A stretch of 64,000 nucleotides of DNA, taken from Aphanothece sacrum FPU1. GTDB lineage: Bacteria; Cyanobacteriota; Cyanobacteriia; Cyanobacteriales; Microcystaceae. This document shows positions 1 to 64,000 of the stretch, piece after piece. Both the position numbers and the translations under genes were made by a program. Every line of letters begins with the position of its first letter. Position 1 is the stretch's first letter. The stretch is taken from contig NZ_BDQK01000005.1 of NCBI RefSeq assembly GCF_003864295.1, forward strand, positions 248,001 to 312,000. The letters are read 5' to 3'. A model generated the notes under the pieces. It worked only from the letters and a program-made list of their open reading frames with translations. It was not told the origin of the DNA and ran no database searches.

Positions 1-17
1 TATCATTATTAATCATC

Positions 18-196
18 ATGAATCAACCCGATATCAATATAACTCAAAAAGTTCAAGAGTTATCCTTAGAATCTTTACAAAATAATGATCCTACAGGATG
101 GTTTGACAGACTTTATGGAGAAGCAAACGGTGATACAACTCAAGTCCCTTGGGCTAGAATGACTGCTCATCCTTGTTTACAAAATTGGTTAGAAAC
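18..196 (+). pseudogene. 5' remnant of a class I SAM-dependent methyltransferase gene
   Basis: About 60 codons survive from the ATG at 18 to the left end of the IS4-family element at 197. The peptide contains the segment DPTGWFDRLYGEANGD followed by VPWARMTAHPCL. I associate this with the N-terminus of cyanobacterial thiopurine-methyltransferase-like SAM-dependent methyltransferases, from memory of the family. The SAM-binding glycine-rich motif should follow directly but is replaced by the element. The reading frame then runs into the IS and stops at 266. No continuation is visible to the right of the IS, so the 3' part seems deleted, not merely displaced. Confidence 0.6.
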
Positions 197-1469
197 CTGG
201 CGTGGGGACATAAAAATCTATAAGCTAGACTTAATCAGGGATATAGCCCGTCGTCCTCGTCGATAATAGGCGCGTTTTTCGGGGCTTAATTGCATTAATG
301 CCTGGGCTTCAACGGTAAATAAATCACAAGAGTCAACCCAATCTTTTCCATGAAGACCGATATAAAAGTTACTGTGTCTCCGTCGCATTTTCTTGTTTTT
401 TCTGACTCTCCCCACATATTTTGCCAATCCTTTCTCTTTAATAATTTTTCCAGAAAATGTTGCCATTGAATAAGCTAGAGTAATCAATATAATTAAGGAA
501 GTAAGGCGATGTCCTGTTAATTTCGTTCTTTCTAAATCATAACCACCTTTCTTAAAATCCCGAAACATTTCCTCAATACAAAATCTCTTTTTATAAGCGT
601 CAATCGTCTCATCAATACTGGTTAAATTTGTGATAATAAACCAAGCTTCTTTTGTCTCTATTCCTCTATACTTCTTTTTCCATTTCGCCACTATATTACT
701 GCCTATAAATCCTTTTGTTTTCGTAACTTTAACTCCTTGATAAAATAAAGACATTCCTGAAGATAATCCTAAATCTTTTAGTCGCGTCCACATTTCCTTT
801 TCTACTTCAATATAGTTGCTTTTCTTCAATCTGAGTGCATAATAAACTCTTTTTTGTCCATGTAACCATTTTGCTAGTTCAACTGAGCAGAATTCTCTAT
901 CCCCTAAGACAACTATTTTATATTCTTTTAGAAAGAGTAATATTCGGGCTAATATACTTTTCTGTGTGTCAAAGTTACTATTACCGATGTGATCTAGCAA
1001 CTCAAAATATAAGGGAATTCCTCTATTATCAATTACCAGACTTACCATCAAAATATTAATCAACCCCCATTGGGTTCTATCTATGGCAATATGTAAGACA
1101 TCTCCTGTACTAAATGATTGCTTTAACCACTGTTTTATGATAGGTATCCATACTCCTTCAATTGTCAAACAAGGAATCTCGAAAAACCGTTTTAACTTTT
1201 TTCTCTTACTTTCAAATAAAATGGGACTGGGAAAATAACTAGCTAACTCATAAAACCTAATTTTCCTATATACTTGCACTAATTCTATCATGATTAACAG
1301 TATTAAATATTCCGATTTTTTCAGATACTTTGTTAAATGGTTGTTATAAATTTCTGGTAACATTTTGGGTTTAGACGGCGATCGCTAAAAAAAGAACATT
1401 TTCTTTTTACCATGTTTTGCTCTTTTCGTCATCTGGTAAGGCTTTCAGGGTTTCATGTCCCCACGCCAG
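197..1469 (-). mobile_element. IS4-family insertion sequence, copy 1
   Basis: A 1273-bp element bounded by perfect 15-bp inverted repeats, CTGGCGTGGGGACAT at 197-211 and its complement at 1455-1469. It carries one transposase gene on the minus strand. Its length matches the copy at 38425-39697 and the encoded protein is identical. The flanking 9-mers (188-196 and 1470-1478) do not match, so there is no target-site duplication, unlike copy 2. Gene fragments abut both ends, which suggests an adjacent deletion or recombination after insertion. Confidence 0.93.
218..1363 (-). CDS. IS4-family DDE transposase (copy 1)
   Basis: A 381-residue transposase that cuts and rejoins the ends of its own element. 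The DDE residues are probably D95 (AIDRTQW), D155 (LGDREF) and E264. The last lies in a clear YREK signature, Y257-x2-R260-x3-E264-x6-K271 (YKKRFCIEEMFRDFK), diagnostic of the IS4 family. The C-terminus is basic. The gene fills almost the whole element with no frameshift, so it may be active. The protein is identical to that of copy 2, pointing to recent transposition. Assignment to a subgroup such as IS4Sa would need a database comparison. Confidence 0.95.
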   Translation of the reverse strand: MLPEIYNNHLTKYLKKSEYLILLIMIELVQVYRKIRFYELASYFPSPILFESKRKKLKRFFEIPCLTIEGVWIPIIKQWLKQSFSTGDVLHIAIDRTQWGLINILMVSLVIDNRGIPLYFELLDHIGNSNFDTQKSILARILLFLKEYKIVVLGDREFCSVELAKWLHGQKRVYYALRLKKSNYIEVEKEMWTRLKDLGLSSGMSLFYQGVKVTKTKGFIGSNIVAKWKKKYRGIETKEAWFIITNLTSIDETIDAYKKRFCIEEMFRDFKKGGYDLERTKLTGHRLTSLIILITLAYSMATFSGKIIKEKGLAKYVGRVRKNKKMRRRHSNFYIGLHGKDWVDSCDLFTVEAQALMQLSPEKRAYYRRGRRAISLIKSSL

Positions 1470-1491
1470 GTGATTGTGACATAATTTAGCC

Positions 1492-1608
1492 TTAAATAGA
1501 ATCTAATATTTTGCGACGTTTTTCTTCAAATTCTTCGGCAGTAATAATTCCCTGATCATAAAGTTTTTTAAGTTCCAACAAGGTGGCAGCTTTATCTTTC
1601 GATCCCAC
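1492..1608 (-). pseudogene. SHOCT-domain C-terminal remnant
   Basis: The minus strand reads about 38 codons ending in KLYDQGIITAEEFEEKRRKI then LDSI and stop. This is a textbook SHOCT (short C-terminal) domain: an L-x-x-G-x-I/L-T-x-E-E-F-x-x-K-K pattern. SHOCT domains normally end longer membrane or PH-like proteins. Here the frame is closed upstream by a TAA near 1620, with only a GTG at 1608 as a possible start. It lies 23 bp from the right end of IS copy 1. I read it as the tail of a gene lost in the rearrangement beside the IS. A very short independent protein is less likely. Confidence 0.5.
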
Positions 1609-1737
1609 ATTCCGCTTTTATGTAATTGTTTTTGATACCTGAATGTAACAATCTGATAACTTATGGAAAATTTTGTACCTTAGATTGTTTACAATAGGAG
1701 CTTAGTCCCTAATAACTTCAGTCTTATCAGGTGAGGC

Positions 1738-2199
1738 ATGACCAAAACGGTTGCAGATGTAATGACCCCCAATCCGATTACGGTGACTCCCCAAACTCCC
1801 CTACCCGAAGCTATCCGAATTTTGGCGGAAAAGCGTATTAGTGGGTTGCCTGTGGTCGATGATTCAGGAAAATTGGTAGGCGTAATCTCAGAAACGGATT
1901 TAATGTGGCAAGAAAGCGGGGTCGAACCTCCTCCCTACATTATGATCCTTGATAGTGTGATTTATTTGCAAAATCCGGCTCGCCATGAAAAGGAAATTCA
2001 TAAGGCTTTAGGTCAAACTGTTGGAGAAGTAATGAGTGATCATCCTATCAGTATTAAATCCTCTCAATCTCTTAAAGAAGCGGCTCATTTGTTACATGAA
2101 AAGAAAATTCGCCGTCTTCCTGTAATTGATGAAACTAATGGCCAAGTGATTGGCATTCTTACTCAAGGAGATATTATTCGTACAATGGCTCAAAGTTAA
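1738..2199 (+). CDS. Tandem CBS-domain protein
   Basis: A 153-residue protein made almost entirely of two CBS motifs. The first begins VADVMTPNPITVTP and includes ISGLPVVDDSGKLVGVISETDL. The second begins VGEVMSDHPISIKSS and includes IRRLPVIDETNGQVIGILTQGDI. Paired CBS motifs form a Bateman module that binds adenine nucleotides and usually acts as an energy sensor. No catalytic domain is attached, so the target cannot be named. The ATG at 1738 has GTGAGG just upstream. A 26-bp gap separates the stop from the upstream edge of the next frame, so co-transcription with the TPR gene is possible. Confidence 0.9.
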   Translation: MTKTVADVMTPNPITVTPQTPLPEAIRILAEKRISGLPVVDDSGKLVGVISETDLMWQESGVEPPPYIMILDSVIYLQNPARHEKEIHKALGQTVGEVMSDHPISIKSSQSLKEAAHLLHEKKIRRLPVIDETNGQVIGILTQGDIIRTMAQS

Positions 2200-2265
2200 T
2201 TAGAGAAAGGATTAATCTTTTAATTTTTGAACAAATTAGACTCAAGTTTAAAGGGTGGGGAAAAA

Positions 2266-3057
2266 ATGACAGCCATGATAAAAAATGTCTCTAATAATGT
2301 CATTGATAATTATATTGAGCGTGTCACAGAATTAAGTCAATCGAGTCAGCATATTCCAACTACTGAAGAATTAGAAACTATCGCGGCTGAATTAGGTATT
2401 GACCCCCAAGAAATTCAGGCGGCGCAAAAACAATCTCATGATCATTTTATTCGCGCTCAAGGTTATATGCGCCTTAAACATTGGGATGATGCGATCGCAG
2501 AACTTCAAGAAGCAGTAGTTTTTAATCCCTCTAATTTAGATATGTTATTAGGGTTAGCAATGGCTCATTTAGGGCGTTGGGACATCAAACATAGTAAAGA
2601 GGATGAAAATAATATTCGCCTGAGAATTCGTCAGTGTCTGGCAATTAAACCTGACTGTGAAGACGCTCTTAATTTACTATCTCGGTTGTCTAATGCTGTT
2701 CAATGGCGTAATCGCATTTTAGCAGGAGTTGCAGTTGTTTTTGGTGGGGTAATTATTGGGGTAGGTGGCTTTTTTTTCTTCAATGATGGTTTACCTAATC
2801 CCTTTCAAAAACAGTCTAAGCTTGAGCTTTTAGAACAGAGAATGACTGCTGAAATTGCTACGTTACGACAACAACAACAAGCCTTTTCTCAACAGATTCT
2901 AGCTAATCAAACAAATAATGAGCAGCTTAATCAAAGGAATTTAGATGAGTTACAAAGTCGCTTTAATAAACTAGAAACACAACTGCAAGAACTAGAGAAA
3001 AAAGTTCAGCAAATAGAACAATCTTCTAATCAAAATTCCCCTTTACCTCCTAACTAA
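2266..3057 (+). CDS. TPR-containing single-span membrane protein with C-terminal coiled coil
   Basis: A 263-residue protein if started at the ATG at 2266, preceded by GGGTGGGG as ribosome-binding site. A TTG 39 bp upstream is possible but weaker. The N-terminal part contains a tetratricopeptide-like pair (residues about 70-140, for example HWDDAIAELQEAVVFNPSN). One hydrophobic segment (ILAGVAVVFGGVIIGVGGFF) follows, then a long glutamine-rich coiled coil to the C-terminus. This suggests a membrane-tethered scaffold with the TPR on one side and the coiled coil on the other. The partners are unknown; I do not recognise a named family. Confidence 0.75.
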   Translation: MTAMIKNVSNNVIDNYIERVTELSQSSQHIPTTEELETIAAELGIDPQEIQAAQKQSHDHFIRAQGYMRLKHWDDAIAELQEAVVFNPSNLDMLLGLAMAHLGRWDIKHSKEDENNIRLRIRQCLAIKPDCEDALNLLSRLSNAVQWRNRILAGVAVVFGGVIIGVGGFFFFNDGLPNPFQKQSKLELLEQRMTAEIATLRQQQQAFSQQILANQTNNEQLNQRNLDELQSRFNKLETQLQELEKKVQQIEQSSNQNSPLPPN

Positions 3058-3171
3058 ATTATAGCATTGTCCCGACTGATCGAGGGAGTTGCATATTAAT
3101 GTTTAGTCATAGTTTCAAGAATTATGGTTCTACTGTTTGTATAGCTTAACTATGAACGAGTTAAAGTCTAT

Positions 3172-4116
3172 TTAATTCACTTTTTCTAAGGATTTATTGA
3201 TGTTTGGTTTCTCTTTTGAAGAATCAGATAAACTTTGCCAGTAAAGATTACCGATAATGCCTAAAAACAATAAATAGACGATAATTTGTCCTAAATATAG
3301 GGTTTGTCTATAACCAAATAAGGCTTTTAAAATTACTCCTGGAAATTGTTTATCGGGTAAAATTTGAGAACCATCCCAAATTAATGAACCTAATAAACAA
3401 GAATTACCAGGTATAATACACCAACTAGCAAAACTTGAGTCAATTTGAGATAGCAATAACACAGCACTATCCATATGTTTTAACACACTGAGAACTAATC
3501 CTCCAACGATTAATAAGAGAAAGATTCCCATAACTTTAAAAAAGAGACGAATGTTAATTTTTACCCCTAATTTAAACAAGAAAAAACCTAAAATTGCCGC
3601 CGTTATTAATCCAGTAATTGCCCCTAAACTAGGAATAATTAAACCTGCTTGAAACTTAGTAATAATAAACAAAATCGTTTCAAAACCTTCTCGTAAAACC
3701 GCGATAAAAACCAGTAAAAAAACTCCTTTACCCGCCCCTATTTTTTCGGTTAATGCCGCTTTAACCTCCCCTTCTACCTCCGATTTTAAGGACTTGCCTT
3801 GTTGTGTCATCCAAATCAACATCCAACTGAGCATTCCAACAGCTATTAACCCAAATAGACTGGCTAAAATTTGCTTAATGACGGGGGTATAGATACTTTG
3901 ATAACTATCTACTCCTTGCAGAATTCCTGCTAAAAGAAAGCCCAACATTACACTAGCAACAATTCCCCCACCAATACCTTGATATACCCAGGAATTAAGT
4001 TGAGTTTGTCCAACTTTTTTTAAACAAGCCAGAACGATTCCCACTACTAAAGCAGCTTCAAATCCTTCTCTTAGAGTGACAACAAAGGTAGGCAAAGCGG
4101 CACTTAAATCCATCAC
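3172..4116 (-). CDS. FTR1-family iron permease (EfeU-like)
   Basis: A 314-residue integral membrane protein with about seven hydrophobic segments. It has the two REGFE motifs that define iron permeases of the FTR1/EfeU family, at residues 16-20 (LREGFEAAL) and 142-146 (LREGFETIL). These glutamates bind iron during transport, by knowledge of yeast Ftr1 and bacterial EfeU. The gene is 28 bp downstream of a ferritin-like gene on the same strand, so import and storage are probably co-expressed. EfeO and EfeB partners are not in the window. Start alternatives are the two adjacent ATG codons. Confidence 0.93.
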   Translation of the reverse strand: MMDLSAALPTFVVTLREGFEAALVVGIVLACLKKVGQTQLNSWVYQGIGGGIVASVMLGFLLAGILQGVDSYQSIYTPVIKQILASLFGLIAVGMLSWMLIWMTQQGKSLKSEVEGEVKAALTEKIGAGKGVFLLVFIAVLREGFETILFIITKFQAGLIIPSLGAITGLITAAILGFFLFKLGVKINIRLFFKVMGIFLLLIVGGLVLSVLKHMDSAVLLLSQIDSSFASWCIIPGNSCLLGSLIWDGSQILPDKQFPGVILKALFGYRQTLYLGQIIVYLLFLGIIGNLYWQSLSDSSKEKPNINKSLEKVN

Positions 4117-4144
4117 ATCAATAACGATAATTAGTTATTGACTA

Positions 4145-4579
4145 TTATACATAATCTCGCAGCATTTTTTTTAGTTCAATATTATGAACTTCTTCTTGGC
4201 CAATCATCCCACGAGCAAATTCTTCAATGTAGATACTTGCATCTTGTACCGCTTCTAATAATTCTTTATACAAGTCTAAGGCTTTCTTTTCATGATTAAG
4301 ACTTTCGGTTAGAATGGTGTGTAAACTATGCTCATAAGTTTCTTCCATTGGGGCAATTTTTAAGCTAGGATGACCTTCTAATCCGGTTAGAATTTCTCCT
4401 GCTTGTTGAGCGTGAAGTAAGGATTCATTAGCTTGTTGTTGAAAAAACTGCACAATGGGGATACGATGGGGCCCTGTTACCATCAAACTATAGTGAGTAT
4501 AGCGAACAACTCCAGCTAGTTCATACTCCATAATTGTATTGAGGAGTTCTGTAGTTTTGTCACGATCAAGTTCTTTCAT
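4145..4579 (-). CDS. Ferritin-like di-iron protein (bacterioferritin family)
   Basis: A 144-residue four-helix-bundle protein. The first helix carries EYELAGVVRYTHYSLM, and the pairs ESLLHAQQAGEI, ESLNHEKKALDLY and QEEVHNIELKKM have the E...ExxH spacing of ferritin-like di-iron sites. Bacterioferritins oxidise and store iron, or protect DNA in related Dps proteins. At 144 residues it is slightly shorter than classical Bfr (about 158), and I cannot assign a haem-binding Met. It is the first gene of an operon with the FTR1 permease. A possible operator lies 55-90 bp upstream. Confidence 0.85.
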   Translation of the reverse strand: MKELDRDKTTELLNTIMEYELAGVVRYTHYSLMVTGPHRIPIVQFFQQQANESLLHAQQAGEILTGLEGHPSLKIAPMEETYEHSLHTILTESLNHEKKALDLYKELLEAVQDASIYIEEFARGMIGQEEVHNIELKKMLRDYV

Positions 4580-4634
4580 TGTTTATACCTGAGTGCAGAG
4601 AAGGATTCACTCTAATAACAACACTTTTTAGTTA

Positions 4635-4667
4635 GTCTTGTCAAGACAATTTATTTAATTGTCAAGA
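4635..4667. promoter_or_regulatory. Candidate operator upstream of the iron operon
   Basis: The segment has a 13-bp palindrome, GTCTTGTCAAGAC (4635-4647). The nonamer TTGTCAAGA appears at 4638-4646 and again at 4659-4667, exactly 21 bp (two helical turns) apart. It lies 56-88 bp upstream of the ferritin-like start codon. Phased direct repeats beside an iron-storage and import operon suggest a regulator site. It does not look like a classical Fur box, and the regulator is unknown. Confidence 0.35.
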
Positions 4668-4844
4668 GATTATTATTCTATTCTAAAGCCATTTTAGATA
4701 TTATTTCTTGGACAAGCTTGGTTTGCTTAATTAAATTTTCTCCTAAGCCGCTAAATGATTAGGTTTGACATTTTTTATTAAATAAAGATTAAGGTTCTCA
4801 AACAATTAAATGGTCGTTTTAATTACAGTTAATAACTAACAGTT

Positions 4845-5136
4845 ATGTTAATGACGATGTACTTTAATATATATTTTATTGGCAATTGCCATTTAACTAA
4901 TTTAGGAACTAGAATTATAGCATCGGATTTTGATCCAGGTTTTGCTATTAAACATATTTTAAAAGATTTGTAACTAGTACGAAAAAATAACAGGGGAAAC
5001 CTTCCCAGGAACAGAATTAGCAAAAAAGTTTTTTGAAAGGGTTGCTAAGATGGATAATGGAGTTAATCATTCTTCTTGCATTTTAGCTCAAATTATGATT
5101 AACACTAACCGGATACTATTCTTTAATCATTCTTGA
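4845..5136 (+). pseudogene. C-terminal remnant of a 3-hydroxyisobutyrate dehydrogenase-family gene
   Basis: One frame (4845-4973) reads IASDFDPGFAIKHILKDL then stop. This matches the conserved helix of beta-hydroxyacid dehydrogenases (family pattern NFxPGFxxxxxxKDL). A second frame (from 4993 to the TGA at 5136) reads GETFPGTELAKKFFERVA then KMDNGVNHSSCIL, matching the next family segment (LPxTxxxxxxxxxxxxxGxGxxDxSAL). The two are separated by a stop and one frame change. The NAD-binding domain and the catalytic Lys region are absent. It is a decayed fragment with no function expected. Confidence 0.6.
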
Positions 5137-5213
5137 GTCTGCACTATATAAAGGGACAGGAGAAGGTTAAAATAATAGTCTATGACTCATCCATAAGAGT
5201 GCTAAAATAACAG

Positions 5214-6032
5214 ATGAAATCTTATCTCGCTGCTGCCATTCAAATGACGAGTAAGCCTAACCTAGAAAAAAATTTGGCTGAGGCTGAAGAATTGATCGAA
5301 CTTGCTGTGCGTCGGGGGGCGGAATTAGTCGGATTACCGGAAAACTTCGCTTTTTTGGGCAAAGAAGCAGATAAATTAGCACAAGCTCAAGATATCTCTC
5401 TCAAAGCTGAAAAATTTCTCAAAACAATGGCGCAACGCTTCCAGATTACCATTTTAGGAGGTGGCTTTCCCGTCCCCGTAGAGGCTGATCCCACAAAAGC
5501 TTACAATACCGCCATCTTAGTCGCTCCCACTGGGACAGAATTGACTCGTTACCAAAAAGTACATTTGTTTGATGTAGATGTTCCTGATGGCAATACTTAT
5601 CGAGAGTCTAGCACGGTGATGGCTGGACAGAGTTTACCGAGTATTTATCCATCTGAGCAATTGGGCAATTTAGGGCTGTCTATTTGCTATGACGTGCGTT
5701 TTCCTGAATTATATCGTCATTTATCCCATCAAGGGGCGGATGTGTTATTTATTCCGGCAGCATTTACAGCTTTTACAGGCAAAGATCACTGGCAAGTTTT
5801 GTTACAAGCTAGGGCGATAGAGAACACCTGTTACGTTATTGCGCCCGCGCAAACGGGCAATCACTACGAAAGACGTTATACTCATGGCCATGCGGTTATT
5901 ATTGACCCTTGGGGCATGATTTTAGCTGATGCAGGGGAAAAACCAGGCATGGCGATCGCAGAAATTAACCCTACTCGTCTTAAACAAGTGCGTCAACAAA
6001 TGCCATCTTTGCAACATCGGGTATTTGTTTAA
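5214..6032 (+). CDS. Carbon-nitrogen hydrolase (nitrilase superfamily, Nit1/NIT2-like)
   Basis: A 272-residue single-domain nitrilase-superfamily enzyme. The catalytic triad is visible as E43 (LPENF), K115 (YQKVHLFDVDVP) and C158 (SICYDVRFPELYRHL). The KVHLFDVD and CYDVRFPEL motifs place it with the Nit branch, whose characterised members hydrolyse deaminated glutathione or omega-amides. The exact substrate is inference. It stands alone on the plus strand and converges on ruvC with an 18-bp gap. Length is normal for the family. Confidence 0.9.
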   Translation: MKSYLAAAIQMTSKPNLEKNLAEAEELIELAVRRGAELVGLPENFAFLGKEADKLAQAQDISLKAEKFLKTMAQRFQITILGGGFPVPVEADPTKAYNTAILVAPTGTELTRYQKVHLFDVDVPDGNTYRESSTVMAGQSLPSIYPSEQLGNLGLSICYDVRFPELYRHLSHQGADVLFIPAAFTAFTGKDHWQVLLQARAIENTCYVIAPAQTGNHYERRYTHGHAVIIDPWGMILADAGEKPGMAIAEINPTRLKQVRQQMPSLQHRVFV

Positions 6033-6050
6033 AGTTTGTTTTTTGGCCTA

Positions 6051-6539
6051 TCAAATATTATTTGTTAGGCCACATAAACCGGCATAAGCAATAGCGATCG
6101 CATCTACACTATCATCAATAGGTAAATTCTCTAAATTAAACAAATTTCCCACCATTTGGGCTACTTCTTGTTTAGTAGCGCGTCCATGGCCTAGATGACA
6201 TTTCCAACTAGCTTGATGTAAAAATATTGGCTCAATTTTTGCCTCTCGATAACAGACTAAATTAATTACGCCTAATGCTTGCAATACTCCTCCTGCTGCT
6301 TTAATTGTTCGGTTAAAAAATGGCATTTCAATAGCAATTCCATTAGGGTCAAATTCTTGTACTAAATATTGTAAATCTCTCTCAATTTCTGTTAATCTCT
6401 TGCAAGTAGATAACTTTTTTGAGGTTTCAATGGTTCCATAATCAATAATTAAGGGAGTTTCTGAGGCGTTTTCTTGTAATATTGCCCAGCCAACAATTGC
6501 TAATCCTGGATCAATTCCTAACCAAATTTTATCAGACAT
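6051..6539 (-). CDS. ruvC: Crossover junction endodeoxyribonuclease RuvC
   Basis: A 162-residue RNase-H-fold nuclease that resolves Holliday junctions. Acidic residues expected for the active site are D10 (LGIDPG), E71 (IEMPFF), and the cluster D142/D143/D146 (DDSVDAIAIAYAG). The length fits RuvC (about 160-175). The protein probably acts with RuvAB encoded elsewhere. It is divergent from the 6563 gene, whose start lies 23 bp away, so the two promoters must overlap. Confidence 0.88.
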   Translation of the reverse strand: MSDKIWLGIDPGLAIVGWAILQENASETPLIIDYGTIETSKKLSTCKRLTEIERDLQYLVQEFDPNGIAIEMPFFNRTIKAAGGVLQALGVINLVCYREAKIEPIFLHQASWKCHLGHGRATKQEVAQMVGNLFNLENLPIDDSVDAIAIAYAGLCGLTNNI

Positions 6540-6562
6540 TGTACGATTGTCAATAGGGAATT

Positions 6563-7120
6563 ATGAATCAAATATTTTTAGGCAAATATTTAACCTTACA
6601 AGATTTTTGTACTTGTAATCAAACTTATCACAAATATGCCGATAAAATTGATCCTTTTCCTAAAGATAAAGATACCATAAGGGCCTTAGAACAATTAAAT
6701 AATATCATTATTGATCCAATTATTGACTATTTTAGTATGGAGAGATTTAAGTTAACCTATGGGTTTTGTTCTCCTGATCTTAAACGATACTTAAATCAAA
6801 AAGATCCGGTAACAGGGATTAAAAATGGTCGGATTGACCCTTCAAGGGATCAACATATGAGCCATGAAGTTAATTCTAAAGGTAATTATTATTGTAACAG
6901 ATTAGGTGCGGCTTGTGACTTTTTAATTATTAATTTTAATAGTGATGAGTTAGTGGACTGGATTTTAAATAACAAATTACCTTTTGATTCTCTTTATTTT
7001 TACGGTAAAGATAGACCGATTCATATTAGTTATGGGCCACAAAATAAACGAGATATTTGGACATTTACCCCAACGGGACAACCTACTAAAAAAGGTATTA
7101 GTCATTGGTTACATAATTGA
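6563..7120 (+). CDS. Conserved protein with weak peptidase M15-like features
   Basis: A 185-residue protein without signal peptide or membrane segment. Residues 112-119 (NRLGAACD) resemble the zinc motif HxxGxAxD of M15 D,D-peptidases, but the first ligand position is Asn instead of His. A later RPIHISYGP (H154) could supply the second histidine. The segment DQHMSHE (97-102) adds more His residues. It may be a divergent or inactive M15-fold protein, but I do not firmly recognise the family. It starts 23 bp from ruvC on the other strand. Confidence 0.55.
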   Translation: MNQIFLGKYLTLQDFCTCNQTYHKYADKIDPFPKDKDTIRALEQLNNIIIDPIIDYFSMERFKLTYGFCSPDLKRYLNQKDPVTGIKNGRIDPSRDQHMSHEVNSKGNYYCNRLGAACDFLIINFNSDELVDWILNNKLPFDSLYFYGKDRPIHISYGPQNKRDIWTFTPTGQPTKKGISHWLHN

Positions 7121-7136
7121 ATAATTATTAAAAATG

Positions 7137-7164
7137 CTCTCCCGTATCTGTAGTGATAAGTAAA
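7137..7164. repeat. Dispersed repeat fragment shared with 62651-62677
   Basis: The segment containing TCTCCCGTATCTGTAGTGAT then AAGTAAA recurs near 62651 with two base differences. Both lie in intergenic DNA. It is probably a piece of a degraded dispersed element. Confidence 0.5.
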
Positions 7165-7266
7165 CAATTTTAAAAAGTTCAAAATTCGATTAAAGTTTCT
7201 AGCGGATTTGTATTATTATTGTTGTAGACTTGCCTGCAAGTTCGTACTAATCTTTCTTTTGTGATC

Positions 7267-8082
7267 ATGAAAAAAACTCTAATTAGTATCTTATCTTTTA
7301 TTGCTAGTCTGGGAATAGTAAGTTCTGCTCAAGCTTTTTCTCTTTATGATGAAGTTTCAGAAGGAGATTTATCTAATGTTGGTGCAACTCCAACTCAACT
7401 GGGTTCTTTAACATTAGGAAACAATCTACTAAGAGCAACCTTTAATAGAGGAATTAATACAGATCCAGACTACTTTAGTTTTACTATTCCTCAAGGACAA
7501 ATACTAACAGAAATTAAACTAAATTCTTGGAATACATCTCCTTTCTTTGAAGATATTGCTTTTATCGGTATAGAAGAAGGCTTAAGTTTTGATTTTGTGT
7601 TTTCTAATACTAATAATGCTAATCCTGCAGCAGGTCTTTTGGGTTGGTCCCATCTACGAAGTACACAAATAGGGACTGATAAAATTTTAACAGAAATGGC
7701 ACTTTCTAATCTAGATCCCATCAGTTCAGGGTTAGCAATAGTGGTTAATGAAGAAGCAGATAATAACCCCTATACTCCTGAACAAATCGCTCAATTTCCC
7801 TCTGGGGTTACAGAAGATTTATTAAAGGCAAATCTACGGAGTGCAGGAACCATAGGAACTACAGGAAGCACTGTAGGATGGTTTCCGGGAGCAACGGGAT
7901 TTAAGTTACCTTTAGGGCCTGGTAATTATTCCATATGGTTAAGACAAGGAAGTGACATCAGAATTAGTGTAGAATTAGATTTCAATACCCAAAAAGTCTC
8001 CGAACCTAGAAGTGTTTTAGGTCTTACTTTAGTATTAGGATTAGGATTAGTCACTGTAATCAGTAAAAGAAAATTTAATTAA
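7267..8082 (+). CDS. Exported PEP-CTERM-type protein
   Basis: About 271 residues if started at the ATG at 7267; a GTG at 7261 is also in frame. A clear signal peptide (MKKTLISILSFIASLGIVSS, cleavage near AQA-F) begins the protein. The C-terminus is a sorting tail: SEPRS, a hydrophobic stretch (VLGLTLVLGLGLVTVI) and basic SKRKFN, resembling PEP-CTERM with Ser before Glu-Pro. Such tails are processed by exosortase in the envelope. The middle region has no recognised domain but resembles pre-peptidase-like beta-rich exported proteins (DPDYFSFTIPQG). A strong terminator follows. Confidence 0.8.
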   Translation: MKKTLISILSFIASLGIVSSAQAFSLYDEVSEGDLSNVGATPTQLGSLTLGNNLLRATFNRGINTDPDYFSFTIPQGQILTEIKLNSWNTSPFFEDIAFIGIEEGLSFDFVFSNTNNANPAAGLLGWSHLRSTQIGTDKILTEMALSNLDPISSGLAIVVNEEADNNPYTPEQIAQFPSGVTEDLLKANLRSAGTIGTTGSTVGWFPGATGFKLPLGPGNYSIWLRQGSDIRISVELDFNTQKVSEPRSVLGLTLVLGLGLVTVISKRKFN

Positions 8083-8102
8083 TTATCAAGTTTAATACTT
8101 TT

Positions 8103-8138
8103 GTTAAGAAGCAAAGTATTGCTTCTTAACGGATTTTT
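8103..8138 (+). terminator. Rho-independent terminator after the PEP-CTERM gene
   Basis: A 12-bp perfect stem (GTTAAGAAGCAA, loop AGTA, and its complement) at 8103-8130 is followed by GGATTTTTTA. It ends 6 bp before the stop codon of the convergent gene. Confidence 0.8.
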
Positions 8139-8144
8139 TAACCT

Positions 8145-9029
8145 TTACTTATCACTTAACCAAGTTATTAAATCTCTTTCTGAATCAAAGTCTAATAACG
8201 CTTCTCCTAGTGTTTCTAATTCAGCAAAAGATAGCTGATAAATTTGCTCAGAAAAAATAGAATTAATCTGACCAATCCGACGATTTAGTTGGCGAATAAT
8301 TAAAGAAACTTCTGCTTGTTTTCCTTGTTCGAGTCCTTGTTCGAGTCCTTGTTCGAGTCCCTGTTCGAGTCCCTGTTCGAGTCCCTGTTCGAGTCCTTTT
8401 TGAATGATTTCTTGATAAATAACAGATTCTTGCATCATATCCTCTCGCAAAAATTGATGAATTATATTCTGTTTAAAGCGCAAACCGGCTAAGATTTGGC
8501 TACAACTGGCAACTTCTTGTCTAAGTTCAGTTACTTCTATTTTAGCAATTTCATCAGCAACTTGTTTCAATAAATTAGCCGGATTTTCTGTCGCAGTTAA
8601 TGTGGCTAAAGGAAGTAACGCTGTTTCCTGGAGAAACAAGTCTGGAGACTGTTCCCACATCCTCATAACTTGATATTGATGATGGGTAGACTCTAAGACA
8701 AACCGATTCTCAAAAGCTGCCTGATTTTGAGTAGGTTTTAACCAAATTAACACTTGAGTAATTGGTAAACGATACTGCCAATATAATCTTACCCAATAAT
8801 TTAGCATCCGTAAAGGCATAGGAGTTTCTTGCGAAATTTTAACCTGAAATTCTAAATGAAGAATTCTTTCTTGAGTGCGTAAAAAAGTAACAGAATCAGC
8901 CCTAATTGGATCAATATTTAACTCAGTTTTAAGGACAGTTACTTCTGATAGTTTTTCCCCTAAAATCCAACTCGCAAAATAGTTCGGGTATTTTTCTGAT
9001 AAATATTTACATAAATTATCATATGCCAT
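8145..9029 (-). CDS. Rpn-like PD-(D/E)XK nuclease-family protein with GLEQ repeats and DUF4351-like tail
   Basis: A 294-residue protein. The N-terminal half has the features of Rpn/PD-(D/E)XK transposase-like nucleases common in cyanobacteria: DSVTFLRTQERILHLEFQVK (residues 45-64), with the L-E-F-Q-x-K catalytic-type strand. Residues from about 208 contain six consecutive GLEQ tetrapeptides. The C-terminal part (VSLIIRQLNRRIG to SFAELETLGEALLDF) matches the DUF4351 pattern. Rpn proteins promote recA-independent recombination in E. coli; the role here is inference. The repeat block is a likely length-polymorphic site. Confidence 0.75.
   Translation of the reverse strand: MAYDNLCKYLSEKYPNYFASWILGEKLSEVTVLKTELNIDPIRADSVTFLRTQERILHLEFQVKISQETPMPLRMLNYWVRLYWQYRLPITQVLIWLKPTQNQAAFENRFVLESTHHQYQVMRMWEQSPDLFLQETALLPLATLTATENPANLLKQVADEIAKIEVTELRQEVASCSQILAGLRFKQNIIHQFLREDMMQESVIYQEIIQKGLEQGLEQGLEQGLEQGLEQGLEQGKQAEVSLIIRQLNRRIGQINSIFSEQIYQLSFAELETLGEALLDFDSERDLITWLSDK
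8324..8395. repeat. Six tandem 12-bp units encoding (GLEQ)6
   Basis: Six in-frame copies of CTTGTTCGAGTC / CCTGTTCGAGTC (plus-strand reading) lie inside the Rpn-like gene. The first three use CTTG and the last three CCTG, a synonymous difference. This suggests expansion by slippage from two variant units. Confidence 0.9.
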
Positions 9030-9109
9030 ATAAACTAGAGAAAATTTGCTGTAACCTGATTATATCAGATTACAATAAACAATAACCTCTCAATCATAAA
9101 TCCTACCCT

Positions 9110-9997
9110 ATGCAGACAATTACTGGAAAAACAAAACTACTCGGTATTATAGGTGATCCCGTTGAACATTCTCTATCTCCCGTAATGCAAAATGCAGCAA
9201 TTAATCAATTAGGAGTAGACTATATTTACATTCCTTTTCCTGTCAAAAACCAAGATTTAGATACTGCTTTAGCGGGATTTGCTACTATTGGAGTCAAAGG
9301 ATTTAATGTTACTATTCCCCATAAACAAGCCATCTTACCCCTTCTTTCAGAAATCACTCCTACCGCTAAAATGGTAGGCGCAGTTAACACTGTTTGGCAT
9401 ACAGAAACCGGGTGGAAAGGAACAAATACAGATGTTGAAGGTTTTGTAACTCCCCTTAAATCTTTAGAGCGAAATTGGCAACAAATTACCCCAATTATAT
9501 TAGGAAATGGGGGCGCATCTAGGGCGGTTATTATTGGATTATCTGATGAATTAGGATGCCCTAATATTAGAGTTGTAGGGCGTAATCAAGAGAAGTTAGA
9601 GCAATTTAAACAAAGTTGGTTAAATACTAACCTTAAAGCCTCTATAAATGTCCACTCTTGGGATGAATTATCGGGGTTGGTATCTCAAACAGAGTTATTA
9701 GTTAATACTACTCCTATGGGAATGTATCCTAACACTAATTACTCAGCTATTGACAGTAGTTTGATTAAACAGTTATCAGAGAATACTATTGTTTATGACC
9801 TTATTTATACACCTAATCCTACACAATTTCTCAAAGAAGCACAACAACAAGGAAACCTGATTATTGATGGCTTAGATATGTTAGTATATCAGGGGGCTGC
9901 TGCCTTAAAAATATGGTTAGAGCAACCTGTTCCTATTGATATCATGAAACAATCATTACGCAATTATTTGGGATCAAATGAATCAAATGAATCTTAG
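9110..9997 (+). CDS. aroE: Shikimate dehydrogenase
   Basis: A 295-residue enzyme that reduces 3-dehydroshikimate with NADPH in aromatic amino acid synthesis. The substrate-binding start (IGDPVEHSLSPVMQNAA), catalytic Lys in NVTIPHK (K72), NTDVEGF with the partner Asp, and the Rossmann motif GNGGASRAV are all present. The C-terminal helix has DMLVYQGAAALKIW. The gene overlaps moaE by 20 bp, so the two are translated from one message although the pathways are unrelated. Confidence 0.96.
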   Translation: MQTITGKTKLLGIIGDPVEHSLSPVMQNAAINQLGVDYIYIPFPVKNQDLDTALAGFATIGVKGFNVTIPHKQAILPLLSEITPTAKMVGAVNTVWHTETGWKGTNTDVEGFVTPLKSLERNWQQITPIILGNGGASRAVIIGLSDELGCPNIRVVGRNQEKLEQFKQSWLNTNLKASINVHSWDELSGLVSQTELLVNTTPMGMYPNTNYSAIDSSLIKQLSENTIVYDLIYTPNPTQFLKEAQQQGNLIIDGLDMLVYQGAAALKIWLEQPVPIDIMKQSLRNYLGSNESNES

Positions 9998-10472
9998 TCT
10001 TACTCCCCTTTCTCCTCTAGTTCAAACCCATCCTAATGATAGTTTTAGAATCAGTTTTGCTCCTCTATCTTTAGATGAAGTTTATCAATTAGCAGATGAA
10101 GGGGCCAATGGTGCTATTGTTTTAATGAGTGGAACCGTACGACAAGAAACAGACGGTAAACCTGTTCGTTATTTAGAGTATCAAGCTTATGAACCTATGG
10201 CCTTAGTAATTTTTCGTCAAATTGCTGTTAATATTCGTCAAGAATGGAGTGATACAAATCGGGTGGTTATTCATCATCGTATTGGACAATTACAAATAGG
10301 AGAAATTAGCGTTTTAGTAGCAGTTGGATGTCCCCATCGGGCCGAAGCTTTTGCCGCTTGTCGTTATGCTATTGATACTTTAAAACATAATGCACCCATT
10401 TGGAAAAAAGAATATTGGGCCGATGGTTCAAGTAACTGGGTGAGTATCGGTTTATGTGAACAAGAAACTTAA
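9978..10472 (+). CDS. moaE: Molybdopterin synthase catalytic subunit MoaE
   Basis: A 164-residue protein that, with MoaD, inserts sulfur into precursor Z in molybdenum cofactor synthesis. Family segments are GAIVLMSGTVRQETDGKPV, LEYQAYEPMAL, VVIHHRIGQLQIGEISVLVA and HRAEAFAACRYAIDTLK, with the active-site Lys in the K-H-N-A-P-I-W-K-K-E motif. The start overlaps aroE; two in-frame ATG codons exist (9978 and 9987). moaC is encoded separately at 52940. Confidence 0.95.
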   Translation: MNQMNLSLTPLSPLVQTHPNDSFRISFAPLSLDEVYQLADEGANGAIVLMSGTVRQETDGKPVRYLEYQAYEPMALVIFRQIAVNIRQEWSDTNRVVIHHRIGQLQIGEISVLVAVGCPHRAEAFAACRYAIDTLKHNAPIWKKEYWADGSSNWVSIGLCEQET

Positions 10473-10473
10473 T

Positions 10474-10623
10474 TTATTTATCCTCCACATCATAAACAAA
10501 AATTCCTAAAATAAAATTTTCTGAAAATTTATTATTGTTGTGTCCTAAATCTTTTCTGATATTTAAAATCATTTTTTCAAATATTGAAATAAGTTGTATT
10601 CCTGATTCTTGAGTTCCATCTTT
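10474..10623 (-). pseudogene. Unidentified coding remnant
   Basis: A frame with no ATG near its beginning, bounded by TAG on the 5' side, reads SGIQLISIFEKMILNIRKDL then GHNNNKFSENF and ILGIFVYDVEDK before stop. Composition looks protein-coding. It overlaps the end of the HigA-type pseudogene in another frame and may be the tail of a lost gene. I do not recognise it. Confidence 0.3.
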
Positions 10624-10884
10624 CTAGCTAAATAATCTCGATAATAATGTTCTCTATTATTCCAAAAATTAGCTGGAACCCCTAAGACCTTTTCTAACTG
10701 TAATGATGTTTCTTGTGTAATAGCTGCCTTCCCTTTAATAATTTCGTTGATTTTTTTTAGGCCGACCCATACGTTCTGCTAGTTCTACTTGAGTCATTCC
10801 TCTTTCTTCTAAAATATCTTTGATAGTTTCACCAGGAGGAGAAACATAGTCATGTGTATAGCTATTTTCAGTGACACTATTCAT
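10569..10884 (-). pseudogene. Frameshifted HigA-type (XRE) antitoxin gene
   Basis: The start reads PPGETIKDILEERGMTQVEL, the hallmark N-terminus of HigA-type addiction antidotes with a Cro/C1 helix-turn-helix. After AERMGRPKK the frame breaks at an A8 run. In the +1 frame the protein continues INEIIKGKAAITQETSLQLE and NFWNNREHYYRDYLARK, as expected for the family. One extra A explains the 316-bp length. No HigB toxin gene lies upstream, so this is an orphan, inactivated antitoxin-type gene. Confidence 0.7.
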
Positions 10885-10932
10885 GAGTATTGTCCACACC
10901 ATCTAGAGTAGGTACAGAAGCTATTTATCTAA

Positions 10933-11217
10933 TTAATTTTTAGAACTTCTCGCTTTTTTGATCATATCAATTAAGGTATGATGAGCATCTTCTGCATCTT
11001 TTAATGGATGATCAAAACTTACTCGAATAGGAATTATTTCGTCTTTAACTTTGGCTGATAAATTCATACCATCAGGATCAATCGATAACATTTCCGCTAT
11101 TTCTGTATCTGGAGTATTTCCGTATACTTTCGCATACAAAATAATGGCATCACTATGATCTTGATTCATGTGTTTACAAATGCGCTCGCTAATAGCAGGA
11201 GTAATTGGTTCAGACAT
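10933..11217 (-). CDS. DUF2470-domain protein
   Basis: A 94-residue protein, starting at the ATG at 11217 (MSEPITPAISERICKHMNQD). An upstream in-frame start at 11232 would overlap cobK. The sequence CKHMNQDHSDAIILYAKVYG and GMNLSAKVKDEIIPIRVSFD matches DUF2470, a domain also found at the C-terminus of haem-utilisation and pyridoxamine-phosphate-oxidase-like proteins. It sits directly after cobK, so a tetrapyrrole-related role is plausible but inferred. Confidence 0.8.
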   Translation of the reverse strand: MSEPITPAISERICKHMNQDHSDAIILYAKVYGNTPDTEIAEMLSIDPDGMNLSAKVKDEIIPIRVSFDHPLKDAEDAHHTLIDMIKKARSSKN

Positions 11218-11225
11218 ATTTTTAC

Positions 11226-11996
11226 CTAACAATATTGTTCACAGAATTTAATTATATCAGATAGTTGTTCCGTTTGTTGAGGATAAATTAACTTGGGTCT
11301 GTTAATGATAATTAAAGGAATGCCTAATTCAGTAGCAACTGTACTTTTAATGTCTTCTCCTCCTAGTTCTCCTGATGCTTTAGTAATCACTAGATTAATG
11401 TCCCATTGTTGCCATAAAGCTTTCTCTAATTCTGCTATAATGGGGGGACGTAACGCAATTAAGCGATCGCTGCTAAATCCAGCTTTTAATCCTATCTCTA
11501 ATGAGGAAATTTTAGGCAGAATACGTGCATACAAAATAGACCTATTTTGCCATGTTTTAAATAAATGTAAAGGGTTACATCCCACAGTCAATAATACTCG
11601 TTTTTCTGCTAAATAATCACCATTAATTAAGGTATCAAAACTATCCAGTTGAATGACCTGACTATTAATAGGTAAACAAGGTCTTTCATAACGTAAATAA
11701 GGAATACAATATTCTTGAGAAAAGTTGATGACTTGTTGGGAAATATTAACCGCGTAAGGATGAGAAGCATCTATAATAGCGGTAATATTTTTTTGATGAC
11801 ATAATTTTCTCATTCCTTGCCTATCTAATTGTCCAACTTCTATCATCAAATTAGGAGCAATAGGATAAAGCTTTTTAGCACTAGCAGTTGTGACAGTGAC
11901 AACAGAGCAAAACTCATGAAACGCAATTGTCTCAGCAATGGTTACACTGTCGCTTGTTCCGCCAATTAACCAAATTTTACCATGATTAGAGTTCAT
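11226..11996 (-). CDS. cobK: Precorrin-6A reductase
   Basis: A 256-residue enzyme of the cobalamin (or pseudocobalamin) corrin-ring pathway that reduces precorrin-6A with NADPH. The N-terminus IWLIGGTSDSVTIAE, the ATHP-like IIDASHPYAVNISQQV, LRYERPCLP, LLTVGCNPL, and the terminal VITKASGELGGEDIK are family features. It lies 19 bp after a small membrane-protein gene and 8 bp before the DUF2470 gene, forming a probable three-gene operon. Confidence 0.92.
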   Translation of the reverse strand: MNSNHGKIWLIGGTSDSVTIAETIAFHEFCSVVTVTTASAKKLYPIAPNLMIEVGQLDRQGMRKLCHQKNITAIIDASHPYAVNISQQVINFSQEYCIPYLRYERPCLPINSQVIQLDSFDTLINGDYLAEKRVLLTVGCNPLHLFKTWQNRSILYARILPKISSLEIGLKAGFSSDRLIALRPPIIAELEKALWQQWDINLVITKASGELGGEDIKSTVATELGIPLIIINRPKLIYPQQTEQLSDIIKFCEQYC

Positions 11997-12015
11997 GTGA
12001 TCAGTAATTTATCAA

Positions 12016-12213
12016 TTAATCTCGTCCCTTTAACGCTTTTTGAAAGTTTTTACGATAAGATGGATTAATTATTAACAAAGCTGGCCACAAGAGGGCTAAG
12101 GCAAGTTTAGGGAGTAACTGACGACTAAAATTAGTGTAATTATAGCCTTTAATAAATAGCCAAATTCCCCCAACATAAACCAATAGCACAATCACAGGTA
12201 TTAACTTTATCAT
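12016..12213 (-). CDS. Small membrane protein of unknown function
   Basis: A 65-residue protein with one clear N-terminal transmembrane segment (LIPVIVLLVYVGGIWLFI) and a second hydrophobic stretch (LLPKLALALLWPALLII), ending in a basic tail (YRKNFQKALKGRD). No family is recognised. It is the first gene ahead of cobK on the same strand. Confidence 0.65.
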   Translation of the reverse strand: MIKLIPVIVLLVYVGGIWLFIKGYNYTNFSRQLLPKLALALLWPALLIINPSYRKNFQKALKGRD

Positions 12214-12392
12214 CTTAATTCTTTTATACTTATCAGGATCAAGGTTCTCTTACAAGTTTAGCAATTAATTTGTCAAAATTCAGCAATAAAAAATTATATT
12301 TGTGAGAATCATAAATTTATGTAAAAGACCCGCCCCTACGGATTTTGTGTAATTAAATTTTTCTACCTACTTAATTGTCTAATTATCATTAT

Positions 12393-13532
12393 ATGAAACG
12401 CTTATCACTTAAATTGTCTCCTGAACTGATTAATATTATAATTGCTTTTATTGTTGTTACTATTATTACTATTTATTTTTACTTTGTCAAGTTCGATGGT
12501 AATATTACAGGATTTTTTCGCATCGGCTCTATTTTACAACTTTCTCCTTATCTTAACCCCAATAATACCATTATTTATCAAGGAGAAATTGGCTATGATG
12601 GACAACAATTTTTAAGCCTTGCTTTTGATCCCTTTTTACAAAATCCTGAAACCATTAACAGCCTTGATCATCCAATTTATCGTTATCGTCGTATTTTATA
12701 TCCTCTGATTAGCTATTTATTTAGTTTTGGTAATCAGGCACTTATCCCTTATGTTATGGTAGGTGTAAATTATTTATCAATTATTATTATTGTTTGGATT
12801 ATTAGTCTTTATTTTAAATCAGATAAAACTTTTCAATGGCAATCTCTGTTAACTTTGTGTATTCCTGGGGTTTGGATGGTATTATCTTTAGGAACTGCTG
12901 ATTTATTAAGTAGTTTATTTTTAATTCTTGCTTTTTATGGTTATCGTTGGGATAAACCTATTGTAACAGGGGTTGCTATTTCTTTAGCTTGTTTAACTAG
13001 AGAAACTCTAATATTAATGGGTTTAGCTCTTATTTTAGCTAGTATTTGGCAACGAAAACATAAATATATAAAACCTTTATTGTTTAGCTTACTTCCCCCT
13101 TTATTATGGACTGGTTATATTAATCTTTTAAATTTACCTGGCAAAATTAGAGTTAAAGATAATTTTGGTTATCCATTTGTGGGTATTTTTAATAAATTCA
13201 TATCTCTTATTACTGGTGGAATTAACGCAAAAAATATATTTGAAGCTTATATGTTTATCCTATTATTGACTATTTTAATTTCTATTTTTTTTATTGTTAA
13301 AAATCGCTGTAATTATAATCTTATTTATAAACTAAGTGGTATTTTTTATAGTGCTATGTTTATCTTTAGTAGTATGACAATTTTGGGTTACTATTTAGAT
13401 TATTCACGGGTTTTTATGGATGTTTACTTTATATTATTACTAACTTATAATGAAAATCATATTCCTTGGAAAACGGGACTAATTTCTACATCAGCATTAG
13501 GTAATTTAGCATTTCTAGTCTTACATTCCTAA
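12393..13532 (+). CDS. Polytopic membrane protein, GT-C glycosyltransferase-like
   Basis: About 379 residues with roughly nine or ten hydrophobic segments. After the first membrane span an extracytoplasmic loop carries GEIGYDGQQFLSLAFDPFLQ, and YDGQ-type acidic motifs after TM1 are common in GT-C-fold membrane glycosyltransferases. I do not recognise a named family, so this is a fold-level suggestion. The ATG at 12393 is chosen over a TTG at 12375 because the hydrophobic part begins soon after. A degenerate dispersed repeat (ACCCGCCCCTAC) lies upstream. Confidence 0.6.
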   Translation: MKRLSLKLSPELINIIIAFIVVTIITIYFYFVKFDGNITGFFRIGSILQLSPYLNPNNTIIYQGEIGYDGQQFLSLAFDPFLQNPETINSLDHPIYRYRRILYPLISYLFSFGNQALIPYVMVGVNYLSIIIIVWIISLYFKSDKTFQWQSLLTLCIPGVWMVLSLGTADLLSSLFLILAFYGYRWDKPIVTGVAISLACLTRETLILMGLALILASIWQRKHKYIKPLLFSLLPPLLWTGYINLLNLPGKIRVKDNFGYPFVGIFNKFISLITGGINAKNIFEAYMFILLLTILISIFFIVKNRCNYNLIYKLSGIFYSAMFIFSSMTILGYYLDYSRVFMDVYFILLLTYNENHIPWKTGLISTSALGNLAFLVLHS

Positions 13533-13562
13533 TCAAATTATCATAAAAATGAGGTTATTAAC

Positions 13563-14138
13563 ATGACATCAATCGTTAAACAATGCTATTACACTCCAGA
13601 GGAATATTTAACTCAAGAAGAACTTTCTGATTTCAGAAATGAATATATTGACGGAGAAATTATACCCATGACTGGTGGTACACAGAATCATAATGAAATA
13701 GCAGGAAATTTTTATACTTCTTTAAAAGTAGCTTTACGAGGACAGAATTATAAAGTTTATATAACAGATTTACGATTATGGATTCCCAATTATCGAGTTT
13801 ATACTTATCCTGATATTATGGTCATTAAAGGTCAACCTATATTAGTCGAAAATCGTCAAGATAACGTCACAAATCCTACTTTAATTATTGAAATTTTATC
13901 TAAAAGTACCAAAAATTATGACCAAGGTGATAAATTTGATTACTATTCTTCTCTTTCTACTTTTTAAGAATATATATTAGTTGATCAATATGGCTATCAG
14001 GTTAAACATTATACCAAAAGAGATGACAAAAAATGGCTGTTAACTACTTATCAATGTAAAGATGATACATTAACTTTAATATCTTGTGAGTTTGAGATCA
14101 AACTAAATCAAATTTATGAAGTAATTATCTTTAATTAA
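13563..14138 (+). pseudogene. Uma2/DUF820 nuclease-like gene with in-frame nonsense codon
   Basis: The frame codes for a 191-residue Uma2-family (PD-(D/E)XK) protein: YTPEEYLTQEELSDFRNEYI, DGEIIPMTGGTQNHNEIAG, VYTYPDIMVIKG and PTLIIEILSKSTKNYDQGDK. A TAA at 13965-13967 interrupts it after SSLSTF. The same frame then continues EYILVDQYGYQVKHYTKRDD to a second stop at 14136. Family members usually have Gln at the TAA position (TFQEYILVDQ), so one CAA to TAA change explains it. The truncated 134-residue product keeps most nuclease residues. Confidence 0.85.
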
Positions 14139-14218
14139 TTTAACTTTCTGTAGGGTTTAAATAAAAGGAACTGCATTAAACCTTTTTTTTACTGCTATAA
14201 TGGAAAGGTATTATAACT

Positions 14219-14365
14219 CATAATTCATAATTCATAATTCATAATTCATAATTCATAATTCATAATTCATAATTCATAATTCATAATTCATAATTCATAA
14301 TTCATAATTCATAATTCATAATTCATAATTCATAATTCATAATTCATAATTCATAATTCATAATT
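14219..14365. repeat. Heptanucleotide tandem repeat, 21 copies of CATAATT
   Basis: Exactly 147 bp of perfect CATAATT repeats. The last copy contains the TGA stop codon (minus strand, 14358-14360) of the GT4 gene. It matches the class of short tandemly repeated repetitive (STRR) heptamers known in cyanobacteria. Perfect conservation implies recent expansion. Confidence 0.97.
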
Positions 14366-15575
14366 TATTTTCTGATAATAATTGGTTATACTGATTACCT
14401 AAATATTCCCAGGTATAGTTCTCTTTGATAAATTGTCGTCCATTTTTTGAAAGTTCTTCTCGTAATTGTTGATCTTCAAATAAACGACTAATTGCCTTTA
14501 TATACTCGTCTATTGTATTCGCTCGTAATGCTCGTAAAGGTTCGTTTTTTCCATCGGTTTCCATTCCTTCTAAACCACGATCACTAGCTACTACAGGAAC
14601 GCCTGCTGCCATGGCTTCCAGGGTTTTAAACTTCATACCAAACCCTGTCCTTAAAGGAATAACAGCTACCGTGGCCTGATGTAAATAGTCTACCACAGAA
14701 GGGACTCTACCTGTTACTGTAATCCCAGGAAGTTTAGCTAATTCTTGAACTTCTGGAGAGGGTTTAGAACCGACTAAGGTTAAGGTAGTATCAGAATATT
14801 TTTCTTGAAGTAAAGGTAATACTTTTTGACTAAAAAAAACTGCCCCATCAATATTAACAAAATAGTCTAATCCTCCGACAAAAATTAAATTATGACCACC
14901 AGGGTCATGGGAACGATAAGGAAAAGTTTCTAGGTCTACTCCATTAGCAATTAAAGTAATATTTGCTTGAGGTGCAAATTCTCTCATTTGTTGTTCATCT
15001 TCGTCTGTTGTTACCACAACATGGGAAAATTTAGAGATAGTTCTTTGTTCATATCGTCGTAATAAAGGAAGATATAAACGATCCCTAAATTCACTATCTG
15101 ATGTGTCTGTTTCTAACTGATTTAAACAAGTTTTATAAACAGAACTATGAATATTAATAACTGTTTTTATCTTTTGTTTCCATTGGGGACGAATATAAAT
15201 TTCATTAACACTATGTTCACAAGTAATTATATCAAACTTTTTATTGACAACAGCTTCATCTATCCATTGTTGAATTTCAGGTAAATAAAGATAGCGCACA
15301 TTAGGGGGAGTTCCTTCAATAAAAAATTGACTAAACCGCTTTATTTTTTCTAAAATCTTTGTCTTTTCTTCAGTAGGACGGGGAAAAATAATTAAGTCTG
15401 TTACATAATTTTTGAGTTGTTCAATTTCTGCCTCTGTCACGTCTTCTGAACGTAGAGTGATTAAGGTAATTTGATGATTTTCTGTAATCTTTTTGAGCAA
15501 ATTAAACGTTCTTCCTTGTGTTCCTCCACGACTAGGAGGATAGGGAAATGTGGCACAAATCATTAAAATATTCAT
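14358..15575 (-). CDS. Glycosyltransferase family 4 (GT-B fold)
   Basis: A 405-residue glycosyltransferase. The N-terminal domain starts with ILMICATFPYPPSRGGTQGR and the donor-binding C-terminal domain contains LIFVGGLDYFVNIDG, VTGRVPSVVDYLHQATVAVI, the LRTGFGMKFKTLEAMAAGVP motif and PVVASDRGLEGME. This is the GT4 pattern, with sugar-nucleotide binding around the E-A-M-A-A-G-V-P-V segment. It is the last gene of an operon with a GDP-mannose dehydratase and a GT2, 24 bp after the former, implying a role in exopolysaccharide or O-antigen assembly. Its stop codon lies inside the heptamer array. Confidence 0.9.
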   Translation of the reverse strand: MNILMICATFPYPPSRGGTQGRTFNLLKKITENHQITLITLRSEDVTEAEIEQLKNYVTDLIIFPRPTEEKTKILEKIKRFSQFFIEGTPPNVRYLYLPEIQQWIDEAVVNKKFDIITCEHSVNEIYIRPQWKQKIKTVINIHSSVYKTCLNQLETDTSDSEFRDRLYLPLLRRYEQRTISKFSHVVVTTDEDEQQMREFAPQANITLIANGVDLETFPYRSHDPGGHNLIFVGGLDYFVNIDGAVFFSQKVLPLLQEKYSDTTLTLVGSKPSPEVQELAKLPGITVTGRVPSVVDYLHQATVAVIPLRTGFGMKFKTLEAMAAGVPVVASDRGLEGMETDGKNEPLRALRANTIDEYIKAISRLFEDQQLREELSKNGRQFIKENYTWEYLGNQYNQLLSENKL

Positions 15576-15582
15576 ATATCAG

Positions 15583-15610
15583 TTATTAATTATTAATTAT
15601 CAATTATTTA
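15583..15610. repeat. Short heptamer repeat at the gmd 3' end
   Basis: TTATTAA, TTATTAA, TTATCAA and TTATTTA lie in tandem. The TCA at 15600-15602 is the complement of the TGA stop of the dehydratase gene. A degenerate member of the same heptamer class as 14219-14365. Confidence 0.7.
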
Positions 15611-16562
15611 ACTTATCTTCTACCATCATTTTAACCACATCTGGCATTTTATATTGTGCTTTCCAACCCAATTCTTCTTCAGCTTTAGTGGGGTTTCCTC
15701 GACTAATAGCTAAATCTGTGGGACGAAATAAACTTTGATCAGTAATGACATAATTTTGCCAATTTAATCCTAAACACTCAAAAGTTTTAACGACAAATTC
15801 CTCTAAAGAATAACTTTGTCCTGTAGCGATGACATAATCATCTGGTTGGTCTTGTTGTAACATTAAATACATGGCTTTAACATATTCTGGGGCCCATCCC
15901 CAATCTCGCGCAATAGAAACATTTCCTAAGTGTAATTGTTGATGGTTGCCTTGGGCAATATTACAAGCAGCAGCAACAATTTTTTGCGTCACAAACCGTT
16001 GGGGACGTAAAGGAGATTCATGATTAAATAAGATACCTGAACAAGCAAAAATACCGTAAGCTTCTCGATAGTTTGCTACCTCCCAAAAAGCCGCAGATTT
16101 AGCCACAGCATAGGGACTACGGGGACGAAAAGGGGTTAATTCATCAGCCGCTTGATCTCCTATATCTCCAAAACATTCACTAGAACCTGCATTATAAAAT
16201 TTAATTGGTGCGCCTGTAAAGCGGATTGCTTCTAAAAGATTTAAGGTTCCTGTGGCAATACTTTCTAAGGTTTCTACTGGTAATTCAAAGGATAATCCGA
16301 CAGAACTTTGACCCGCTAAATTATAAACTTCATCTGGTTTAATTTTGTTTAAAACTTGTAAAACACTACGAAAATCATTGAGGGACATAGATTCTAATTT
16401 GACTTTATCTTTAATCCCTAATTGTTGTAAATTTCGAAAAGATGACATTTGGGCATCTCTTGATGTGCCACAAACAATATATTCTTTTTCCAGTAAATAT
16501 TGAGCTAAATAAGTTCCATCTTGACCAGATATTCCACAAATTAAGGCTGTTTTTTGTTTCAT
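15600..16562 (-). CDS. gmd: GDP-mannose 4,6-dehydratase-like SDR enzyme
   Basis: A 320-residue extended short-chain dehydrogenase. The NAD(P) site GISGQDGTYLAQYLLEK, the NLAGQSSVGLSFELP motif, and the catalytic Tyr-Lys in RPRSPYAVAK are as in GDP-mannose 4,6-dehydratase. NHESPLRPQRFVTQKI, the GDP-mannose contact segment, supports that substrate. The product GDP-4-keto-6-deoxymannose leads to GDP-rhamnose or GDP-fucose. The C-terminus keeps FRPTDLAISRGNPTKAEEEL, as in Gmd. It is 35 bp downstream of the GT2 gene in one operon. Confidence 0.9.
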   Translation of the reverse strand: MKQKTALICGISGQDGTYLAQYLLEKEYIVCGTSRDAQMSSFRNLQQLGIKDKVKLESMSLNDFRSVLQVLNKIKPDEVYNLAGQSSVGLSFELPVETLESIATGTLNLLEAIRFTGAPIKFYNAGSSECFGDIGDQAADELTPFRPRSPYAVAKSAAFWEVANYREAYGIFACSGILFNHESPLRPQRFVTQKIVAAACNIAQGNHQQLHLGNVSIARDWGWAPEYVKAMYLMLQQDQPDDYVIATGQSYSLEEFVVKTFECLGLNWQNYVITDQSLFRPTDLAISRGNPTKAEEELGWKAQYKMPDVVKMMVEDKLNN

Positions 16563-16597
16563 TATACATCTCCCTTAGCCAATTAATTGTTAATTAT

Positions 16598-17536
16598 TCA
16601 CTGTGGATTGTTTCCTGAAGTTATCATCATTTTAATGGCTTCTTGTAGATAGCCAATTTGACCATAAGCATAGACAAGATTATCAAAACTTAAAGCGGGA
16701 TTATTGATATATTTTAGGGACTTATAAAGACCCCTAACTAATCTTTCTCCTCCTCTGCCTAATTGTTCAATTCCGGTTCGTCCAGCAATTTCTTCTCGAT
16801 AACATTCACTAACCCCTTGCCACCAACTACGACGCAAAAACCAGTCAGCTTTGAGTCTTTCTGGGGCAACATTATGAGCAACTAAAGCATCAGGAAGATA
16901 GGCTACTTCCCATCCTTTATTCAAGGCCAATTCTGTCGTATATAATTCTTCATTAGACAACAGTTTTTTTCCCACTCTTCCTAAGTTAGCATCAAAGCCA
17001 CCAATTTGTTCTAAAAATGAGCGACGCATTGAATAATTTAATCCTCTAGGTGTTAACTGGGGATTATTAATATAAACTATTTTATCCCCTAAATCATAAG
17101 CCCCTAAACCCCCCGCTAAATCAGCAGAAATCCAATTTGGAGTGGGAATATTTTTAGGCCATATAAGAGTCACTTTACCACCAGCGATTGCTAATTTTTC
17201 ATTGAGTTGGTAAGCTTCAATTAACACACTTAACCATTGAGGAGTGGCGATCGCATCATCATCGAGATAAGCTATAATAGGAGCAGTTGTTTCTTTAGCC
17301 CCCCGATTACGAGCCACAGACAACCCTAAAATTGGCTCATAAACGTATCTGAGACGGGGATGGGATAGACGAGACTCCACAATCTCTTTTGTGCGGTCTG
17401 TGGAGGCATTATCTACCACTAAGACCTCATAATCTTCTAAGGTTTGGTTTAAAAGGCTATCAATGGCATCCCCTAAGTAGGAATCACGATTATAGGTACA
17501 AATAATGGCAGCAATGGGGACAGGTTTATCTAACAT
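16598..17536 (-). CDS. Glycosyltransferase family 2
   Basis: A 312-residue GT-A enzyme: AAIICTYNRDSYLGDAIDSL and VLVVDNASTDRTKEIV bind the nucleotide, and IAYLDDDAIATPQWL carries the metal-binding D-D-D. The later ETED-like segment is SNEELYTTELALNKGWEVAY. It resembles GT2 enzymes of cyanobacterial exopolysaccharide clusters such as HpsE, but the acceptor is unknown. It is the first gene of the glycan operon. The ATG at 17536 lies in the first unit of a 50-bp tandem repeat that extends upstream and must contain or displace the promoter. Confidence 0.88.
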   Translation of the reverse strand: MLDKPVPIAAIICTYNRDSYLGDAIDSLLNQTLEDYEVLVVDNASTDRTKEIVESRLSHPRLRYVYEPILGLSVARNRGAKETTAPIIAYLDDDAIATPQWLSVLIEAYQLNEKLAIAGGKVTLIWPKNIPTPNWISADLAGGLGAYDLGDKIVYINNPQLTPRGLNYSMRRSFLEQIGGFDANLGRVGKKLLSNEELYTTELALNKGWEVAYLPDALVAHNVAPERLKADWFLRRSWWQGVSECYREEIAGRTGIEQLGRGGERLVRGLYKSLKYINNPALSFDNLVYAYGQIGYLQEAIKMMITSGNNPQ

Positions 17537-17707
17537 ATTAGTGAGAATGGGAAAATAGGGACTATGGGGACAGGTTTATCTAATATATTAGTGAAAATTA
17601 GAAAATAGGGACTATGGGGACAGGTTTATCTAATATATTAGTGAGAATTAGAAAATAGGGACTATGGGGACAGGTTTATCTAATATATTAGTGAGAATTA
17701 GAAAATA
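17514..17707. repeat. Four tandem 50-bp units starting in the GT2 gene
   Basis: Units begin at 17521, 17571, 17621 and 17671 with CAGGTTTATCTAATATATTA. The first unit contains the GT2 start codon and codons MLDKPVP. In units 2-4 the start codon is ATA instead of ATG. The copies are nearly identical. Each distal unit contains the perfect palindrome CTAATATATTAG. Confidence 0.93.
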
Positions 17708-17777
17708 TTGTCAAAAACCCGCCCCTACGATAGGTTGCTAAAATCCTCAATAAAGGTTTATAATTCTTGAAGGGAAA

Positions 17778-17953
17778 CTGCTGCGTTGGTGACTGCCAAT
17801 AAAGTTTTTTGATCTATGCTTTGAGTTTATAGGGAGCTAACCTATTTTTGTGGTAGTAAACCAAGCTTGTACTTGGAAACAGAAACAAAAAAAGTCGGCA
17901 CCCACCTGGTTCACCCAGGTCATAAACTGAGGTAAAACGGCGCGGCAGTTTTT
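17778..17953 (+). ncRNA. ssaA: Structured RNA candidate, possibly cyanobacterial 6S RNA
   Basis: The ends pair over 10 bp: CTGCTGCGTT (17778-17787) with GGCGCGGCAG (17939-17948), followed by TTTTT. AGTTTAT (17824-17830) pairs with ATAAACT (17922-17928). Inner local hairpins are ATAGG/CCTAT, CCAAG/CTTGG and ACCTGG/CCAGGT. The size of about 171 nt, the closing stem and the AACTGAGGTAAAACGGCGCG 3' region agree with my recollection of cyanobacterial 6S RNA. This cannot be verified without a covariance search. There is no open frame here. Confidence 0.5.
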
Positions 17954-18060
17954 CCTATTTTTGGTAAATGTTAGGGTTTCTAGATATAAAAGTCTTGAGT
18001 TCACCACAAAATGTCATAGATAACCTAGAATTAAACAAACCCTAACCTAATTGACAACTG

Positions 18061-19341
18061 GTGCAACTAATAGCCCCATCAAATCTTCTCAAATGCCCTA
18101 ATTTTCCAGGGAATATAATCAAGTTATCCCAAGGATTAACAGTAATTCATCATTATATCCCTGTTACCTCGGTGGTAGTGGTTGATGTTTGGGTAAAAGC
18201 AGGGACAATGGCCGAACCCAAGAATTGGCAGGGTATGGCTCACTTTTTAGAGCATATGATCTTTAAGGGAACCAAGAATATTTTGCCAGGGGTATTTGAT
18301 CAAGTGGTGGAACATAATGGGGGGGTCACAAATGCAGCGACAAGTCATGATTATGCTCATTTTTTCTTGACTACAGCTTCGCCCTATTTAGCCGATACTT
18401 TGCCCTATTTGGCGGAAATTCTTCTACAAGCGGAAATTGCCGAGGATGAGTTTATTCGGGAAAGGGATGTGGTACTAGAAGAAATAAGGTCTTGTTATGA
18501 TGATCCTGATTGGTTAGGGTTTCAAACTCTCTGTGAAAGTTTATATCAACACCATCCTTACGGAAAGTCAATTTTAGGTGATGAATCTCGATTAAGACAA
18601 TATTCGCCCCATCAGATGCGCTGTTTTCATCGTACCCATTATCAACCTCAGAACATGACTGTGGTGATTGTGGGCAATGTACAACAAGATAAAGCCCTCT
18701 CCTTAGTTGAGACGGAATTTAAGGATTTTAATGTTCCCTCGGAATGTCCCCCCACAGGTTGGAAAGCAGAACCCCCTTTACAGGAAGTACGGCGCAATAA
18801 AATGTACTTACAAAGATTAGAACAAGGAAGGTTATTAATGGGATGGGTGGGGCCAGGAATTGATAAGTTAGAAGATGGGTTAGGATTAGACTTAATCTCG
18901 GTGATTTTAGGCGCGGGAAGGACTTCTCGGTTAGTTCGGGAGTTACGGGAAGAAAAGCACTTGGTTTGGCATATAGAAAGCAGTTTTTCTTTACAAAAAG
19001 ACTCTAGTTTGTTTACAATTGGGGCTTGGTTAGATGTGCCTTATTTAGAAAAAGTAGAAGATTTAATTTGCGATCGCCTAGTTCAATTACAAGTAGAACT
19101 TATAAGCGAAGCAGAATTAAATCGGGCTAAACGACTATTATGTCATGATTATATCTTTTCGACGGAAACTCCTGGTCAATTAGCGGGTTTATATGGTTAT
19201 TATGAGACTATTGCTTCGGCTGAACTTTCTTTATCTTATCCCCTAATTATTGAAAAATTGTCCCCCCAAGACTTACAACGCATTGCCTGTGAATATTTGT
19301 CTCCTGAACGGTATGCTATTACAGTAATGCAGCCTTGTTAA
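18061..19341 (+). CDS. M16 family zinc metallopeptidase (active subunit)
   Basis: A 426-residue peptidase of the mitochondrial-processing-peptidase-like M16B group. The inverted zinc motif HFLEH is at residues 61-65, with a downstream glutamate in RDVVLEEIRSCYDD as third ligand. The start is GTG at 18061. A second M16 gene follows after 20 bp, so the two form the usual catalytic/non-catalytic pair. The substrate is unknown; processing of exported peptides is a family-level inference. Confidence 0.93.
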   Translation: MQLIAPSNLLKCPNFPGNIIKLSQGLTVIHHYIPVTSVVVVDVWVKAGTMAEPKNWQGMAHFLEHMIFKGTKNILPGVFDQVVEHNGGVTNAATSHDYAHFFLTTASPYLADTLPYLAEILLQAEIAEDEFIRERDVVLEEIRSCYDDPDWLGFQTLCESLYQHHPYGKSILGDESRLRQYSPHQMRCFHRTHYQPQNMTVVIVGNVQQDKALSLVETEFKDFNVPSECPPTGWKAEPPLQEVRRNKMYLQRLEQGRLLMGWVGPGIDKLEDGLGLDLISVILGAGRTSRLVRELREEKHLVWHIESSFSLQKDSSLFTIGAWLDVPYLEKVEDLICDRLVQLQVELISEAELNRAKRLLCHDYIFSTETPGQLAGLYGYYETIASAELSLSYPLIIEKLSPQDLQRIACEYLSPERYAITVMQPC

Positions 19342-19361
19342 TTCAGCTAAATTGAGTAAAA

Positions 19362-20639
19362 ATGCACAAAGTCAAAGGAACGGGCCAAACTCCAGGGATT
19401 CATCATTTAATTTTAGATAATGGTATAACAGTAATTGTGAGGGAAAATCCCTCGGCTGATGTGATTGCCGGGCGTTTTTTTCTGAAAAATAGTGGATCTA
19501 TCTGGGAAACACGAGAAAAAGCGGGATTATCTAATTTATTAGCTACTGTTATTACTAAAGGAACACAAAGATTATCCTCTGTAGAAATTGCTGAAGCGGT
19601 AGAATCAATTGGGGCTAGTTTAGGGGCTGATGCTGCCTCAGATTATTTGGTGATGAGTCTTAAGACGGTTTCGGCTGATTTTCACCCCATGCTGGAATTA
19701 ATGGCGGAAATTATGCGATCGCCTTCTTTTCCTGAAGCGGAAATTACTTTAGAAAAGCGTCTCATTGCCCAAAATATTCGTTCTCAACAAGAACAACCCT
19801 TTAATGTGGCTTTTAATCAATTACGGGAAGCCATGTATCCGAATCATCCTTATGGGGTATCGGTGTTGGGAACCCCCGAAAGCCTATCGAAATTGAGGCA
19901 AGAAGACCTACAAAAGTATCATCAGACCCATTTTAGACCTGATAATCTGATTGTGAGTTTATCGGGGCGTATTACCGTTGATGAAGGGATGAGATTAATT
20001 GATAAAACTTTCGGAGATTGGCAAGTTCCTTCTGAGAGTGTAAATAGTCCTATTTTTCCGATTTTAACGCCTTGTCCGTCTCAAAATTTGATTTTTCAAG
20101 AGACGCAACAATCGATTGTGATGTTAGGATATTTGACGGTTGGGGTCAAGAGTCCTGATTATGCGGCCCTTAAATTATTGAGTACTTATTTAGGTAATGG
20201 GTTATCTAGTCGTTTGTTTGTAGAATTACGGGAAAAACGGGGATTAGCTTATGATGTTTCGGCGGTTTATCCGACTCGTTTAGAAACCTCTCAATTTGTG
20301 GTTTATATTGGCACTGCGCCCCAAAATACTACTATTGCTTTAGAAGGTTTACAAGGGGAAACAGAGCGGTTATCTGAGTGTTTATTGACCCCTGAAGAAT
20401 TACAAACAGCTAAGAATAAATTATTGGGACAATATGCGTTAGGGAAACAAACTAATTCAGAAGTTGCTCAATTATATGGTTGGTATGAGACGTTAGGATT
20501 AGGGATAGAATTTGATCAGGATTTTCAGGAAAAAATTAATCAAGTTACTCCAGAAAAGGCGCAACAAGTGGCTAAGGATTATTTACTTTCTCCCTATTTA
20601 TCGGTGGTTGGGCCGGAATCTGCGTTAGCCCAGATATAA
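19362..20639 (+). CDS. M16 family peptidase homologue (non-catalytic partner)
   Basis: A 425-residue M16 protein in which the HxxEH motif is replaced (AGLSNLLATVITKGT), so no zinc site is formed. The C-terminal domain keeps LSSRLFVELREKRGLAYDVS, the Arg/Tyr segment used for substrate binding in M16 pairs. It probably forms a heterodimer with the product of the preceding gene. A REP-type palindrome follows the stop by 18 bp. Confidence 0.93.
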   Translation: MHKVKGTGQTPGIHHLILDNGITVIVRENPSADVIAGRFFLKNSGSIWETREKAGLSNLLATVITKGTQRLSSVEIAEAVESIGASLGADAASDYLVMSLKTVSADFHPMLELMAEIMRSPSFPEAEITLEKRLIAQNIRSQQEQPFNVAFNQLREAMYPNHPYGVSVLGTPESLSKLRQEDLQKYHQTHFRPDNLIVSLSGRITVDEGMRLIDKTFGDWQVPSESVNSPIFPILTPCPSQNLIFQETQQSIVMLGYLTVGVKSPDYAALKLLSTYLGNGLSSRLFVELREKRGLAYDVSAVYPTRLETSQFVVYIGTAPQNTTIALEGLQGETERLSECLLTPEELQTAKNKLLGQYALGKQTNSEVAQLYGWYETLGLGIEFDQDFQEKINQVTPEKAQQVAKDYLLSPYLSVVGPESALAQI

Positions 20640-20657
20640 TGGTTATTGTCAACGATT

Positions 20658-20687
20658 TGTTGGGTTTCGTTCCTCAACCCAACCTAC
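20658..20687. repeat. REP-type palindrome
   Basis: TGTTGGGTTTCGTTCCTCAA then CCCAACCTAC, a 30-bp imperfect palindrome. Reverse-complement relatives are at 30391-30420 and 53454-53483. It lies just after the M16 pair. Confidence 0.8.
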
Positions 20688-20708
20688 AAGATCAGCGATC
20701 GCACTGGT

Positions 20709-21065
20709 CTAGGTAATTAACCAGTTCATCTGACTGGTAATTTCAATCCCAGATTTTTGGGTAATAATATATCGCTTTCCTAAACCATCAATTTTACCCT
20801 CTAAACGTTTTTCGACACCATCAATTTTACCCTCTAGACGTTTCTCTACACCGTCAATTTTCTCCTCTAGACGTTTAACATCACTATCAATCTTTTCCTC
20901 TAAACGTTTTTCGACACCATCAATTTTGTCATCCAGACGTTGAATATCACCCTCAACCTTAGTTAATTTAACCTTAATATCGGTGACATCTTTCTGAATG
21001 TTATTTAGATTCTGATTAATTTGACTTAAAATTTACTTAAGTTCAACTTCCACAGTGATTGACAT
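20709..21065 (-). pseudogene. Coiled-coil protein gene with early nonsense codon
   Basis: The 119-codon frame starts MSITVEVELK and is stopped by TAA at 21033-21035. It then continues ILSQINQNLNNIQKDVTDIK and several KIDGVEKRLE-type repeats, ending SGIEITSQMNWLIT. A GAA to TAA change would explain the stop. The repeats, DNA unit roughly CGTTTTTCGACACCATCAAT, code a long coiled coil. The family resembles cyanobacterial coiled-coil proteins of unknown role, compare 55819-56133. Confidence 0.65.
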
Positions 21066-21141
21066 AACCTGATACTCCTATTAATTGAAATGTAATGAAA
21101 TTTACATTAGTTAAAGTATAACATTTCTCCCTTGTATTTCA

Positions 21142-21768
21142 TTAAAGTAATTTCCTATTAATAACATTTTTAAGAGCGAGTAAAAAAACATCCATATTGC
21201 CATCTTTCATTGTTTCATCAAAAGACGCTTTTAAATATTCTGCTGCATAGTCATTATTAGAAAGTCTTTGAAAAAGATAAACCTTTAAGCTTTCCCGACG
21301 ATAAACCCACAATTCAGGAATTTTAAGTAATTGATATGCTCCTATATCAGTAATTGAAGTAAAATCAACTTCTATTGCTAAATCAGGAGGAGGATCAACA
21401 GTTAAATCAATCTTATCTTTTCCTAAGATAGCTTGTCTATTTTCAATATAAAAACAGGTATCCGGTTCTAAACCTGCTTGATTAGGGATTTTTAAAGTAA
21501 TTGGATCAAAACACTGCCAATCTTTTCCTTTTCGACGTAAGATAATTTTAACTAAGTCGCTTAGAGTATCAACACGATTTCCATGACTTGGTAAAGGGGA
21601 CATAAGCCTAATTTCTTGGGTTTTGGCATTAAAATATAGTTTAGGATAGGTTTTATCTTGACGTAAACTAAGTAATCGTTCATAATCTTCCCACTGCTGA
21701 TGAAGGAAAATAACCTGATTACCAGTATCTAATATTAATGTATTTTCGCTGACAGTAATTAGCATCAT
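21142..21768 (-). CDS. Uma2 family (DUF820) PD-(D/E)XK protein
   Basis: A 208-residue intact Uma2-type protein. Seen motifs are TYPKLYFNAKTQEIRLMSPL near the N-terminus, GLEPDTCFYIENR (the E-P-D acidic position), and PPDLAIEVDFTS with the catalytic-type E-V-D strand. The C-terminal part IPELWVYRRESLKVY replaces the usual VPEYW segment. The family is greatly expanded in cyanobacteria; its biological role is unknown. An intact paralogue is at 44465 and a broken one at 13563. Confidence 0.85.
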   Translation of the reverse strand: MMLITVSENTLILDTGNQVIFLHQQWEDYERLLSLRQDKTYPKLYFNAKTQEIRLMSPLPSHGNRVDTLSDLVKIILRRKGKDWQCFDPITLKIPNQAGLEPDTCFYIENRQAILGKDKIDLTVDPPPDLAIEVDFTSITDIGAYQLLKIPELWVYRRESLKVYLFQRLSNNDYAAEYLKASFDETMKDGNMDVFLLALKNVINRKLL

Positions 21769-21823
21769 AAGTATGTAATGATCTTCATCTTTCTAGATTA
21801 ATTATAAACCTTATTCTTTGGAT

Positions 21824-22294
21824 TTACTTAAATTTTTCAGGCAACCAATCTTTATTTAATAGTTGTTCTAGAGAATAAGGAGAGTTTGATGGAAAAATAT
21901 TAATAGATAGACCAGTTTTTTGAGTAACAATAAAAACAGCCTCTTGATAAATGTCTTCTTGATTTTCTAATAAATATTTTTTAAGATTTGTGGTTAATGC
22001 TCGATTTAGTTGAATTCTAAAAGTTGCTATTTCTCCTTGCCAGTGTCTATAATTATACTCATATTCTTCTGTCCAATATTGAAGTAATAAAAGATGAATT
22101 ATGATCTGTCTTAACAAACTTTCAACTTTATTTTTATCTCGTTTACCCAAATCTTCTAACTCCTCAATTAAATTCTCAATATCTAATTCATTTAGACGAT
22201 TTTCCTTTAAAAGTTTAACCATTTCGGTTAACCAAAGATGTTCATCTTGTTCATAGAGAGCTTTTAATTGAGTTTGTATAGAATAGGTTTTCAT
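21824..22294 (-). CDS. DUF29 domain protein
   Basis: A 156-residue protein with the DUF29 features YEQDEHLWLTEMVKLLKENR, LDIENLIEELEDLGKRDKNK and LRQIIIHLLLLQYW, followed by a helical C-terminus with YQEAVFIVTQKTGL. DUF29 proteins are frequent in cyanobacteria and of unknown function. It lies 55 bp upstream of the Uma2 gene on the same strand, a common neighbourhood for both accessory families. Confidence 0.88.
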   Translation of the reverse strand: MKTYSIQTQLKALYEQDEHLWLTEMVKLLKENRLNELDIENLIEELEDLGKRDKNKVESLLRQIIIHLLLLQYWTEEYEYNYRHWQGEIATFRIQLNRALTTNLKKYLLENQEDIYQEAVFIVTQKTGLSINIFPSNSPYSLEQLLNKDWLPEKFK

Positions 22295-22355
22295 GTTTTT
22301 TGATACAGAAACAATTTTAGTCCCATTGATAATATTTTAAAGAAAACAGAAAATT

Positions 22356-23018
22356 CTAACTTTTAATAGCTAAAGTTAATCCATCAGCAAGGGGCAATAA
22401 ACTAAGGGTTATTCTCGGATCTTTATGGAGTTTTTTATTCAAATCTCGTATCTTTTGGGTGCGATTATCTTGTACAGTTGAATCGGCAACTTTTCCACTC
22501 CATAATACATTATCTATGGCAATTAATCCGCCCTGTCGCACTAACAAAAGTGCTTTTTCATAATAATTATCATAGTTGCTTTTATCGGCATCAATAAAAG
22601 CAAAATCAAAGCTATTTGTTTGTCCCTCAGCAATGAGTTTATCTAATGTTTCTAAAGCAGGCGCAATTCGCAGATCAATTTTATGAGAAACTCCTGCTTT
22701 TTCCCAATAACGACGAGCGATCGCGGTATATTCTTCATCAACATCACAGGCGATAATTTGACCATATTGAGGCAATGCTAAAGCCACAACTAAGGCACTA
22801 TATCCTGTAAAAACACCTATTTCTAAGGTCTTTTTTGCTCCCATTAATTGTATCAAAAATGCCATAAATTGTCCTTGTTCTGGCGCAATTTGCATCATTC
22901 CCATAGGATGTTGTGCTGTTTCTTGACGCAGTTGTTTAAGAATATCAGCTTCCCGAAGGGAGACACTTTGAAAGTATTGATAAAGATTGGGAGAAAGTCC
23001 AAGGGTTTGATTAGCCAT
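22356..23018 (-). CDS. Class I SAM-dependent O-methyltransferase
   Basis: A 220-residue methyltransferase of the caffeoyl-CoA/catechol O-methyltransferase family. Motif I is TLEIGVFTGYSALVVALALP, the metal-binding Asp is in DFAFIDADKSNYDNYYEKAL, and GGLIAIDNVLWSGKVAD follows, all typical. A divalent metal normally activates the phenolic acceptor. It lies 24 bp after thiS on the same strand and so may be read with thiE-thiS, although no thiamine role is known. Confidence 0.92.
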   Translation of the reverse strand: MANQTLGLSPNLYQYFQSVSLREADILKQLRQETAQHPMGMMQIAPEQGQFMAFLIQLMGAKKTLEIGVFTGYSALVVALALPQYGQIIACDVDEEYTAIARRYWEKAGVSHKIDLRIAPALETLDKLIAEGQTNSFDFAFIDADKSNYDNYYEKALLLVRQGGLIAIDNVLWSGKVADSTVQDNRTQKIRDLNKKLHKDPRITLSLLPLADGLTLAIKS

Positions 23019-23042
23019 AATTTCAGTTCATTAATTAATAAT

Positions 23043-23261
23043 TTATCCACCACCTACAATTGTGACAATTTCTAAGCGATCGCCTGTTTTTAATAAGGTG
23101 GTTTCCCAATATTGTCGATGGAGAATTTCTCCATTATATTCTACCGCAATTAAGCGAGGATTTAAGCCTATTTGTTGTAGCATTTGGGTTAAGTTAGTAT
23201 TGGGACTACAAGTAACTGGTTTTCCATTCACTTGTAGGGTAATTTCAGAGGTAGTATTCAT
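23043..23261 (-). CDS. thiS: Sulfur carrier protein ThiS
   Basis: A 72-residue ubiquitin-like protein ending in VTIVGGG. The C-terminal Gly-Gly is adenylated and thiocarboxylated to deliver sulfur for the thiazole ring of thiamine. Length and the start ITLQVNGKPVTCSP are normal. It begins 4 bp after the thiE stop, strong evidence of an operon. Confidence 0.93.
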   Translation of the reverse strand: MNTTSEITLQVNGKPVTCSPNTNLTQMLQQIGLNPRLIAVEYNGEILHRQYWETTLLKTGDRLEIVTIVGGG

Positions 23262-23264
23262 CAG

Positions 23265-24293
23265 TTAACCCTTAAGTTGAGAGAGAAGTTTTTTGGTGAT
23301 TATAGTTGGGTTTTCTGCTTCCATAATAGCACGAACAACCGCTATTTGCTTGGCTCCAGCATTGATCACTTCATTAATATTAATTGTATCAATTCCACCA
23401 ATAGCAAACCAGGTAATTTTAGCAGTGTTTGTTGCATAGTTGACATAGGTTAATCCGGCGGCTTTTTTACCTGCTTTAGTTGGAGTAGAATAAACTGGGC
23501 CAACTCCAATATAATCTGCTCCTTCTGTTATTGCTTTGGCCATTTCTTGCTCATTAGTTGTTGATCTTCCAATAATTCTATTAGGTCCAATAATTTGTCT
23601 AGCTAAGGCAATGGGGATATCTTGTTGTCCTAGATGTACACCATCAGCATTAACTGCTAAAGCTATATCTACTCGATCATTCATAATAAATAATGCTTCG
23701 TATTTATGACATAGTTGACAAAGTATTTTAGCAGTTTCTAGTTTAATTATATCATCTGTATTTTTATCTCTATATTGGACTAAGTTCAAACCTCCTTGTA
23801 AAGCTTTTTCAACAATTGAAAAGAGATTATCATGAGGAGATGTTACTAAATATAAGGGAGATTCTTTTAGTTTTTGTAATCGATAAGATTGTAATAGATT
23901 ACTTTCTAAAGTATAAACTTGATAACGAATTTGTTTAAATGTTAGTCCCATTTGTGGATGATAGAGTTTACCATATTCTTCTAAAACTCTTAATGCTTCT
24001 TGAATGCGACATAAATTAGCTTGTAAAAGTTGATCAATACTGTTTCTTTTTTCTTCTTGGGGATGGGATAATTCTGTTCCAGGATCATTCGGTGTATCTC
24101 TAGCTAATCTTAAATCTGATGTATGCCAATGAGCAATTTCTTGACGCATTTGTTTACATTCTTCTGCTAATTGACTATTTTCTAAGCCAAAGCGACACCA
24201 TTCTTCTATTATTCTTAATCCTTCTCTTGCCCGATCTAGATTTGCATCTAAAATTCTCGGAATTGATAAACTATTATGATTAGTCTCGTTCAT
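23265..24293 (-). CDS. thiE: Thiamine-phosphate synthase with N-terminal extension
   Basis: A 342-residue protein. The C-terminal two thirds is ThiE: LVQYRDKNTDD, FIMNDRVDIALAVNADGVHLGQQDIP, IIGRSTTNEQEM, ADYIGVGPVYSTPTKAGKKA and WFAIGGID. It couples the pyrimidine pyrophosphate and thiazole phosphate to thiamine phosphate. Residues 1 to about 130 form the extra helical domain (RILDANLDRAREGLRIIEEW) found in cyanobacterial ThiE proteins. No TPP riboswitch signature was seen in the 270 bp upstream. Confidence 0.94.
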   Translation of the reverse strand: MNETNHNSLSIPRILDANLDRAREGLRIIEEWCRFGLENSQLAEECKQMRQEIAHWHTSDLRLARDTPNDPGTELSHPQEEKRNSIDQLLQANLCRIQEALRVLEEYGKLYHPQMGLTFKQIRYQVYTLESNLLQSYRLQKLKESPLYLVTSPHDNLFSIVEKALQGGLNLVQYRDKNTDDIIKLETAKILCQLCHKYEALFIMNDRVDIALAVNADGVHLGQQDIPIALARQIIGPNRIIGRSTTNEQEMAKAITEGADYIGVGPVYSTPTKAGKKAAGLTYVNYATNTAKITWFAIGGIDTININEVINAGAKQIAVVRAIMEAENPTIITKKLLSQLKG

Positions 24294-24535
24294 GGTGATT
24301 TGATAATTAATCTCCTTCTATTGTTAATCGTTTTGTCTCGATAAAATCTGAAAATATAATTAATTAAATTAAATTTATTCATGGTTTGATAGTATATTAA
24401 TATAAGGGCTTATATTCTAATAATATTTTAACTGTCTTATGACTCAGACCCAAAAAAGAGGTTTCAATCCTTCTCTTTCAAGGGGATAGAAATAAAAATA
24501 TTCCTTGCTTCAAGCTACTGACTTGTTTGCGGTAG

Positions 24536-24563
24536 TAACTGATAACTGATAACTGATAACTGA
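24536..24563 (+). repeat. Four TAACTGA heptamers directly before a start codon
   Basis: Four perfect tandem TAACTGA units end 1 bp before the ATG at 24565. They occupy the whole position where a Shine-Dalgarno sequence would be, and none is visible. Confidence 0.95.
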
Positions 24564-24564
24564 A

Positions 24565-27090
24565 ATGACATCTGTATCCCATTCTGAATCTACACCATCA
24601 GCCGGACGTTTATTAGCCATTCTCATTGCCTGTTTTTACGCTTTATTTACCTTACTTCCTGATAGCCATAGTTTAATGGTTAAATGGTCATGGGTTTTTA
24701 TTTGGCAAGTTGGTTTACTTTGTCCGGTAATTTTATTATTAGTCATATTCGCTCAAACAAAACGGCTGAAAAAATTAGGATTGGGATTAGATTGGGGAAT
24801 GGGATTAATTATAATCGGAATAATTATCTCTAGTCTATTTGCTGAATTTTCTTCTCAAGCGCGATGGTATGGATGGGTAAGTTTCTGTTTTGTCGCTGCT
24901 TTATATATCTTAAAAAATTGGATTAATTCTCAAAAAGGATGGAACAAATTACTGATCTTTCAAGGATATCTTAATCTAGGATTTATTGTTATTAGTCTGA
25001 TACTTTGGACAACTCAAACTTTATTACCTGAACTCTCTAGACTAAACACATTTAAACGACTTGGCGTTAATTTAACATTTGATTTCTCGAATATTGAATT
25101 ACGAAATTGGGCCCCCATAGGCCATCAAAATTATGTAGCAGGTTATCTGTTATTAGCTTTACCTTTATTAGTAGGATTAGCTATTAAATATACTGGAAAA
25201 CAAAGAATAATATGGATTATCGGCATAGTTTTAGGATTATTAGATCTTTATACTACCAGTTCTAGAGGAGGATGGTTAGGATTATTTGCTTTATTTGTAG
25301 TCGGGTTTATTATTTTAATATGGCATAAAACAACTGCTCGTTTATGGTTAGGAATTGGAGGAATAGGAGGATTATTATTATTACTAATAATAGCCTTAGT
25401 TAATAACCGAATCCGTACTTTATGGATGGCAGTATTTCAAGGAAAAGGAGGAGGCGAATTTGCTTATCGTCTGATTAATACAGCCATTGGTTGGAGTATG
25501 GGAAGTAGTCATCCTTTAACTGGAATTGGATTAGGAGGAGTTCCTCTTTTATATCAAAAATATCGTCCTATTTGGGCCGGAAGAGAGTCAGAATTAGCTT
25601 ATCAATTACATAGCACTCCAGTTCAATTATGGGCAGAAATGGGAATTTTTGGTATTGTTCCTATTCTACTAATAACTATTTTATTAAGTTATTATAGTTG
25701 GCAATGGTTATCCAAGAATAAAGACTTAGAAACACCTAAAAATACTATTTTTTTCTGGAGTATATGGGGTGCTTTATTTGCTTATTTGGTAATGAGTTCA
25801 ACTGATTATCAACTGGATAATATCTCAATCAGTGGAACCTTAGTTATTTATTTAGCTTATCTAAATTTTGTCTTAACTGATAAACAAGAACATCATTTTT
25901 CTTTTTTTAAAATACCTGCTTATGGAGTTTTATATAGTAGTTTAGGCATAGTTTTAGTGATGATAATATGGTTAATTCCCATTCATCGGGCCTGGCAACT
26001 TTCCTCTCAATCATTTACTGCATTAAATCAACAAAAATTAGAATTATTTGTTAAATGGTTAGGTCGATCTCATGAATTAGTTCCTTGGGAACCTTATTAT
26101 CCTTATCAGTTAGGCTGGAATTTAGGCAATATTGGTTTACAAGTCCCCTCTCCTCAACAGCGTCAATTATTAATTAATGATAGTGTTAAATGGTTAGAAA
26201 AAGGAATCAAAGTTTCCCCTTATAATGAATTTGGCTATACTAATTTAGGCTGGTTAAAATTACAATTACAAGGTAATTTTTTGGCCGCGACAAAAGCATT
26301 TTCACAGTCAGTTAAATTAGTTCCTGCTAAACGAGGAATTATGTACGGTTTAGGATTAAGTTTATTAGCACAAAATAAACCTCAATTAGCCTTAGATTCT
26401 TTTATTTTAGAATGTTTAAGAGATCCTTTATTTATGACAAGTCCTTTATGGCGATCGCCTAATTTACAATTAATTTATCCTCAAGTATTACAAGGAATGA
26501 TAAGTCGGTATACTGAGTTATTAGAAAAGTATTCTGAAGCAGGAGAATTTAATACACTATTACATCAAAGTCGAGGGGGAATTTATTGGTGGGAAGGGAA
26601 CTTTAAAGCAGCAGAAAAAGACCTAAAAAACTATGGAACAATACTAAGTAAAGCTTTATTATCCCTGTCTCAAAATCAACCAATACCGGATAATATTGGT
26701 CAACCTGCATCTGATGTCATTGAAGCGTGGAAGAACCCATCAAAACGAAATGATTTACTACAAAAAGCTTGGATTTTAGGGACACAAACCGAATTTTCTG
26801 CCGAACTTCAACAAGAACTAATAAAAACAATGGAGAAATCAGAGAATTTTTATGAATGGGTAAAAGATAATGCACCTATGCTTAAATATCGTCGTGAACG
26901 GACTGGTTTTGGAGTGGTCAGTCGTCATCTTGACGGTTCAATTCCATCTGATTTTTGGTTAGTAGTTGATAATTTGCCTATGAATACCTGGTTTAGTGAT
27001 ATGCTTCCTTCTCCTGTACAAAATCCTGAATTAGACTTAGTATTACAACCGTTTAGAGATATATTATTAAAGCAACTTGAGTCACTATAG
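24565..27090 (+). CDS. O-antigen ligase-like membrane protein with C-terminal TPR region
   Basis: An 841-residue protein. The N-terminal half has about twelve hydrophobic segments, with the O-antigen ligase/Wzy-like loop containing RLINTAIGWSMGSSHPLTGI, GLGGVPLLYQKYRP and AYQLHSTPVQLWAEMGIFGI, where conserved Arg and His residues lie. The C-terminal half (from about residue 520) is soluble and TPR-like (FGYTNLGWLKLQLQGNFLAA). It is related to IctB-type proteins, but the TPR extension fits polysaccharide ligases or polymerases better. The message has heptamer repeats in place of a ribosome-binding site. Confidence 0.82.
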   Translation: MTSVSHSESTPSAGRLLAILIACFYALFTLLPDSHSLMVKWSWVFIWQVGLLCPVILLLVIFAQTKRLKKLGLGLDWGMGLIIIGIIISSLFAEFSSQARWYGWVSFCFVAALYILKNWINSQKGWNKLLIFQGYLNLGFIVISLILWTTQTLLPELSRLNTFKRLGVNLTFDFSNIELRNWAPIGHQNYVAGYLLLALPLLVGLAIKYTGKQRIIWIIGIVLGLLDLYTTSSRGGWLGLFALFVVGFIILIWHKTTARLWLGIGGIGGLLLLLIIALVNNRIRTLWMAVFQGKGGGEFAYRLINTAIGWSMGSSHPLTGIGLGGVPLLYQKYRPIWAGRESELAYQLHSTPVQLWAEMGIFGIVPILLITILLSYYSWQWLSKNKDLETPKNTIFFWSIWGALFAYLVMSSTDYQLDNISISGTLVIYLAYLNFVLTDKQEHHFSFFKIPAYGVLYSSLGIVLVMIIWLIPIHRAWQLSSQSFTALNQQKLELFVKWLGRSHELVPWEPYYPYQLGWNLGNIGLQVPSPQQRQLLINDSVKWLEKGIKVSPYNEFGYTNLGWLKLQLQGNFLAATKAFSQSVKLVPAKRGIMYGLGLSLLAQNKPQLALDSFILECLRDPLFMTSPLWRSPNLQLIYPQVLQGMISRYTELLEKYSEAGEFNTLLHQSRGGIYWWEGNFKAAEKDLKNYGTILSKALLSLSQNQPIPDNIGQPASDVIEAWKNPSKRNDLLQKAWILGTQTEFSAELQQELIKTMEKSENFYEWVKDNAPMLKYRRERTGFGVVSRHLDGSIPSDFWLVVDNLPMNTWFSDMLPSPVQNPELDLVLQPFRDILLKQLESL

Positions 27091-27190
27091 CGTTTCTTGG
27101 ACTCATGAGGTACACTTTAATTTATTCCGGCGTTCCGGCGTTCTCAAAAACTAGAAAACTCTGTACCTCACGAGTATGAGAATTGCTATA
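27086..27190. repeat. MITE-like element with about 29-bp inverted repeats
   Basis: The left end TATAGCGTTTCTTGGACTCA then TGAGGTACA pairs with the complement of the right end TGTACCTCACGAGTATGAGA then ATTGCTATA, with about 23 of 29 positions matching. The centre holds CCGGCGTTCCGGCG. It begins at the stop codon of the upstream gene and has TA ends, as in Tc1/mariner-type elements. Confidence 0.6.
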
Positions 27191-27319
27191 TTATTAATTG
27201 GGCATGGCAATATGAAGATTTTGGTTTGATTTTAAAGATAATGATGCCATGCCCCTACAATGGGTTAAAGAATTTTATAGAGCATATAGACTATAACTTT
27301 TATTAGTTTATATCCTGTT

Positions 27320-29875
27320 TTAGCTAAATATCTTAATAATAATTTCCTCATTTTTAAGTTTAACTAATTTATCTCCTGTGCCATCTTTTCCCCATAATTT
27401 AACTGAATCAATAGGGATTTTAAACTGTCGGTTATGATTCGTTAACAAGAGAATTTCCCCTCCTTTTTCAACTGTCATCAGGCCAGCTAAACTATCAGTT
27501 TTACTGGTAAATTGCATAGCTTGAGTTCCCACATCTCCTAATTTAGTTAATCTTAGACTAGATGAGGGCAATTGTTTACCATAACCCAGTTGAGAAACTA
27601 ATAATAAATTTTGGGTTTTATTAATAGTGAGACAACTGACTAAACTTTCTCCATAACGCAATTTTACCCCTTGATTTCCTTGGGCATTTCTGCCCATAAT
27701 GGGGATAGATTCATCTGTTACCCCAAATCGTAATATACGTCCCCCAGATGTAGCAATAACAGCTTCTTCGCCTTCTTGGGTGGGACAAACATAATTGAGA
27801 TAATCCCCTTCTTTCAGCTTAATTAATACAAATCCTCGATTGGTGAGATCTTTTAATTCGGAAATAGCAAGTCGTTTTATTCGTCCTTGTTGAGTTAATA
27901 ATAGTAAATCTTGAGTTGAAGTATCCGGGAACGGGAAAAAATGAGCGACAATATTATTAGCATCCCTTTGAGCCGCTTTTGATAGTAAACTCAGTAAAGA
28001 AATGGATTGAATTTCTCTGGGGGGAATCTCTGATACCGAAATAGGATAAGCTTTAGCTGAGTCAGTAATACTAATAAAATAGTCTTGTTGAGTGATCGCT
28101 TGACGATAAGTGATAATCTCTGGATTAGGATCAGAATTAGGGGAACACCAAGTAACTTCACCCTGATGGGTAATTTCGAGAATGGCTTCGTCTGGAGGCG
28201 TTTGAGGAGTAAATAGCTTAAAATTTTGAGTGGGGCTTGGTTCCGCTTTTACCTCAGCAACTTCAGTCTTTTTATTGGATACTTCAGGAGTAATAGATTT
28301 TTTAGAAGATACCTCAGAAACTTCAGTCTTTTTGCTAGATACTTCAGAAGATTCAGATTTTTTTTTTGCAGTTGGTGTGATAATACGAGTACGACGTTTA
28401 TCTCCAAATTTACGTTTAAGCGAGCGCAATTCTTTCTTTAAGGTATTCAGCAATTCTTGACGATTATTAAGCAAGGTTTCTAACTCTTGAATACGAGTTT
28501 GTAACACTTCATAATCTGCCTCTAATTTTTGTCGTTCTAACCCAGTTAAACGACGCATCGGCATGGCTAAAATAGCATTCGCTTGGGAATCACTAATCTT
28601 TAAATCTGTTTCTAATCTAACTTTAGCGGTGGTTCCATCAGTCGCATGACGTAAAATATCAATCATCCTATCGAGATTATTTAAAGCAATTAATAACCCT
28701 TCTAACAGATGTAATCGACTTTGACACTCTTGTAATTCATAACTATATTGACGAGTGAGAGTTTGTTCCCGAAAACTTAAAAATTCCTCTAATAATTGAC
28801 GTAGGGATAACTGACGGGGTTGATTATCCACCAAAGCCAACATAATCGCCCCAAAATTACTTTGTAGGGCTGTTTGTTTGTACAAAGAATTAAGAACCGT
28901 ATTTGTTTTAGCATCCCGTTTTAATTCAATTACCACCCGCATTCCCGTGCGATCGCTTTCATCTCGAAGATCAGCGATACCCTCTAACCGTCCCTGATTG
29001 ACTAAATCAGCTATTTTTTCAATCCAAGCCGATTTATTAACCTGATAGGGCAATTCTGTGACAATAATCGCCGTGCGTTCCTTGCGTCGGTGAACCCCTA
29101 CATCGAGAGTTTCAATGCGAGTGACTCCTCGTACCGGAATCAGACCTTTTCCCTGACGATAGGTTTCTTGAATACCTTCTGTTTCAAGAATTTGGCCCCC
29201 TGTAGGAAAATCCGGCCCAGGAATCAAACGCCATAACTTTTCATCAGATAATTGAGGATTATCGATCAAAGCAACTAACCCATCAACCACCTCACCCAAA
29301 TTATGGGGAGGAATATTTGTGGCCATTCCTACCGCAATTCCAGTACAACCATTGAGTAATAAAAAAGGAAGTTGGGCCGGAAGAACAACTGGTTCTTGTT
29401 GAGAATTATCAAAATTATTAGTAAAATCAACAATTGCTTCACTAATATCACTCAACATGCCCTGATCACCAATAGGGGACAAGCGAGTCTCTGTATAACG
29501 CATGGCAGCCGGAGGATCATTATCAATTGACCCAAAATTGCCATGGCCCCCTAATAGGGGATAGCGACTGGAAAAGTCTTGCACCATCCGCACTAAAGCA
29601 TCGTATACGGACTGATCGCCATGGGGATGATATTTCCCTAAAACATCACCAACGACCCGGGCCGATTTACGAAAAGGACGATCAGGAGTTAATCCTAGTT
29701 CGTGCATAGCATAGAGAATACGACGATGAACAGGTTTAAGTCCATCGCGGACATCAGGAAGAGCGCGCCCGACGATCACACTCATGGCATACTCTAGATA
29801 GGAACGCTGCATTTCCGTATGCAGTGCCGTGGGGATAATTTGACCAGTCGCTAAGAGTTTTAGCTGTCTTGCCAT
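27320..29875 (-). CDS. Type IIA topoisomerase subunit A (GyrA/ParC family)
   Basis: An 851-residue subunit. It breaks and rejoins DNA via the Tyr in [11 protein letters not shown] and contains [20 protein letters not shown] and [20 protein letters not shown]. The C-terminal beta-pinwheel has repeats such as [19 protein letters not shown]. The canonical GyrA box (QRRGGKG) is not visible, so a ParC-like decatenating role is possible. Residues about 490-550 are an inserted, low-complexity Ser/Glu/Lys linker ([18 protein letters not shown]) between the coiled coil and pinwheel. The assignment between gyrA and parC remains open. Confidence 0.9.
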
Positions 29876-29986
29876 GAGTTTTTCTTTCCTATTAAATCAA
29901 TCTTGATGGGAACTTAACTCCCTTTGTACAAAAATATCCCCGGAAAATCCCGTTAATTTATTACGAGGATAACTCCCTTGAGTCTT

Positions 29987-30394
29987 ATGACAACCGTTCT
30001 GATTGTAGAAGATGATCCTATCAATTTGCGTGTATTCTCTAAAATTCTCACTAAACGGGGAGGTTTAGAGGTCAAAGGAACTGAAGATGTGGAAGAGGTG
30101 ATGAGAATCGCCCAAGCAGGAGAAGTTGACATTATTCTAATGGATGTTTCTCTTTCCCGTAGTGTTTATCAAGGGGAAGCAGTAGACGGGATTAAAATTA
30201 CCCAATTTCTCAAAGCTGATCCTAAAACCGCTAAGTTACCTGTTATTTTAGTTACTGCCCATGCTATGGAAGGTGATCGGGAAAATTTTTTAGCACAAAG
30301 CGGGGCTGACGGTTATATTTCTAAACCTGTGGTAGACCATCAACAGTTTGTGGCTCAAATTTTGGAGACTGTGGCTAATCATCGGCTTTCGTAG
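29987..30394 (+). CDS. Single-domain response regulator (DivK/CheY-like)
   Basis: A 135-residue receiver domain starting at the ATG at 29987 (MTTVLIVEDDPINLRVFSKI); a TTG 9 bp upstream is less likely. The phospho-acceptor is D53 (IILMDVSLS), with the acidic pair at ED9-D10, T in LVTAHAM and K in YISKPV. There is no output domain. A short insertion follows the phosphorylation loop (SLSRSVYQGEAVDGIKI), as in DivK-like proteins. The TAG stop lies in a REP palindrome. Confidence 0.92.
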   Translation: MTTVLIVEDDPINLRVFSKILTKRGGLEVKGTEDVEEVMRIAQAGEVDIILMDVSLSRSVYQGEAVDGIKITQFLKADPKTAKLPVILVTAHAMEGDRENFLAQSGADGYISKPVVDHQQFVAQILETVANHRLS

Positions 30395-30420
30395 GTTGGG
30401 TTGAGGTACGAAACCCAACA
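30391..30420. repeat. REP-type palindrome overlapping a stop codon
   Basis: GTAGGTTGGGTTGAGGTACG then AAACCCAACA. The TAG at 30392-30394 is the stop of the response regulator gene. Same family as 20658-20687 and 53454-53483. Confidence 0.8.
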
Positions 30421-30486
30421 CAAAGGTTTTGTTGGGTTTCACTATGTTTCAAACTAACCTAAATTATTCAGAACCGATAAAGGTTT

Positions 30487-30520
30487 TGTTGGGTTTCACT
30501 ATCGTTCAACCCAACCTACA
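30487..30520. repeat. REP-type palindrome encoding a C-terminus
   Basis: A palindrome beginning TGTTGGGTTTCACTATCGTT, with a related partial copy near 30428. Read on the minus strand, it supplies the last codons (VGWVER) and the TAG stop of the TPR gene. Confidence 0.75.
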
Positions 30521-31440
30521 TTATTCAAAACCGATACAGGATTGATTTGAGTTGAAGATTTTGGTTCGAGACTCTCAAGAACTGCTTTCATTTGTGGATT
30601 CGTAAAGAATTTTTGCGTATCTTCTAATAACTTTTTACCCCATAAATTATCCGCTAAAAATTTAATATCTCCATAACGACTATCCGATTTAAGAGCAGTT
30701 TCTCCTATTTTGAGAGCTTCTTCTTTTTTCCCTTGGGAATAAAGAGCAACCGCAACAGCTAATTGGGGTTCTGGTTGTTCCGCATCAAGTTTAATAGCAG
30801 CTTGCCAGTTATCAATTGCTTCTTTAATATTACCTTGTTCATATTGAATTAAGCCAATATTATTGATGGCAGGCCAAAAGTTTTTTTCTTGAGCGACAGC
30901 TTTATTATAGACCGCGATCGCTTCTGTCATTTTGCCTAATTTCAGATAAGAATTGCCTAGATCAAATAAAGCGGCTGGAGTATTAGGCTTTAGCTTTAAC
31001 CCTTCTTCTAATTGAGTAACGGCTGTTTGATATTCCCCTTTTTGGAAATAAGCATTCCCCAAAGTAAATTTAATACCCGCTTCTTTAGGTGCTAGAGATA
31101 AGGCTTTTTGTAACGCTTCAATTCCTGCGTCTACTTGTTGTTGCTGTAGGTATAAAGTTCCTAAAATAAACCAGGGTTGATAATCATTAGCCGCTAACTG
31201 ACTAGCTAATTTAGCCAGGGATAACGCCCGCTCATATTGTTGAAATCGTGTCAGGTAAATGGCTTCTTCTGCCCATTCTAACCCTTGTTTTTGTAATTGC
31301 TCCCTATTTAATGGGGGTGTGTAGGGCAGAAGTGCTTGCCCCATTACTGGCGCACCTAGTTGGCACAACCCAGTACATATTATTAACGAAAATAACCAAG
31401 AATTACGTTTAGGCACTGTCTTCTCTCTAAGCTGTCTCAA
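30499..31440 (-). CDS. Exported TPR-repeat protein
   Basis: A 313-residue protein with a basic start and a signal-type hydrophobic segment (SWLFSLIICTGLCQLGAPVM, cleavage near GQA). About five TPR units follow, for example YQPWFILGTLYLQQQQVDAG and AALFDLGNSYLKLGKMTEAI. It is probably a periplasmic or thylakoid-lumen scaffold. The final residues are encoded by a REP palindrome and are unlikely to be ancestral. No catalytic domain is present. Confidence 0.82.
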   Translation of the reverse strand: MRQLREKTVPKRNSWLFSLIICTGLCQLGAPVMGQALLPYTPPLNREQLQKQGLEWAEEAIYLTRFQQYERALSLAKLASQLAANDYQPWFILGTLYLQQQQVDAGIEALQKALSLAPKEAGIKFTLGNAYFQKGEYQTAVTQLEEGLKLKPNTPAALFDLGNSYLKLGKMTEAIAVYNKAVAQEKNFWPAINNIGLIQYEQGNIKEAIDNWQAAIKLDAEQPEPQLAVAVALYSQGKKEEALKIGETALKSDSRYGDIKFLADNLWGKKLLEDTQKFFTNPQMKAVLESLEPKSSTQINPVSVLNNVGWVER

Positions 31441-31530
31441 AATTATTAGTCAGTTGAATTTATCGTATTGTAGACTGTCTGACTGCGATTTTGATTCTTG
31501 GCGTAGGGGCATTCCACAATGTTAATGATT

Positions 31531-31564
31531 GTAGGATGGGTTACGCTGTGCTAACCCATCCTAC
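31531..31564. repeat. Perfect 13-bp-arm palindrome
   Basis: GTAGGATGGGTTA and its exact complement TAACCCATCCTAC flank an 8-bp spacer, between the TPR gene and the Crp-family gene. Dispersed repeat of the GTAGGRTGGG class. Confidence 0.8.
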
Positions 31565-31675
31565 TACAAGAGTTCAAAGATATTTTAATCTATTGATTAC
31601 CTGAAGTTTACCTTCATGTTTTACACTATCTGTCAATGTAGTGCTGTTTTACAGCAGGAAGACTAGATAAGCGAG

Positions 31676-32275
31676 ATGTTGTTAACCGATCACCTGACTC
31701 ACCCTCTGTCCTCCCGTGAATCCACAGAGGAAGGGCGATTACACTTTTATGAGCGAGGTGAGGAAATTCCTTTAGTTTCTGAGGGAGTTTGGCAAGTTTA
31801 TCGCGGGGTGGCTCAACTGAGTCAACTGTCTCATCAAGGGGAAGAAATTTTATTAGGTTGGGCCCAAACTTCTACCTTTTTTGGCTTATGGTTGACTCAT
31901 TTGGAGTCTTATCAAGCAAAAGCTTTATCTGATATATATCTTAAATGGTATCCTTTGACTGACATTAATGATTCCTCTGTTTTGGCTCAAATGATGTTAA
32001 ATCAATTGGTAAGACGTATGAGACAAACTGAAGCTTTATTAGCGATCGCGGGTTTAAAACGGGTTGAAGAAAGATTACAAGAATTACTTAATTTACTGAA
32101 ACAAGAAATGGGAGAAACACATCTTCAAGGTACTCGTTTATCCGTTCGTTTAACTCATCAAAATTTGGCCAGTGCTATCGGTACTACAAGGGTGACAGTT
32201 ACCCGCTTATTAGGAGAATTTCAACGTCAAGGACGGGTTAATTTTGATAGTGAACGACATCTTATTATTAATTGA
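31676..32275 (+). CDS. Crp/Fnr-family transcription regulator
   Basis: A 199-residue regulator. The N-terminal beta-roll is short and lacks a recognisable cAMP-binding RGE-x-SA motif. A dimerisation helix (ALLAIAGLKRVEERLQELLN) and a Crp helix-turn-helix (LTHQNLASAIGTTRVTVTRL) follow. The effector is unknown. The TGA stop at 32273-32275 lies in the first of four TTGATAA heptamers. Confidence 0.88.
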   Translation: MLLTDHLTHPLSSRESTEEGRLHFYERGEEIPLVSEGVWQVYRGVAQLSQLSHQGEEILLGWAQTSTFFGLWLTHLESYQAKALSDIYLKWYPLTDINDSSVLAQMMLNQLVRRMRQTEALLAIAGLKRVEERLQELLNLLKQEMGETHLQGTRLSVRLTHQNLASAIGTTRVTVTRLLGEFQRQGRVNFDSERHLIIN

Positions 32276-32680
32276 TAATTGATAATTGATAATTGATAAT
32301 TGTGAAAGTGGAATAAGCTGTTGTGCATTTAAACCGCTTTCTCTCAAAATTACCTCAATATGATCTTTAAATTCAGTTAATTTTAATTCATAACTAGGCA
32401 AAGTTTCTGATAATTGAGACAAAGAAACTCCCAAAAAAGTAATGAAAATTAATCCTGCAACCAATACTCCTAAAATAACTAGAACCAACGCTAAACCTTG
32501 AGGAATTCGTTTACTGTTTAGCCAGCGCAACAGAGGAGCAATGCCAATAGCAATCATTAAACCCAAGAAAAAAGAATTTAAAATTGAAGATGCTGCCCTC
32601 ATTCCCGCTACAATAATAACAACACAAGCAACACCAATTAATAAAGGAAGAATACTAGATAATTGTTTTTTTTCCGTCAT
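32210..32680 (-). pseudogene. Truncated AI-2E/PerM-family transporter gene
   Basis: The first 120 or so residues, from MTEKKQLSSILPLLIG through SFFLGLMIAIGIAPLLRWLN and GVSLSQLSETLPSYELKLTE, match the N-terminus of AI-2E transporter (PerM/YdiK) proteins, which are normally about 350 residues with seven or eight spans. The frame then runs into TTGATAA heptamer repeats (coding SIINYQLSINN) and the 3' end of the Crp gene. The permease core is missing. Deletion at the repeat is the simplest explanation. Confidence 0.8.
32272..32299. repeat. Four TTGATAA heptamers at a gene end
   Basis: Four tandem TTGATAA units contain the Crp-family stop codon. They also mark the point where the AI-2E gene on the other strand loses homology. 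Confidence 0.95.
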
Positions 32681-32706
32681 AAAAATATCATTGATTGATT
32701 TTAATT

Positions 32707-33903
32707 ATGTTAGATATCGCCAAACTCGCCGGAAAAATCCCTGGAATTAGTCAACATTTTAAAGCACAAGTGACCGCCAGCTATGAAAAATTAGAACAAT
32801 CTCAAATTATTTTGCAAGAAATCCAAGCCAAACAGCAAGAATTAATCGAAAAACACGAAACTTGGCGCGATCACTTGATATTTTCTGTGGCCATTCCCGT
32901 CGAACCCCTAAACACTTGTATAACTATTAATGCTCCTCCTTATAGTCATAGTGTTTTTGCAACTGATGGCTCTCAAATTGCCCCCTCTCACCACGAAATT
33001 GCCTACTGTTATTTAATTAATGTGGGGCGAATTATGTTGCATTATGGGCAAAATTTACACCCATTGCTTGATAGTTTACCGGAAGTTTATTATCGACCCG
33101 AAGATCTTTATATTTCTAAACAATGGGGCATTCGTACAGAAGAATGGATGGGGTATCGACGCACGGTTTTAGAAGCAGAAGTCTTAGCAGAAATGGCCTG
33201 TTGTTGGGTTCAACCACCTGGGGCCCATTATGACCCTAATTTGGCGATGGTGGATGGTTCTCTGATTTATTGGTTTCTCGATGGTTTACACTATGAAGCC
33301 CGCGATCGCATTTTACCTCCCATTCTGTCAGCTTGGGAACAGTTACAAGAAGCGCGTATCCCCTTCATGGGTTATGTAAGTGCCTCTCGTAGCACTGAAG
33401 CAGTTAATTTTTTACGGTTATATACTTGTCCGTTTGATAACCCTAATTGTGGTAGTTATTGTTTAGATTTAGAAGAAAAACAAGCCCCTTGTCAAGTCAT
33501 TGAACCTCTAAGAGATACGACAGTTTGGGGACAATTATTACAACCCGGACAACGGGGACCATTATGGCGAAGTTCTTTACGTATTTTAGATTTATATGGA
33601 GAAGAACAACATATTTATTTTTGTTATGTTAATGTGGGAACAGAAATTGCTCGCATAGAAATTCCGGCTTGGGTGGCTCAAGATTCGACCTTATTAGAGC
33701 AAGCATTAGGTATTATGTTAGGGCAAGTTAGTAAAGGATATGGTTATCCTGTGGCGTTAGCTGAAGCTCATAATCAGGCAGTAATTCGAGGAGGTGATCG
33801 GGTTCGTTTTTTTGCTTTACTCGAACAACAAATGATTCGAGTTGGGTTACAAAATGTGGGAACTTCTTATAAAGAAGCTAGAAAAAGAGGCAGTATTGCT
33901 TAG
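32707..33903 (+). CDS. nurA: NurA-domain 5'-3' nuclease
   Basis: A 398-residue protein starting at the ATG at 32707; an upstream TTG is possible. NurA nucleases use acidic residues in an RNase-H-like fold. VFATDGSQIAPSHHE (D87) and NLAMVDGSLIYWFLDG carry the two characteristic D-G-S motifs. A C-terminal His in VALAEAHNQAVIRGGDRVRF fits the family. In archaea NurA resects double-strand breaks with HerA; no HerA gene is present here. Its start is close to the divergent AI-2E remnant. Confidence 0.85.
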   Translation: MLDIAKLAGKIPGISQHFKAQVTASYEKLEQSQIILQEIQAKQQELIEKHETWRDHLIFSVAIPVEPLNTCITINAPPYSHSVFATDGSQIAPSHHEIAYCYLINVGRIMLHYGQNLHPLLDSLPEVYYRPEDLYISKQWGIRTEEWMGYRRTVLEAEVLAEMACCWVQPPGAHYDPNLAMVDGSLIYWFLDGLHYEARDRILPPILSAWEQLQEARIPFMGYVSASRSTEAVNFLRLYTCPFDNPNCGSYCLDLEEKQAPCQVIEPLRDTTVWGQLLQPGQRGPLWRSSLRILDLYGEEQHIYFCYVNVGTEIARIEIPAWVAQDSTLLEQALGIMLGQVSKGYGYPVALAEAHNQAVIRGGDRVRFFALLEQQMIRVGLQNVGTSYKEARKRGSIA

Positions 33904-33929
33904 GGATGTGCAAATGTAATACCCGCTTA

Positions 33930-34170
33930 GCAATTATTCCCCCCTTTTTAAGGGCAGGGCTGATTCATTTTCCCTCGTACTGACACCTTAAAAGGTGCAG
34001 CTACACGGGCAAAGCCCGCCTGCGCGGGCTGAATTATTTATTAATATTTAATATTAGATGAAAAAGCCTGCCTTCGCAGGCTTCGTGCGTATAGCCCCAG
34101 CCTTTAGGCTGAGGTAATTTAAAACAATGAAACAGCCCTGCTTTTTAAGGGGGGTTAGGGGGGATCAATT
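33930..34170. repeat. Composite palindromic element (MITE-like)
   Basis: Outer inverted repeats: CCCCCCTTTTTAAGGGCAGG then GCTG at 33939 and CAGCCCTGCTTTTTAAGGGG at 34133. Inside are three hairpins: GCCCGC/GCGGGC, AAGCCTGC/GCAGGCTT, and CAGCC/GGCTG. There is no coding frame. It occupies most of the gap between nurA and the small HicB-like gene. Confidence 0.7.
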
Positions 34171-34236
34171 ATTAATTTATTTAACCCAAGTCCCTTGATA
34201 GAATAGGAAAACTTATCAAAAGATAGTCAAAAAACT

Positions 34237-34416
34237 ATGGAAAAAATACCTAAATTACACATTGAAAAATTACCTGAAGGATTATATTTAGCTACTTCTG
34301 ATGATTTACCTGGCTTAGTTGTTCAGGGAAGAACAATTACCGAAACATTAGAAATTGCCAGGGATATTGTGAGCAAATTAATAGAGGCAAAAAAAGAACG
34401 TAATCAAGGTGATTGA
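34237..34416 (+). CDS. Small HicB/DUF1902-like protein
   Basis: A 59-residue frame, MEKIPKLHIEKLPEGLYLAT, SDDLPGLVVQGRTITETLEI, ARDIVSKLIEAKKER. The LPEGLYLATSDDLPGLVVQG beta hairpin plus helix is the HicB antitoxin half-RNase-H pattern (DUF1902-like). No HicA toxin gene is next to it, so it is an orphan or solitary regulator. It ends 19 bp before the convergent GT2 stop. Confidence 0.7.
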   Translation: MEKIPKLHIEKLPEGLYLATSDDLPGLVVQGRTITETLEIARDIVSKLIEAKKERNQGD

Positions 34417-34435
34417 TTAAAAGTAATTTCAGTTA

Positions 34436-35437
34436 TCAATTATCTTTGATGTCCGATTTTAAAGAAGATATGGGAATACGATTAGGACTTAATCCATAAA
34501 GTTCTCGGACTAAATAAAGGGGACGTTGTTTAACTTCTTGATAAACTCGACCTAAATATTCGCCAATAATTCCTAAACTAATTAATTGGACACCTCCTAA
34601 AAATAAAATTGTCACCATTAAAGAAGCATAACCAGGAACATCAATTCCTAAAATTAAGGTTCGCAAAATTAAAAATGAGCCATAAATAAACGCGAGTAAA
34701 GATAAAATCAACCCAAGATAACTCCAAACTTTTAAAGGAACTAAACTAAAAGAAGTTATACCATCCAGGGCAAAATTCCATAGTTTCCAGTAATTCCATT
34801 TTGTTATTCCTTTATAACGAGGAGAACGATCATAAAGAATTTCAGTTTGTTTAAATCCTACCCAAGCAAACAATCCTTTCATAAAACGATTGCGTTCTGG
34901 CATTTGTTTTAAGGCCGTTACAACCCGTTGATCTAATAAGCGAAAATCTCCCGTATCTCTAGGAATAGGAATGGGACTAATACCGCTAATTAGACGATAA
35001 AAAACATCAGCCGTTAACTGTTTTAACCAGGTTTCCCCTTGACGCGATCGCCGTTTACAATAAACAATATCATAGCCTTCACGCCATTTAGCAATTAATT
35101 CTCCAATTAATTCTGGGGGATCTTGTAAATCAGCATCAATAGGAATTATCGCTTTTCCTTGAGCATAATCAAGACCTGCACTTAAGGCAATTTCTTTGCC
35201 AAAATTACGGGATAAACTAATAACTTTAATAGACGAATATCGCAAATGATAGTTCATCAAACTCATCAGAGTATTATCTCGACTTCCATCATCAACACAA
35301 ATAATTTCATAAGTTAAATTTAATTCGTTTAAGACAGATAAAATTCGGTTAAATAGGGTATCAATATTAGGAGATTCATTATAAACAGGAACAATAATAG
35401 ATAGTTCGATTCTTTCTGGAGTGGAATTCATCATCAA
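34436..35437 (-). CDS. Membrane-anchored GT2, dolichyl/undecaprenyl-phosphate glycosyltransferase type (GtrB-like)
   Basis: A 333-residue protein. The GT-A domain has SIIVPVYNESPNIDTLFNRI, EIICVDDGSRDNT, IPIDADLQDPPELI (the D-x-D metal site), and DFRLLDQRVVTAL with the QMPERNRFMKGL motif. Two C-terminal membrane spans follow (SYLGLILSLLAFIYGSFLIL and SLMVTILFLGGVQLISLGII). This layout is typical of enzymes that load a sugar onto a polyprenyl phosphate. The lipid acceptor and sugar are inferred. Confidence 0.92.
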   Translation of the reverse strand: MMMNSTPERIELSIIVPVYNESPNIDTLFNRILSVLNELNLTYEIICVDDGSRDNTLMSLMNYHLRYSSIKVISLSRNFGKEIALSAGLDYAQGKAIIPIDADLQDPPELIGELIAKWREGYDIVYCKRRSRQGETWLKQLTADVFYRLISGISPIPIPRDTGDFRLLDQRVVTALKQMPERNRFMKGLFAWVGFKQTEILYDRSPRYKGITKWNYWKLWNFALDGITSFSLVPLKVWSYLGLILSLLAFIYGSFLILRTLILGIDVPGYASLMVTILFLGGVQLISLGIIGEYLGRVYQEVKQRPLYLVRELYGLSPNRIPISSLKSDIKDN

Positions 35438-35636
35438 AATTAAAACAGTAACAGATTATTTAAAAATTAAATCTTAATTGTTAATTGCTTGGTCAATTTA
35501 TGAATTGATTCTACAAAAATGAGATTTAAAAGTTAAGACGCATAGTTACAGGGTTGAGTTTCCACTGTTAATTGTTAATGCTCAATTAGAAGAATTATAA
35601 TACACAAAGAAGCGACTTATAGTAGACATTTCTCTT

Positions 35637-38354
35637 ATGGATTTAATTTTATGTCATCAAACGGCAGATTTCGACGTATTAGGGGCAGCAGTAGGACTTT
35701 CTCTCCTTAAAGTGGGGAGTCGTATTGTCTTAACGGGTGGGGCCCATCCAACAGTTCGAGATTTTTTAGCCTTACATCGGGATGAAATTGCTTTAATTGA
35801 ATTAAGAAGTGTTAACCCTAAAAAAATTCGTAGTTTAATTGTAGTAGATAATCAACAACGCGATCGCTTAGGAAAAGCGGCTGATTGGTTTAATTTACCC
35901 CATATTAACACCATTGAATTATACGATCATCATCTTAATAGTATTTCAGATATTCCTGCGACTTGGACTCAAATTGAATTTGTGGGGGCTACTACTACTT
36001 TAATTGTGGAAAAAATGCAGAGAGAAAATATTCAGCCTAACCCCATTGAAGCAACTATCATGGCGTTAGGAATTCATGTAGATACTGGTTCTCTGACTTT
36101 TCCTCAGTCCACTTCACGAGACGCTTATGGGTTAGCTTGGTTAATGGAAATGGGGGCTAATGTTAAAACCATTGCTGAATATTGTGATCCTGGTTTTTCT
36201 CCTCAATTACAAGAGTTATTAGCAGAATCTTTAGACAAATTAGAAACGATAACTATTAGAGGTTATACTTTTGCCTGGGTTCTTCTTAATACAGAAAATT
36301 TTGTCCCTGGATTATCTAATTTAACAGAAAGATTGCTGGAATTAACAGAAAAAAATGCTTTATTATTAGCTCATTCTTATTCTAAAAGACATCATAATAA
36401 TCCTGAACATAATGGACGTTTAACGGTGATCGGAAGAACTAGAATTGATGGAACTAATCTCAATCAATTATTCCAATCTTATGGAGGAGGAGGTCATGCT
36501 CAAGCAGCTTCTCTTATGTTACGAGATGGGTCACCAGACCTTATTTTAAAACAATTAGTTACCGAATTTATTGCCCAAATTCCTCACCCCTTAACCGCAA
36601 GAGATTTAATGTCTTCTCCTGTGCGAACAATTCGTCCTGAAACCACCATAGAACAAGCACAACGAGTCTTATTTCGTTATGGACATTCTGGGTTATCAGT
36701 GGTTGATGAAAATGATTGTTTAGTGGGAATTATTTCTCGTAGAGATTTAGATTTAGCTTTACATCATGGGTTTAGTCATGCTCCCGTTAAAGGTTATATG
36801 ACTCGACAGTTAAAAACTATTACTCCTGATACTTTGTTACCTGATATTGAGTCAATTATGGTGACATATGATGTGGGAAGATTACCCGTTGTTGAAGCAG
36901 ATAAGTTATTAGGAATTGTCACTCGCACAGATGTTTTAAGACAAATTCATCAGGAACGAGGCGATAAAAAAGATGAAAATGGTAAGAGAATTCCTGTAAT
37001 TTCTTGTTTGTTACCTGCTATCCGCGATCGCTTAGCTGCCCCAATTTGGAAATTATTACAGTTAGCCGCAACGGAAGCTCAAAAACGAGGTTGGCATTTA
37101 TATGTTGTAGGAGGGGCAGTCAGAGATTTACTATTAACAGAAACTCAGGATATTTTGTTGGTTCAAGATATTGATTTAGTAGTAGATGGATTTCATAACT
37201 CTGTTGAGGTGGGAGCCGGAGTAGAATTAGCTTTAATTATTCAAAAAATGTTCCCTAATGCCCGTTTATCAGTGCATGGAGAGTTCCAAACTGCTGCTTT
37301 ATTGTGGCATAAAGATCCAGAATTAGGGTCATTATGGATTGATATTGCTACCTCTAGAACAGAATTTTATCCCTATCCTGCCGCTAATCCAGAAGTAGAA
37401 GCTAGTTCCATTCGTCAGGATTTGTATCGTAGAGATTTTACAATTAATGCCTTAGCAGTGAGGTTAACTCCCCCCAGAGAAGGGGAATTATTAGACTTTT
37501 TTGGAGGAATGATCGACTTGCGATCGCGTCAAATTCGGGTACTTCATGCCAATAGTTTTATTGAAGATCCAACTCGTATTTATCGGGCTGTTCGTTTTGC
37601 TGTTCGTTTGAATTTTGAACTTGAACCTCAAACAGAAGATTATATTCGTTATGCTATTGACAGTGGTATTTATGAACGATTACGATTAGAAAATCATCCG
37701 ACTCCAGCTTTAACAACTCGCTTAAAAGCTGAGTTAAAATATATTTTAGATTCTCATTATTGGCAACCAGCCCTTAAGTTATTGGCTCATTTAGATGCGT
37801 TGCATTGTTTACATTCTGAGATTGTGTTAGATGAGTCATCATGGTGGCAAATTCGCTGTATTTCTCGCTGGTTACAATATCTTGACCCTTATAATCAGTT
37901 AGAACATTGGTTAATTAGATTAGAAATATTAATTGCTCAATTAAATGAAGAAGAAAGAACAAAAATTGCTCATAATCTAAACTTACCTAAAGAAAGTATT
38001 GAAAGACTCAAGCTCATCACAAAAATTGAATCAGAGGTCAAGGATAAATTACTTAATTGTGATCGTCTAAGTCATATTTTTAGGGTATTACATCCCTATA
38101 AATTCTCAAATTTAATCTTAGTGGGAGTGCGTTCTCCTAAAAAAATTCGTCGTCTGATTTGGCAATATTTAACTAAGTGGTCAAAAATTCAAGCACCTTT
38201 AACGGGGGATGATCTTAAAGCAATGGGATATAAACCAGGGCCCAAGTATAAACAAGTTTTAGATCAATTATTAACTAAAACCTTGGACGGGGATATTAAA
38301 ACTAGAGAAGAAGCAGAAGTATTCGTCAAGCAAATGATGATTGAACAAGGTTAA
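35637..38354 (+). CDS. DHH phosphoesterase - CBS pair - tRNA nucleotidyltransferase fusion
   Basis: A 905-residue protein with four modules. Residues 1 to about 310 are a DHH/DHHA1 phosphoesterase-like unit ([43 protein letters not shown]). Residues about 320-440 are two CBS motifs. From about 475 is a class II CCA-adding/poly(A) polymerase head ([49 protein letters not shown]). The combination is known from cyanobacteria and Aquifex, where CC- and A-addition are split; which reaction it catalyses is inferred. The 3' end overlaps the interrupted HTH gene by 29 bp. Confidence 0.9.
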
Positions 38355-38424
38355 TCAAAGGGTCAATTTCTAGCCAAAGCGTTGCCCCACAAGGTTTAGG
38401 ATGGTCAGGATCATAGACAAGTCG

Positions 38425-39697
38425 CTGGCGTGGGGACATGAAACCCTGAAAGCCTTACCAGATGACGAAAAGAGCAAAACATGGTAAAAAGAAAATGTTC
38501 TTTTTTTAGCGATCGCCGTCTAAACCCAAAATGTTACCAGAAATTTATAACAACCATTTAACAAAGTATCTGAAAAAATCGGAATATTTAATACTGTTAA
38601 TCATGATAGAATTAGTGCAAGTATATAGGAAAATTAGGTTTTATGAGTTAGCTAGTTATTTTCCCAGTCCCATTTTATTTGAAAGTAAGAGAAAAAAGTT
38701 AAAACGGTTTTTCGAGATTCCTTGTTTGACAATTGAAGGAGTATGGATACCTATCATAAAACAGTGGTTAAAGCAATCATTTAGTACAGGAGATGTCTTA
38801 CATATTGCCATAGATAGAACCCAATGGGGGTTGATTAATATTTTGATGGTAAGTCTGGTAATTGATAATAGAGGAATTCCCTTATATTTTGAGTTGCTAG
38901 ATCACATCGGTAATAGTAACTTTGACACACAGAAAAGTATATTAGCCCGAATATTACTCTTTCTAAAAGAATATAAAATAGTTGTCTTAGGGGATAGAGA
39001 ATTCTGCTCAGTTGAACTAGCAAAATGGTTACATGGACAAAAAAGAGTTTATTATGCACTCAGATTGAAGAAAAGCAACTATATTGAAGTAGAAAAGGAA
39101 ATGTGGACGCGACTAAAAGATTTAGGATTATCTTCAGGAATGTCTTTATTTTATCAAGGAGTTAAAGTTACGAAAACAAAAGGATTTATAGGCAGTAATA
39201 TAGTGGCGAAATGGAAAAAGAAGTATAGAGGAATAGAGACAAAAGAAGCTTGGTTTATTATCACAAATTTAACCAGTATTGATGAGACGATTGACGCTTA
39301 TAAAAAGAGATTTTGTATTGAGGAAATGTTTCGGGATTTTAAGAAAGGTGGTTATGATTTAGAAAGAACGAAATTAACAGGACATCGCCTTACTTCCTTA
39401 ATTATATTGATTACTCTAGCTTATTCAATGGCAACATTTTCTGGAAAAATTATTAAAGAGAAAGGATTGGCAAAATATGTGGGGAGAGTCAGAAAAAACA
39501 AGAAAATGCGACGGAGACACAGTAACTTTTATATCGGTCTTCATGGAAAAGATTGGGTTGACTCTTGTGATTTATTTACCGTTGAAGCCCAGGCATTAAT
39601 GCAATTAAGCCCCGAAAAACGCGCCTATTATCGACGAGGACGACGGGCTATATCCCTGATTAAGTCTAGCTTATAGATTTTTATGTCCCCACGCCAG
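38425..39697 (+). mobile_element. IS4-family insertion sequence, copy 2
   Basis: A 1273-bp element with the same 15-bp inverted repeats as copy 1 (CTGGCGTGGGGACAT at 38425-38439, its complement at 39683-39697). The target GACAAGTCG is duplicated at 38416-38424 and 39698-39706. A perfect 9-bp duplication and an intact transposase indicate a recent insertion. Its orientation is opposite to copy 1, so recombination between them would invert about 37 kb. Confidence 0.98.
38531..39676 (+). CDS. IS4-family DDE transposase (copy 2)
   Basis: A 381-residue protein identical in sequence to the transposase of copy 1. The acidic triad D95, D155 and E264 and the YREK signature are all intact. The start is at the same distance (106 bp) from the element end as in copy 1. 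Intact ends, a fresh target duplication and an unbroken gene make this the more likely functional copy. Confidence 0.96.
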   Translation: MLPEIYNNHLTKYLKKSEYLILLIMIELVQVYRKIRFYELASYFPSPILFESKRKKLKRFFEIPCLTIEGVWIPIIKQWLKQSFSTGDVLHIAIDRTQWGLINILMVSLVIDNRGIPLYFELLDHIGNSNFDTQKSILARILLFLKEYKIVVLGDREFCSVELAKWLHGQKRVYYALRLKKSNYIEVEKEMWTRLKDLGLSSGMSLFYQGVKVTKTKGFIGSNIVAKWKKKYRGIETKEAWFIITNLTSIDETIDAYKKRFCIEEMFRDFKKGGYDLERTKLTGHRLTSLIILITLAYSMATFSGKIIKEKGLAKYVGRVRKNKKMRRRHSNFYIGLHGKDWVDSCDLFTVEAQALMQLSPEKRAYYRRGRRAISLIKSSL

Positions 39698-40100
39698 GAC
39701 AAGTCGGCATATTCCCTCTAAAATATCAACTTGATGACAATAATTGACTTTTTTGCCTTGTCTCACACAAATTACAGGCTCCTTAATCAGTTTTTTGCGG
39801 TTTTCTCGAATCTTATGTTGACTGACATGAATATATGTTTTGCTTTGTTGAGGACGTTTGCGCCAGGTTCCCTGTGGCCCCCTTGTTCCGGGAATAATTT
39901 GGGGCATATCATGTTTATCTAGGGGAATTTGCCAAAATCTGCCCTCTTTTAAAGCTCCTTTGATTCTACCCGCGTAGAGCAGTTGTTGCACCCGTTGACG
40001 AGAAATTCCTAAAAGATGTGCTGCTTTTGCGATACTTACATACTTCATTATATAATTACCCTAGCGCTATAGTTATTTCTAATTATAAACACCAATCAAG

Positions 40101-41384
40101 ATGACTATCAACCCAGAAAAACTCATTGAATTAGCATTAACAGCAGGGGCCTTGACGGCAGAAGTCTATCAATCTCGTTCTTTATCCCATCCCGTATTTT
40201 TTGAAGCCAACCGCTTAAAACAATTAGAAAGTTCCCAGTCAGAGGGAACTGCCTTACGGTTATGGAGAGAAGGTTGTCCAGGGTTAGCGGTGGCTTATGG
40301 AGACGTAGAAGAAACTGCGTTAGTCGAAAGAGCGATCGCCCTATCTCAATTGAACCCTCCCGAAACCATAGAATTAAGTGAATCTCGTACCGCTATTTAT
40401 CCCAATGTAGGGGAAATTATCCCCGTTGAAACCTTAGTAGAAACAGGAAAAAATGCGATCGCCAAACTGCGAGAGTTTTACCCCGATATTCTCTGTAGTG
40501 GGGAGTTTAGCTGTGAAGTAGATACCACCCTATTAATTAATTCTCAAGGACTTCATTGTCAATATGAAGATACCTCAATCAATTATTATTTGGGAGTAGA
40601 ATGGGTCAGAGGAGAGGATTTTTTAGCCATTTATGAGGGAGAATATAGCCGTAACCAAATTAATCTGGATCGGGTCATTAAAGATATTTTAAAAAGGTTA
40701 GAATGGGCCCAAAATAATGTTACTCCCCCAACCGGACGGATTCCCATTTTATTAACTCCTAATGCTACAGCCATGTTATGGGGAACTGTCTCAGAAGCAA
40801 TCAACGCTAAACGAGTCTTAGAACAATCATCTCCTTGGAGTGACAAGTTAGGACAAATGGTGGTTTCCCAGATATTAACCCTGTCACAACAACCCGATTA
40901 TAAACCTTATCGCTGTCCCTTTGATGATGAAGGAACCCCCACTCAAACCCTATCTTTAATTACTCAAGGCCGACTTGAACAATTTTACAGCGATCGCACG
41001 ACTGCCCGCACTTTAGGTACTCAGAGTACAGGAAATGGGTTTAGACCAGGGTTAGGACGTTATCCTACTCCTAGTTTGATTAATGTGATCCTAGAGTCGG
41101 GAACAACATCTTTAGACAACTTGATCAGCCGATTAGATGAAGGAATTATCGTCGATCAAATGTTAGGAGACGGTAGTGATATTTCGGGAGACTTTTCGAT
41201 TAATGTGGATCTTGGATATCGGATTGAAAAAGGTCAAATTACAGGTCGAGTTAAAGATACGATGATAGCAGGAAATGTTTATACAGCCCTTAAACAAGTG
41301 ATTGCTTTAGGGAATGATTGTCAATGGACGGGTTCTTGTTACACACCTTCGTTAATTGTAGACGGCTTATCTGTAGTAGGTTAA
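40101..41384 (+). CDS. TldD/PmbA family metalloprotease-associated protein (TldE-like)
   Basis: A 427-residue protein. [56 protein letters not shown] and the final [17 protein letters not shown] belong to the PmbA/TldD family. The zinc-binding HExxxH of TldD is absent, which fits the non-catalytic TldE/PmbA subunit that presents peptides. A TldD partner is not in the window. A GT-rich spacing suggests its own promoter just upstream of 40101, next to the divergent HTH gene. Confidence 0.9.
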
Positions 41385-41506
41385 ACATGAACATCAAAGG
41401 GACAATTCTGATACTTTGTTTAATTTTATTGCTTCTAAGTACAGGGCGAATTCTTGCTTCACCGACTTATCCAAACATACTATCAAACATCAATCAAGAG
41501 GTAATT

Positions 41507-41800
41507 ATGAGTGATCTTAAGCCCCTATCTTCCCAAGAATTACAGACTGTTTTAAGACAATTAGACGGATGGACACAAAAAGACGGAAAATTGCACCGTC
41601 AATTTGAGTTTAAGTCATTTGTTGAAGCTTTTGGATTTATGTCTAGTGTCGCTTTAGTAGCTGAATCTATGGGCCATCATCCTGAATGGTTTAATGTCTA
41701 TAATCGTGTCATCATTGATTTAACAACTCATGATGCAGGTGGGATTACAAATAAAGATGTAGAGTTAGCTAAAAAAGCGGGAGAATTAGCCCGACGTTAA
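41507..41800 (+). CDS. Pterin-4a-carbinolamine dehydratase
   Basis: The core is 97 residues from the ATG at 41507 ([20 protein letters not shown]), with RBS-like CAAGAGG upstream. The active-site triplet is [20 protein letters not shown]: two His, then P-E-W and a later His. The family recycles the pterin cofactor or moonlights in transcription. An alternative ATG at 41387 adds 40 residues that look like a signal peptide or anchor ([20 protein letters not shown]), so a membrane or exported form is possible. The longest frame would overlap the upstream gene. Confidence 0.88.
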
Positions 41801-41820
41801 TGGATTTCCCACGACTGCGC

Positions 41821-42094
41821 TAAGTAGGTGGTCATAATTGAAATCACGGCGTTGCTGAATCAGGGTATGAAACAACCATTCTTTGCGTCTTTGCACGGCA
41901 GTCGCTCTACTTGGGGAGACCCCAAGACCGCGCTGCCTTGTCTTTGCGCGAAATAAAAATCATACCATCAATCAGCAATGCCAAAATCACAATAGAAAAG
42001 TTAGTAGTGATGGCTTTAGCCATTATTATATAAAGCTTTTAAGCCCTAAAGGGAACTTACTACAAACATTCGTTTATTTATGATCATCTACTTA
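41821..42094. repeat. MITE with TAAGTAG-type inverted ends
   Basis: The left end TAAGTAGGTGGTCATAATTG pairs with the complement of the right end CGTTTATTTATGATCATCTA then CTTA. Flanking and terminal TA agree with Tc1/mariner (IS630) target specificity. The interior holds AGTAGTGATGGCTTTAGCCA, also found at 62825. Related ends bound the MITE at 52626-52757. It contains no credible gene. Confidence 0.75.
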
Positions 42095-42203
42095 TAGGCT
42101 TATTCGTGAGATTGTTATATTAAAGATTAGAAAGAGACCATTGCGCTGTTATTGTCTAATTGATAGGATAGTATGGAGATTTATCATGGGTTAAGACATA
42201 ATA

Positions 42204-42434
42204 ATGCAAATCAAAGATCTGACAGAACAACAGCTAAAAAACTTAATTCGCAACACCGTAGATGAAACCCTAGATCAGTATTTTGGCGACCAAGATGAGG
42301 GAAAAGAGGTCCAAGAAGCGATCATGAAAAATCTACTAGAAATACAGGGAAAACGCACCGCAGGAAGGGCGACAATTCCTGCAGAGGAAGTCTATAAAAA
42401 ATACGGAATAACGAAAAATGAGTTATTCTCTTAG
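42204..42434 (+). CDS. Antitoxin of a RelE/ParE-type module
   Basis: A 76-residue protein: an N-terminal helical part (IKDLTEQQLKNLIRNTVDET) and a C-terminal tail (IQGKRTAGRATIPAEEVYKK) typical of short cyanobacterial antitoxins that wrap the cognate toxin. It overlaps the toxin gene by 17 bp, so the two are translationally coupled, and the complex probably represses its own promoter. Confidence 0.85.
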   Translation: MQIKDLTEQQLKNLIRNTVDETLDQYFGDQDEGKEVQEAIMKNLLEIQGKRTAGRATIPAEEVYKKYGITKNELFS

Positions 42435-42675
42435 TTTTGAACCAGAGTCAATAACTGATTTAGATAATCTAACTCAGTCAGTGCGAGTACGGATTCTCAA
42501 CAAAATTGAGTGGTTAAGGAGCAATTCTGCACAGATTTCTCATCTTCCTCTAACAGCCAACTGGTCGGGTTTTTATAAACTAAGAGTAGGGAATTATCGA
42601 GTGATTTATGAGTTTGATCTAGATCTTCAGATAGTCATTATTATTAGAGTAGGTCATCGCAGTGAAATTTATTAA
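42418..42675 (+). CDS. RelE/ParE-superfamily toxin
   Basis: An 85-residue toxin: SYSLSFEPESITDLDNLTQS, then LTANWSGFYKLRVGNYRVIY and a terminal IIIRVGHRSEIY. The YKLRVGNYRVIY beta hairpin with Arg residues and the GHRxxIY end are hallmarks of the RelE fold, which cleaves ribosome-bound mRNA or, in ParE members, poisons gyrase. The mode is not decided by sequence. It is downstream of its antitoxin in the usual order. Confidence 0.92.
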   Translation: MSYSLSFEPESITDLDNLTQSVRVRILNKIEWLRSNSAQISHLPLTANWSGFYKLRVGNYRVIYEFDLDLQIVIIIRVGHRSEIY

Positions 42676-42678
42676 GTG

Positions 42679-42701
42679 TAGGGTGGGCATTACCCACCCT
42701 A
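42679..42701. repeat. Short palindrome TAGGGTGGG/CCCACCCTA
   Basis: A 9-bp perfect stem with loop CATTA between the toxin gene and pgm stop codons. The same GTAGGGTGGGCA class occurs at 58521. It may act as a bidirectional terminator hairpin, but no T run follows. Confidence 0.6.
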
Positions 42702-42711
42702 ATTACTGATT

Positions 42712-44388
<1,677 letters not shown>

Positions 44389-44464
44389 TCAGTCTATCAG
44401 GTTAGGAGTTAGGGATATTGATGGAATCAAAGATTAGACCAAGAGGGCAAAGACAAAAGAAACA

Positions 44465-45259
44465 TTAAGAAAATTCATCGGGGTTAACGCCAAGCCTTCT
44501 AAGTCTTTGAGCCAGTCGTTGTGCTTTTTGTTCGGCTTCTTCTTTAGCCTGACGTTCTTGTTGAGCGATCAGACGTTGTTGATCAGCGATCAGACGTTGT
44601 TGATGAGCGATCGCCTCTGCATTCATCGCTCTTTCATTAGCCGTCAGATAACGATTTCCCAATATATCATACCAATAAAGCCATTCCCGAACCCAAGCAA
44701 TATGTTCTCCGGGTTCATAACCGATCGCTAATCCAATTTCTGGCAACCAAACTCGATTATTTTCAGCCTGTACAAGTTCATATTTCCCTGATATTAATTT
44801 ATAAACTTCCAATCTTTGTCTATTTTTAAATCTTCCTCTTCTGCCACTAAAGGGATTGTAAATTGCGTAATAAAGAATCCCTAAAGCCTGATAATCTGCT
44901 AATTTGTTCTCATATTCGTTATTATATTTCTCGGAAATTACTTCTAGGGACAAAATAGGCATAATATTCTGTTCTTCCCACAATACATAGCTCAATCTAC
45001 CTCTTTCCCCTGTATCATGTTTTACCCCGACTGCTAAAAAGCCATCAGGAACTATCGCAGGTTCGTCAGGATTGTAATAAACTCCCATATCTACACCGAA
45101 ATACCAATCATCACGATTTGCCCAAATTGAAGCTAATAAGCTCAGTAATAGATTAGGAATGTCGTTTTGTAACTGATTATCCACTGGAGTTTCGTCAGAA
45201 GATGGCAATTCTTCGGCGGTGGGAAGAAGACGATTTTTGTTATAAGCGAGATTAACCAT
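44465..45259 (-). CDS. Uma2 family (DUF820) protein with coiled-coil tail
   Basis: A 264-residue Uma2 protein. PD-(D/E)XK-type elements are YNPDEPAIVPDGFLAVGVKH and PILSLEVISEKYNNEYENKL (E-V-I-S-x-K). The C-terminal 70 residues form a Gln/Arg-rich coiled coil with AHQQRLIADQQRLIAQQERQ, encoded by near-repeats of GATCAGCGATCAGACGTTGT. It is the third Uma2 gene in this window. The role of the family is unknown; some carry nuclease activity. Confidence 0.85.
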   Translation of the reverse strand: MVNLAYNKNRLLPTAEELPSSDETPVDNQLQNDIPNLLLSLLASIWANRDDWYFGVDMGVYYNPDEPAIVPDGFLAVGVKHDTGERGRLSYVLWEEQNIMPILSLEVISEKYNNEYENKLADYQALGILYYAIYNPFSGRRGRFKNRQRLEVYKLISGKYELVQAENNRVWLPEIGLAIGYEPGEHIAWVREWLYWYDILGNRYLTANERAMNAEAIAHQQRLIADQQRLIAQQERQAKEEAEQKAQRLAQRLRRLGVNPDEFS

Positions 45260-45366
45260 AGCTTGTTTAAGCGAGGTATTTAAGTTACCCTGATTCTAGC
45301 AGGTTGCCCACGCCAGGCGATCTCCTTATATTAATCGTTGTTAAATCAGGATATTAAAGGAATTAC

Positions 45367-46449
45367 ATGAATATTGGTCTTCCTAAAGAAATTAAAGATC
45401 AAGAATTTCGGGTTGGTTTGACTCCTAGTAGTGTTCGGGTACTCACCGCTCAAGGTCATCAAGTATGGGTTGAAATGAACGCGGGAGTGGGTGCGGGTTT
45501 TCCTGATACTGACTATGAACAAGCAGGAGCCAAAATAGTCTCAACTGCTGCTCAAGCTTGGAACCAAGATTTAGTTGTCAAAGTTAAAGAACCTCTACCC
45601 CAAGAATATCCCCTCATCTGCACAACTAAAATTCTCTTTACTTATCTTCATCTAGCTGCCGAACGCTCTCTTACTGAAGCTCTTTTAGCATCTCGAATAA
45701 CTGCGATCGCTTACGAAACGGTAGAACTCCCTGACGGTAAACTTCCCTTACTCACCCCCATGAGTATTATTGCTGGACGCTTATCTGTCCAATTTGGGGC
45801 GAGATATTTAGAAAAACAACAAGGAGGACGGGGTGTCTTATTGGGGGGCATTCCAGGGGTTTTATCGGGTCGTGTGGCCATTTTAGGCGGGGGTGTTGTG
45901 GGAACCGAAGCAGCACGCATGGCCATCGGTATGGGAGCGCAGGTGCAAATTCTAGATATTAATGTAGATCGCTTAGCCTATTTAGAAACCCTGTTTGGCT
46001 CTAGAGTTGAACTACTTTATAGTGACTCGGCCCATATTGAGAAAGTCGTCCCGGCAGCCGATTTATTAATTGGGGCGGTGTTAGTAACGGGAAAACGGGC
46101 CCCTACCTTGGTATCACGGCAATTAGTGGCTCAAATGGCTCCTGGTTCGGTTATTGTGGATGTAGCGGTAGATCAGGGCGGCTGTATTGAGACATTACGC
46201 ACGACTTCTCATACTAATCCTACTTACATCGAAGAAGGTGTCGTTCATTTTGGGGTTCCTAATATGCCAGGGGCCGTCCCTTGGACAGCTACACAAGCTT
46301 TAAATCATAGTACCTTACCCTATATTATTAAATTGGCTAATTACGGACTTGATGCGTTAGAAAAAGATCCCGCTTTAGGTAAAGGTTTAAATATCGCTCA
46401 AGGTCGTTTGGTTTATCGAGCAGTTCAAGAGGTATTTCCTGATTTATAG
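45367..46449 (+). CDS. ald: Alanine dehydrogenase
   Basis: A 360-residue NAD-dependent enzyme that interconverts alanine and pyruvate plus ammonia. The N-terminus MNIGLPKEIKDQEFRVGLTP, VVKVKEPLPQEY with the catalytic Lys, LFTYLHLAAERSLTEALL with the catalytic His, and the Rossmann motif VAILGGGVVGTEAARMAIGM are all present. YIEEGVVHFGVPNMPGAVPW is diagnostic. It stands alone, with a strong palindrome after its end. Confidence 0.97.
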   Translation: MNIGLPKEIKDQEFRVGLTPSSVRVLTAQGHQVWVEMNAGVGAGFPDTDYEQAGAKIVSTAAQAWNQDLVVKVKEPLPQEYPLICTTKILFTYLHLAAERSLTEALLASRITAIAYETVELPDGKLPLLTPMSIIAGRLSVQFGARYLEKQQGGRGVLLGGIPGVLSGRVAILGGGVVGTEAARMAIGMGAQVQILDINVDRLAYLETLFGSRVELLYSDSAHIEKVVPAADLLIGAVLVTGKRAPTLVSRQLVAQMAPGSVIVDVAVDQGGCIETLRTTSHTNPTYIEEGVVHFGVPNMPGAVPWTATQALNHSTLPYIIKLANYGLDALEKDPALGKGLNIAQGRLVYRAVQEVFPDL

Positions 46450-46625
46450 CACCACCTAAATAACAGGGGGCGTAGGGGCGGGTTTTTAAGACAATTTCTC
46501 GATTCTCACAAGTAGGCTAGATCAACCCGACCCTACAAAATTTTAGGTTCATAAATAATTATTAGTAAGTGATACATTTTTCACTCTATTGGGCATAATA
46601 ACATTATACTATTACGCTTCATTCT

Positions 46626-46680
46626 ATTATGCCCTAGACCAAGGGTTTAACACTGTTAAACCCTTGGTCTAGGGCATAAT
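46626..46680. repeat. 55-bp near-perfect palindrome (27-bp arms, 1-bp centre)
   Basis: Left arm from ATTATGCCCTAGACCAAGGG and its exact reverse complement, centred at 46653. It lies between convergent ald and the NYN gene. An additional GGGCATAAT/ATTATGCCC pair flanks it to the left (46594-46633). No poly-T follows on either strand, so it is not an ordinary terminator. It may form a cruciform or a fully paired RNA. Confidence 0.9.
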
Positions 46681-46714
46681 TGGAATTTCTGCTTATTCAA
46701 CCCCAATTAGTCAG

Positions 46715-47251
46715 TCAGGCATCATTTTTCTCAATACTATTACGAATATCATTAAGATCAATATAACGATCAGTTGCATTTCTCAATTCTCTGGCGATCA
46801 TTCCTTCTGTGGAAACCACCGTAATATGAGTATTTTTTGAACGTAATAACTCGATCGCTCGTTCAAAGTCCCCATCACCACTAAAAAGAATTACCCGATC
46901 ATATTGATCCACTGTATTAAACATATCAACTACAATTTCAATATCTAAATTAGCTTTTTGAGAATAGCGACCTGATGTATCATCATAATATTCTTTAAGA
47001 ATTTTGGTTCTTACGGTATAACCTAAGCTAATTAGAGCATCCCGAAAACCTCGTTGATCTTGAGAATCTTTTAATCCCGTATACCAAAAAGCATTAATTA
47101 AATTGACATAAGGATCATTAGTAAAATATTCTAAAACTCTCCTGGGATCAAAAAACCAACCATTTTTTTGTTGAGCATAAAACATATTATTTCCATCAAC
47201 AAATATAGAAAGACGATCTTTCTGACACACACAATTATGGGCAGCATCCAT
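46715..47251 (-). CDS. NYN-domain (LabA/DUF88) protein
   Basis: A 178-residue PIN-like nuclease-fold protein. SIFVDGNNMFYAQQKNGWFF supplies the first Asp and LDIEIVVDMFNTVDQYDRVI and LFSGDGDFERAIELLRSKNT supply the other acidic residues. NYN domains of this LabA class are linked to RNA processing or circadian gene feedback in cyanobacteria; the target is unknown here. The length is normal for the family. It follows the long palindrome. Confidence 0.88.
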   Translation of the reverse strand: MDAAHNCVCQKDRLSIFVDGNNMFYAQQKNGWFFDPRRVLEYFTNDPYVNLINAFWYTGLKDSQDQRGFRDALISLGYTVRTKILKEYYDDTSGRYSQKANLDIEIVVDMFNTVDQYDRVILFSGDGDFERAIELLRSKNTHITVVSTEGMIARELRNATDRYIDLNDIRNSIEKNDA

Positions 47252-47375
47252 GAAATTAATACCTAAGTATAAATAGAAATAAGAAGTAGATTATTAGATT
47301 AATAGTCTAGTTTAGCAATTTTACTTAATCAAAATTTTACCTTAAAAGTTTTCTTCTTTAGTCAAGCATAACAAT

Positions 47376-48200
47376 TTAAGTTAGATAGGAACACCAATCA
47401 CTCCAACCCCCTGCATATAGTTTAGCCCCTTCAATCCCCACTAAGGCTAAGGAGAACAGATTTACGCAAGCTGTCACTCCAGACCCACAATAAACAATTA
47501 TTTCTGAAGCTTGACTATAATCTTCCCAGAGGGCTTGTTGTAAGTCTAGGGGTAAGAGATAACCTTGTTCGTTAGTAACTTGTTTCCAAGGGGCGTTAAT
47601 CGCCCCGTCAATATGGCCAGCAATCGGATCAATGGGTTCTTGTTCACCCCGATAGCGATCGCCGTCACGAGCATCAATTAAAACGGTTGAGGGGGAGTTT
47701 TGACAGGCCTTTACCTCTTCAATATCCATAATCCAATCTTGACGAGGTTGAGGCACAAATTTTCCTAACTTAGCCTGCGGTATTTGGTCACTGAGGGGAT
47801 AACCAAGGCTATCCCAAGCAGGCCAACCCCCATCAAGTAAAGCTACGTGATCGTGTCCCAAATAACGTAATAACCACCACAGACGGGCGGCAAAAGCAAA
47901 GCGCATATCATCGTAAACTACTACTAAGGTTTCTCCGGCGATAATCCCCATAGAGGCTAATTTATCAGCTAAAGAGGAGATATCAGGTAAAGGATGTCTT
48001 CCCCCATGTTGGGAGACACTGGAGGATAAATCCCGATCTAAATGCAAATAATAAGATCCCTCAATATGACTTTTTAGATAACTATGTTCTCCCCAGTTAG
48101 GTTCCCCTAAGCGAAAACGACAATCTACAATAACGAGTTGAGTATTAGTAAGTTGGCCAGCAAGCCACTCACAAGAGACAATATCAGGGATTTGAGACAT
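47376..48200 (-). CDS. Thiosulfate/3-mercaptopyruvate sulfurtransferase
   Basis: A 274-residue tandem rhodanese. The inactive first domain has DCRFRLGEPNWGEHSYLKSH. The second ends with the active loop IIVYCGSGVTACVNLFSLAL, where C238 is the persulfide site. The C-G-S-G-V-T loop is more like 3-mercaptopyruvate sulfurtransferase than the C-R-K-G-V-T of thiosulfate sulfurtransferase. It transfers sulfane sulfur to thiophilic acceptors. Confidence 0.93.
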   Translation of the reverse strand: MSQIPDIVSCEWLAGQLTNTQLVIVDCRFRLGEPNWGEHSYLKSHIEGSYYLHLDRDLSSSVSQHGGRHPLPDISSLADKLASMGIIAGETLVVVYDDMRFAFAARLWWLLRYLGHDHVALLDGGWPAWDSLGYPLSDQIPQAKLGKFVPQPRQDWIMDIEEVKACQNSPSTVLIDARDGDRYRGEQEPIDPIAGHIDGAINAPWKQVTNEQGYLLPLDLQQALWEDYSQASEIIVYCGSGVTACVNLFSLALVGIEGAKLYAGGWSDWCSYLT

Positions 48201-48255
48201 TTTAAATATTACCCATTATTAACTTACCGAGCAATTGATAATTATTTATTGTTCA

Positions 48256-48690
48256 TTATGTATTGTTGGCCGATAGATCTTTAATAATCAGCAAACAATT
48301 ACGATTATCATCAGTGCGACAATAACTTAAGTAGGCTGCTATTTTTTGTAAGATAAGAAGGCCTTGACCATGACCGGCAAAGCGATTATCTTGGCTTCCA
48401 TTGGCTTCAAGAAAGCCTTCGAGATCGAAGGGAGACCCAAAATCCCAGATTCGGATTTCTAAACTGTCTGACTTCAAGCAAATCTCTATTTCAATGGAAA
48501 TTTCCTGAGAAAGATTTTTGTGAGCGTGACGAACAGCATTGGTAAAGCCTTCAGCTAAAGCTAACTGACACTGTAACCAATCCTTTTTAGGAATCCAGGG
48601 TTGATTGATCCCGTCAAAGTAACACAAAACTTGGTCTAATGCTTTTAGGTCACTTTCTACTTTGAACGATATCTGTTTGAGGACACTCAA
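48256..48690 (-). CDS. RsbW-like anti-sigma factor kinase/ATPase
   Basis: A 144-residue GHKL ATPase of the HATPase_c_2 class. The N-box is LALAEGFTNAVRHAHKN (with E and N for Mg-ATP) and the G1 and G2 boxes are IWDFGSPFDLEGF and GHGQGLLILQKIA. In partner switching this type of protein binds either a sigma factor or the STAS antagonist. The divergent RsbU-like gene at 48837 and the STAS gene at 49979 complete the set. The start ATG is 146 bp from the RsbU-like start. Confidence 0.9.
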   Translation of the reverse strand: MSVLKQISFKVESDLKALDQVLCYFDGINQPWIPKKDWLQCQLALAEGFTNAVRHAHKNLSQEISIEIEICLKSDSLEIRIWDFGSPFDLEGFLEANGSQDNRFAGHGQGLLILQKIAAYLSYCRTDDNRNCLLIIKDLSANNT

Positions 48691-48836
48691 TGATTCAACG
48701 CCTCTTCAATCGGGGTCTTAGACTCTAGGTTTCTACTATTTTAACCTATTTTCTACAACTTCTCTCGAAGCACTATAAGGTTAAGATTTACTCAGACTTG
48801 TTATTCGGACGTTTCTTGACATACTAACCACAGATT

Positions 48837-49982
48837 ATGGTTCAAATTCTGCTGATTGATGATGATCGTACCATTCGGATGTTATTAGAGCGTACCTTAA
48901 AGCGCAGTGGCTATGATGTCATCTGTGCTAGTAAGGGGGAGGAGGGCTTAAATAAAGCGAGGGAATTACAACCTGCTTTAATTATCTGCGATTGGGTCAT
49001 GCCTGGAATCAGTGGCTTAGAAGTTTGTCGTCAAGTTAAAAGTATCCCAGAATTAGCTACTACTTTTTTTGTTTTATTAACCTCTTTAGGATCAGTGGAA
49101 GATCGGGTTAATGGTTTAGATGCGGGGGCCGATGATTTTTTATGTAAACCCATTGAAATGAATGAGTTAATTGCTAGAGTCAGAGCGGGGTTACGACTTC
49201 ATCAATTAAGTCAAGATTTAAAAGAACAAAAGCAACTTTTAGAAACTGAATTAGCTGAAGCGGCTGATTATGTTAGCTCTATTTTACCGGAACCTGTAAC
49301 GGATGAATTTGTTAAAATTGAGTCCCGTTTTATCCCATCAAGTCAACTGGGTGGCGATGGATTTGATTATTTTTGGTTAGATGAATATCACTTAGTGGTT
49401 TATTTATTGGATGTATCAGGACATGGACTTAGAGCAGCTTTACCTTCTATTTCTGTAATTAATTTACTTCGTTCTAGGGGTTTAAATAGAGTTGATTATT
49501 ATCGTCCTAGTGAAGTTTTAAGAGGTCTTAATGAAGCTTTTCAAATGAGCGATCGCAATGACAAATATTTTACTATTTGGTACGGTGTTTATAATCGTCA
49601 AACTCAGGTTCTTCTTTATTCTAGTGCTGGTCATCCTCCGGCTATTTTATTAACAAAAAATGTAGACAATATTTTGACTGTCAATTATCTTAAAACCCCT
49701 GGATTTCCTATCGGGATGTTTCCTGATACTACTTATATTAATGCTGAGTTATCTCTTAATTGTTTGTCGAGACTTTATATCTTTAGTGATGGCATTTATG
49801 AGATTGAAAAAGCCGATGGAACTGTCTTAGGACTCCCTGACTTCATTGGAATTCTTAAAGATTATCAACAAGAAAATCAAGGAAATTTAGAAAAACTTTT
49901 ACTTTCCCTAAGTTCCCACCATCAAAAAGCTCAATTTGATGATGATTTATCGATTATTCAAATTGATTTTTCTGCTTCTTAA
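48837..49982 (+). CDS. Response regulator with PP2C (SpoIIE/RsbU-like) phosphatase domain
   Basis: A 381-residue protein. The receiver domain (residues 1-120) has DD8-9, phospho-acceptor D52 (LIICDWVMPG) and K in FLCKPIE. A linker coiled coil (LRLHQLSQDLKEQKQLLETE) leads to a PP2C phosphatase with LGGDGFDYFWLDEYHLVVYL, LDVSGHGLRAAL and LYIFSDGIYEI metal-binding Asp residues. It presumably dephosphorylates the STAS antagonist after input from an unseen histidine kinase. Its end overlaps the STAS gene by 4 bp, convergently. Confidence 0.94.
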   Translation: MVQILLIDDDRTIRMLLERTLKRSGYDVICASKGEEGLNKARELQPALIICDWVMPGISGLEVCRQVKSIPELATTFFVLLTSLGSVEDRVNGLDAGADDFLCKPIEMNELIARVRAGLRLHQLSQDLKEQKQLLETELAEAADYVSSILPEPVTDEFVKIESRFIPSSQLGGDGFDYFWLDEYHLVVYLLDVSGHGLRAALPSISVINLLRSRGLNRVDYYRPSEVLRGLNEAFQMSDRNDKYFTIWYGVYNRQTQVLLYSSAGHPPAILLTKNVDNILTVNYLKTPGFPIGMFPDTTYINAELSLNCLSRLYIFSDGIYEIEKADGTVLGLPDFIGILKDYQQENQGNLEKLLLSLSSHHQKAQFDDDLSIIQIDFSAS

Positions 49983-50308
49983 CTATTAATAATTTTCTGT
50001 TCTAATTCTTCTCGATTGGGAAAGATTTCAAAGATTTTATCCATACTAGTTAAATCAAATAACATCCGAATTTGTTCATTAATGGAACAAAGGAATAGTT
50101 TAGAACCTGCCGCTTTAACGGTCTTTAAGCATAACACTAATGTCCCTAATCCAGAACTATCCATAAAGGTGACATTCTTAAAATCAATGACAACGATTTC
50201 CGCATTTTCCACAACTCGTGTAATTTCTTGGCGGAATTGAATGGCTTTTGTCCCATCAAAAATTCCCGAAGGTTGAACAACTTTTAGGTTTGATTTCATA
50301 AACGACAC
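49979..50308 (-). CDS. STAS-domain anti-sigma factor antagonist (RsbV-like)
   Basis: A 109-residue STAS protein. The phosphorylated Ser is in VTFMDSSGLGTLVLCLKTVK, in the usual D-S-S-G-L-G motif. It begins KVVQPSGIFDGTKAIQFRQE. It should shuttle between phosphorylated (by the RsbW-like kinase) and free forms (by the RsbU-like phosphatase). It lies 29 bp downstream of the ftsH stop-proximal region on the same strand, that is, upstream of ftsH transcription. Confidence 0.93.
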   Translation of the reverse strand: MSFMKSNLKVVQPSGIFDGTKAIQFRQEITRVVENAEIVVIDFKNVTFMDSSGLGTLVLCLKTVKAAGSKLFLCSINEQIRMLFDLTSMDKIFEIFPNREELEQKIINS

Positions 50309-50337
50309 AATTAGGTTAATTTTAGGGGAAATTTAGC

Positions 50338-52257
50338 TTAACTTTTAATTAGGTTAAGAGAAACAGGTAAAACGGGATCACAAGATTCACTGAATTTTTC
50401 TACCAGTTGACGGAACTCCTCTCCTTCAATGGTTTCTTGATCAATTAAAATATCCACTAGACGATCAATAGCTGCACGGTTTTCCTGAATAATTGTTTGG
50501 GCTTTATCATGACAATACTCAACGATAGATCGTACCTGATGATCGATTGCTGCGGCAAGTTCTTGAGAACACTCTGGTTTTTGACTGCCGTCATATCCCG
50601 AATATCCGTTACTATTGTCGTTCTCTAGGGCCAATAATCCTAGTTCTGACATACCAAAACGAGTTACCATTTGTCGGGCTAAACTTGTGACTTTTTCAAT
50701 ATCATTACCGGCCCCGGTTGTCACTTCATCTTGACCAAAAATCAATTCTTCGGCGGCCCTTCCTCCCAATAATCCGGCAATTCTGGCTAATAATTGGTTA
50801 CGACTATCTAACCCATATTCCTCATCTGGGACAAACCAAGTTAACCCCATGGCCTTTCCTCTGGGAATTAAGGTAACTTTATCCACCGGATAATGACCCG
50901 CACATAGGGTTCCTACTAAAGCATGACCAATCTCATGATAAGCAATCAGTCGCTTACTTTTACTATCCACTAGAGGAGTTCCTTCCATTCCGGCCACCAC
51001 CCGATCAATAGCATCGTTAATTTCCAGGGTGGTAATGGCTTCTTTGCGTCTTCGGGCCGTAAAAATCGCTGCTTCGTTGAGAAGGTTGGCTAAATCTGCC
51101 CCCGTAAACCCAGGAGTCCGACGGGCTATCGCTTCTAAGGAGACATCCTCGGCCACTTTTTTATTGCGGGAGTGGACTTCCAATATTCCGTGTCTGCCTT
51201 TGAGATCAGGATAGTCTACTATTACTTGTCGGTCAAATCGTCCGGGTCGTAATAAAGCCATATCGAGGACATCGGGGCGGTTGGTAGCCGCAATGACAAT
51301 AATGCCCGTATTTCCCTCAAATCCGTCCATTTCTGTTAATAATTGGTTGAGGGTTTGTTCTCGTTCGTCGTTTCCTCCCCCATAACCGACTCCTCGTTGT
51401 CGCCCAACTGCGTCAATTTCATCGATAAAAATCAGACAAGGGGCGTTTTCTTTGGCTTTTTTGAATAAATCTCTGACACGAGATGCCCCAACCCCGACGA
51501 ACATTTCCACAAATTCTGAACCAGAAATGCTAAAAAAGGGAACTCCTGCTTCTCCGGCGATCGCTTTAGCTAAGAGAGTTTTTCCGGTTCCGGGGGGCCC
51601 CACTAATAGGACTCCTTTGGGAATTTTAGCCCCGATGGCGGTAAATTTTTCTGGTTGTTTAAGAAATGTAACGACTTCTTGTAATTCTTCTTTAGCTTCG
51701 TCAATACCTGCCACTTCTCCAAAGGTAATACCTGTTTTGGCTTCCATTTGGAAACGGGCCCGAGATTTACCAAAGTTCATGGCTTGGCCTGAAGCGTTGG
51801 CGGAACGTCGGATAATGGCTATGACAAAGGATAGTAACATCAATAAGATAAAAACATTGATAATTAGCCCAATGGCGGCAGAATGATCGGCAGAAGGGCG
51901 AAAATCAAATTGAACGTTGTTATTTCTTAATTTAGCAATCAGTTCCGGGTTATTTTTGAAGATAGGAACGATTTGGGGGGAGTCCTTCTGGCCTTGATTT
52001 TTGAAAGTGACTTTAGCAATTTTTTGTCTGGGGTCAATTTCAACTTGAGAGACTTTCCCTGCTTGAATTTTTTGTAATAGCTGACTGTAGTCTAGGGTTT
52101 CTTTTTGGGTTTGTCCCCAAGCAGGGGTAATTATGAGTAAGGATTGAAGCAGCATCCAACTGGTGACTAACTGACCCCATTTTTGTCGTGTTTTTTTGGG
52201 GTAACGGGGTTGAATAGTAGATTGGTTGATGTTCATGCTTGGTTTCATTTTTGTCAA
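50338..52257 (-). CDS. ftsH: ATP-dependent zinc metalloprotease FtsH
   Basis: A 639-residue membrane AAA protease. An N-terminal hydrophobic stretch ([16 protein letters not shown]) is followed by a lumen/periplasmic domain and a second span near residue 130 ([20 protein letters not shown]). The AAA module has Walker A GPPGTGKT, Walker [11 protein letters not shown] and the second region [20 protein letters not shown]. The protease zinc site is HEIGH near residue 440. FtsH hexamers degrade damaged membrane proteins, notably D1 in photosystem II repair. Start choice among three close Met codons is unresolved. Confidence 0.95.
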
Positions 52258-52464
52258 TTGATTTGGCCCTAATATCAGCCTAGATCAGTTTCTCATCACT
52301 ACATGGCGAGAAAAATAATGTCACTCTTTTTCTATTATGAACGATCAAGTTAAAGTCAGGGTTAGATCCTCAGAAGATTTTCTCCCCTACTATTAATACA
52401 AATAAACTTAGACTTCTATCCACTACAGTCATCGTTAGTACTATACTTCTGTGGGCAGAAATAT

Positions 52465-52531
52465 CAGTAGATGGAAAAGTTTGGATTTAATAGCGATCGC
52501 TAAATGACAAAAGGTCAAAAAATCGAAGATT
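52465..52531 (+). repeat. 67-bp direct repeat, copy 1
   Basis: Starts TCAGTAGATGGAAAAGTTTG and is identical over 67 bp to 54543-54609. It codes the end of a small membrane protein (SRWKSLDLIAIAK, stop) with an overlapping ATGA start (MTKGQKIED). Beyond 52531 the sequence continues into permease coding; beyond 54609 it does not. Confidence 0.95.
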
Positions 52532-52933
52532 ATTCAATTCTCTTTAAAGGTGGCTATGAACTCTCAAAAAGTGGTATTAACACTCAAATTGCTTTAACTT
52601 TATTAGCCGCCATTGTTATGGCATCTAAGTAACTGGACAAAAATAAACGTTACGGTGAAGTGAGCAGGGGAGCGCCGGAGCGCCGGAGCGCCGGAGAGGG
52701 GTTACAACCTAGTTACATTTCTTAACATAGTATTGTTTATTTATGTCCGACTACTTATCGTCTCTGTTTATACCTTTTTTATTCTGAAAATAAAGTTAGA
52801 TAATTACAATGCGGCTGCAATGGCAGCCGCTTATGGTTCCATTAGTGCTGTAACCTTTATTACTGCTAGTTCTTTTTTGGAAAAACTCCATATTGCTTAT
52901 GGGGGTATTCTAACCCATTTAGTAGACGGTTAA
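52504..52933 (+). pseudogene. Sodium-dependent bicarbonate permease (DUF897-type) pseudogene interrupted by a MITE
   Basis: The first part codes ILFKGGYELSKSGINTQIAL then TLLAAIVMAS, and after the MITE the frame continues IVSVYTFFILKIKLDNYNAA and AMAAAYGSISAVTFITASSF then LEKLHIAYGG. These match the sodium-dependent bicarbonate transport family permease (family pattern GFKGGxEL...TLLAAI...FFILKLKLDxYNAAAIAAxYGSISAVTFI). Excising 52628-52757 and keeping one TA restores the frame. The gene has also lost its N-terminal helices (joined to the 67-bp repeat) and everything after YGG. It is a dead fragment. Confidence 0.85.
52626..52757. repeat. 132-bp MITE with TA target duplication
   Basis: Left end TAAGTAACTGGACAAAAATA then AAC; right end GTTTATTTATGTCCGACTAC then TTA. 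The inverted repeats match at about 19 of 23 positions. The TA at both edges fits a Tc1/mariner-type insertion. The middle has three GAGCGCCG units. It interrupts the permease frame, so it inserted after the gene existed. Confidence 0.92.
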
Positions 52934-52939
52934 TGAAGG

Positions 52940-53431
52940 TTATATTATCTGATAATCTCCTGATTTTCCTCCCGTTTTACTGATTAAACGAATGTTTTCA
53001 ATCTGTAGAGATTTTTCTAAAGCTTTAGCCATATCATAAAGGGTTAAAGCTGCCACAGAAACCGCAGTTAAAGCTTCCATTTCTACTCCTGTTTCTGCTT
53101 TAGTAATAACGGTTGCTTGAATTTGATACCCTGGTAAATTTTCATCAGGGGTTAATGTTACTTCGATTTTATGAAGAGGTAAAGGATGACACAAAGGAAT
53201 CAAATTAGCTGTCTGTTTTGCTGCCATTATTCCCGCTAATTTCGCTGTTCCTAATACATCACCTTTGGGGTTATTTCCTGCTTCTATCGCTTTAAAAGTT
53301 GCTGGTAACATTCTAACTTGTCCGGCGGCAATTGCTTGACGATGGGTTGCTATTTTTGAAGAGACATCAACCATTTGTGCCTCTCCTTGAGCATTAATAT
53401 GAGATAATTTAGATTTAGAGTTATTAGACAT
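52940..53431 (-). CDS. moaC: Cyclic pyranopterin monophosphate synthase MoaC
   Basis: A 163-residue enzyme that, with MoaA, makes cyclic pyranopterin monophosphate in molybdenum-cofactor synthesis. Family features are [19 protein letters not shown], the [20 protein letters not shown] segment, [15 protein letters not shown] and [20 protein letters not shown] with catalytic K and D. Length is normal. A REP-type palindrome lies just upstream of its start. moaE is at 9978. Confidence 0.96.
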
Positions 53432-53453
53432 TTTATTTATTAGCTATTAGATT

Positions 53454-53483
53454 GTAGGTTGGGTTGAGGAACGAAACCCAACA
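53454..53483. repeat. REP-type palindrome
   Basis: GTAGGTTGGGTTGAGGAACG then AAACCCAACA, one base different from 30391-30420. It lies between moaC and the lipoate-ligase gene, upstream of moaC. Confidence 0.8.
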
Positions 53484-53516
53484 AAACCGAATTTTAACAG
53501 CCTTATAATTTATCAG

Positions 53517-54266
53517 TCAAAAGAAAGATTGATATTTAAGAATTTCTTTCCATTCTTCATCAGATAAAGGTTGTGTTATCAATTCTATCTCAAAATGTTG
53601 CTTTGCTGCTTCAGTTAGAACATCAATAATTTGTTCAATTGAATAATTATCAGATAATTGCTCCATCAATGTTAAATTCCAAGGAGCAGGTTGATTAAAT
53701 ATCATTTCAAACAATAATTTATTAGTTGACAAAATCATCGAACCATGTTGAAGAATTGAACATTTTCCCCGTCTTTGTGCGCTACCTATTAATTTACTGC
53801 CATCACTTGTTACTAAATCTGCGACTGTTGCCGTATTAAAACAACTAGAATTATGAATATATCCCCTTTTTGTTAATCCATATTCTAAGGGAATACCTAG
53901 AGAGTTCCAACCCTGTATTAAAAAGGTACAAATATCTTGATAAACATCCAAAGTTTTACGATAATTAAGAGGTATAATAACACTATAAGTTAAATCATCT
54001 TGATGTAAAACTGCTCTTCCTCCTGTGGGACGACGCACTAAATCTAAAGGTTGTTCTTGCCAAATTAAATGATGCCAAAAATCAGGATATTTTTTTTGTA
54101 GATGACCTAAAGATAGAGTTGGTTTTGACCAAGTATAAAAGCGTAAAATAGGAGTATGATTTTCTTTTTCTTGTTGTTGAAATAGCCAGTTATCTATAGA
54201 CATTTGTATGATACCTGATGCTTCTATTGGTGGGATAAAACGCCAAGTTGATGAAAACTTAGTCAT
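53517..54266 (-). CDS. Lipoate-protein ligase A family protein (BPL/LPL domain)
   Basis: A 249-residue protein with the BPL/LPL fold. Features are LRFYTWSKPTLSLGHLQKKY, VRRPTGGRAVLHQDDLTYSV (the R-R-P-T-G-G-R-A-V-x-H motif) and GSAQRRGKCSILQHGSMILS with catalytic-type Lys in DGSKLIG. It attaches lipoate or octanoate to E2 subunits; whether it is a ligase or transferase is undetermined. It precedes moaC on the same strand with about 85 bp between. Confidence 0.88.
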   Translation of the reverse strand: MTKFSSTWRFIPPIEASGIIQMSIDNWLFQQQEKENHTPILRFYTWSKPTLSLGHLQKKYPDFWHHLIWQEQPLDLVRRPTGGRAVLHQDDLTYSVIIPLNYRKTLDVYQDICTFLIQGWNSLGIPLEYGLTKRGYIHNSSCFNTATVADLVTSDGSKLIGSAQRRGKCSILQHGSMILSTNKLLFEMIFNQPAPWNLTLMEQLSDNYSIEQIIDVLTEAAKQHFEIELITQPLSDEEWKEILKYQSFF

Positions 54267-54390
54267 GTTTTTTATAAAAATTTCTTGACTTGTTAATTAA
54301 GTACAAATAAGTGGGTATCCTAAGTTTGAGAATGTCATCAAGGTTGATGACTATATCAGACAATGTAGAATAAATCAAGGAGATTTCACC

Positions 54391-54586
54391 ATGACTCAAC
54401 ACACAGAAGTTAAACCCCTAGTTGATAAGCTGATGTTAGCTGGACTTGGAAGCGGATGTTTACTATTTGCGATAGGTACTCTTACTAAGATACCCCCCTT
54501 TATCTGTGTTTGGTTTTCTGGCGAGTACAGGTGCAGGAAGTGTCAGTAGATGGAAAAGTTTGGATTTAATAGCGATCGCTAAATGA
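54391..54586 (+). pseudogene. Small two-span membrane protein gene with frameshift at a C6 run
   Basis: The ATG frame starts MTQHTEVKPLVDKLMLAGLG and SGCLLFAIGTLT, then in the present frame gives an unlikely tail. Shifting by one base at the C6 run near 54491 gives LSVFGFLASTGAGSVSRWKS then LDLIAIAK and a stop, a coherent second span. The 196-bp length fits one inserted base. The end overlaps a second small start by ATGA. A copy of the last 67 bp is at 52465. Function unknown. Confidence 0.5.
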
Positions 54587-54609
54587 CAAAAGGTCAAAAA
54601 ATCGAAGAT
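54543..54609 (+). repeat. 67-bp direct repeat, copy 2
   Basis: Identical to 52465-52531, 2078 bp away. Here it is the natural 3' end of the small membrane protein gene. The overlapping small frame MTKGQKIEDHS runs into AT-rich non-coding DNA instead of permease sequence. Confidence 0.95.
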
Positions 54610-54617
54610 CACTCAAT

Positions 54618-54846
54618 ACACATAAACCAATCAAAGAATAAATGATAAGAAAAAATTATCAATTTTTATCTCAAAAAAAGATATCATTAAAAGTCTCTCA
54701 ATTATCAGAAAAAATGCTAAGATTTAAGAGATAAATTAAAATCAAAAAAATAAAATAGACATAGTAATAATCTCAACCAAATTGGGAATACTATCAGTAA
54801 GGACATCAAACCTGATTATCAAAGAAACATCTCACAAGGAAATAAT
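54618..54846. other. AT-rich leader before the DUF262 gene
   Basis: About 230 bp, very A-rich, with runs of A and no credible coding frame or strong hairpin. An AAGGAAAT sits just before the ATG at 54847 as a ribosome-binding site. Nothing else identified. Confidence 0.4.
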
Positions 54847-55815
54847 ATGACAGCAATCAAAATTGATGGTGCAGGATATCCCATTAAAGACATTTTTAGC
54901 GATCAGTTTTCTTTTAATATTCCTAATTATCAACGTCCCTATGCTTGGACAACAGAAGAAACAGAAAGATTGTTAGATGATCTTCTTGATGCAATGGAAG
55001 ATGATAAAATTGATATTAGTGAAGTTTCTCCTTATTTTTTGGGTAATATTGTTTTAATCAAACCAATTGATAAACCAGAATCAGAAGTAGTTGATGGACA
55101 GCAAAGATTAACAACTCTTACTATTCTTTTTGCTGTTTTAAGAAAATTTCTTCCGACATATCAGCATTCTCTCAATGAGTTCATTTGTCAACCAGAAAAT
55201 TTATTAACGGGTAATTCTGCACGTCCTCGGTTATACTTAAGAAAACGTGATTGCCAATTTTTTGAAAAACAGATACAAACATCAGAGGAACTCGAAAATG
55301 TAGATACTATGACAGTAAAGAATCTTTCTGATCCTGAAAAAAATATTATCGACAATACCCGAATTTTATTACAACGAATTGCTCAAGAATTACCCGAAGA
55401 ATCTCAAAAAATACGTCTTACACAATTTTTGTTACAGCGATGTTATTTAGTCGCTGTTTCTACCCCTGATTTTGACTCTGCTTATCGTATTTTTTCAGTT
55501 CTTAATGATCGCGGTTTAGATTTATCGATTACTGATATTTTAAAAGCCGATATCATTGGAAAAATTTCAAAGCAAAAATTTTCTAGTCCTGAAGAATCTC
55601 AAAAAACTGAAAATAAATATACCCAAAAATGGGAAGATTTAGAAGAAGACCTCGGAAGAGATGCTTTTAAAGAACTTTTTTCTCATATTCGCATGATTTA
55701 TCGTAAGAGTAAGTTAAGTAGAAAAGTGATTGAGGAATTTCGTGAATATGTTTTAACTGAAGTTAATAATCCTTGTAATTTCATTAACTTATTTTTAAAG
55801 TCCTGCAATAGATGA
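54847..55815 (+). CDS. DUF262-domain protein, shortened GmrSD-like endonuclease subunit
   Basis: A 322-residue protein. The N-terminal DUF262 (GmrS/ParB-like) module is clear: FNIPNYQRPYAWTTEETERL, PYFLGNIVLIK and the EVVDGQQRLTTLTILFAVLR D-G-Q-Q-R nucleotide motif, then SAYRIFSVLNDRGLDLSITD. Full-length GmrSD-like type IV restriction proteins are about 550-700 residues with a C-terminal DUF1524 HNH nuclease. Here the frame ends LFLKSCNR at 55815 and the nuclease domain is missing. It is probably a truncated defence gene, or a single-domain variant. Confidence 0.75.
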   Translation: MTAIKIDGAGYPIKDIFSDQFSFNIPNYQRPYAWTTEETERLLDDLLDAMEDDKIDISEVSPYFLGNIVLIKPIDKPESEVVDGQQRLTTLTILFAVLRKFLPTYQHSLNEFICQPENLLTGNSARPRLYLRKRDCQFFEKQIQTSEELENVDTMTVKNLSDPEKNIIDNTRILLQRIAQELPEESQKIRLTQFLLQRCYLVAVSTPDFDSAYRIFSVLNDRGLDLSITDILKADIIGKISKQKFSSPEESQKTENKYTQKWEDLEEDLGRDAFKELFSHIRMIYRKSKLSRKVIEEFREYVLTEVNNPCNFINLFLKSCNR

Positions 55816-55818
55816 TTT

Positions 55819-56133
55819 TTATGGACTTGGAATCGCCCTAATTAAAAGTGTCATTAAACTGGTTAATACAGCAACAACAATCGGAATAATTAAAGATTTA
55901 GCACCTTTTAAATCAGCAATATCTGTTGTTAAACTCTTTTGTTCTAACTCAATCTTGTCAACATTTTTATTAATAATTGTTAATTGTTTATCAAGACTTT
56001 CTACTTTTTCTTCTAAACGAGCTTGCCCAACTTCCAAATTATTAAGACGCGCATCTATCTTGTCAAGCTTATTATTGATTTGTCCTAAAACTTGACTAAG
56101 ATCAGTTGTTACTTGTATCGGTGTATTAGACAT
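55819..56133 (-). CDS. Coiled-coil protein with C-terminal membrane anchor
   Basis: A 104-residue protein. Residues 5-80 are a regular coiled coil (LGQINNKLDKIDARLNNLEV, ARLEEKVESLDKQLTIINKN). The end is one membrane span (SLIIPIVVAVLTSLMTLLIRA). Similar short tail-anchored coiled coils are common in cyanobacteria; the function is unknown. Its stop converges on the DUF262 gene with a 3-bp gap. Compare the broken coiled-coil gene at 20709. Confidence 0.7.
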   Translation of the reverse strand: MSNTPIQVTTDLSQVLGQINNKLDKIDARLNNLEVGQARLEEKVESLDKQLTIINKNVDKIELEQKSLTTDIADLKGAKSLIIPIVVAVLTSLMTLLIRAIPSP

Positions 56134-56272
56134 TATTTATATAGGTTGAATTTCGATAACCTTCTATAGTCATTGTATCTTGATTCTTAAAGATTTCTTA
56201 CTGTCAACTCTACTTAAAATCCCTAAGATGATACAATGCACATGATTCTAAACAGTATCAGGTAAGACTATC

Positions 56273-57346
56273 GTGGTTCAACTGTCCGTCTCACCCCCCC
56301 AAACTCAAGAAACCGCCCCATTAAAGGACTGGTTACAATCAATCGTACAAAGAATTATAAATGGCGATCGCCTCAACAAAACCGAAGCCTTAAACCTGAC
56401 CCAAATAGAAGGCAAGGACAACATTTTATTATTATGTGAAGCCGCCGATCAAATTCGTCAAGCCTGTTGCGGTAACGTTGTCGATTTATGTAGCATTATC
56501 AACGTTAAATCGGGTAATTGCTCCGAAAATTGCCGTTTTTGTTCCCAATCCGTTCATCATCAAGGTGAAGATTCTCCTATCTATGGCCTAAAATCTTCAG
56601 AAGAAATTCTTGCTCAAGCGATCGCAGCAGAAGCAGCCGGGGCCAAACGCTTCTGTTTAGTCAGTCAAGGACGAGGACCAAAATATAGTAGCCCAAAATC
56701 AGGGGAATTTGAGCAAATATTAGAAACAGTGCGGCAAATTACGACCCAAACCAATATTAAACCCTGTTGCGCCCTCGGAGAAGTGACTCCCGAACAGGCC
56801 AAAGCTTTAAAAGATGCAGGTGTTACCCGTTATAATCATAATTTAGAAGCCTCCGAGAACTTCTACTCAGACATTGTTACCACTCACAGTTGGCGCGATC
56901 GCGTTGAAACCATCAAAAACCTCAAATCTGCTGGAATTCAAGCCTGTACGGGCGGAATTATGGGCATGGGAGAAACATGGGAAGATAGGGTGGATCTGGC
57001 TTTATCCTTACGGGAATTAGGCGTAGAATCAGTTCCTATTAACCTATTGAACCCCAGACAAGGCACTCCTTTAGGGCATCTTCCTAAATTAGATGTATTT
57101 GACGCATTAAAGGCGATCGCCATTTTCCGTTTTATCTTGCCTGAGCAAATTTTACGGTATGCGGGGGGTAGAGAGGCAGTTATGGGAGAATTACAAAGCC
57201 TTGGCTTAAAAGCGGGAATTAATGCTATGCTGATTGGACATTACCTCACCACTCTCGGACAACCGCCAGAACAAGATCACGCTATGCTTGAATCTTTAGG
57301 ACTGCAAGGGGGTGAAGCTCCAATTCCAGGTGAATACAAAACGTAA
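56273..57346 (+). CDS. bioB: Biotin synthase
   Basis: A 357-residue radical SAM enzyme that inserts sulfur into dethiobiotin. The 4Fe-4S cluster motif is in GNCSENCRFCSQSVHHQGED (C-x3-C-x2-C). The second cluster residues and sugar/SAM sites include CCALGEVTPEQAKALKDAGV, YNHNLEASENFYSDIVTTHS and INLLNPRQGTPLGHL. The start is GTG at 56273. It overlaps bioY, and with lspA may form one operon. Confidence 0.97.
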   Translation: MVQLSVSPPQTQETAPLKDWLQSIVQRIINGDRLNKTEALNLTQIEGKDNILLLCEAADQIRQACCGNVVDLCSIINVKSGNCSENCRFCSQSVHHQGEDSPIYGLKSSEEILAQAIAAEAAGAKRFCLVSQGRGPKYSSPKSGEFEQILETVRQITTQTNIKPCCALGEVTPEQAKALKDAGVTRYNHNLEASENFYSDIVTTHSWRDRVETIKNLKSAGIQACTGGIMGMGETWEDRVDLALSLRELGVESVPINLLNPRQGTPLGHLPKLDVFDALKAIAIFRFILPEQILRYAGGREAVMGELQSLGLKAGINAMLIGHYLTTLGQPPEQDHAMLESLGLQGGEAPIPGEYKT

Positions 57347-57980
57347 TCGTAAAAACCAAAAATCTCTTATTAACCCTAAAAAATCAGCATCAACGGTGTC
57401 TTTTGCCAATGAATTTCTCTGGGCGATAATAGGCTTATTGTTGACTGTTTTCAGCACATTTGTTGAAGCCTTTATCACTAATTTACCTTGGTTTTGGTCA
57501 GAACAAGGGATTAATTATCACTCCCTTGGGGTAACTTTCCAAGTGGGCGCAGTGTTATTAACAGGTTGTATGGGGGGAAAAAATGCCGGGTTACTTTCCC
57601 AATTTGCCTATGTTTTCTTAGGGTTATTTTGGTTACCTGTTTTTGCTCATGGTGGGGGATTCAATTATTGGCAAGAACCGAGTTTTGGCTATGTTTTAGG
57701 CTTTATTCCAGGGGCTGGTTTGTGTGGTTGGATGGCTTTTCGTACAAGGACAAAAATAGAATCTTTAGGGGTGAGTGCGATCGCGGGATTGCTAGTAATT
57801 CATATCTGTGGCTTAATTTATTTAGTGGGTATGTCTTATCTGAATCCTAATATTCTCTCTCACAATAGTCTTTTAGAGATGATAAAAAATTATTCTGTTA
57901 ATCCTTTACCGGGACAGTTTGTTATTGTTTGTATGGTAGCTTTCATGGCTTTTATTCTCCGTCAAGTGTTATTTTATTAA
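57312..57980 (+). CDS. bioY: BioY-type biotin transporter (S component)
   Basis: A 222-residue membrane protein of the BioY family. Six hydrophobic segments include LWAIIGLLLTVFSTFVEAFI and QVGAVLLTGCMGGKNAGLLS, with the GxxxG-type loops and FAHGGGFNYWQEPSFGYVLG characteristic of BioY. It binds biotin and works with energising EcfAT modules or alone. The start is a GTG at 57312 (or 57330), overlapping bioB by 35 (or 17) bp, which supports coupled biotin synthesis and uptake. Confidence 0.9.
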   Translation: MKLQFQVNTKRNRKNQKSLINPKKSASTVSFANEFLWAIIGLLLTVFSTFVEAFITNLPWFWSEQGINYHSLGVTFQVGAVLLTGCMGGKNAGLLSQFAYVFLGLFWLPVFAHGGGFNYWQEPSFGYVLGFIPGAGLCGWMAFRTRTKIESLGVSAIAGLLVIHICGLIYLVGMSYLNPNILSHNSLLEMIKNYSVNPLPGQFVIVCMVAFMAFILRQVLFY

Positions 57981-58041
57981 GTAATCCGTTTAAGATGAAA
58001 AAATCAGCCCTAAATAACTATTCCGATATTGGGGAAGACTT

Positions 58042-58509
58042 ATGAAAAGAAATCCTTTTTTTTGGCTAGTTGGTATCACGGGACTGGTTCTCGATCAAAT
58101 TACTAAATATTGGGTAGTAAAATCTTTTGCTAACCTGGGAGATACTTTTCCTTTGTGGCCAGAGGTTTTTCACTTTACTTATGTTATCAATACTGGGGCT
58201 GCCTTTAGTTTTTTTAGCGGGGGGGCCGGTTGGTTACGTTGGCTTTCTTTAGGGGTAAGTTTAGGATTAATGGGTTTAGCTTGGTGGGGGGGTAAAATGA
58301 ATTTACTTGAACAATTAGGCTATGGATTTATTTTAGCAGGTGCTTCGGGCAATGGAATTGATCGGTTTTTATTTGGTTATGTTGTAGATTTTCTAGATTT
58401 TCGTTTGATTCATTTTCCTGTTTTTAATTTGGCTGATCTTTGTATCAATATTGGTATTTTATTCTTAATAATAGCAAGTTTTTCTCCTCAATATTCAAGA
58501 AAATCATAG
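58042..58509 (+). CDS. lspA: Lipoprotein signal peptidase (signal peptidase II)
   Basis: A 155-residue aspartyl protease with four membrane spans. GLVLDQITKYWVVKS, VINTGAAFSF, the catalytic-Asp motif GNGIDRFLFGYVVDFLDF and HFPVFNLADLCINIG are all characteristic. It removes signal peptides from prolipoproteins after lipidation. It is 61 bp downstream of bioY, on the same strand. Confidence 0.97.
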   Translation: MKRNPFFWLVGITGLVLDQITKYWVVKSFANLGDTFPLWPEVFHFTYVINTGAAFSFFSGGAGWLRWLSLGVSLGLMGLAWWGGKMNLLEQLGYGFILAGASGNGIDRFLFGYVVDFLDFRLIHFPVFNLADLCINIGILFLIIASFSPQYSRKS

Positions 58510-58520
58510 GTAAAATTAAT

Positions 58521-58545
58521 GTAGGGTGGGCAATGCCCACCCTAC
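58521..58545. repeat. Perfect palindrome GTAGGGTGGGCA/TGCCCACCCTAC
   Basis: A 25-bp palindrome with a 1-bp centre after lspA. It belongs to the class seen at 42679 and, in variant form, at 31531. Confidence 0.85.
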
Positions 58546-58594
58546 TGCTGTCCCATAGTGCTATTATTAATAAAGCACAATAGGAGCAAAAAAA

Positions 58595-59773
58595 ATGACA
58601 AATTATGATTGGATTGTTATTGGGAGTGGAATTACAGGTTCAGCTTTAAGCTATGAATTAATCAAAAAAGGATTAAGTGTATTATTATTAGAAAAAGACC
58701 CTAAACCCGACAATGCAACCTCTTATAGTTATGGTGGTTTAGCTTATGCGTCAGGAACGGATAAATTATCCCGTCAACTGTGTCAAGAAGGTATAGAACT
58801 TCATCGTCATCTATCCCAAGAATTAGAAGCAGACACAGAATTTCGTGAGGTAGATTTATGTTTAACTATTGCCTCAAAAAATGACCCCAAAACTATTGCT
58901 AAAAATTATGATAAATTTGTTATCAAACCTGAAATTTTAACGGTTAAGGAAGCTTGTGAATTAGAACCTCTATTAAATCCTGATGCGATTTCTGGTGTCC
59001 TAAAATTACCTAATGGTCATATTAACCCATCAAAAACAAATCAGGCCTATCAGCAAGCATTTCTCAGATTAGGAGGGGACATAAAATTTGAATGTGTGAA
59101 TACATTTATTCAACAAGAAAATGAAATTCAAGGAGTTGTTACTTCTCAAAATCAATATTATGCTAAAAATACAGTGATTTGTGCAGGTGGATTGAGTTGT
59201 TTGTTATTAAAAGAACTGGGAATTAATCTTAATCTTTACTTTACTCATGCTCAATTAATTATGACACCACCTGTTGATTTTAAATTAAGTACAATGGTAA
59301 TGCCAGGTGATTTACAACGGTTAAATTTAGAAGAAAAAGCTACTAATACTGATATGATTACATCCTGGAATAACCAGAGTTCTGAATTAATTGCTGATGT
59401 AATAGACCCAGGTATAATTCAATTTCTTAATGGGAGTTTATGTTTAGGACAAATTAGTCAAATTATTACCAATCCTCACACTAAAAGTAATTCAATAGAA
59501 AGTGAAAATAGAATTAGACAAGAAGTCTGTAAAATCATACCAGCGTTAGAAAATATATCTGGAACTTGGCATAATTGTTTAGTCGCTTTTACCCCAAATG
59601 CTGATTTTTTAGTGGGACAAATTAACGAATTAATGGGACTTTATGTCTTTTCAGGTTTCACCCATACCTTTGTAATTGCTCCCCCATTAGCTAGACATTT
59701 TGTAAGTTGGGTAACAGGAGAAACTAACATATCTGCGTTAGGAATTAATGAACATATTTTGCATATTAAGTAA
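58595..59773 (+). CDS. FAD-dependent oxidoreductase (DAO family)
   Basis: A 392-residue flavoprotein. The dinucleotide site is DWIVIGSGITGSALSYELIK with the acidic end of strand 2 in LLLEKDPKPD. The C-terminal family signature LYVFSGFTHTFVIAPPLARH closes the FAD site. The fold matches the DadA/glycine-oxidase/sarcosine-oxidase group; the amine substrate is unknown. It stands alone between palindromes. Confidence 0.88.
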   Translation: MTNYDWIVIGSGITGSALSYELIKKGLSVLLLEKDPKPDNATSYSYGGLAYASGTDKLSRQLCQEGIELHRHLSQELEADTEFREVDLCLTIASKNDPKTIAKNYDKFVIKPEILTVKEACELEPLLNPDAISGVLKLPNGHINPSKTNQAYQQAFLRLGGDIKFECVNTFIQQENEIQGVVTSQNQYYAKNTVICAGGLSCLLLKELGINLNLYFTHAQLIMTPPVDFKLSTMVMPGDLQRLNLEEKATNTDMITSWNNQSSELIADVIDPGIIQFLNGSLCLGQISQIITNPHTKSNSIESENRIRQEVCKIIPALENISGTWHNCLVAFTPNADFLVGQINELMGLYVFSGFTHTFVIAPPLARHFVSWVTGETNISALGINEHILHIK

Positions 59774-59909
59774 TATAAAGTTTTGATAAGCTTTGAAAAT
59801 TACTAATTGTTACTAATTATTCTTGATTGCATTAACTCTTGAAATCTCTTAACAAATTTCTATGCTAGTTTTAGGGAGTGCCAAACGTAATTTGTTAAGG
59901 TGAAACGTC

Positions 59910-60434
59910 ATGGAATTTTTGCACAAATTAGGAATAACAACTATTACAACTACCTTAAGTTTAACGGTTATTAATGGCTTTATCCCGTCTCCAGTGCAAG
60001 CAATAAGCCTCATTAATTTTGATGCTACTTTAAATACTGGCGTAAATACTGGCCAAAAGTTTAACGGTTCTTTCACTTATGATGAAACTCAAGTTAATTC
60101 CTCTGGACTTTCTACATTATTTCCAAATAATGGTCTTTTAAGTGCGAATTTCTCCTATATTGGTACAAATTATACAGAAGTTAATGATAGTAATTTCTCA
60201 AATGGGCCAACTGCTACTTTTGTCAATGGAGATTTTACAGCATTTGAATTTCTTGTAGATGGAGTTTTTCTAATTGATACAGATACTTTTAACGACTTAG
60301 TAACTAATGATACGGGAACTGTTGTTTATTCTAGTCCGAAAGTTGTTACTGTTCCTGAAAAAACGGTTAACCCTTTGTTACTGATGAGTTTTCTCGGACT
60401 AGGAGGGCTAATTAAAAAGAGTTCCTCTGTTTAA
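59910..60434 (+). CDS. Exported PEP-CTERM-like protein
   Basis: A 174-residue protein with a signal peptide-like start (MEFLHKLGITTITTTLSLTV then INGFIPSPVQAI, cleavage near VQA) and a C-terminal tail VPEKTVNPLLLMSFLGLGGL followed by basic KK. This is a PEP-CTERM type with E-K for E-P. The middle is beta-rich with Asn/Thr/Gly (FDATLNTGVNTGQKFNGSFT), a cell-surface-like composition. The function is unknown. Its 3' end overlaps the convergent gene. Confidence 0.75.
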   Translation: MEFLHKLGITTITTTLSLTVINGFIPSPVQAISLINFDATLNTGVNTGQKFNGSFTYDETQVNSSGLSTLFPNNGLLSANFSYIGTNYTEVNDSNFSNGPTATFVNGDFTAFEFLVDGVFLIDTDTFNDLVTNDTGTVVYSSPKVVTVPEKTVNPLLLMSFLGLGGLIKKSSSV

Positions 60435-60821
60435 ATTGGCAATCTTTCGTAACCATAACCAACCCAAAGAACAACCTATCAAATAATGGGGAAAATCCCA
60501 CCAGGAGAAGGTTGTTCCTAAGAGTAATTTACCGATTAAATAAGAACGAACTAATTCTAAGATGGGAGGATGCCAAAGTTGTAATATTTCCAAAATGCAG
60601 GTAATGATGAATACATAAATAGGAATTAATTTGAGATATTTTTGGTTTTTAAAAAAATAAAAAGCAAATAAACACCAAAAAATCTCATACCAAATTCCAG
60701 CAGAATAATTATTAACCCATTCCTGTGCTAATCCTTGATAAAATTTAGAAAATAAGCCCAAGGGAATGACAATTAAGATTGACACAGAGATTAAAAACTC
60801 TTTTTGTTTCCAAAAAATCAT
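60408..60821 (-). CDS. DUF2809 family membrane protein
   Basis: A 137-residue protein with four predicted spans: FLISVSILIVIPLGLFSKFY, the segment NNYSAGIWYEIFWCLFAFYF, LIPIYVFIITCILEILQLWH and WWDFPHYLIGCSLGWLWLRK. The pattern ILEILQLWHPP and FSWWDFPHYLIGCSLG matches DUF2809/VanZ-like small membrane proteins. The function is unknown. It converges on the PEP-CTERM gene with a 27-bp overlap. Confidence 0.82.
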   Translation of the reverse strand: MIFWKQKEFLISVSILIVIPLGLFSKFYQGLAQEWVNNYSAGIWYEIFWCLFAFYFFKNQKYLKLIPIYVFIITCILEILQLWHPPILELVRSYLIGKLLLGTTFSWWDFPHYLIGCSLGWLWLRKIANLNRGTLFN

Positions 60822-60842
60822 TGAAGTCTGCCCAAAATTATT

Positions 60843-60872
60843 AATAAAAAAGCCCCATTAATACATGGGGCT
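60843..60872 (-). terminator. Rho-independent terminator of psbD
   Basis: On the minus strand a stem AGCCCCAT / ATGGGGCT (60851-60858 with 60865-60872) is followed by TTTTTATT. It lies 63 bp after the psbD stop and marks a single-gene transcript. Confidence 0.9.
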
Positions 60873-60934
60873 AAGTCAAAAGCTTGGAAAAATCAACTAA
60901 AAAGAGTGAATTATGAACCCTTCTTAGGCAATAA

Positions 60935-61990
60935 TTAGAGAGCGTTACCGCGAGGTAGAACTTCTTCAGGGAAGATAAAGTTTTGATGGGGTTGGTCTTG
61001 AGGAGCCATCCAAGCTCGTAGACCTTCGTTCAACAGAATATTTTTGGTGTAGAATGTCTCAAATTCAGGGTCTTCAGCAGCCCGTAATTCTTGAGAAACA
61101 AAGTCATAAGCCCGTAGGTTTAAAGCTAAGCCTACAATACCAATGGAACTCATCCACAGACCCGTTACAGGGACAAATAACATGAAGAAGTGTAACCAAC
61201 GTTTGTTGGAGAAAGCAATACCGAAAATCTGTGACCAGAAACGGTTAGCTGTCACCATTGAGTAGGTTTCTTCTGCTTGGGTGGGTTCAAACGCGCGGAA
61301 AGTGTTCGCTTGATCACTGTCTTCAAACAGGGTATTTTCTACTGTAGCACCATGAATAGCACATAGTAGCGCACCACCGAGAACACCCGCTACTCCCATC
61401 ATGTGGAAGGGGTTGAGTGTCCAGTTGTGGAAACCTTGTAAAAAGAGGATGAAACGGAAAATTCCTGCTACTCCGAAACTAGGAGCAAAGAACCAGCTAG
61501 ATTGTCCCAAGGGGTACATCAGAAATACACTGACAAAAACCGCAATAGGAGCAGAAAAAGCGATGGCGTTGTAAGGACGAATACCCACTAGACGGGAAAT
61601 TTCAAACTGACGTAGCATAAAGCCAATCAGAGCGAAAGCACCGTGAAGGGCGGTAAATGTCCATAAACCACCGATTTGACACCAACGGGTAAATACACCT
61701 TGAGCTTCAGGGCCCCAAAGGAATAAGATGGAGTGTCCGAAGGCGTTGGCTGGGGAAGATACCGCAACGGTCAGGAAGTTACAACCTTCGAGGTAAGAAC
61801 TAGCCAATCCGTGAGTGTACCAAGAGCTAACAAAGGTAGTTCCGGTTAACCAGCCACCTAAAGCCAAATAGGCACAGGGGAATAGCAGTAAACCAGACCA
61901 ACCAACGAATACAAAACGATCGCGCTTAAGCCAGTCATCGAGGATATCAAACCATCCTCTTTCTGGGGCGCGTCCGACTGCAATGGTCAT
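60935..61990 (-). CDS. psbD: Photosystem II reaction-centre protein D2
   Basis: A 351-residue D2 protein that binds the reaction-centre chlorophylls, pheophytin and plastoquinone [22 protein letters not shown] at the start, the QA and iron ligands in [20 protein letters not shown] and [20 protein letters not shown], and the redox Tyr region are typical. The protein ends EVLPRGNAL. The gene is monocistronic: no psbC overlaps or follows it and a terminator does. So this is probably the additional psbD copy, whereas a psbDC operon would lie elsewhere. Confidence 0.98.
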
Positions 61991-62259
61991 CGCGCAAATC
62001 TCCGAATAATTATAAGGACAGGGTTTAAGAGTTCTCTAACTTGAGCTAAAATATTCCAACTTCAGATTATGAAGTAGAACATTAGACCAAATGTGAGAAT
62101 TCTTTACGTTTCTTAACTTATACTATCTTAATGTAAACTGTCAGAGTTTTCCACCCCAATTCTTAATAAATTCTAAAGATTGACTGAAAGCGGTTAACTG
62201 TAGGGGATTTGGGGAATTCTGACCGATAATCAAAATAGAGCCATTTACTTGTAGGATTC

Positions 62260-62535
62260 ATGATTAGCATTGATTTAACGTTGAAGTATACCCCTATTCC
62301 TATTTCCGTCCAACGTAAAGAAACTGAGGATGCAGAAGCCTTGTATCAACGCATTATAGGGGTCATGGGTTCTCCCACACCCCAACTGGTAGAATTGACT
62401 TGTGAGAAGCAACTTGAGAAAAAAGTGGCTGTGATGAGTGATCAAATTAGTGCGGTGATTTTGTCTCAGAAAGATGGGTCGACAGCCGCAGGAAGAGTTC
62501 CAGGGTTCTTTGCTTTGGCAGACTCGGAAAAGTAA
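62260..62535 (+). CDS. UPF0367 family protein
   Basis: A 91-residue protein conserved in cyanobacteria and plastids: SIDLTLKYTPIPISVQRKET, EDAEALYQRIIGVMGSPTPQ and LVELTCEKQLEKKVAVMSDQ, ending in VPGFFALAD. The function is unknown. It is divergent from psbD, with 269 bp between the two starts. No named role is known to me. Confidence 0.9.
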   Translation: MISIDLTLKYTPIPISVQRKETEDAEALYQRIIGVMGSPTPQLVELTCEKQLEKKVAVMSDQISAVILSQKDGSTAAGRVPGFFALADSEK

Positions 62536-62610
62536 TACCAATTCTGGAAAATCCGACTACAGATGCTTATGGTGTAGGGGTCAACGGCCGTTGACCCCGA
62601 TAAAGATGTG

Positions 62611-62845
62611 TAAGTAGGTGGTCATAATTAAAGTCACAATAGAAAAGGGTTCTCCCGTACCTGTGGTGATAAGTAAAAGCTTATAATTTGTAGGGTGGGT
62701 TAGACGCGGCTATGATTTTGATGAAAAACCCATAACTTTTAAGGCGCGTCGTAACCCACCATCTTAAGTGTTGTAGCTGATTATACATTTTATACCAAGA
62801 TGTCGGGAAAGCCCAGAAAAGTTCGTAGTGATGGCTTTAGCCACT
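62611..62845. repeat. Degenerate MITE with nested insertion
   Basis: Starts with the MITE end TAAGTAGGTGGTCATAATTA. The pieces CACAATAGAAAAG and CGTAGTGATGGCTTTAGCCA are adjacent in the element at 41821-42094, but here they are separated by about 170 bp. The intervening DNA includes the TCTCCCGTA repeat and a GTAGGGTGGGTTAGACGCGG palindrome fragment. The right inverted repeat is missing. Confidence 0.5.
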
Positions 62846-62876
62846 AAGAAGGAGAGGTTTTAAACCCAATTAATTA

Positions 62877-62904
62877 TCAATTATCCATTGTCAATTATCC
62901 ATTG
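62877..62904. repeat. Two 14-bp units (double heptamers) at the ftsW end
   Basis: TCAATTATCCATTG is repeated twice in tandem. The TTA at 62895-62897 is the complement of the ftsW TAA stop codon. Confidence 0.9.
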
Positions 62905-64000
62905 ATTGCTGGTTTTTTTAATGGCACTACATTAGCTTCATTACTTTCTCTAGCGACTCGAATTAATAAGGCAGCTAATATTAAACTAGCTAGGGTAGAA
63001 CTGCCCCCATAACTAAATAAAGGAAAAGGTAAACCTGTTGTCGGTAAAGCCCCTGTAGCTACCCCAATATTTAATAAAGATTGTCCTACCATAACCACCA
63101 TAACACCAACAGCTATTAATCGTTTAATTCTATGAGTACAATTCATAGCAACTCGCAGGGCAAAAGTTGCATAAGTGAGTAATAATAACAACAAAGCTAG
63201 ACTACCAACAAAGCCAAATTCTTCAGCGAAAACTGAGAAAATAAAATCAGTATATTGAATAGGTAAATAAAAGAGTTTTTGTTGAGACATCCCATATCCT
63301 ACTCCAAAAGTTTGCCCTGAACCTACGGCCATCAAACTTTGTACTAATTGATAACCATTCCCTAAAGGATCGGCCCAAGGGTCAAGAAAAGCCGTGATCC
63401 TTTTGCGTTGATATTCTCGTAAACTAATACTAAGAACGGCGATTAAAGTTCCTCCTAAAGCGGTTGAAGTTAAATACATTCCAGGGAGTCCTGATGCTAA
63501 AGCAATAAGCCAAAGAGTGATACCACATAAAGCAGTGGTACTTAAATTAGGTTGTAATAAAATTCCGGCTAAGATTAGACCAAAAATGCCTATCCATTGT
63601 AATCGCGTGGCCCAAGAAATTCGATCCCATTGTCCAAAAATTCGCGCACCTTGGAGTACCAGAAAAGGTTTCATTAATTCTGATGGTTGAATCAAAATAG
63701 GCCCTAATTTAATCCAACGAGTTGCACCGTAAACTTCATGGCCTAAACCTGGGACTAAAGTGGAGAGAATTAATCCTAATATTAAAAAAATACACCAAGG
63801 AGCGAGATTAACCAAATATTGTAAAGGTAATCGTACGATAAAATTAAAGCCAATTAAACCGACCCAAGTCCAAATTCCTTGTCGAATAACATAATACCAT
63901 CCATTTCCTGTTTCAGCTTGAGCGACTGCATAAGAAGCCGAAAATAAGGCAATGAAACCGATAGATAGCCATAGCAAAGTAAGCCAACGTAAAAAGCGCG
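62895..64000 (-). CDS. FtsW/RodA/SpoVE-family peptidoglycan polymerase, 5' end outside window
   Basis: At least 360 residues with about nine spans: WLSIGFIALFSASYAVAQAE, TRWIKLGPILIQPSELMKPF (the family W-I-x-L-G), GYQLVQSLMAVGSGQTFGVG and PIQYTDFIFSVFAEEFGFVG. The end has TTGLPFPLFSYGGSSTLASL. These SEDS-family enzymes polymerise lipid II in division or elongation. The in-frame coding continues to the window edge (RFLRWLTL upstream of the internal TTG), so the start is not visible. FtsW is slightly favoured over RodA. Confidence 0.93.
   Translation of the reverse strand, partial: RFLRWLTLLWLSIGFIALFSASYAVAQAETGNGWYYVIRQGIWTWVGLIGFNFIVRLPLQYLVNLAPWCIFLILGLILSTLVPGLGHEVYGATRWIKLGPILIQPSELMKPFLVLQGARIFGQWDRISWATRLQWIGIFGLILAGILLQPNLSTTALCGITLWLIALASGLPGMYLTSTALGGTLIAVLSISLREYQRKRITAFLDPWADPLGNGYQLVQSLMAVGSGQTFGVGYGMSQQKLFYLPIQYTDFIFSVFAEEFGFVGSLALLLLLLTYATFALRVAMNCTHRIKRLIAVGVMVVMVGQSLLNIGVATGALPTTGLPFPLFSYGGSSTLASLILAALLIRVARESNEANVVPLKKPAING

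Follow-up and report, generated by a model that had tools for sequence, protein, structure and literature searches.

In Aphanothece sacrum FPU1, the first gene of a glycan operon, encoding a family 2 glycosyltransferase (GT2), begins inside a tandem array of near-identical units. This raises the question of where the repeated sequence came from, and whether the gene lent its start to the array or received it from there. We examined it in the window, that is, the whole stretch of 64,000 nucleotides analyzed here, together with the rest of the genome and with the corresponding loci of relatives (features in Table 1). Very probably, a dispersed element of ~65 bp with inverted-repeat ends, flanked by the GT2 operon on one side and the 6S RNA gene on the other, has been amplified internally in tandem and has donated the start of GT2.

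Table 1. Features around the 5' end of GT2 (positions in the window)
Feature	Position	Strand	Basis or content
Group 1 glycosyltransferase (GT1), third gene	14358-15575	-	Pfam PF13692, E 3.5e-27
GDP-mannose 4,6-dehydratase-like epimerase (GMD), next gene after GT2	15600-16562	-	Pfam PF16363, E 2.1e-108
Family 2 glycosyltransferase (GT2), 312 aa	16598-17536	-	Pfam PF00535, E 3.3e-30
Expanded dispersed element, four left-part units and one right end	17514-17728	+	profile match; genome search with element consensus
Unit 1	17514-17563	+	GT2 start codon and CTAACATATTAG
GT2 start codon, within the element	17534-17536	-	only in-frame ATG/GTG/TTG before codon 40
Unit 2	17564-17613	+	ATA replaces ATG; palindrome CTAATATATTAG
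Unit 3	17614-17663	+	ATA; palindrome CTAATATATTAG
Unit 4 (44 bp only)	17664-17707	+	ATA; palindrome CTAATATATTAG; continues into the element's right part
Promoter-like TTGACA-18-TAATAT toward GT2	17685-17714	-	promoter-pattern match, chance number
Right terminal inverted repeat AAACCCGCCCCTAC	17715-17728 (G000:C5:265715-265728)	+	exact, 0 mismatches
Promoter-like TTGCTA-18-TATAAT, placed as for 6S RNA	17735-17764	+	promoter-pattern match
6S (SsrS) RNA gene	17772-17955	+	Rfam RF00013, 110.2 bits, E 5e-23
M16 peptidase	18061-19341	+	Pfam PF00675/PF05193

The array unit is the left part of a dispersed element

An earlier note on this DNA had described a 50-bp tandem array of four units, and TRF recovers it at 17514-17707 (period 50, 3.9 copies, 96% matches without indels, score 360), with a length of 194 bases that is far beyond chance. 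The composition of the units is also as the note had it. The first contains GT2 codons 1-7, beginning with the start codon (CAT at 17534-17536, read on the minus strand), together with two bases of codon 8; the three distal ones have TAT (ATA on the minus strand) at the place of the start codon and a perfect palindrome, CTAATATATTAG, where unit 1 has CTAACATATTAG. Taking unit 3 as the reference, unit 1 differs at three positions and unit 2 at one. Beyond unit 4 the repeat continues into AAACCCGCCCCTAC and ends at 17728, which is the right end of the dispersed element; this right end is exact, and the left end of the array is degenerate. The 6-bp seam within the array, GGGACT, has no counterpart in a single element. 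By eye, the seams of the window and of another locus in the genome, L158, are similar.

The array unit corresponds to the left ~44 bp of the ~65-bp element, whose 14-bp inverted ends are GTAGGGGCGGGTTT and AAACCCGCCCCTAC and whose consensus, taken from copies aligned with their flanks, is GTAGGGGCGGGTTTATCTAA(T/C)ATATTTGTTAGAATC...AAATTTTGTTAAAAACCCGCCCCTAC. Searching the genome with one unit plus the seam yielded 46 matches, four of them the array itself and most of the others partial; many of these, when read with their flanks, align as one element with both ends, and among the 34 places that we fetched about eight are, by eye, unrelated short matches. A profile built from 15 full copies matches 17664-17728 with an E-value of 6.3e-15 as well as the left part of every other array unit, and a genome search with the element consensus hits the same places in the array. 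Elsewhere in the window, the profile detects a further full copy (46472-46536, minus strand; profile match 46472-46535, E 1.2e-14), a partial one (12290-12339, plus strand; profile match 12295-12339, E 6.2e-8), and a weak match (19521-19548, plus strand, E 0.0048).

The family is present in high copy number. The end GTAGGGGCGGGTTT occurs exactly 233 times in the genome (115 + 118; reversed control 0 + 0), and 179 + 180 times with at most one mismatch (reversed control 3 + 1). It is found exactly in 15 of 57 other genomes of the same family or order, at most 48 times, and this difference indicates that the family expanded in the present genome. The contig that includes the window (C5, 312 kb read) carries 22 element clusters, of which 18 overlap no ORF of at least 100 aa. 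Among 101 loci of relatives there are only two element matches at E <0.001, both more than 1 kb from the GT2 start.

Other copies contain part-elements in tandem as well. On C5, five of the 22 clusters lie in tandem arrays (at 11391, 114951, 174584, and 195093, and the GT2 array), three through TRF rows flagged as element by a string test and two through overlap with profile clusters. At other places in the genome, arrays with a period of at least 25 were obtained in 9 of 16 scanned loci, which were picked for their clustered look and are not a fair sample, two of them (L150, L151) being on C5. Judging by eye which part is repeated, the left part is amplified, as at GT2, in L144 (38 bp, 5.3 copies), L146 (55 bp, 2.8 copies), and L153 (41 bp, 3.9-4.5 copies), and the whole or nearly whole element, in some cases with flank, in L149, L150, L151, L156, L157, and L159. 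In L144 (G000:C1:179200-179750), an array of a short GTAGGGGCGAATGTTT-like unit adjoins the 38-bp array. Doubled element ends with a period of ~16 bp, in which GTAGGGGCGGGTTT stands twice in succession, were seen in L145, L153, L158, and L162, and on the other strand in L148 and L154. The window has further repeats of other kinds: a heptamer, ATAATTC, repeated 21.9 times at 14213-14365 and reaching a few bases into the 3' end of the GT1 gene; a 12-bp tandem repeat, TCCTTGTTCGAG, at 8322-8398 (TRF, 6.4 copies, 96% matches); and a single match to a CRISPR repeat family at 34008-34031, just over threshold (37 versus 35 bits).

The array had been taken for a multiplied start of the glycan operon. 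The 5' end of GT2, which opens the GT2-GMD-GT1 operon, does carry a tandem multiplication, but what was copied is the left part of a dispersed palindromic element, and not a start native to GT2. Given the dispersed copies, we reject a duplication confined to this gene start. An account in which GT2's own start region underwent a plain local tandem duplication and its likeness to the element is coincidental fits the 96% similarity of the units and the fact that they hold the gene start; however, members of the element family at other genomic sites match the unit, an exact right terminus adjoins it, and the leader codons are not conserved in most relatives, so that we find this account hardly credible.

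The GT2 start codon and its probable origin

Codons 1-7 of GT2 (MLDKPVP), start included, are encoded by the element strand. Downstream, GTG at codon 40 is the first further in-frame start, within the GT2 domain, which begins at residue 10; upstream, the 14th codon from the ATG is an in-frame TAA. When GT2 is compared with 46 loci (L009-L054), homology starts at residues 4-8 in 41 of them, and at residue 1 or 2 in L018, L027, L029, L038, and L044; the nearest available relatives are 82-83% identical. Of 68 rows of relatives, 61 have an ATG at a distance of 2-5 codons upstream of the conserved Ile, mostly with other leaders (e.g., MSNPQ). The comparison used the ATG closest to the domain, and hence favors short leaders in relatives; some genomes are represented by more than one row, and no row was obtained for 4 of 73 loci. 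Of the remaining seven rows, L027 and L047 have no ATG, and L038, L044, L045, L052, and L053 have it at 7-25 codons. Given the ATG and other leaders in relatives, and a next start only at codon 40, the element most likely donated the present start codon of GT2.

The string ATGTTAGATAAACC occurs nine times in the genome, eight times in clear elements (that of GT2 included) and once in a terminal fragment (L163). Only the GT2 copy opens a long frame (312 aa), the other eight frames having 8-41 aa. Within the 22 clusters of C5, one other ORF start falls inside an element (176253), by eye in an over-extended frame. One strand of some copies of this repeat offers an ATG near its end (MLDKPxP), and the difference between ATA and ATG among the array units is variation also seen among copies elsewhere: 7 of 38 tallied element contexts carry ACAT, which gives ATG, so that no new mutation is needed to explain the donor ATG. 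The GT2 gene is intact, on a branch (0.107) that is not long beside those of its nearest relatives (0.07-0.13), so it seems to be in use. The leader MLDKPVP could itself be partly like a native one, as L044 begins MLD...KPV and the leader of L029 ends in VP, and use of a rare ATT start at Ile8 is conceivable.

On the far side of the array, between it and the M16 peptidase gene, lies a 6S RNA gene that the earlier note did not mention and that is the sole match in this genome. All 39 genomes searched have at least one 6S match, two in the case of G032, and in one genome only below the curated cut-off. The promoter-like TTGCTA-18-TATAAT stands 7 bases from the 5' end of 6S and 6 bases from the element, and by eye many relatives have similar -10 sequences at the matching place. 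In Synechocystis, 6S RNA affects recovery from nitrogen depletion (PMC5721685). In relatives, 6S RNA precedes an M16 peptidase in 12 of 29 loci (L209 by manual count). None of these 29 loci has GT2 next to 6S RNA; L209 and L213 include <600 bases upstream, and ten further matches gave no locus. Conversely, 6S RNA is found in none of 72 GT2 loci of relatives. Four GT2 loci (L044, L045, L052, L053) do have genes of the M16 family, but at 21-28% identity, too low for them to be the 6S-adjacent one. The element is beside 6S RNA in none of the relatives examined.

What may once have separated the two sides is suggested by a paralogue of GT1. In 9 of the 11 loci of relatives examined it lies before GT2 and on its strand (in pieces in L020 and 54% alike in L022; absent in L013 and L021). 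Its best match among the 39 genomes is in G012, 79% identical to the copy of L009, and there (L215, G012:C3:4390000-4399500) the paralogue is divergent from 6S RNA, where the window has GT2; GT2 and GMD of G012 are >2 Mb from its 6S RNA. In the genome of the window the best match to the paralogue is only 45% and is the window's own GT1, so that the paralogue is lacking. Because it stands before GT2 and beside 6S in relatives and is lacking here, the element probably marks a deletion joint. The simplest reading would be an ancestral row of 6S - paralogue - GT2 - GMD - GT1, from which the paralogue was lost with the native start of GT2; as no single genome shows 6S, paralogue, and GT2 in one row, we offer this order as an inferred one. 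The flank at 17729-18100 has no clear homology to the GT2 loci of relatives (best E 0.48). By a hand-made profile the flank by the element, which is also the 6S promoter-like site, is weakly like a native leader (S-N-L; P 0.012 for random 60-mers).

It is also conceivable, though rather improbable, that the 6S-M16 block and the GT2 operon had never been neighbors and were fused by recombination between element copies, with no deletion. Their separation in all the 6S and GT2 loci of relatives and the position of the junction at the element agree with such a fusion, whereas a single deletion would explain why the GT1 paralogue connects the two sides (it stands before GT2 in relatives and adjoins 6S in G012), no relative examined has the element beside 6S, and the flank has that weak likeness to a native leader.

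Under the preferred reading of a captured start, a deletion (or insertion) ending at the element would have removed the native start of GT2, most likely along with the glycosyltransferase gene retained in relatives, where it precedes GT2 or adjoins 6S. An ATG that some copies carry on one of their strands would then have served, being in frame with codon 8, as the new start, giving a protein with the predicted N-terminus (M)LDKPVPIAAIICTYNR. Replication slippage or template switching in the palindrome would have multiplied the left part, the distal units with ATA would not serve as starts, and the extra units are most likely only untranslated spacer. We infer the order of these steps, from loss of the native start through takeover by the ATG to copying of the left part.

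Class of the element and known systems

The element looks like a MITE or a REP-type repeat. Two features of MITEs are present, terminal inverted repeats (the 14-bp pair GTAGGGGCGGGTTT/AAACCCGCCCCTAC) and many dispersed non-coding copies (the 233 exact ends and the 18 of 22 C5 clusters without an ORF of at least 100 aa). Over 26 full-length elements, with k = 2-5 and four boundaries, there is no clear excess of target-site duplication (largest 3 of 26 versus 1.64); with 3 bases trimmed, TA matches in 16 of 26 against a null of 16.41, an agreement explained by TA belonging to the element ends. Neither a mobilizing enzyme nor a parent transposon was identified among two candidate end pairs of C5 and the loci of 15 Y1 transposase matches. 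In two candidate end pairs on C5, 1.1 and 4.2 kb apart, the listed ORFs include no transposase by eye, and a candidate insertion sequence with these ends (C5:176191-177333) was rejected, as it holds a dehydrogenase-like gene (named by eye) and no transposase. The genome has 15 matches to Y1 transposases, a count in which RAYT is not told from IS200, and 3 of the 15 loci have the element versus about 3.3 expected (by hand, at one cluster per 14 kb), no association beyond expectation.

GTAG REPs are dispersed intergenic palindromes of high copy number with GTAG/CTAC ends, found in cyanobacteria including Cyanothece (GTAG-15, -16); they often lie in clusters in which flanking DNA is repeated too, ORFs frequently take their stop codon from a REP end, and some REPs are at ORF N-termini, many of these perhaps untranslated (Di Nocera et al. 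2013, PMC3733652). Our element resembles these REPs and REP dimers in being a short dispersed intergenic palindrome with GTAG/CTAC ends and high copy number, sometimes at an ORF N-terminus. In GTAG REPs, however, the tag is unpaired beside a short-loop hairpin (2-15 bases), whereas by eye we found no stem within one half of the element, and its GTAG can pair with CTAC across the element, over a middle of ~37 bases; the comparison with GTAG-15 and -16 is by description. Cyanobacterial MITEs such as Nezha are similar in their inverted-repeat ends, non-coding nature, many copies, and mostly intergenic positions (Zhou et al. 2008, as cited in PMC3733652 and PMC10969869). Against them stand a length of 65 bp, just under the 70-300 bp given for MITEs in PMC3733652, and the lack of a detected target duplication and parent transposon.

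A minisatellite in a MITE-like element is found at the GT2 array, with its four units and exact right end. The BrickBuilt MITE of Porphyromonas gingivalis likewise has a tandem minisatellite within a small inverted-repeat element, but its unit is of 23 bp and it is always intergenic and so donates no start codon (PMC4596501). Rickettsia palindromic elements also become part of proteins, by in-frame fusion within genes (PMC10969869); here only the start and the first seven codons come from the element. With no target duplication and no unpaired tag, we go no further than calling it a small dispersed element with inverted-repeat ends and a minisatellite inside. The 14-base end was not found in open-licence full text (figures excluded, and with a ranking that could hide an occurrence), in which 11- and 13-base strings of the ends occur in four papers, by title on Coxiella, zebrafish (two), and chicken. 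Among the literature listings, no title concerns a cyanobacterial element that supplies a gene with its start codon.

Regulation and meaning

The earlier note also suggested that the multiplication may alter transcription. A regulatory role of the array or of its copy number is unsupported, since promoter-like matches in the region are at chance number, 2 found versus 2.0 expected, one of them positioned on the opposite strand as for 6S RNA. None of 200 shuffles of the leader RNA folds as well as the actual sequence (z -3.31), an excess to be expected of inverted and tandem repeats, and in the predicted fold of a longer leader the AUG of GT2 is mostly paired (mean unpaired 0.10). An array governing the GT2 operon, perhaps also 6S, through spacing, mRNA structure, or the number of promoters, with slippage in unit number as a contingency switch, would accord with the near identity of the units, which makes slippage easy, with TTGACA-18-TAATAT reading toward GT2 from the distal end, with the folding and the paired AUG, and with the mere 6 bp between the element and the 6S promoter-like site. 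Yet the promoter count is that of chance, the folding excess is expected of repeats and concerns the multi-unit leader, and similar arrays lie between genes elsewhere in the genome; we regard such a role as unlikely. We give slightly less credence still to a combined version, in which the start-donating repeat that captured GT2 and its slippage-prone array form a variable-number switch acting on the glycan operon and 6S at once.

The array is an instructive case of a known kind, both a minisatellite within a MITE and REPs at ORF N-termini being already described (PMC4596501 and PMC3733652). It suggests how a conserved gene can come to start within a small dispersed repeat, here probably where a gene was lost, and it is one of several cases in this genome of such elements having part of their sequence amplified in tandem. 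Should unit number differ between strains, one could test here whether such arrays have any effect on the divergent GT2 and 6S genes or are neutral.
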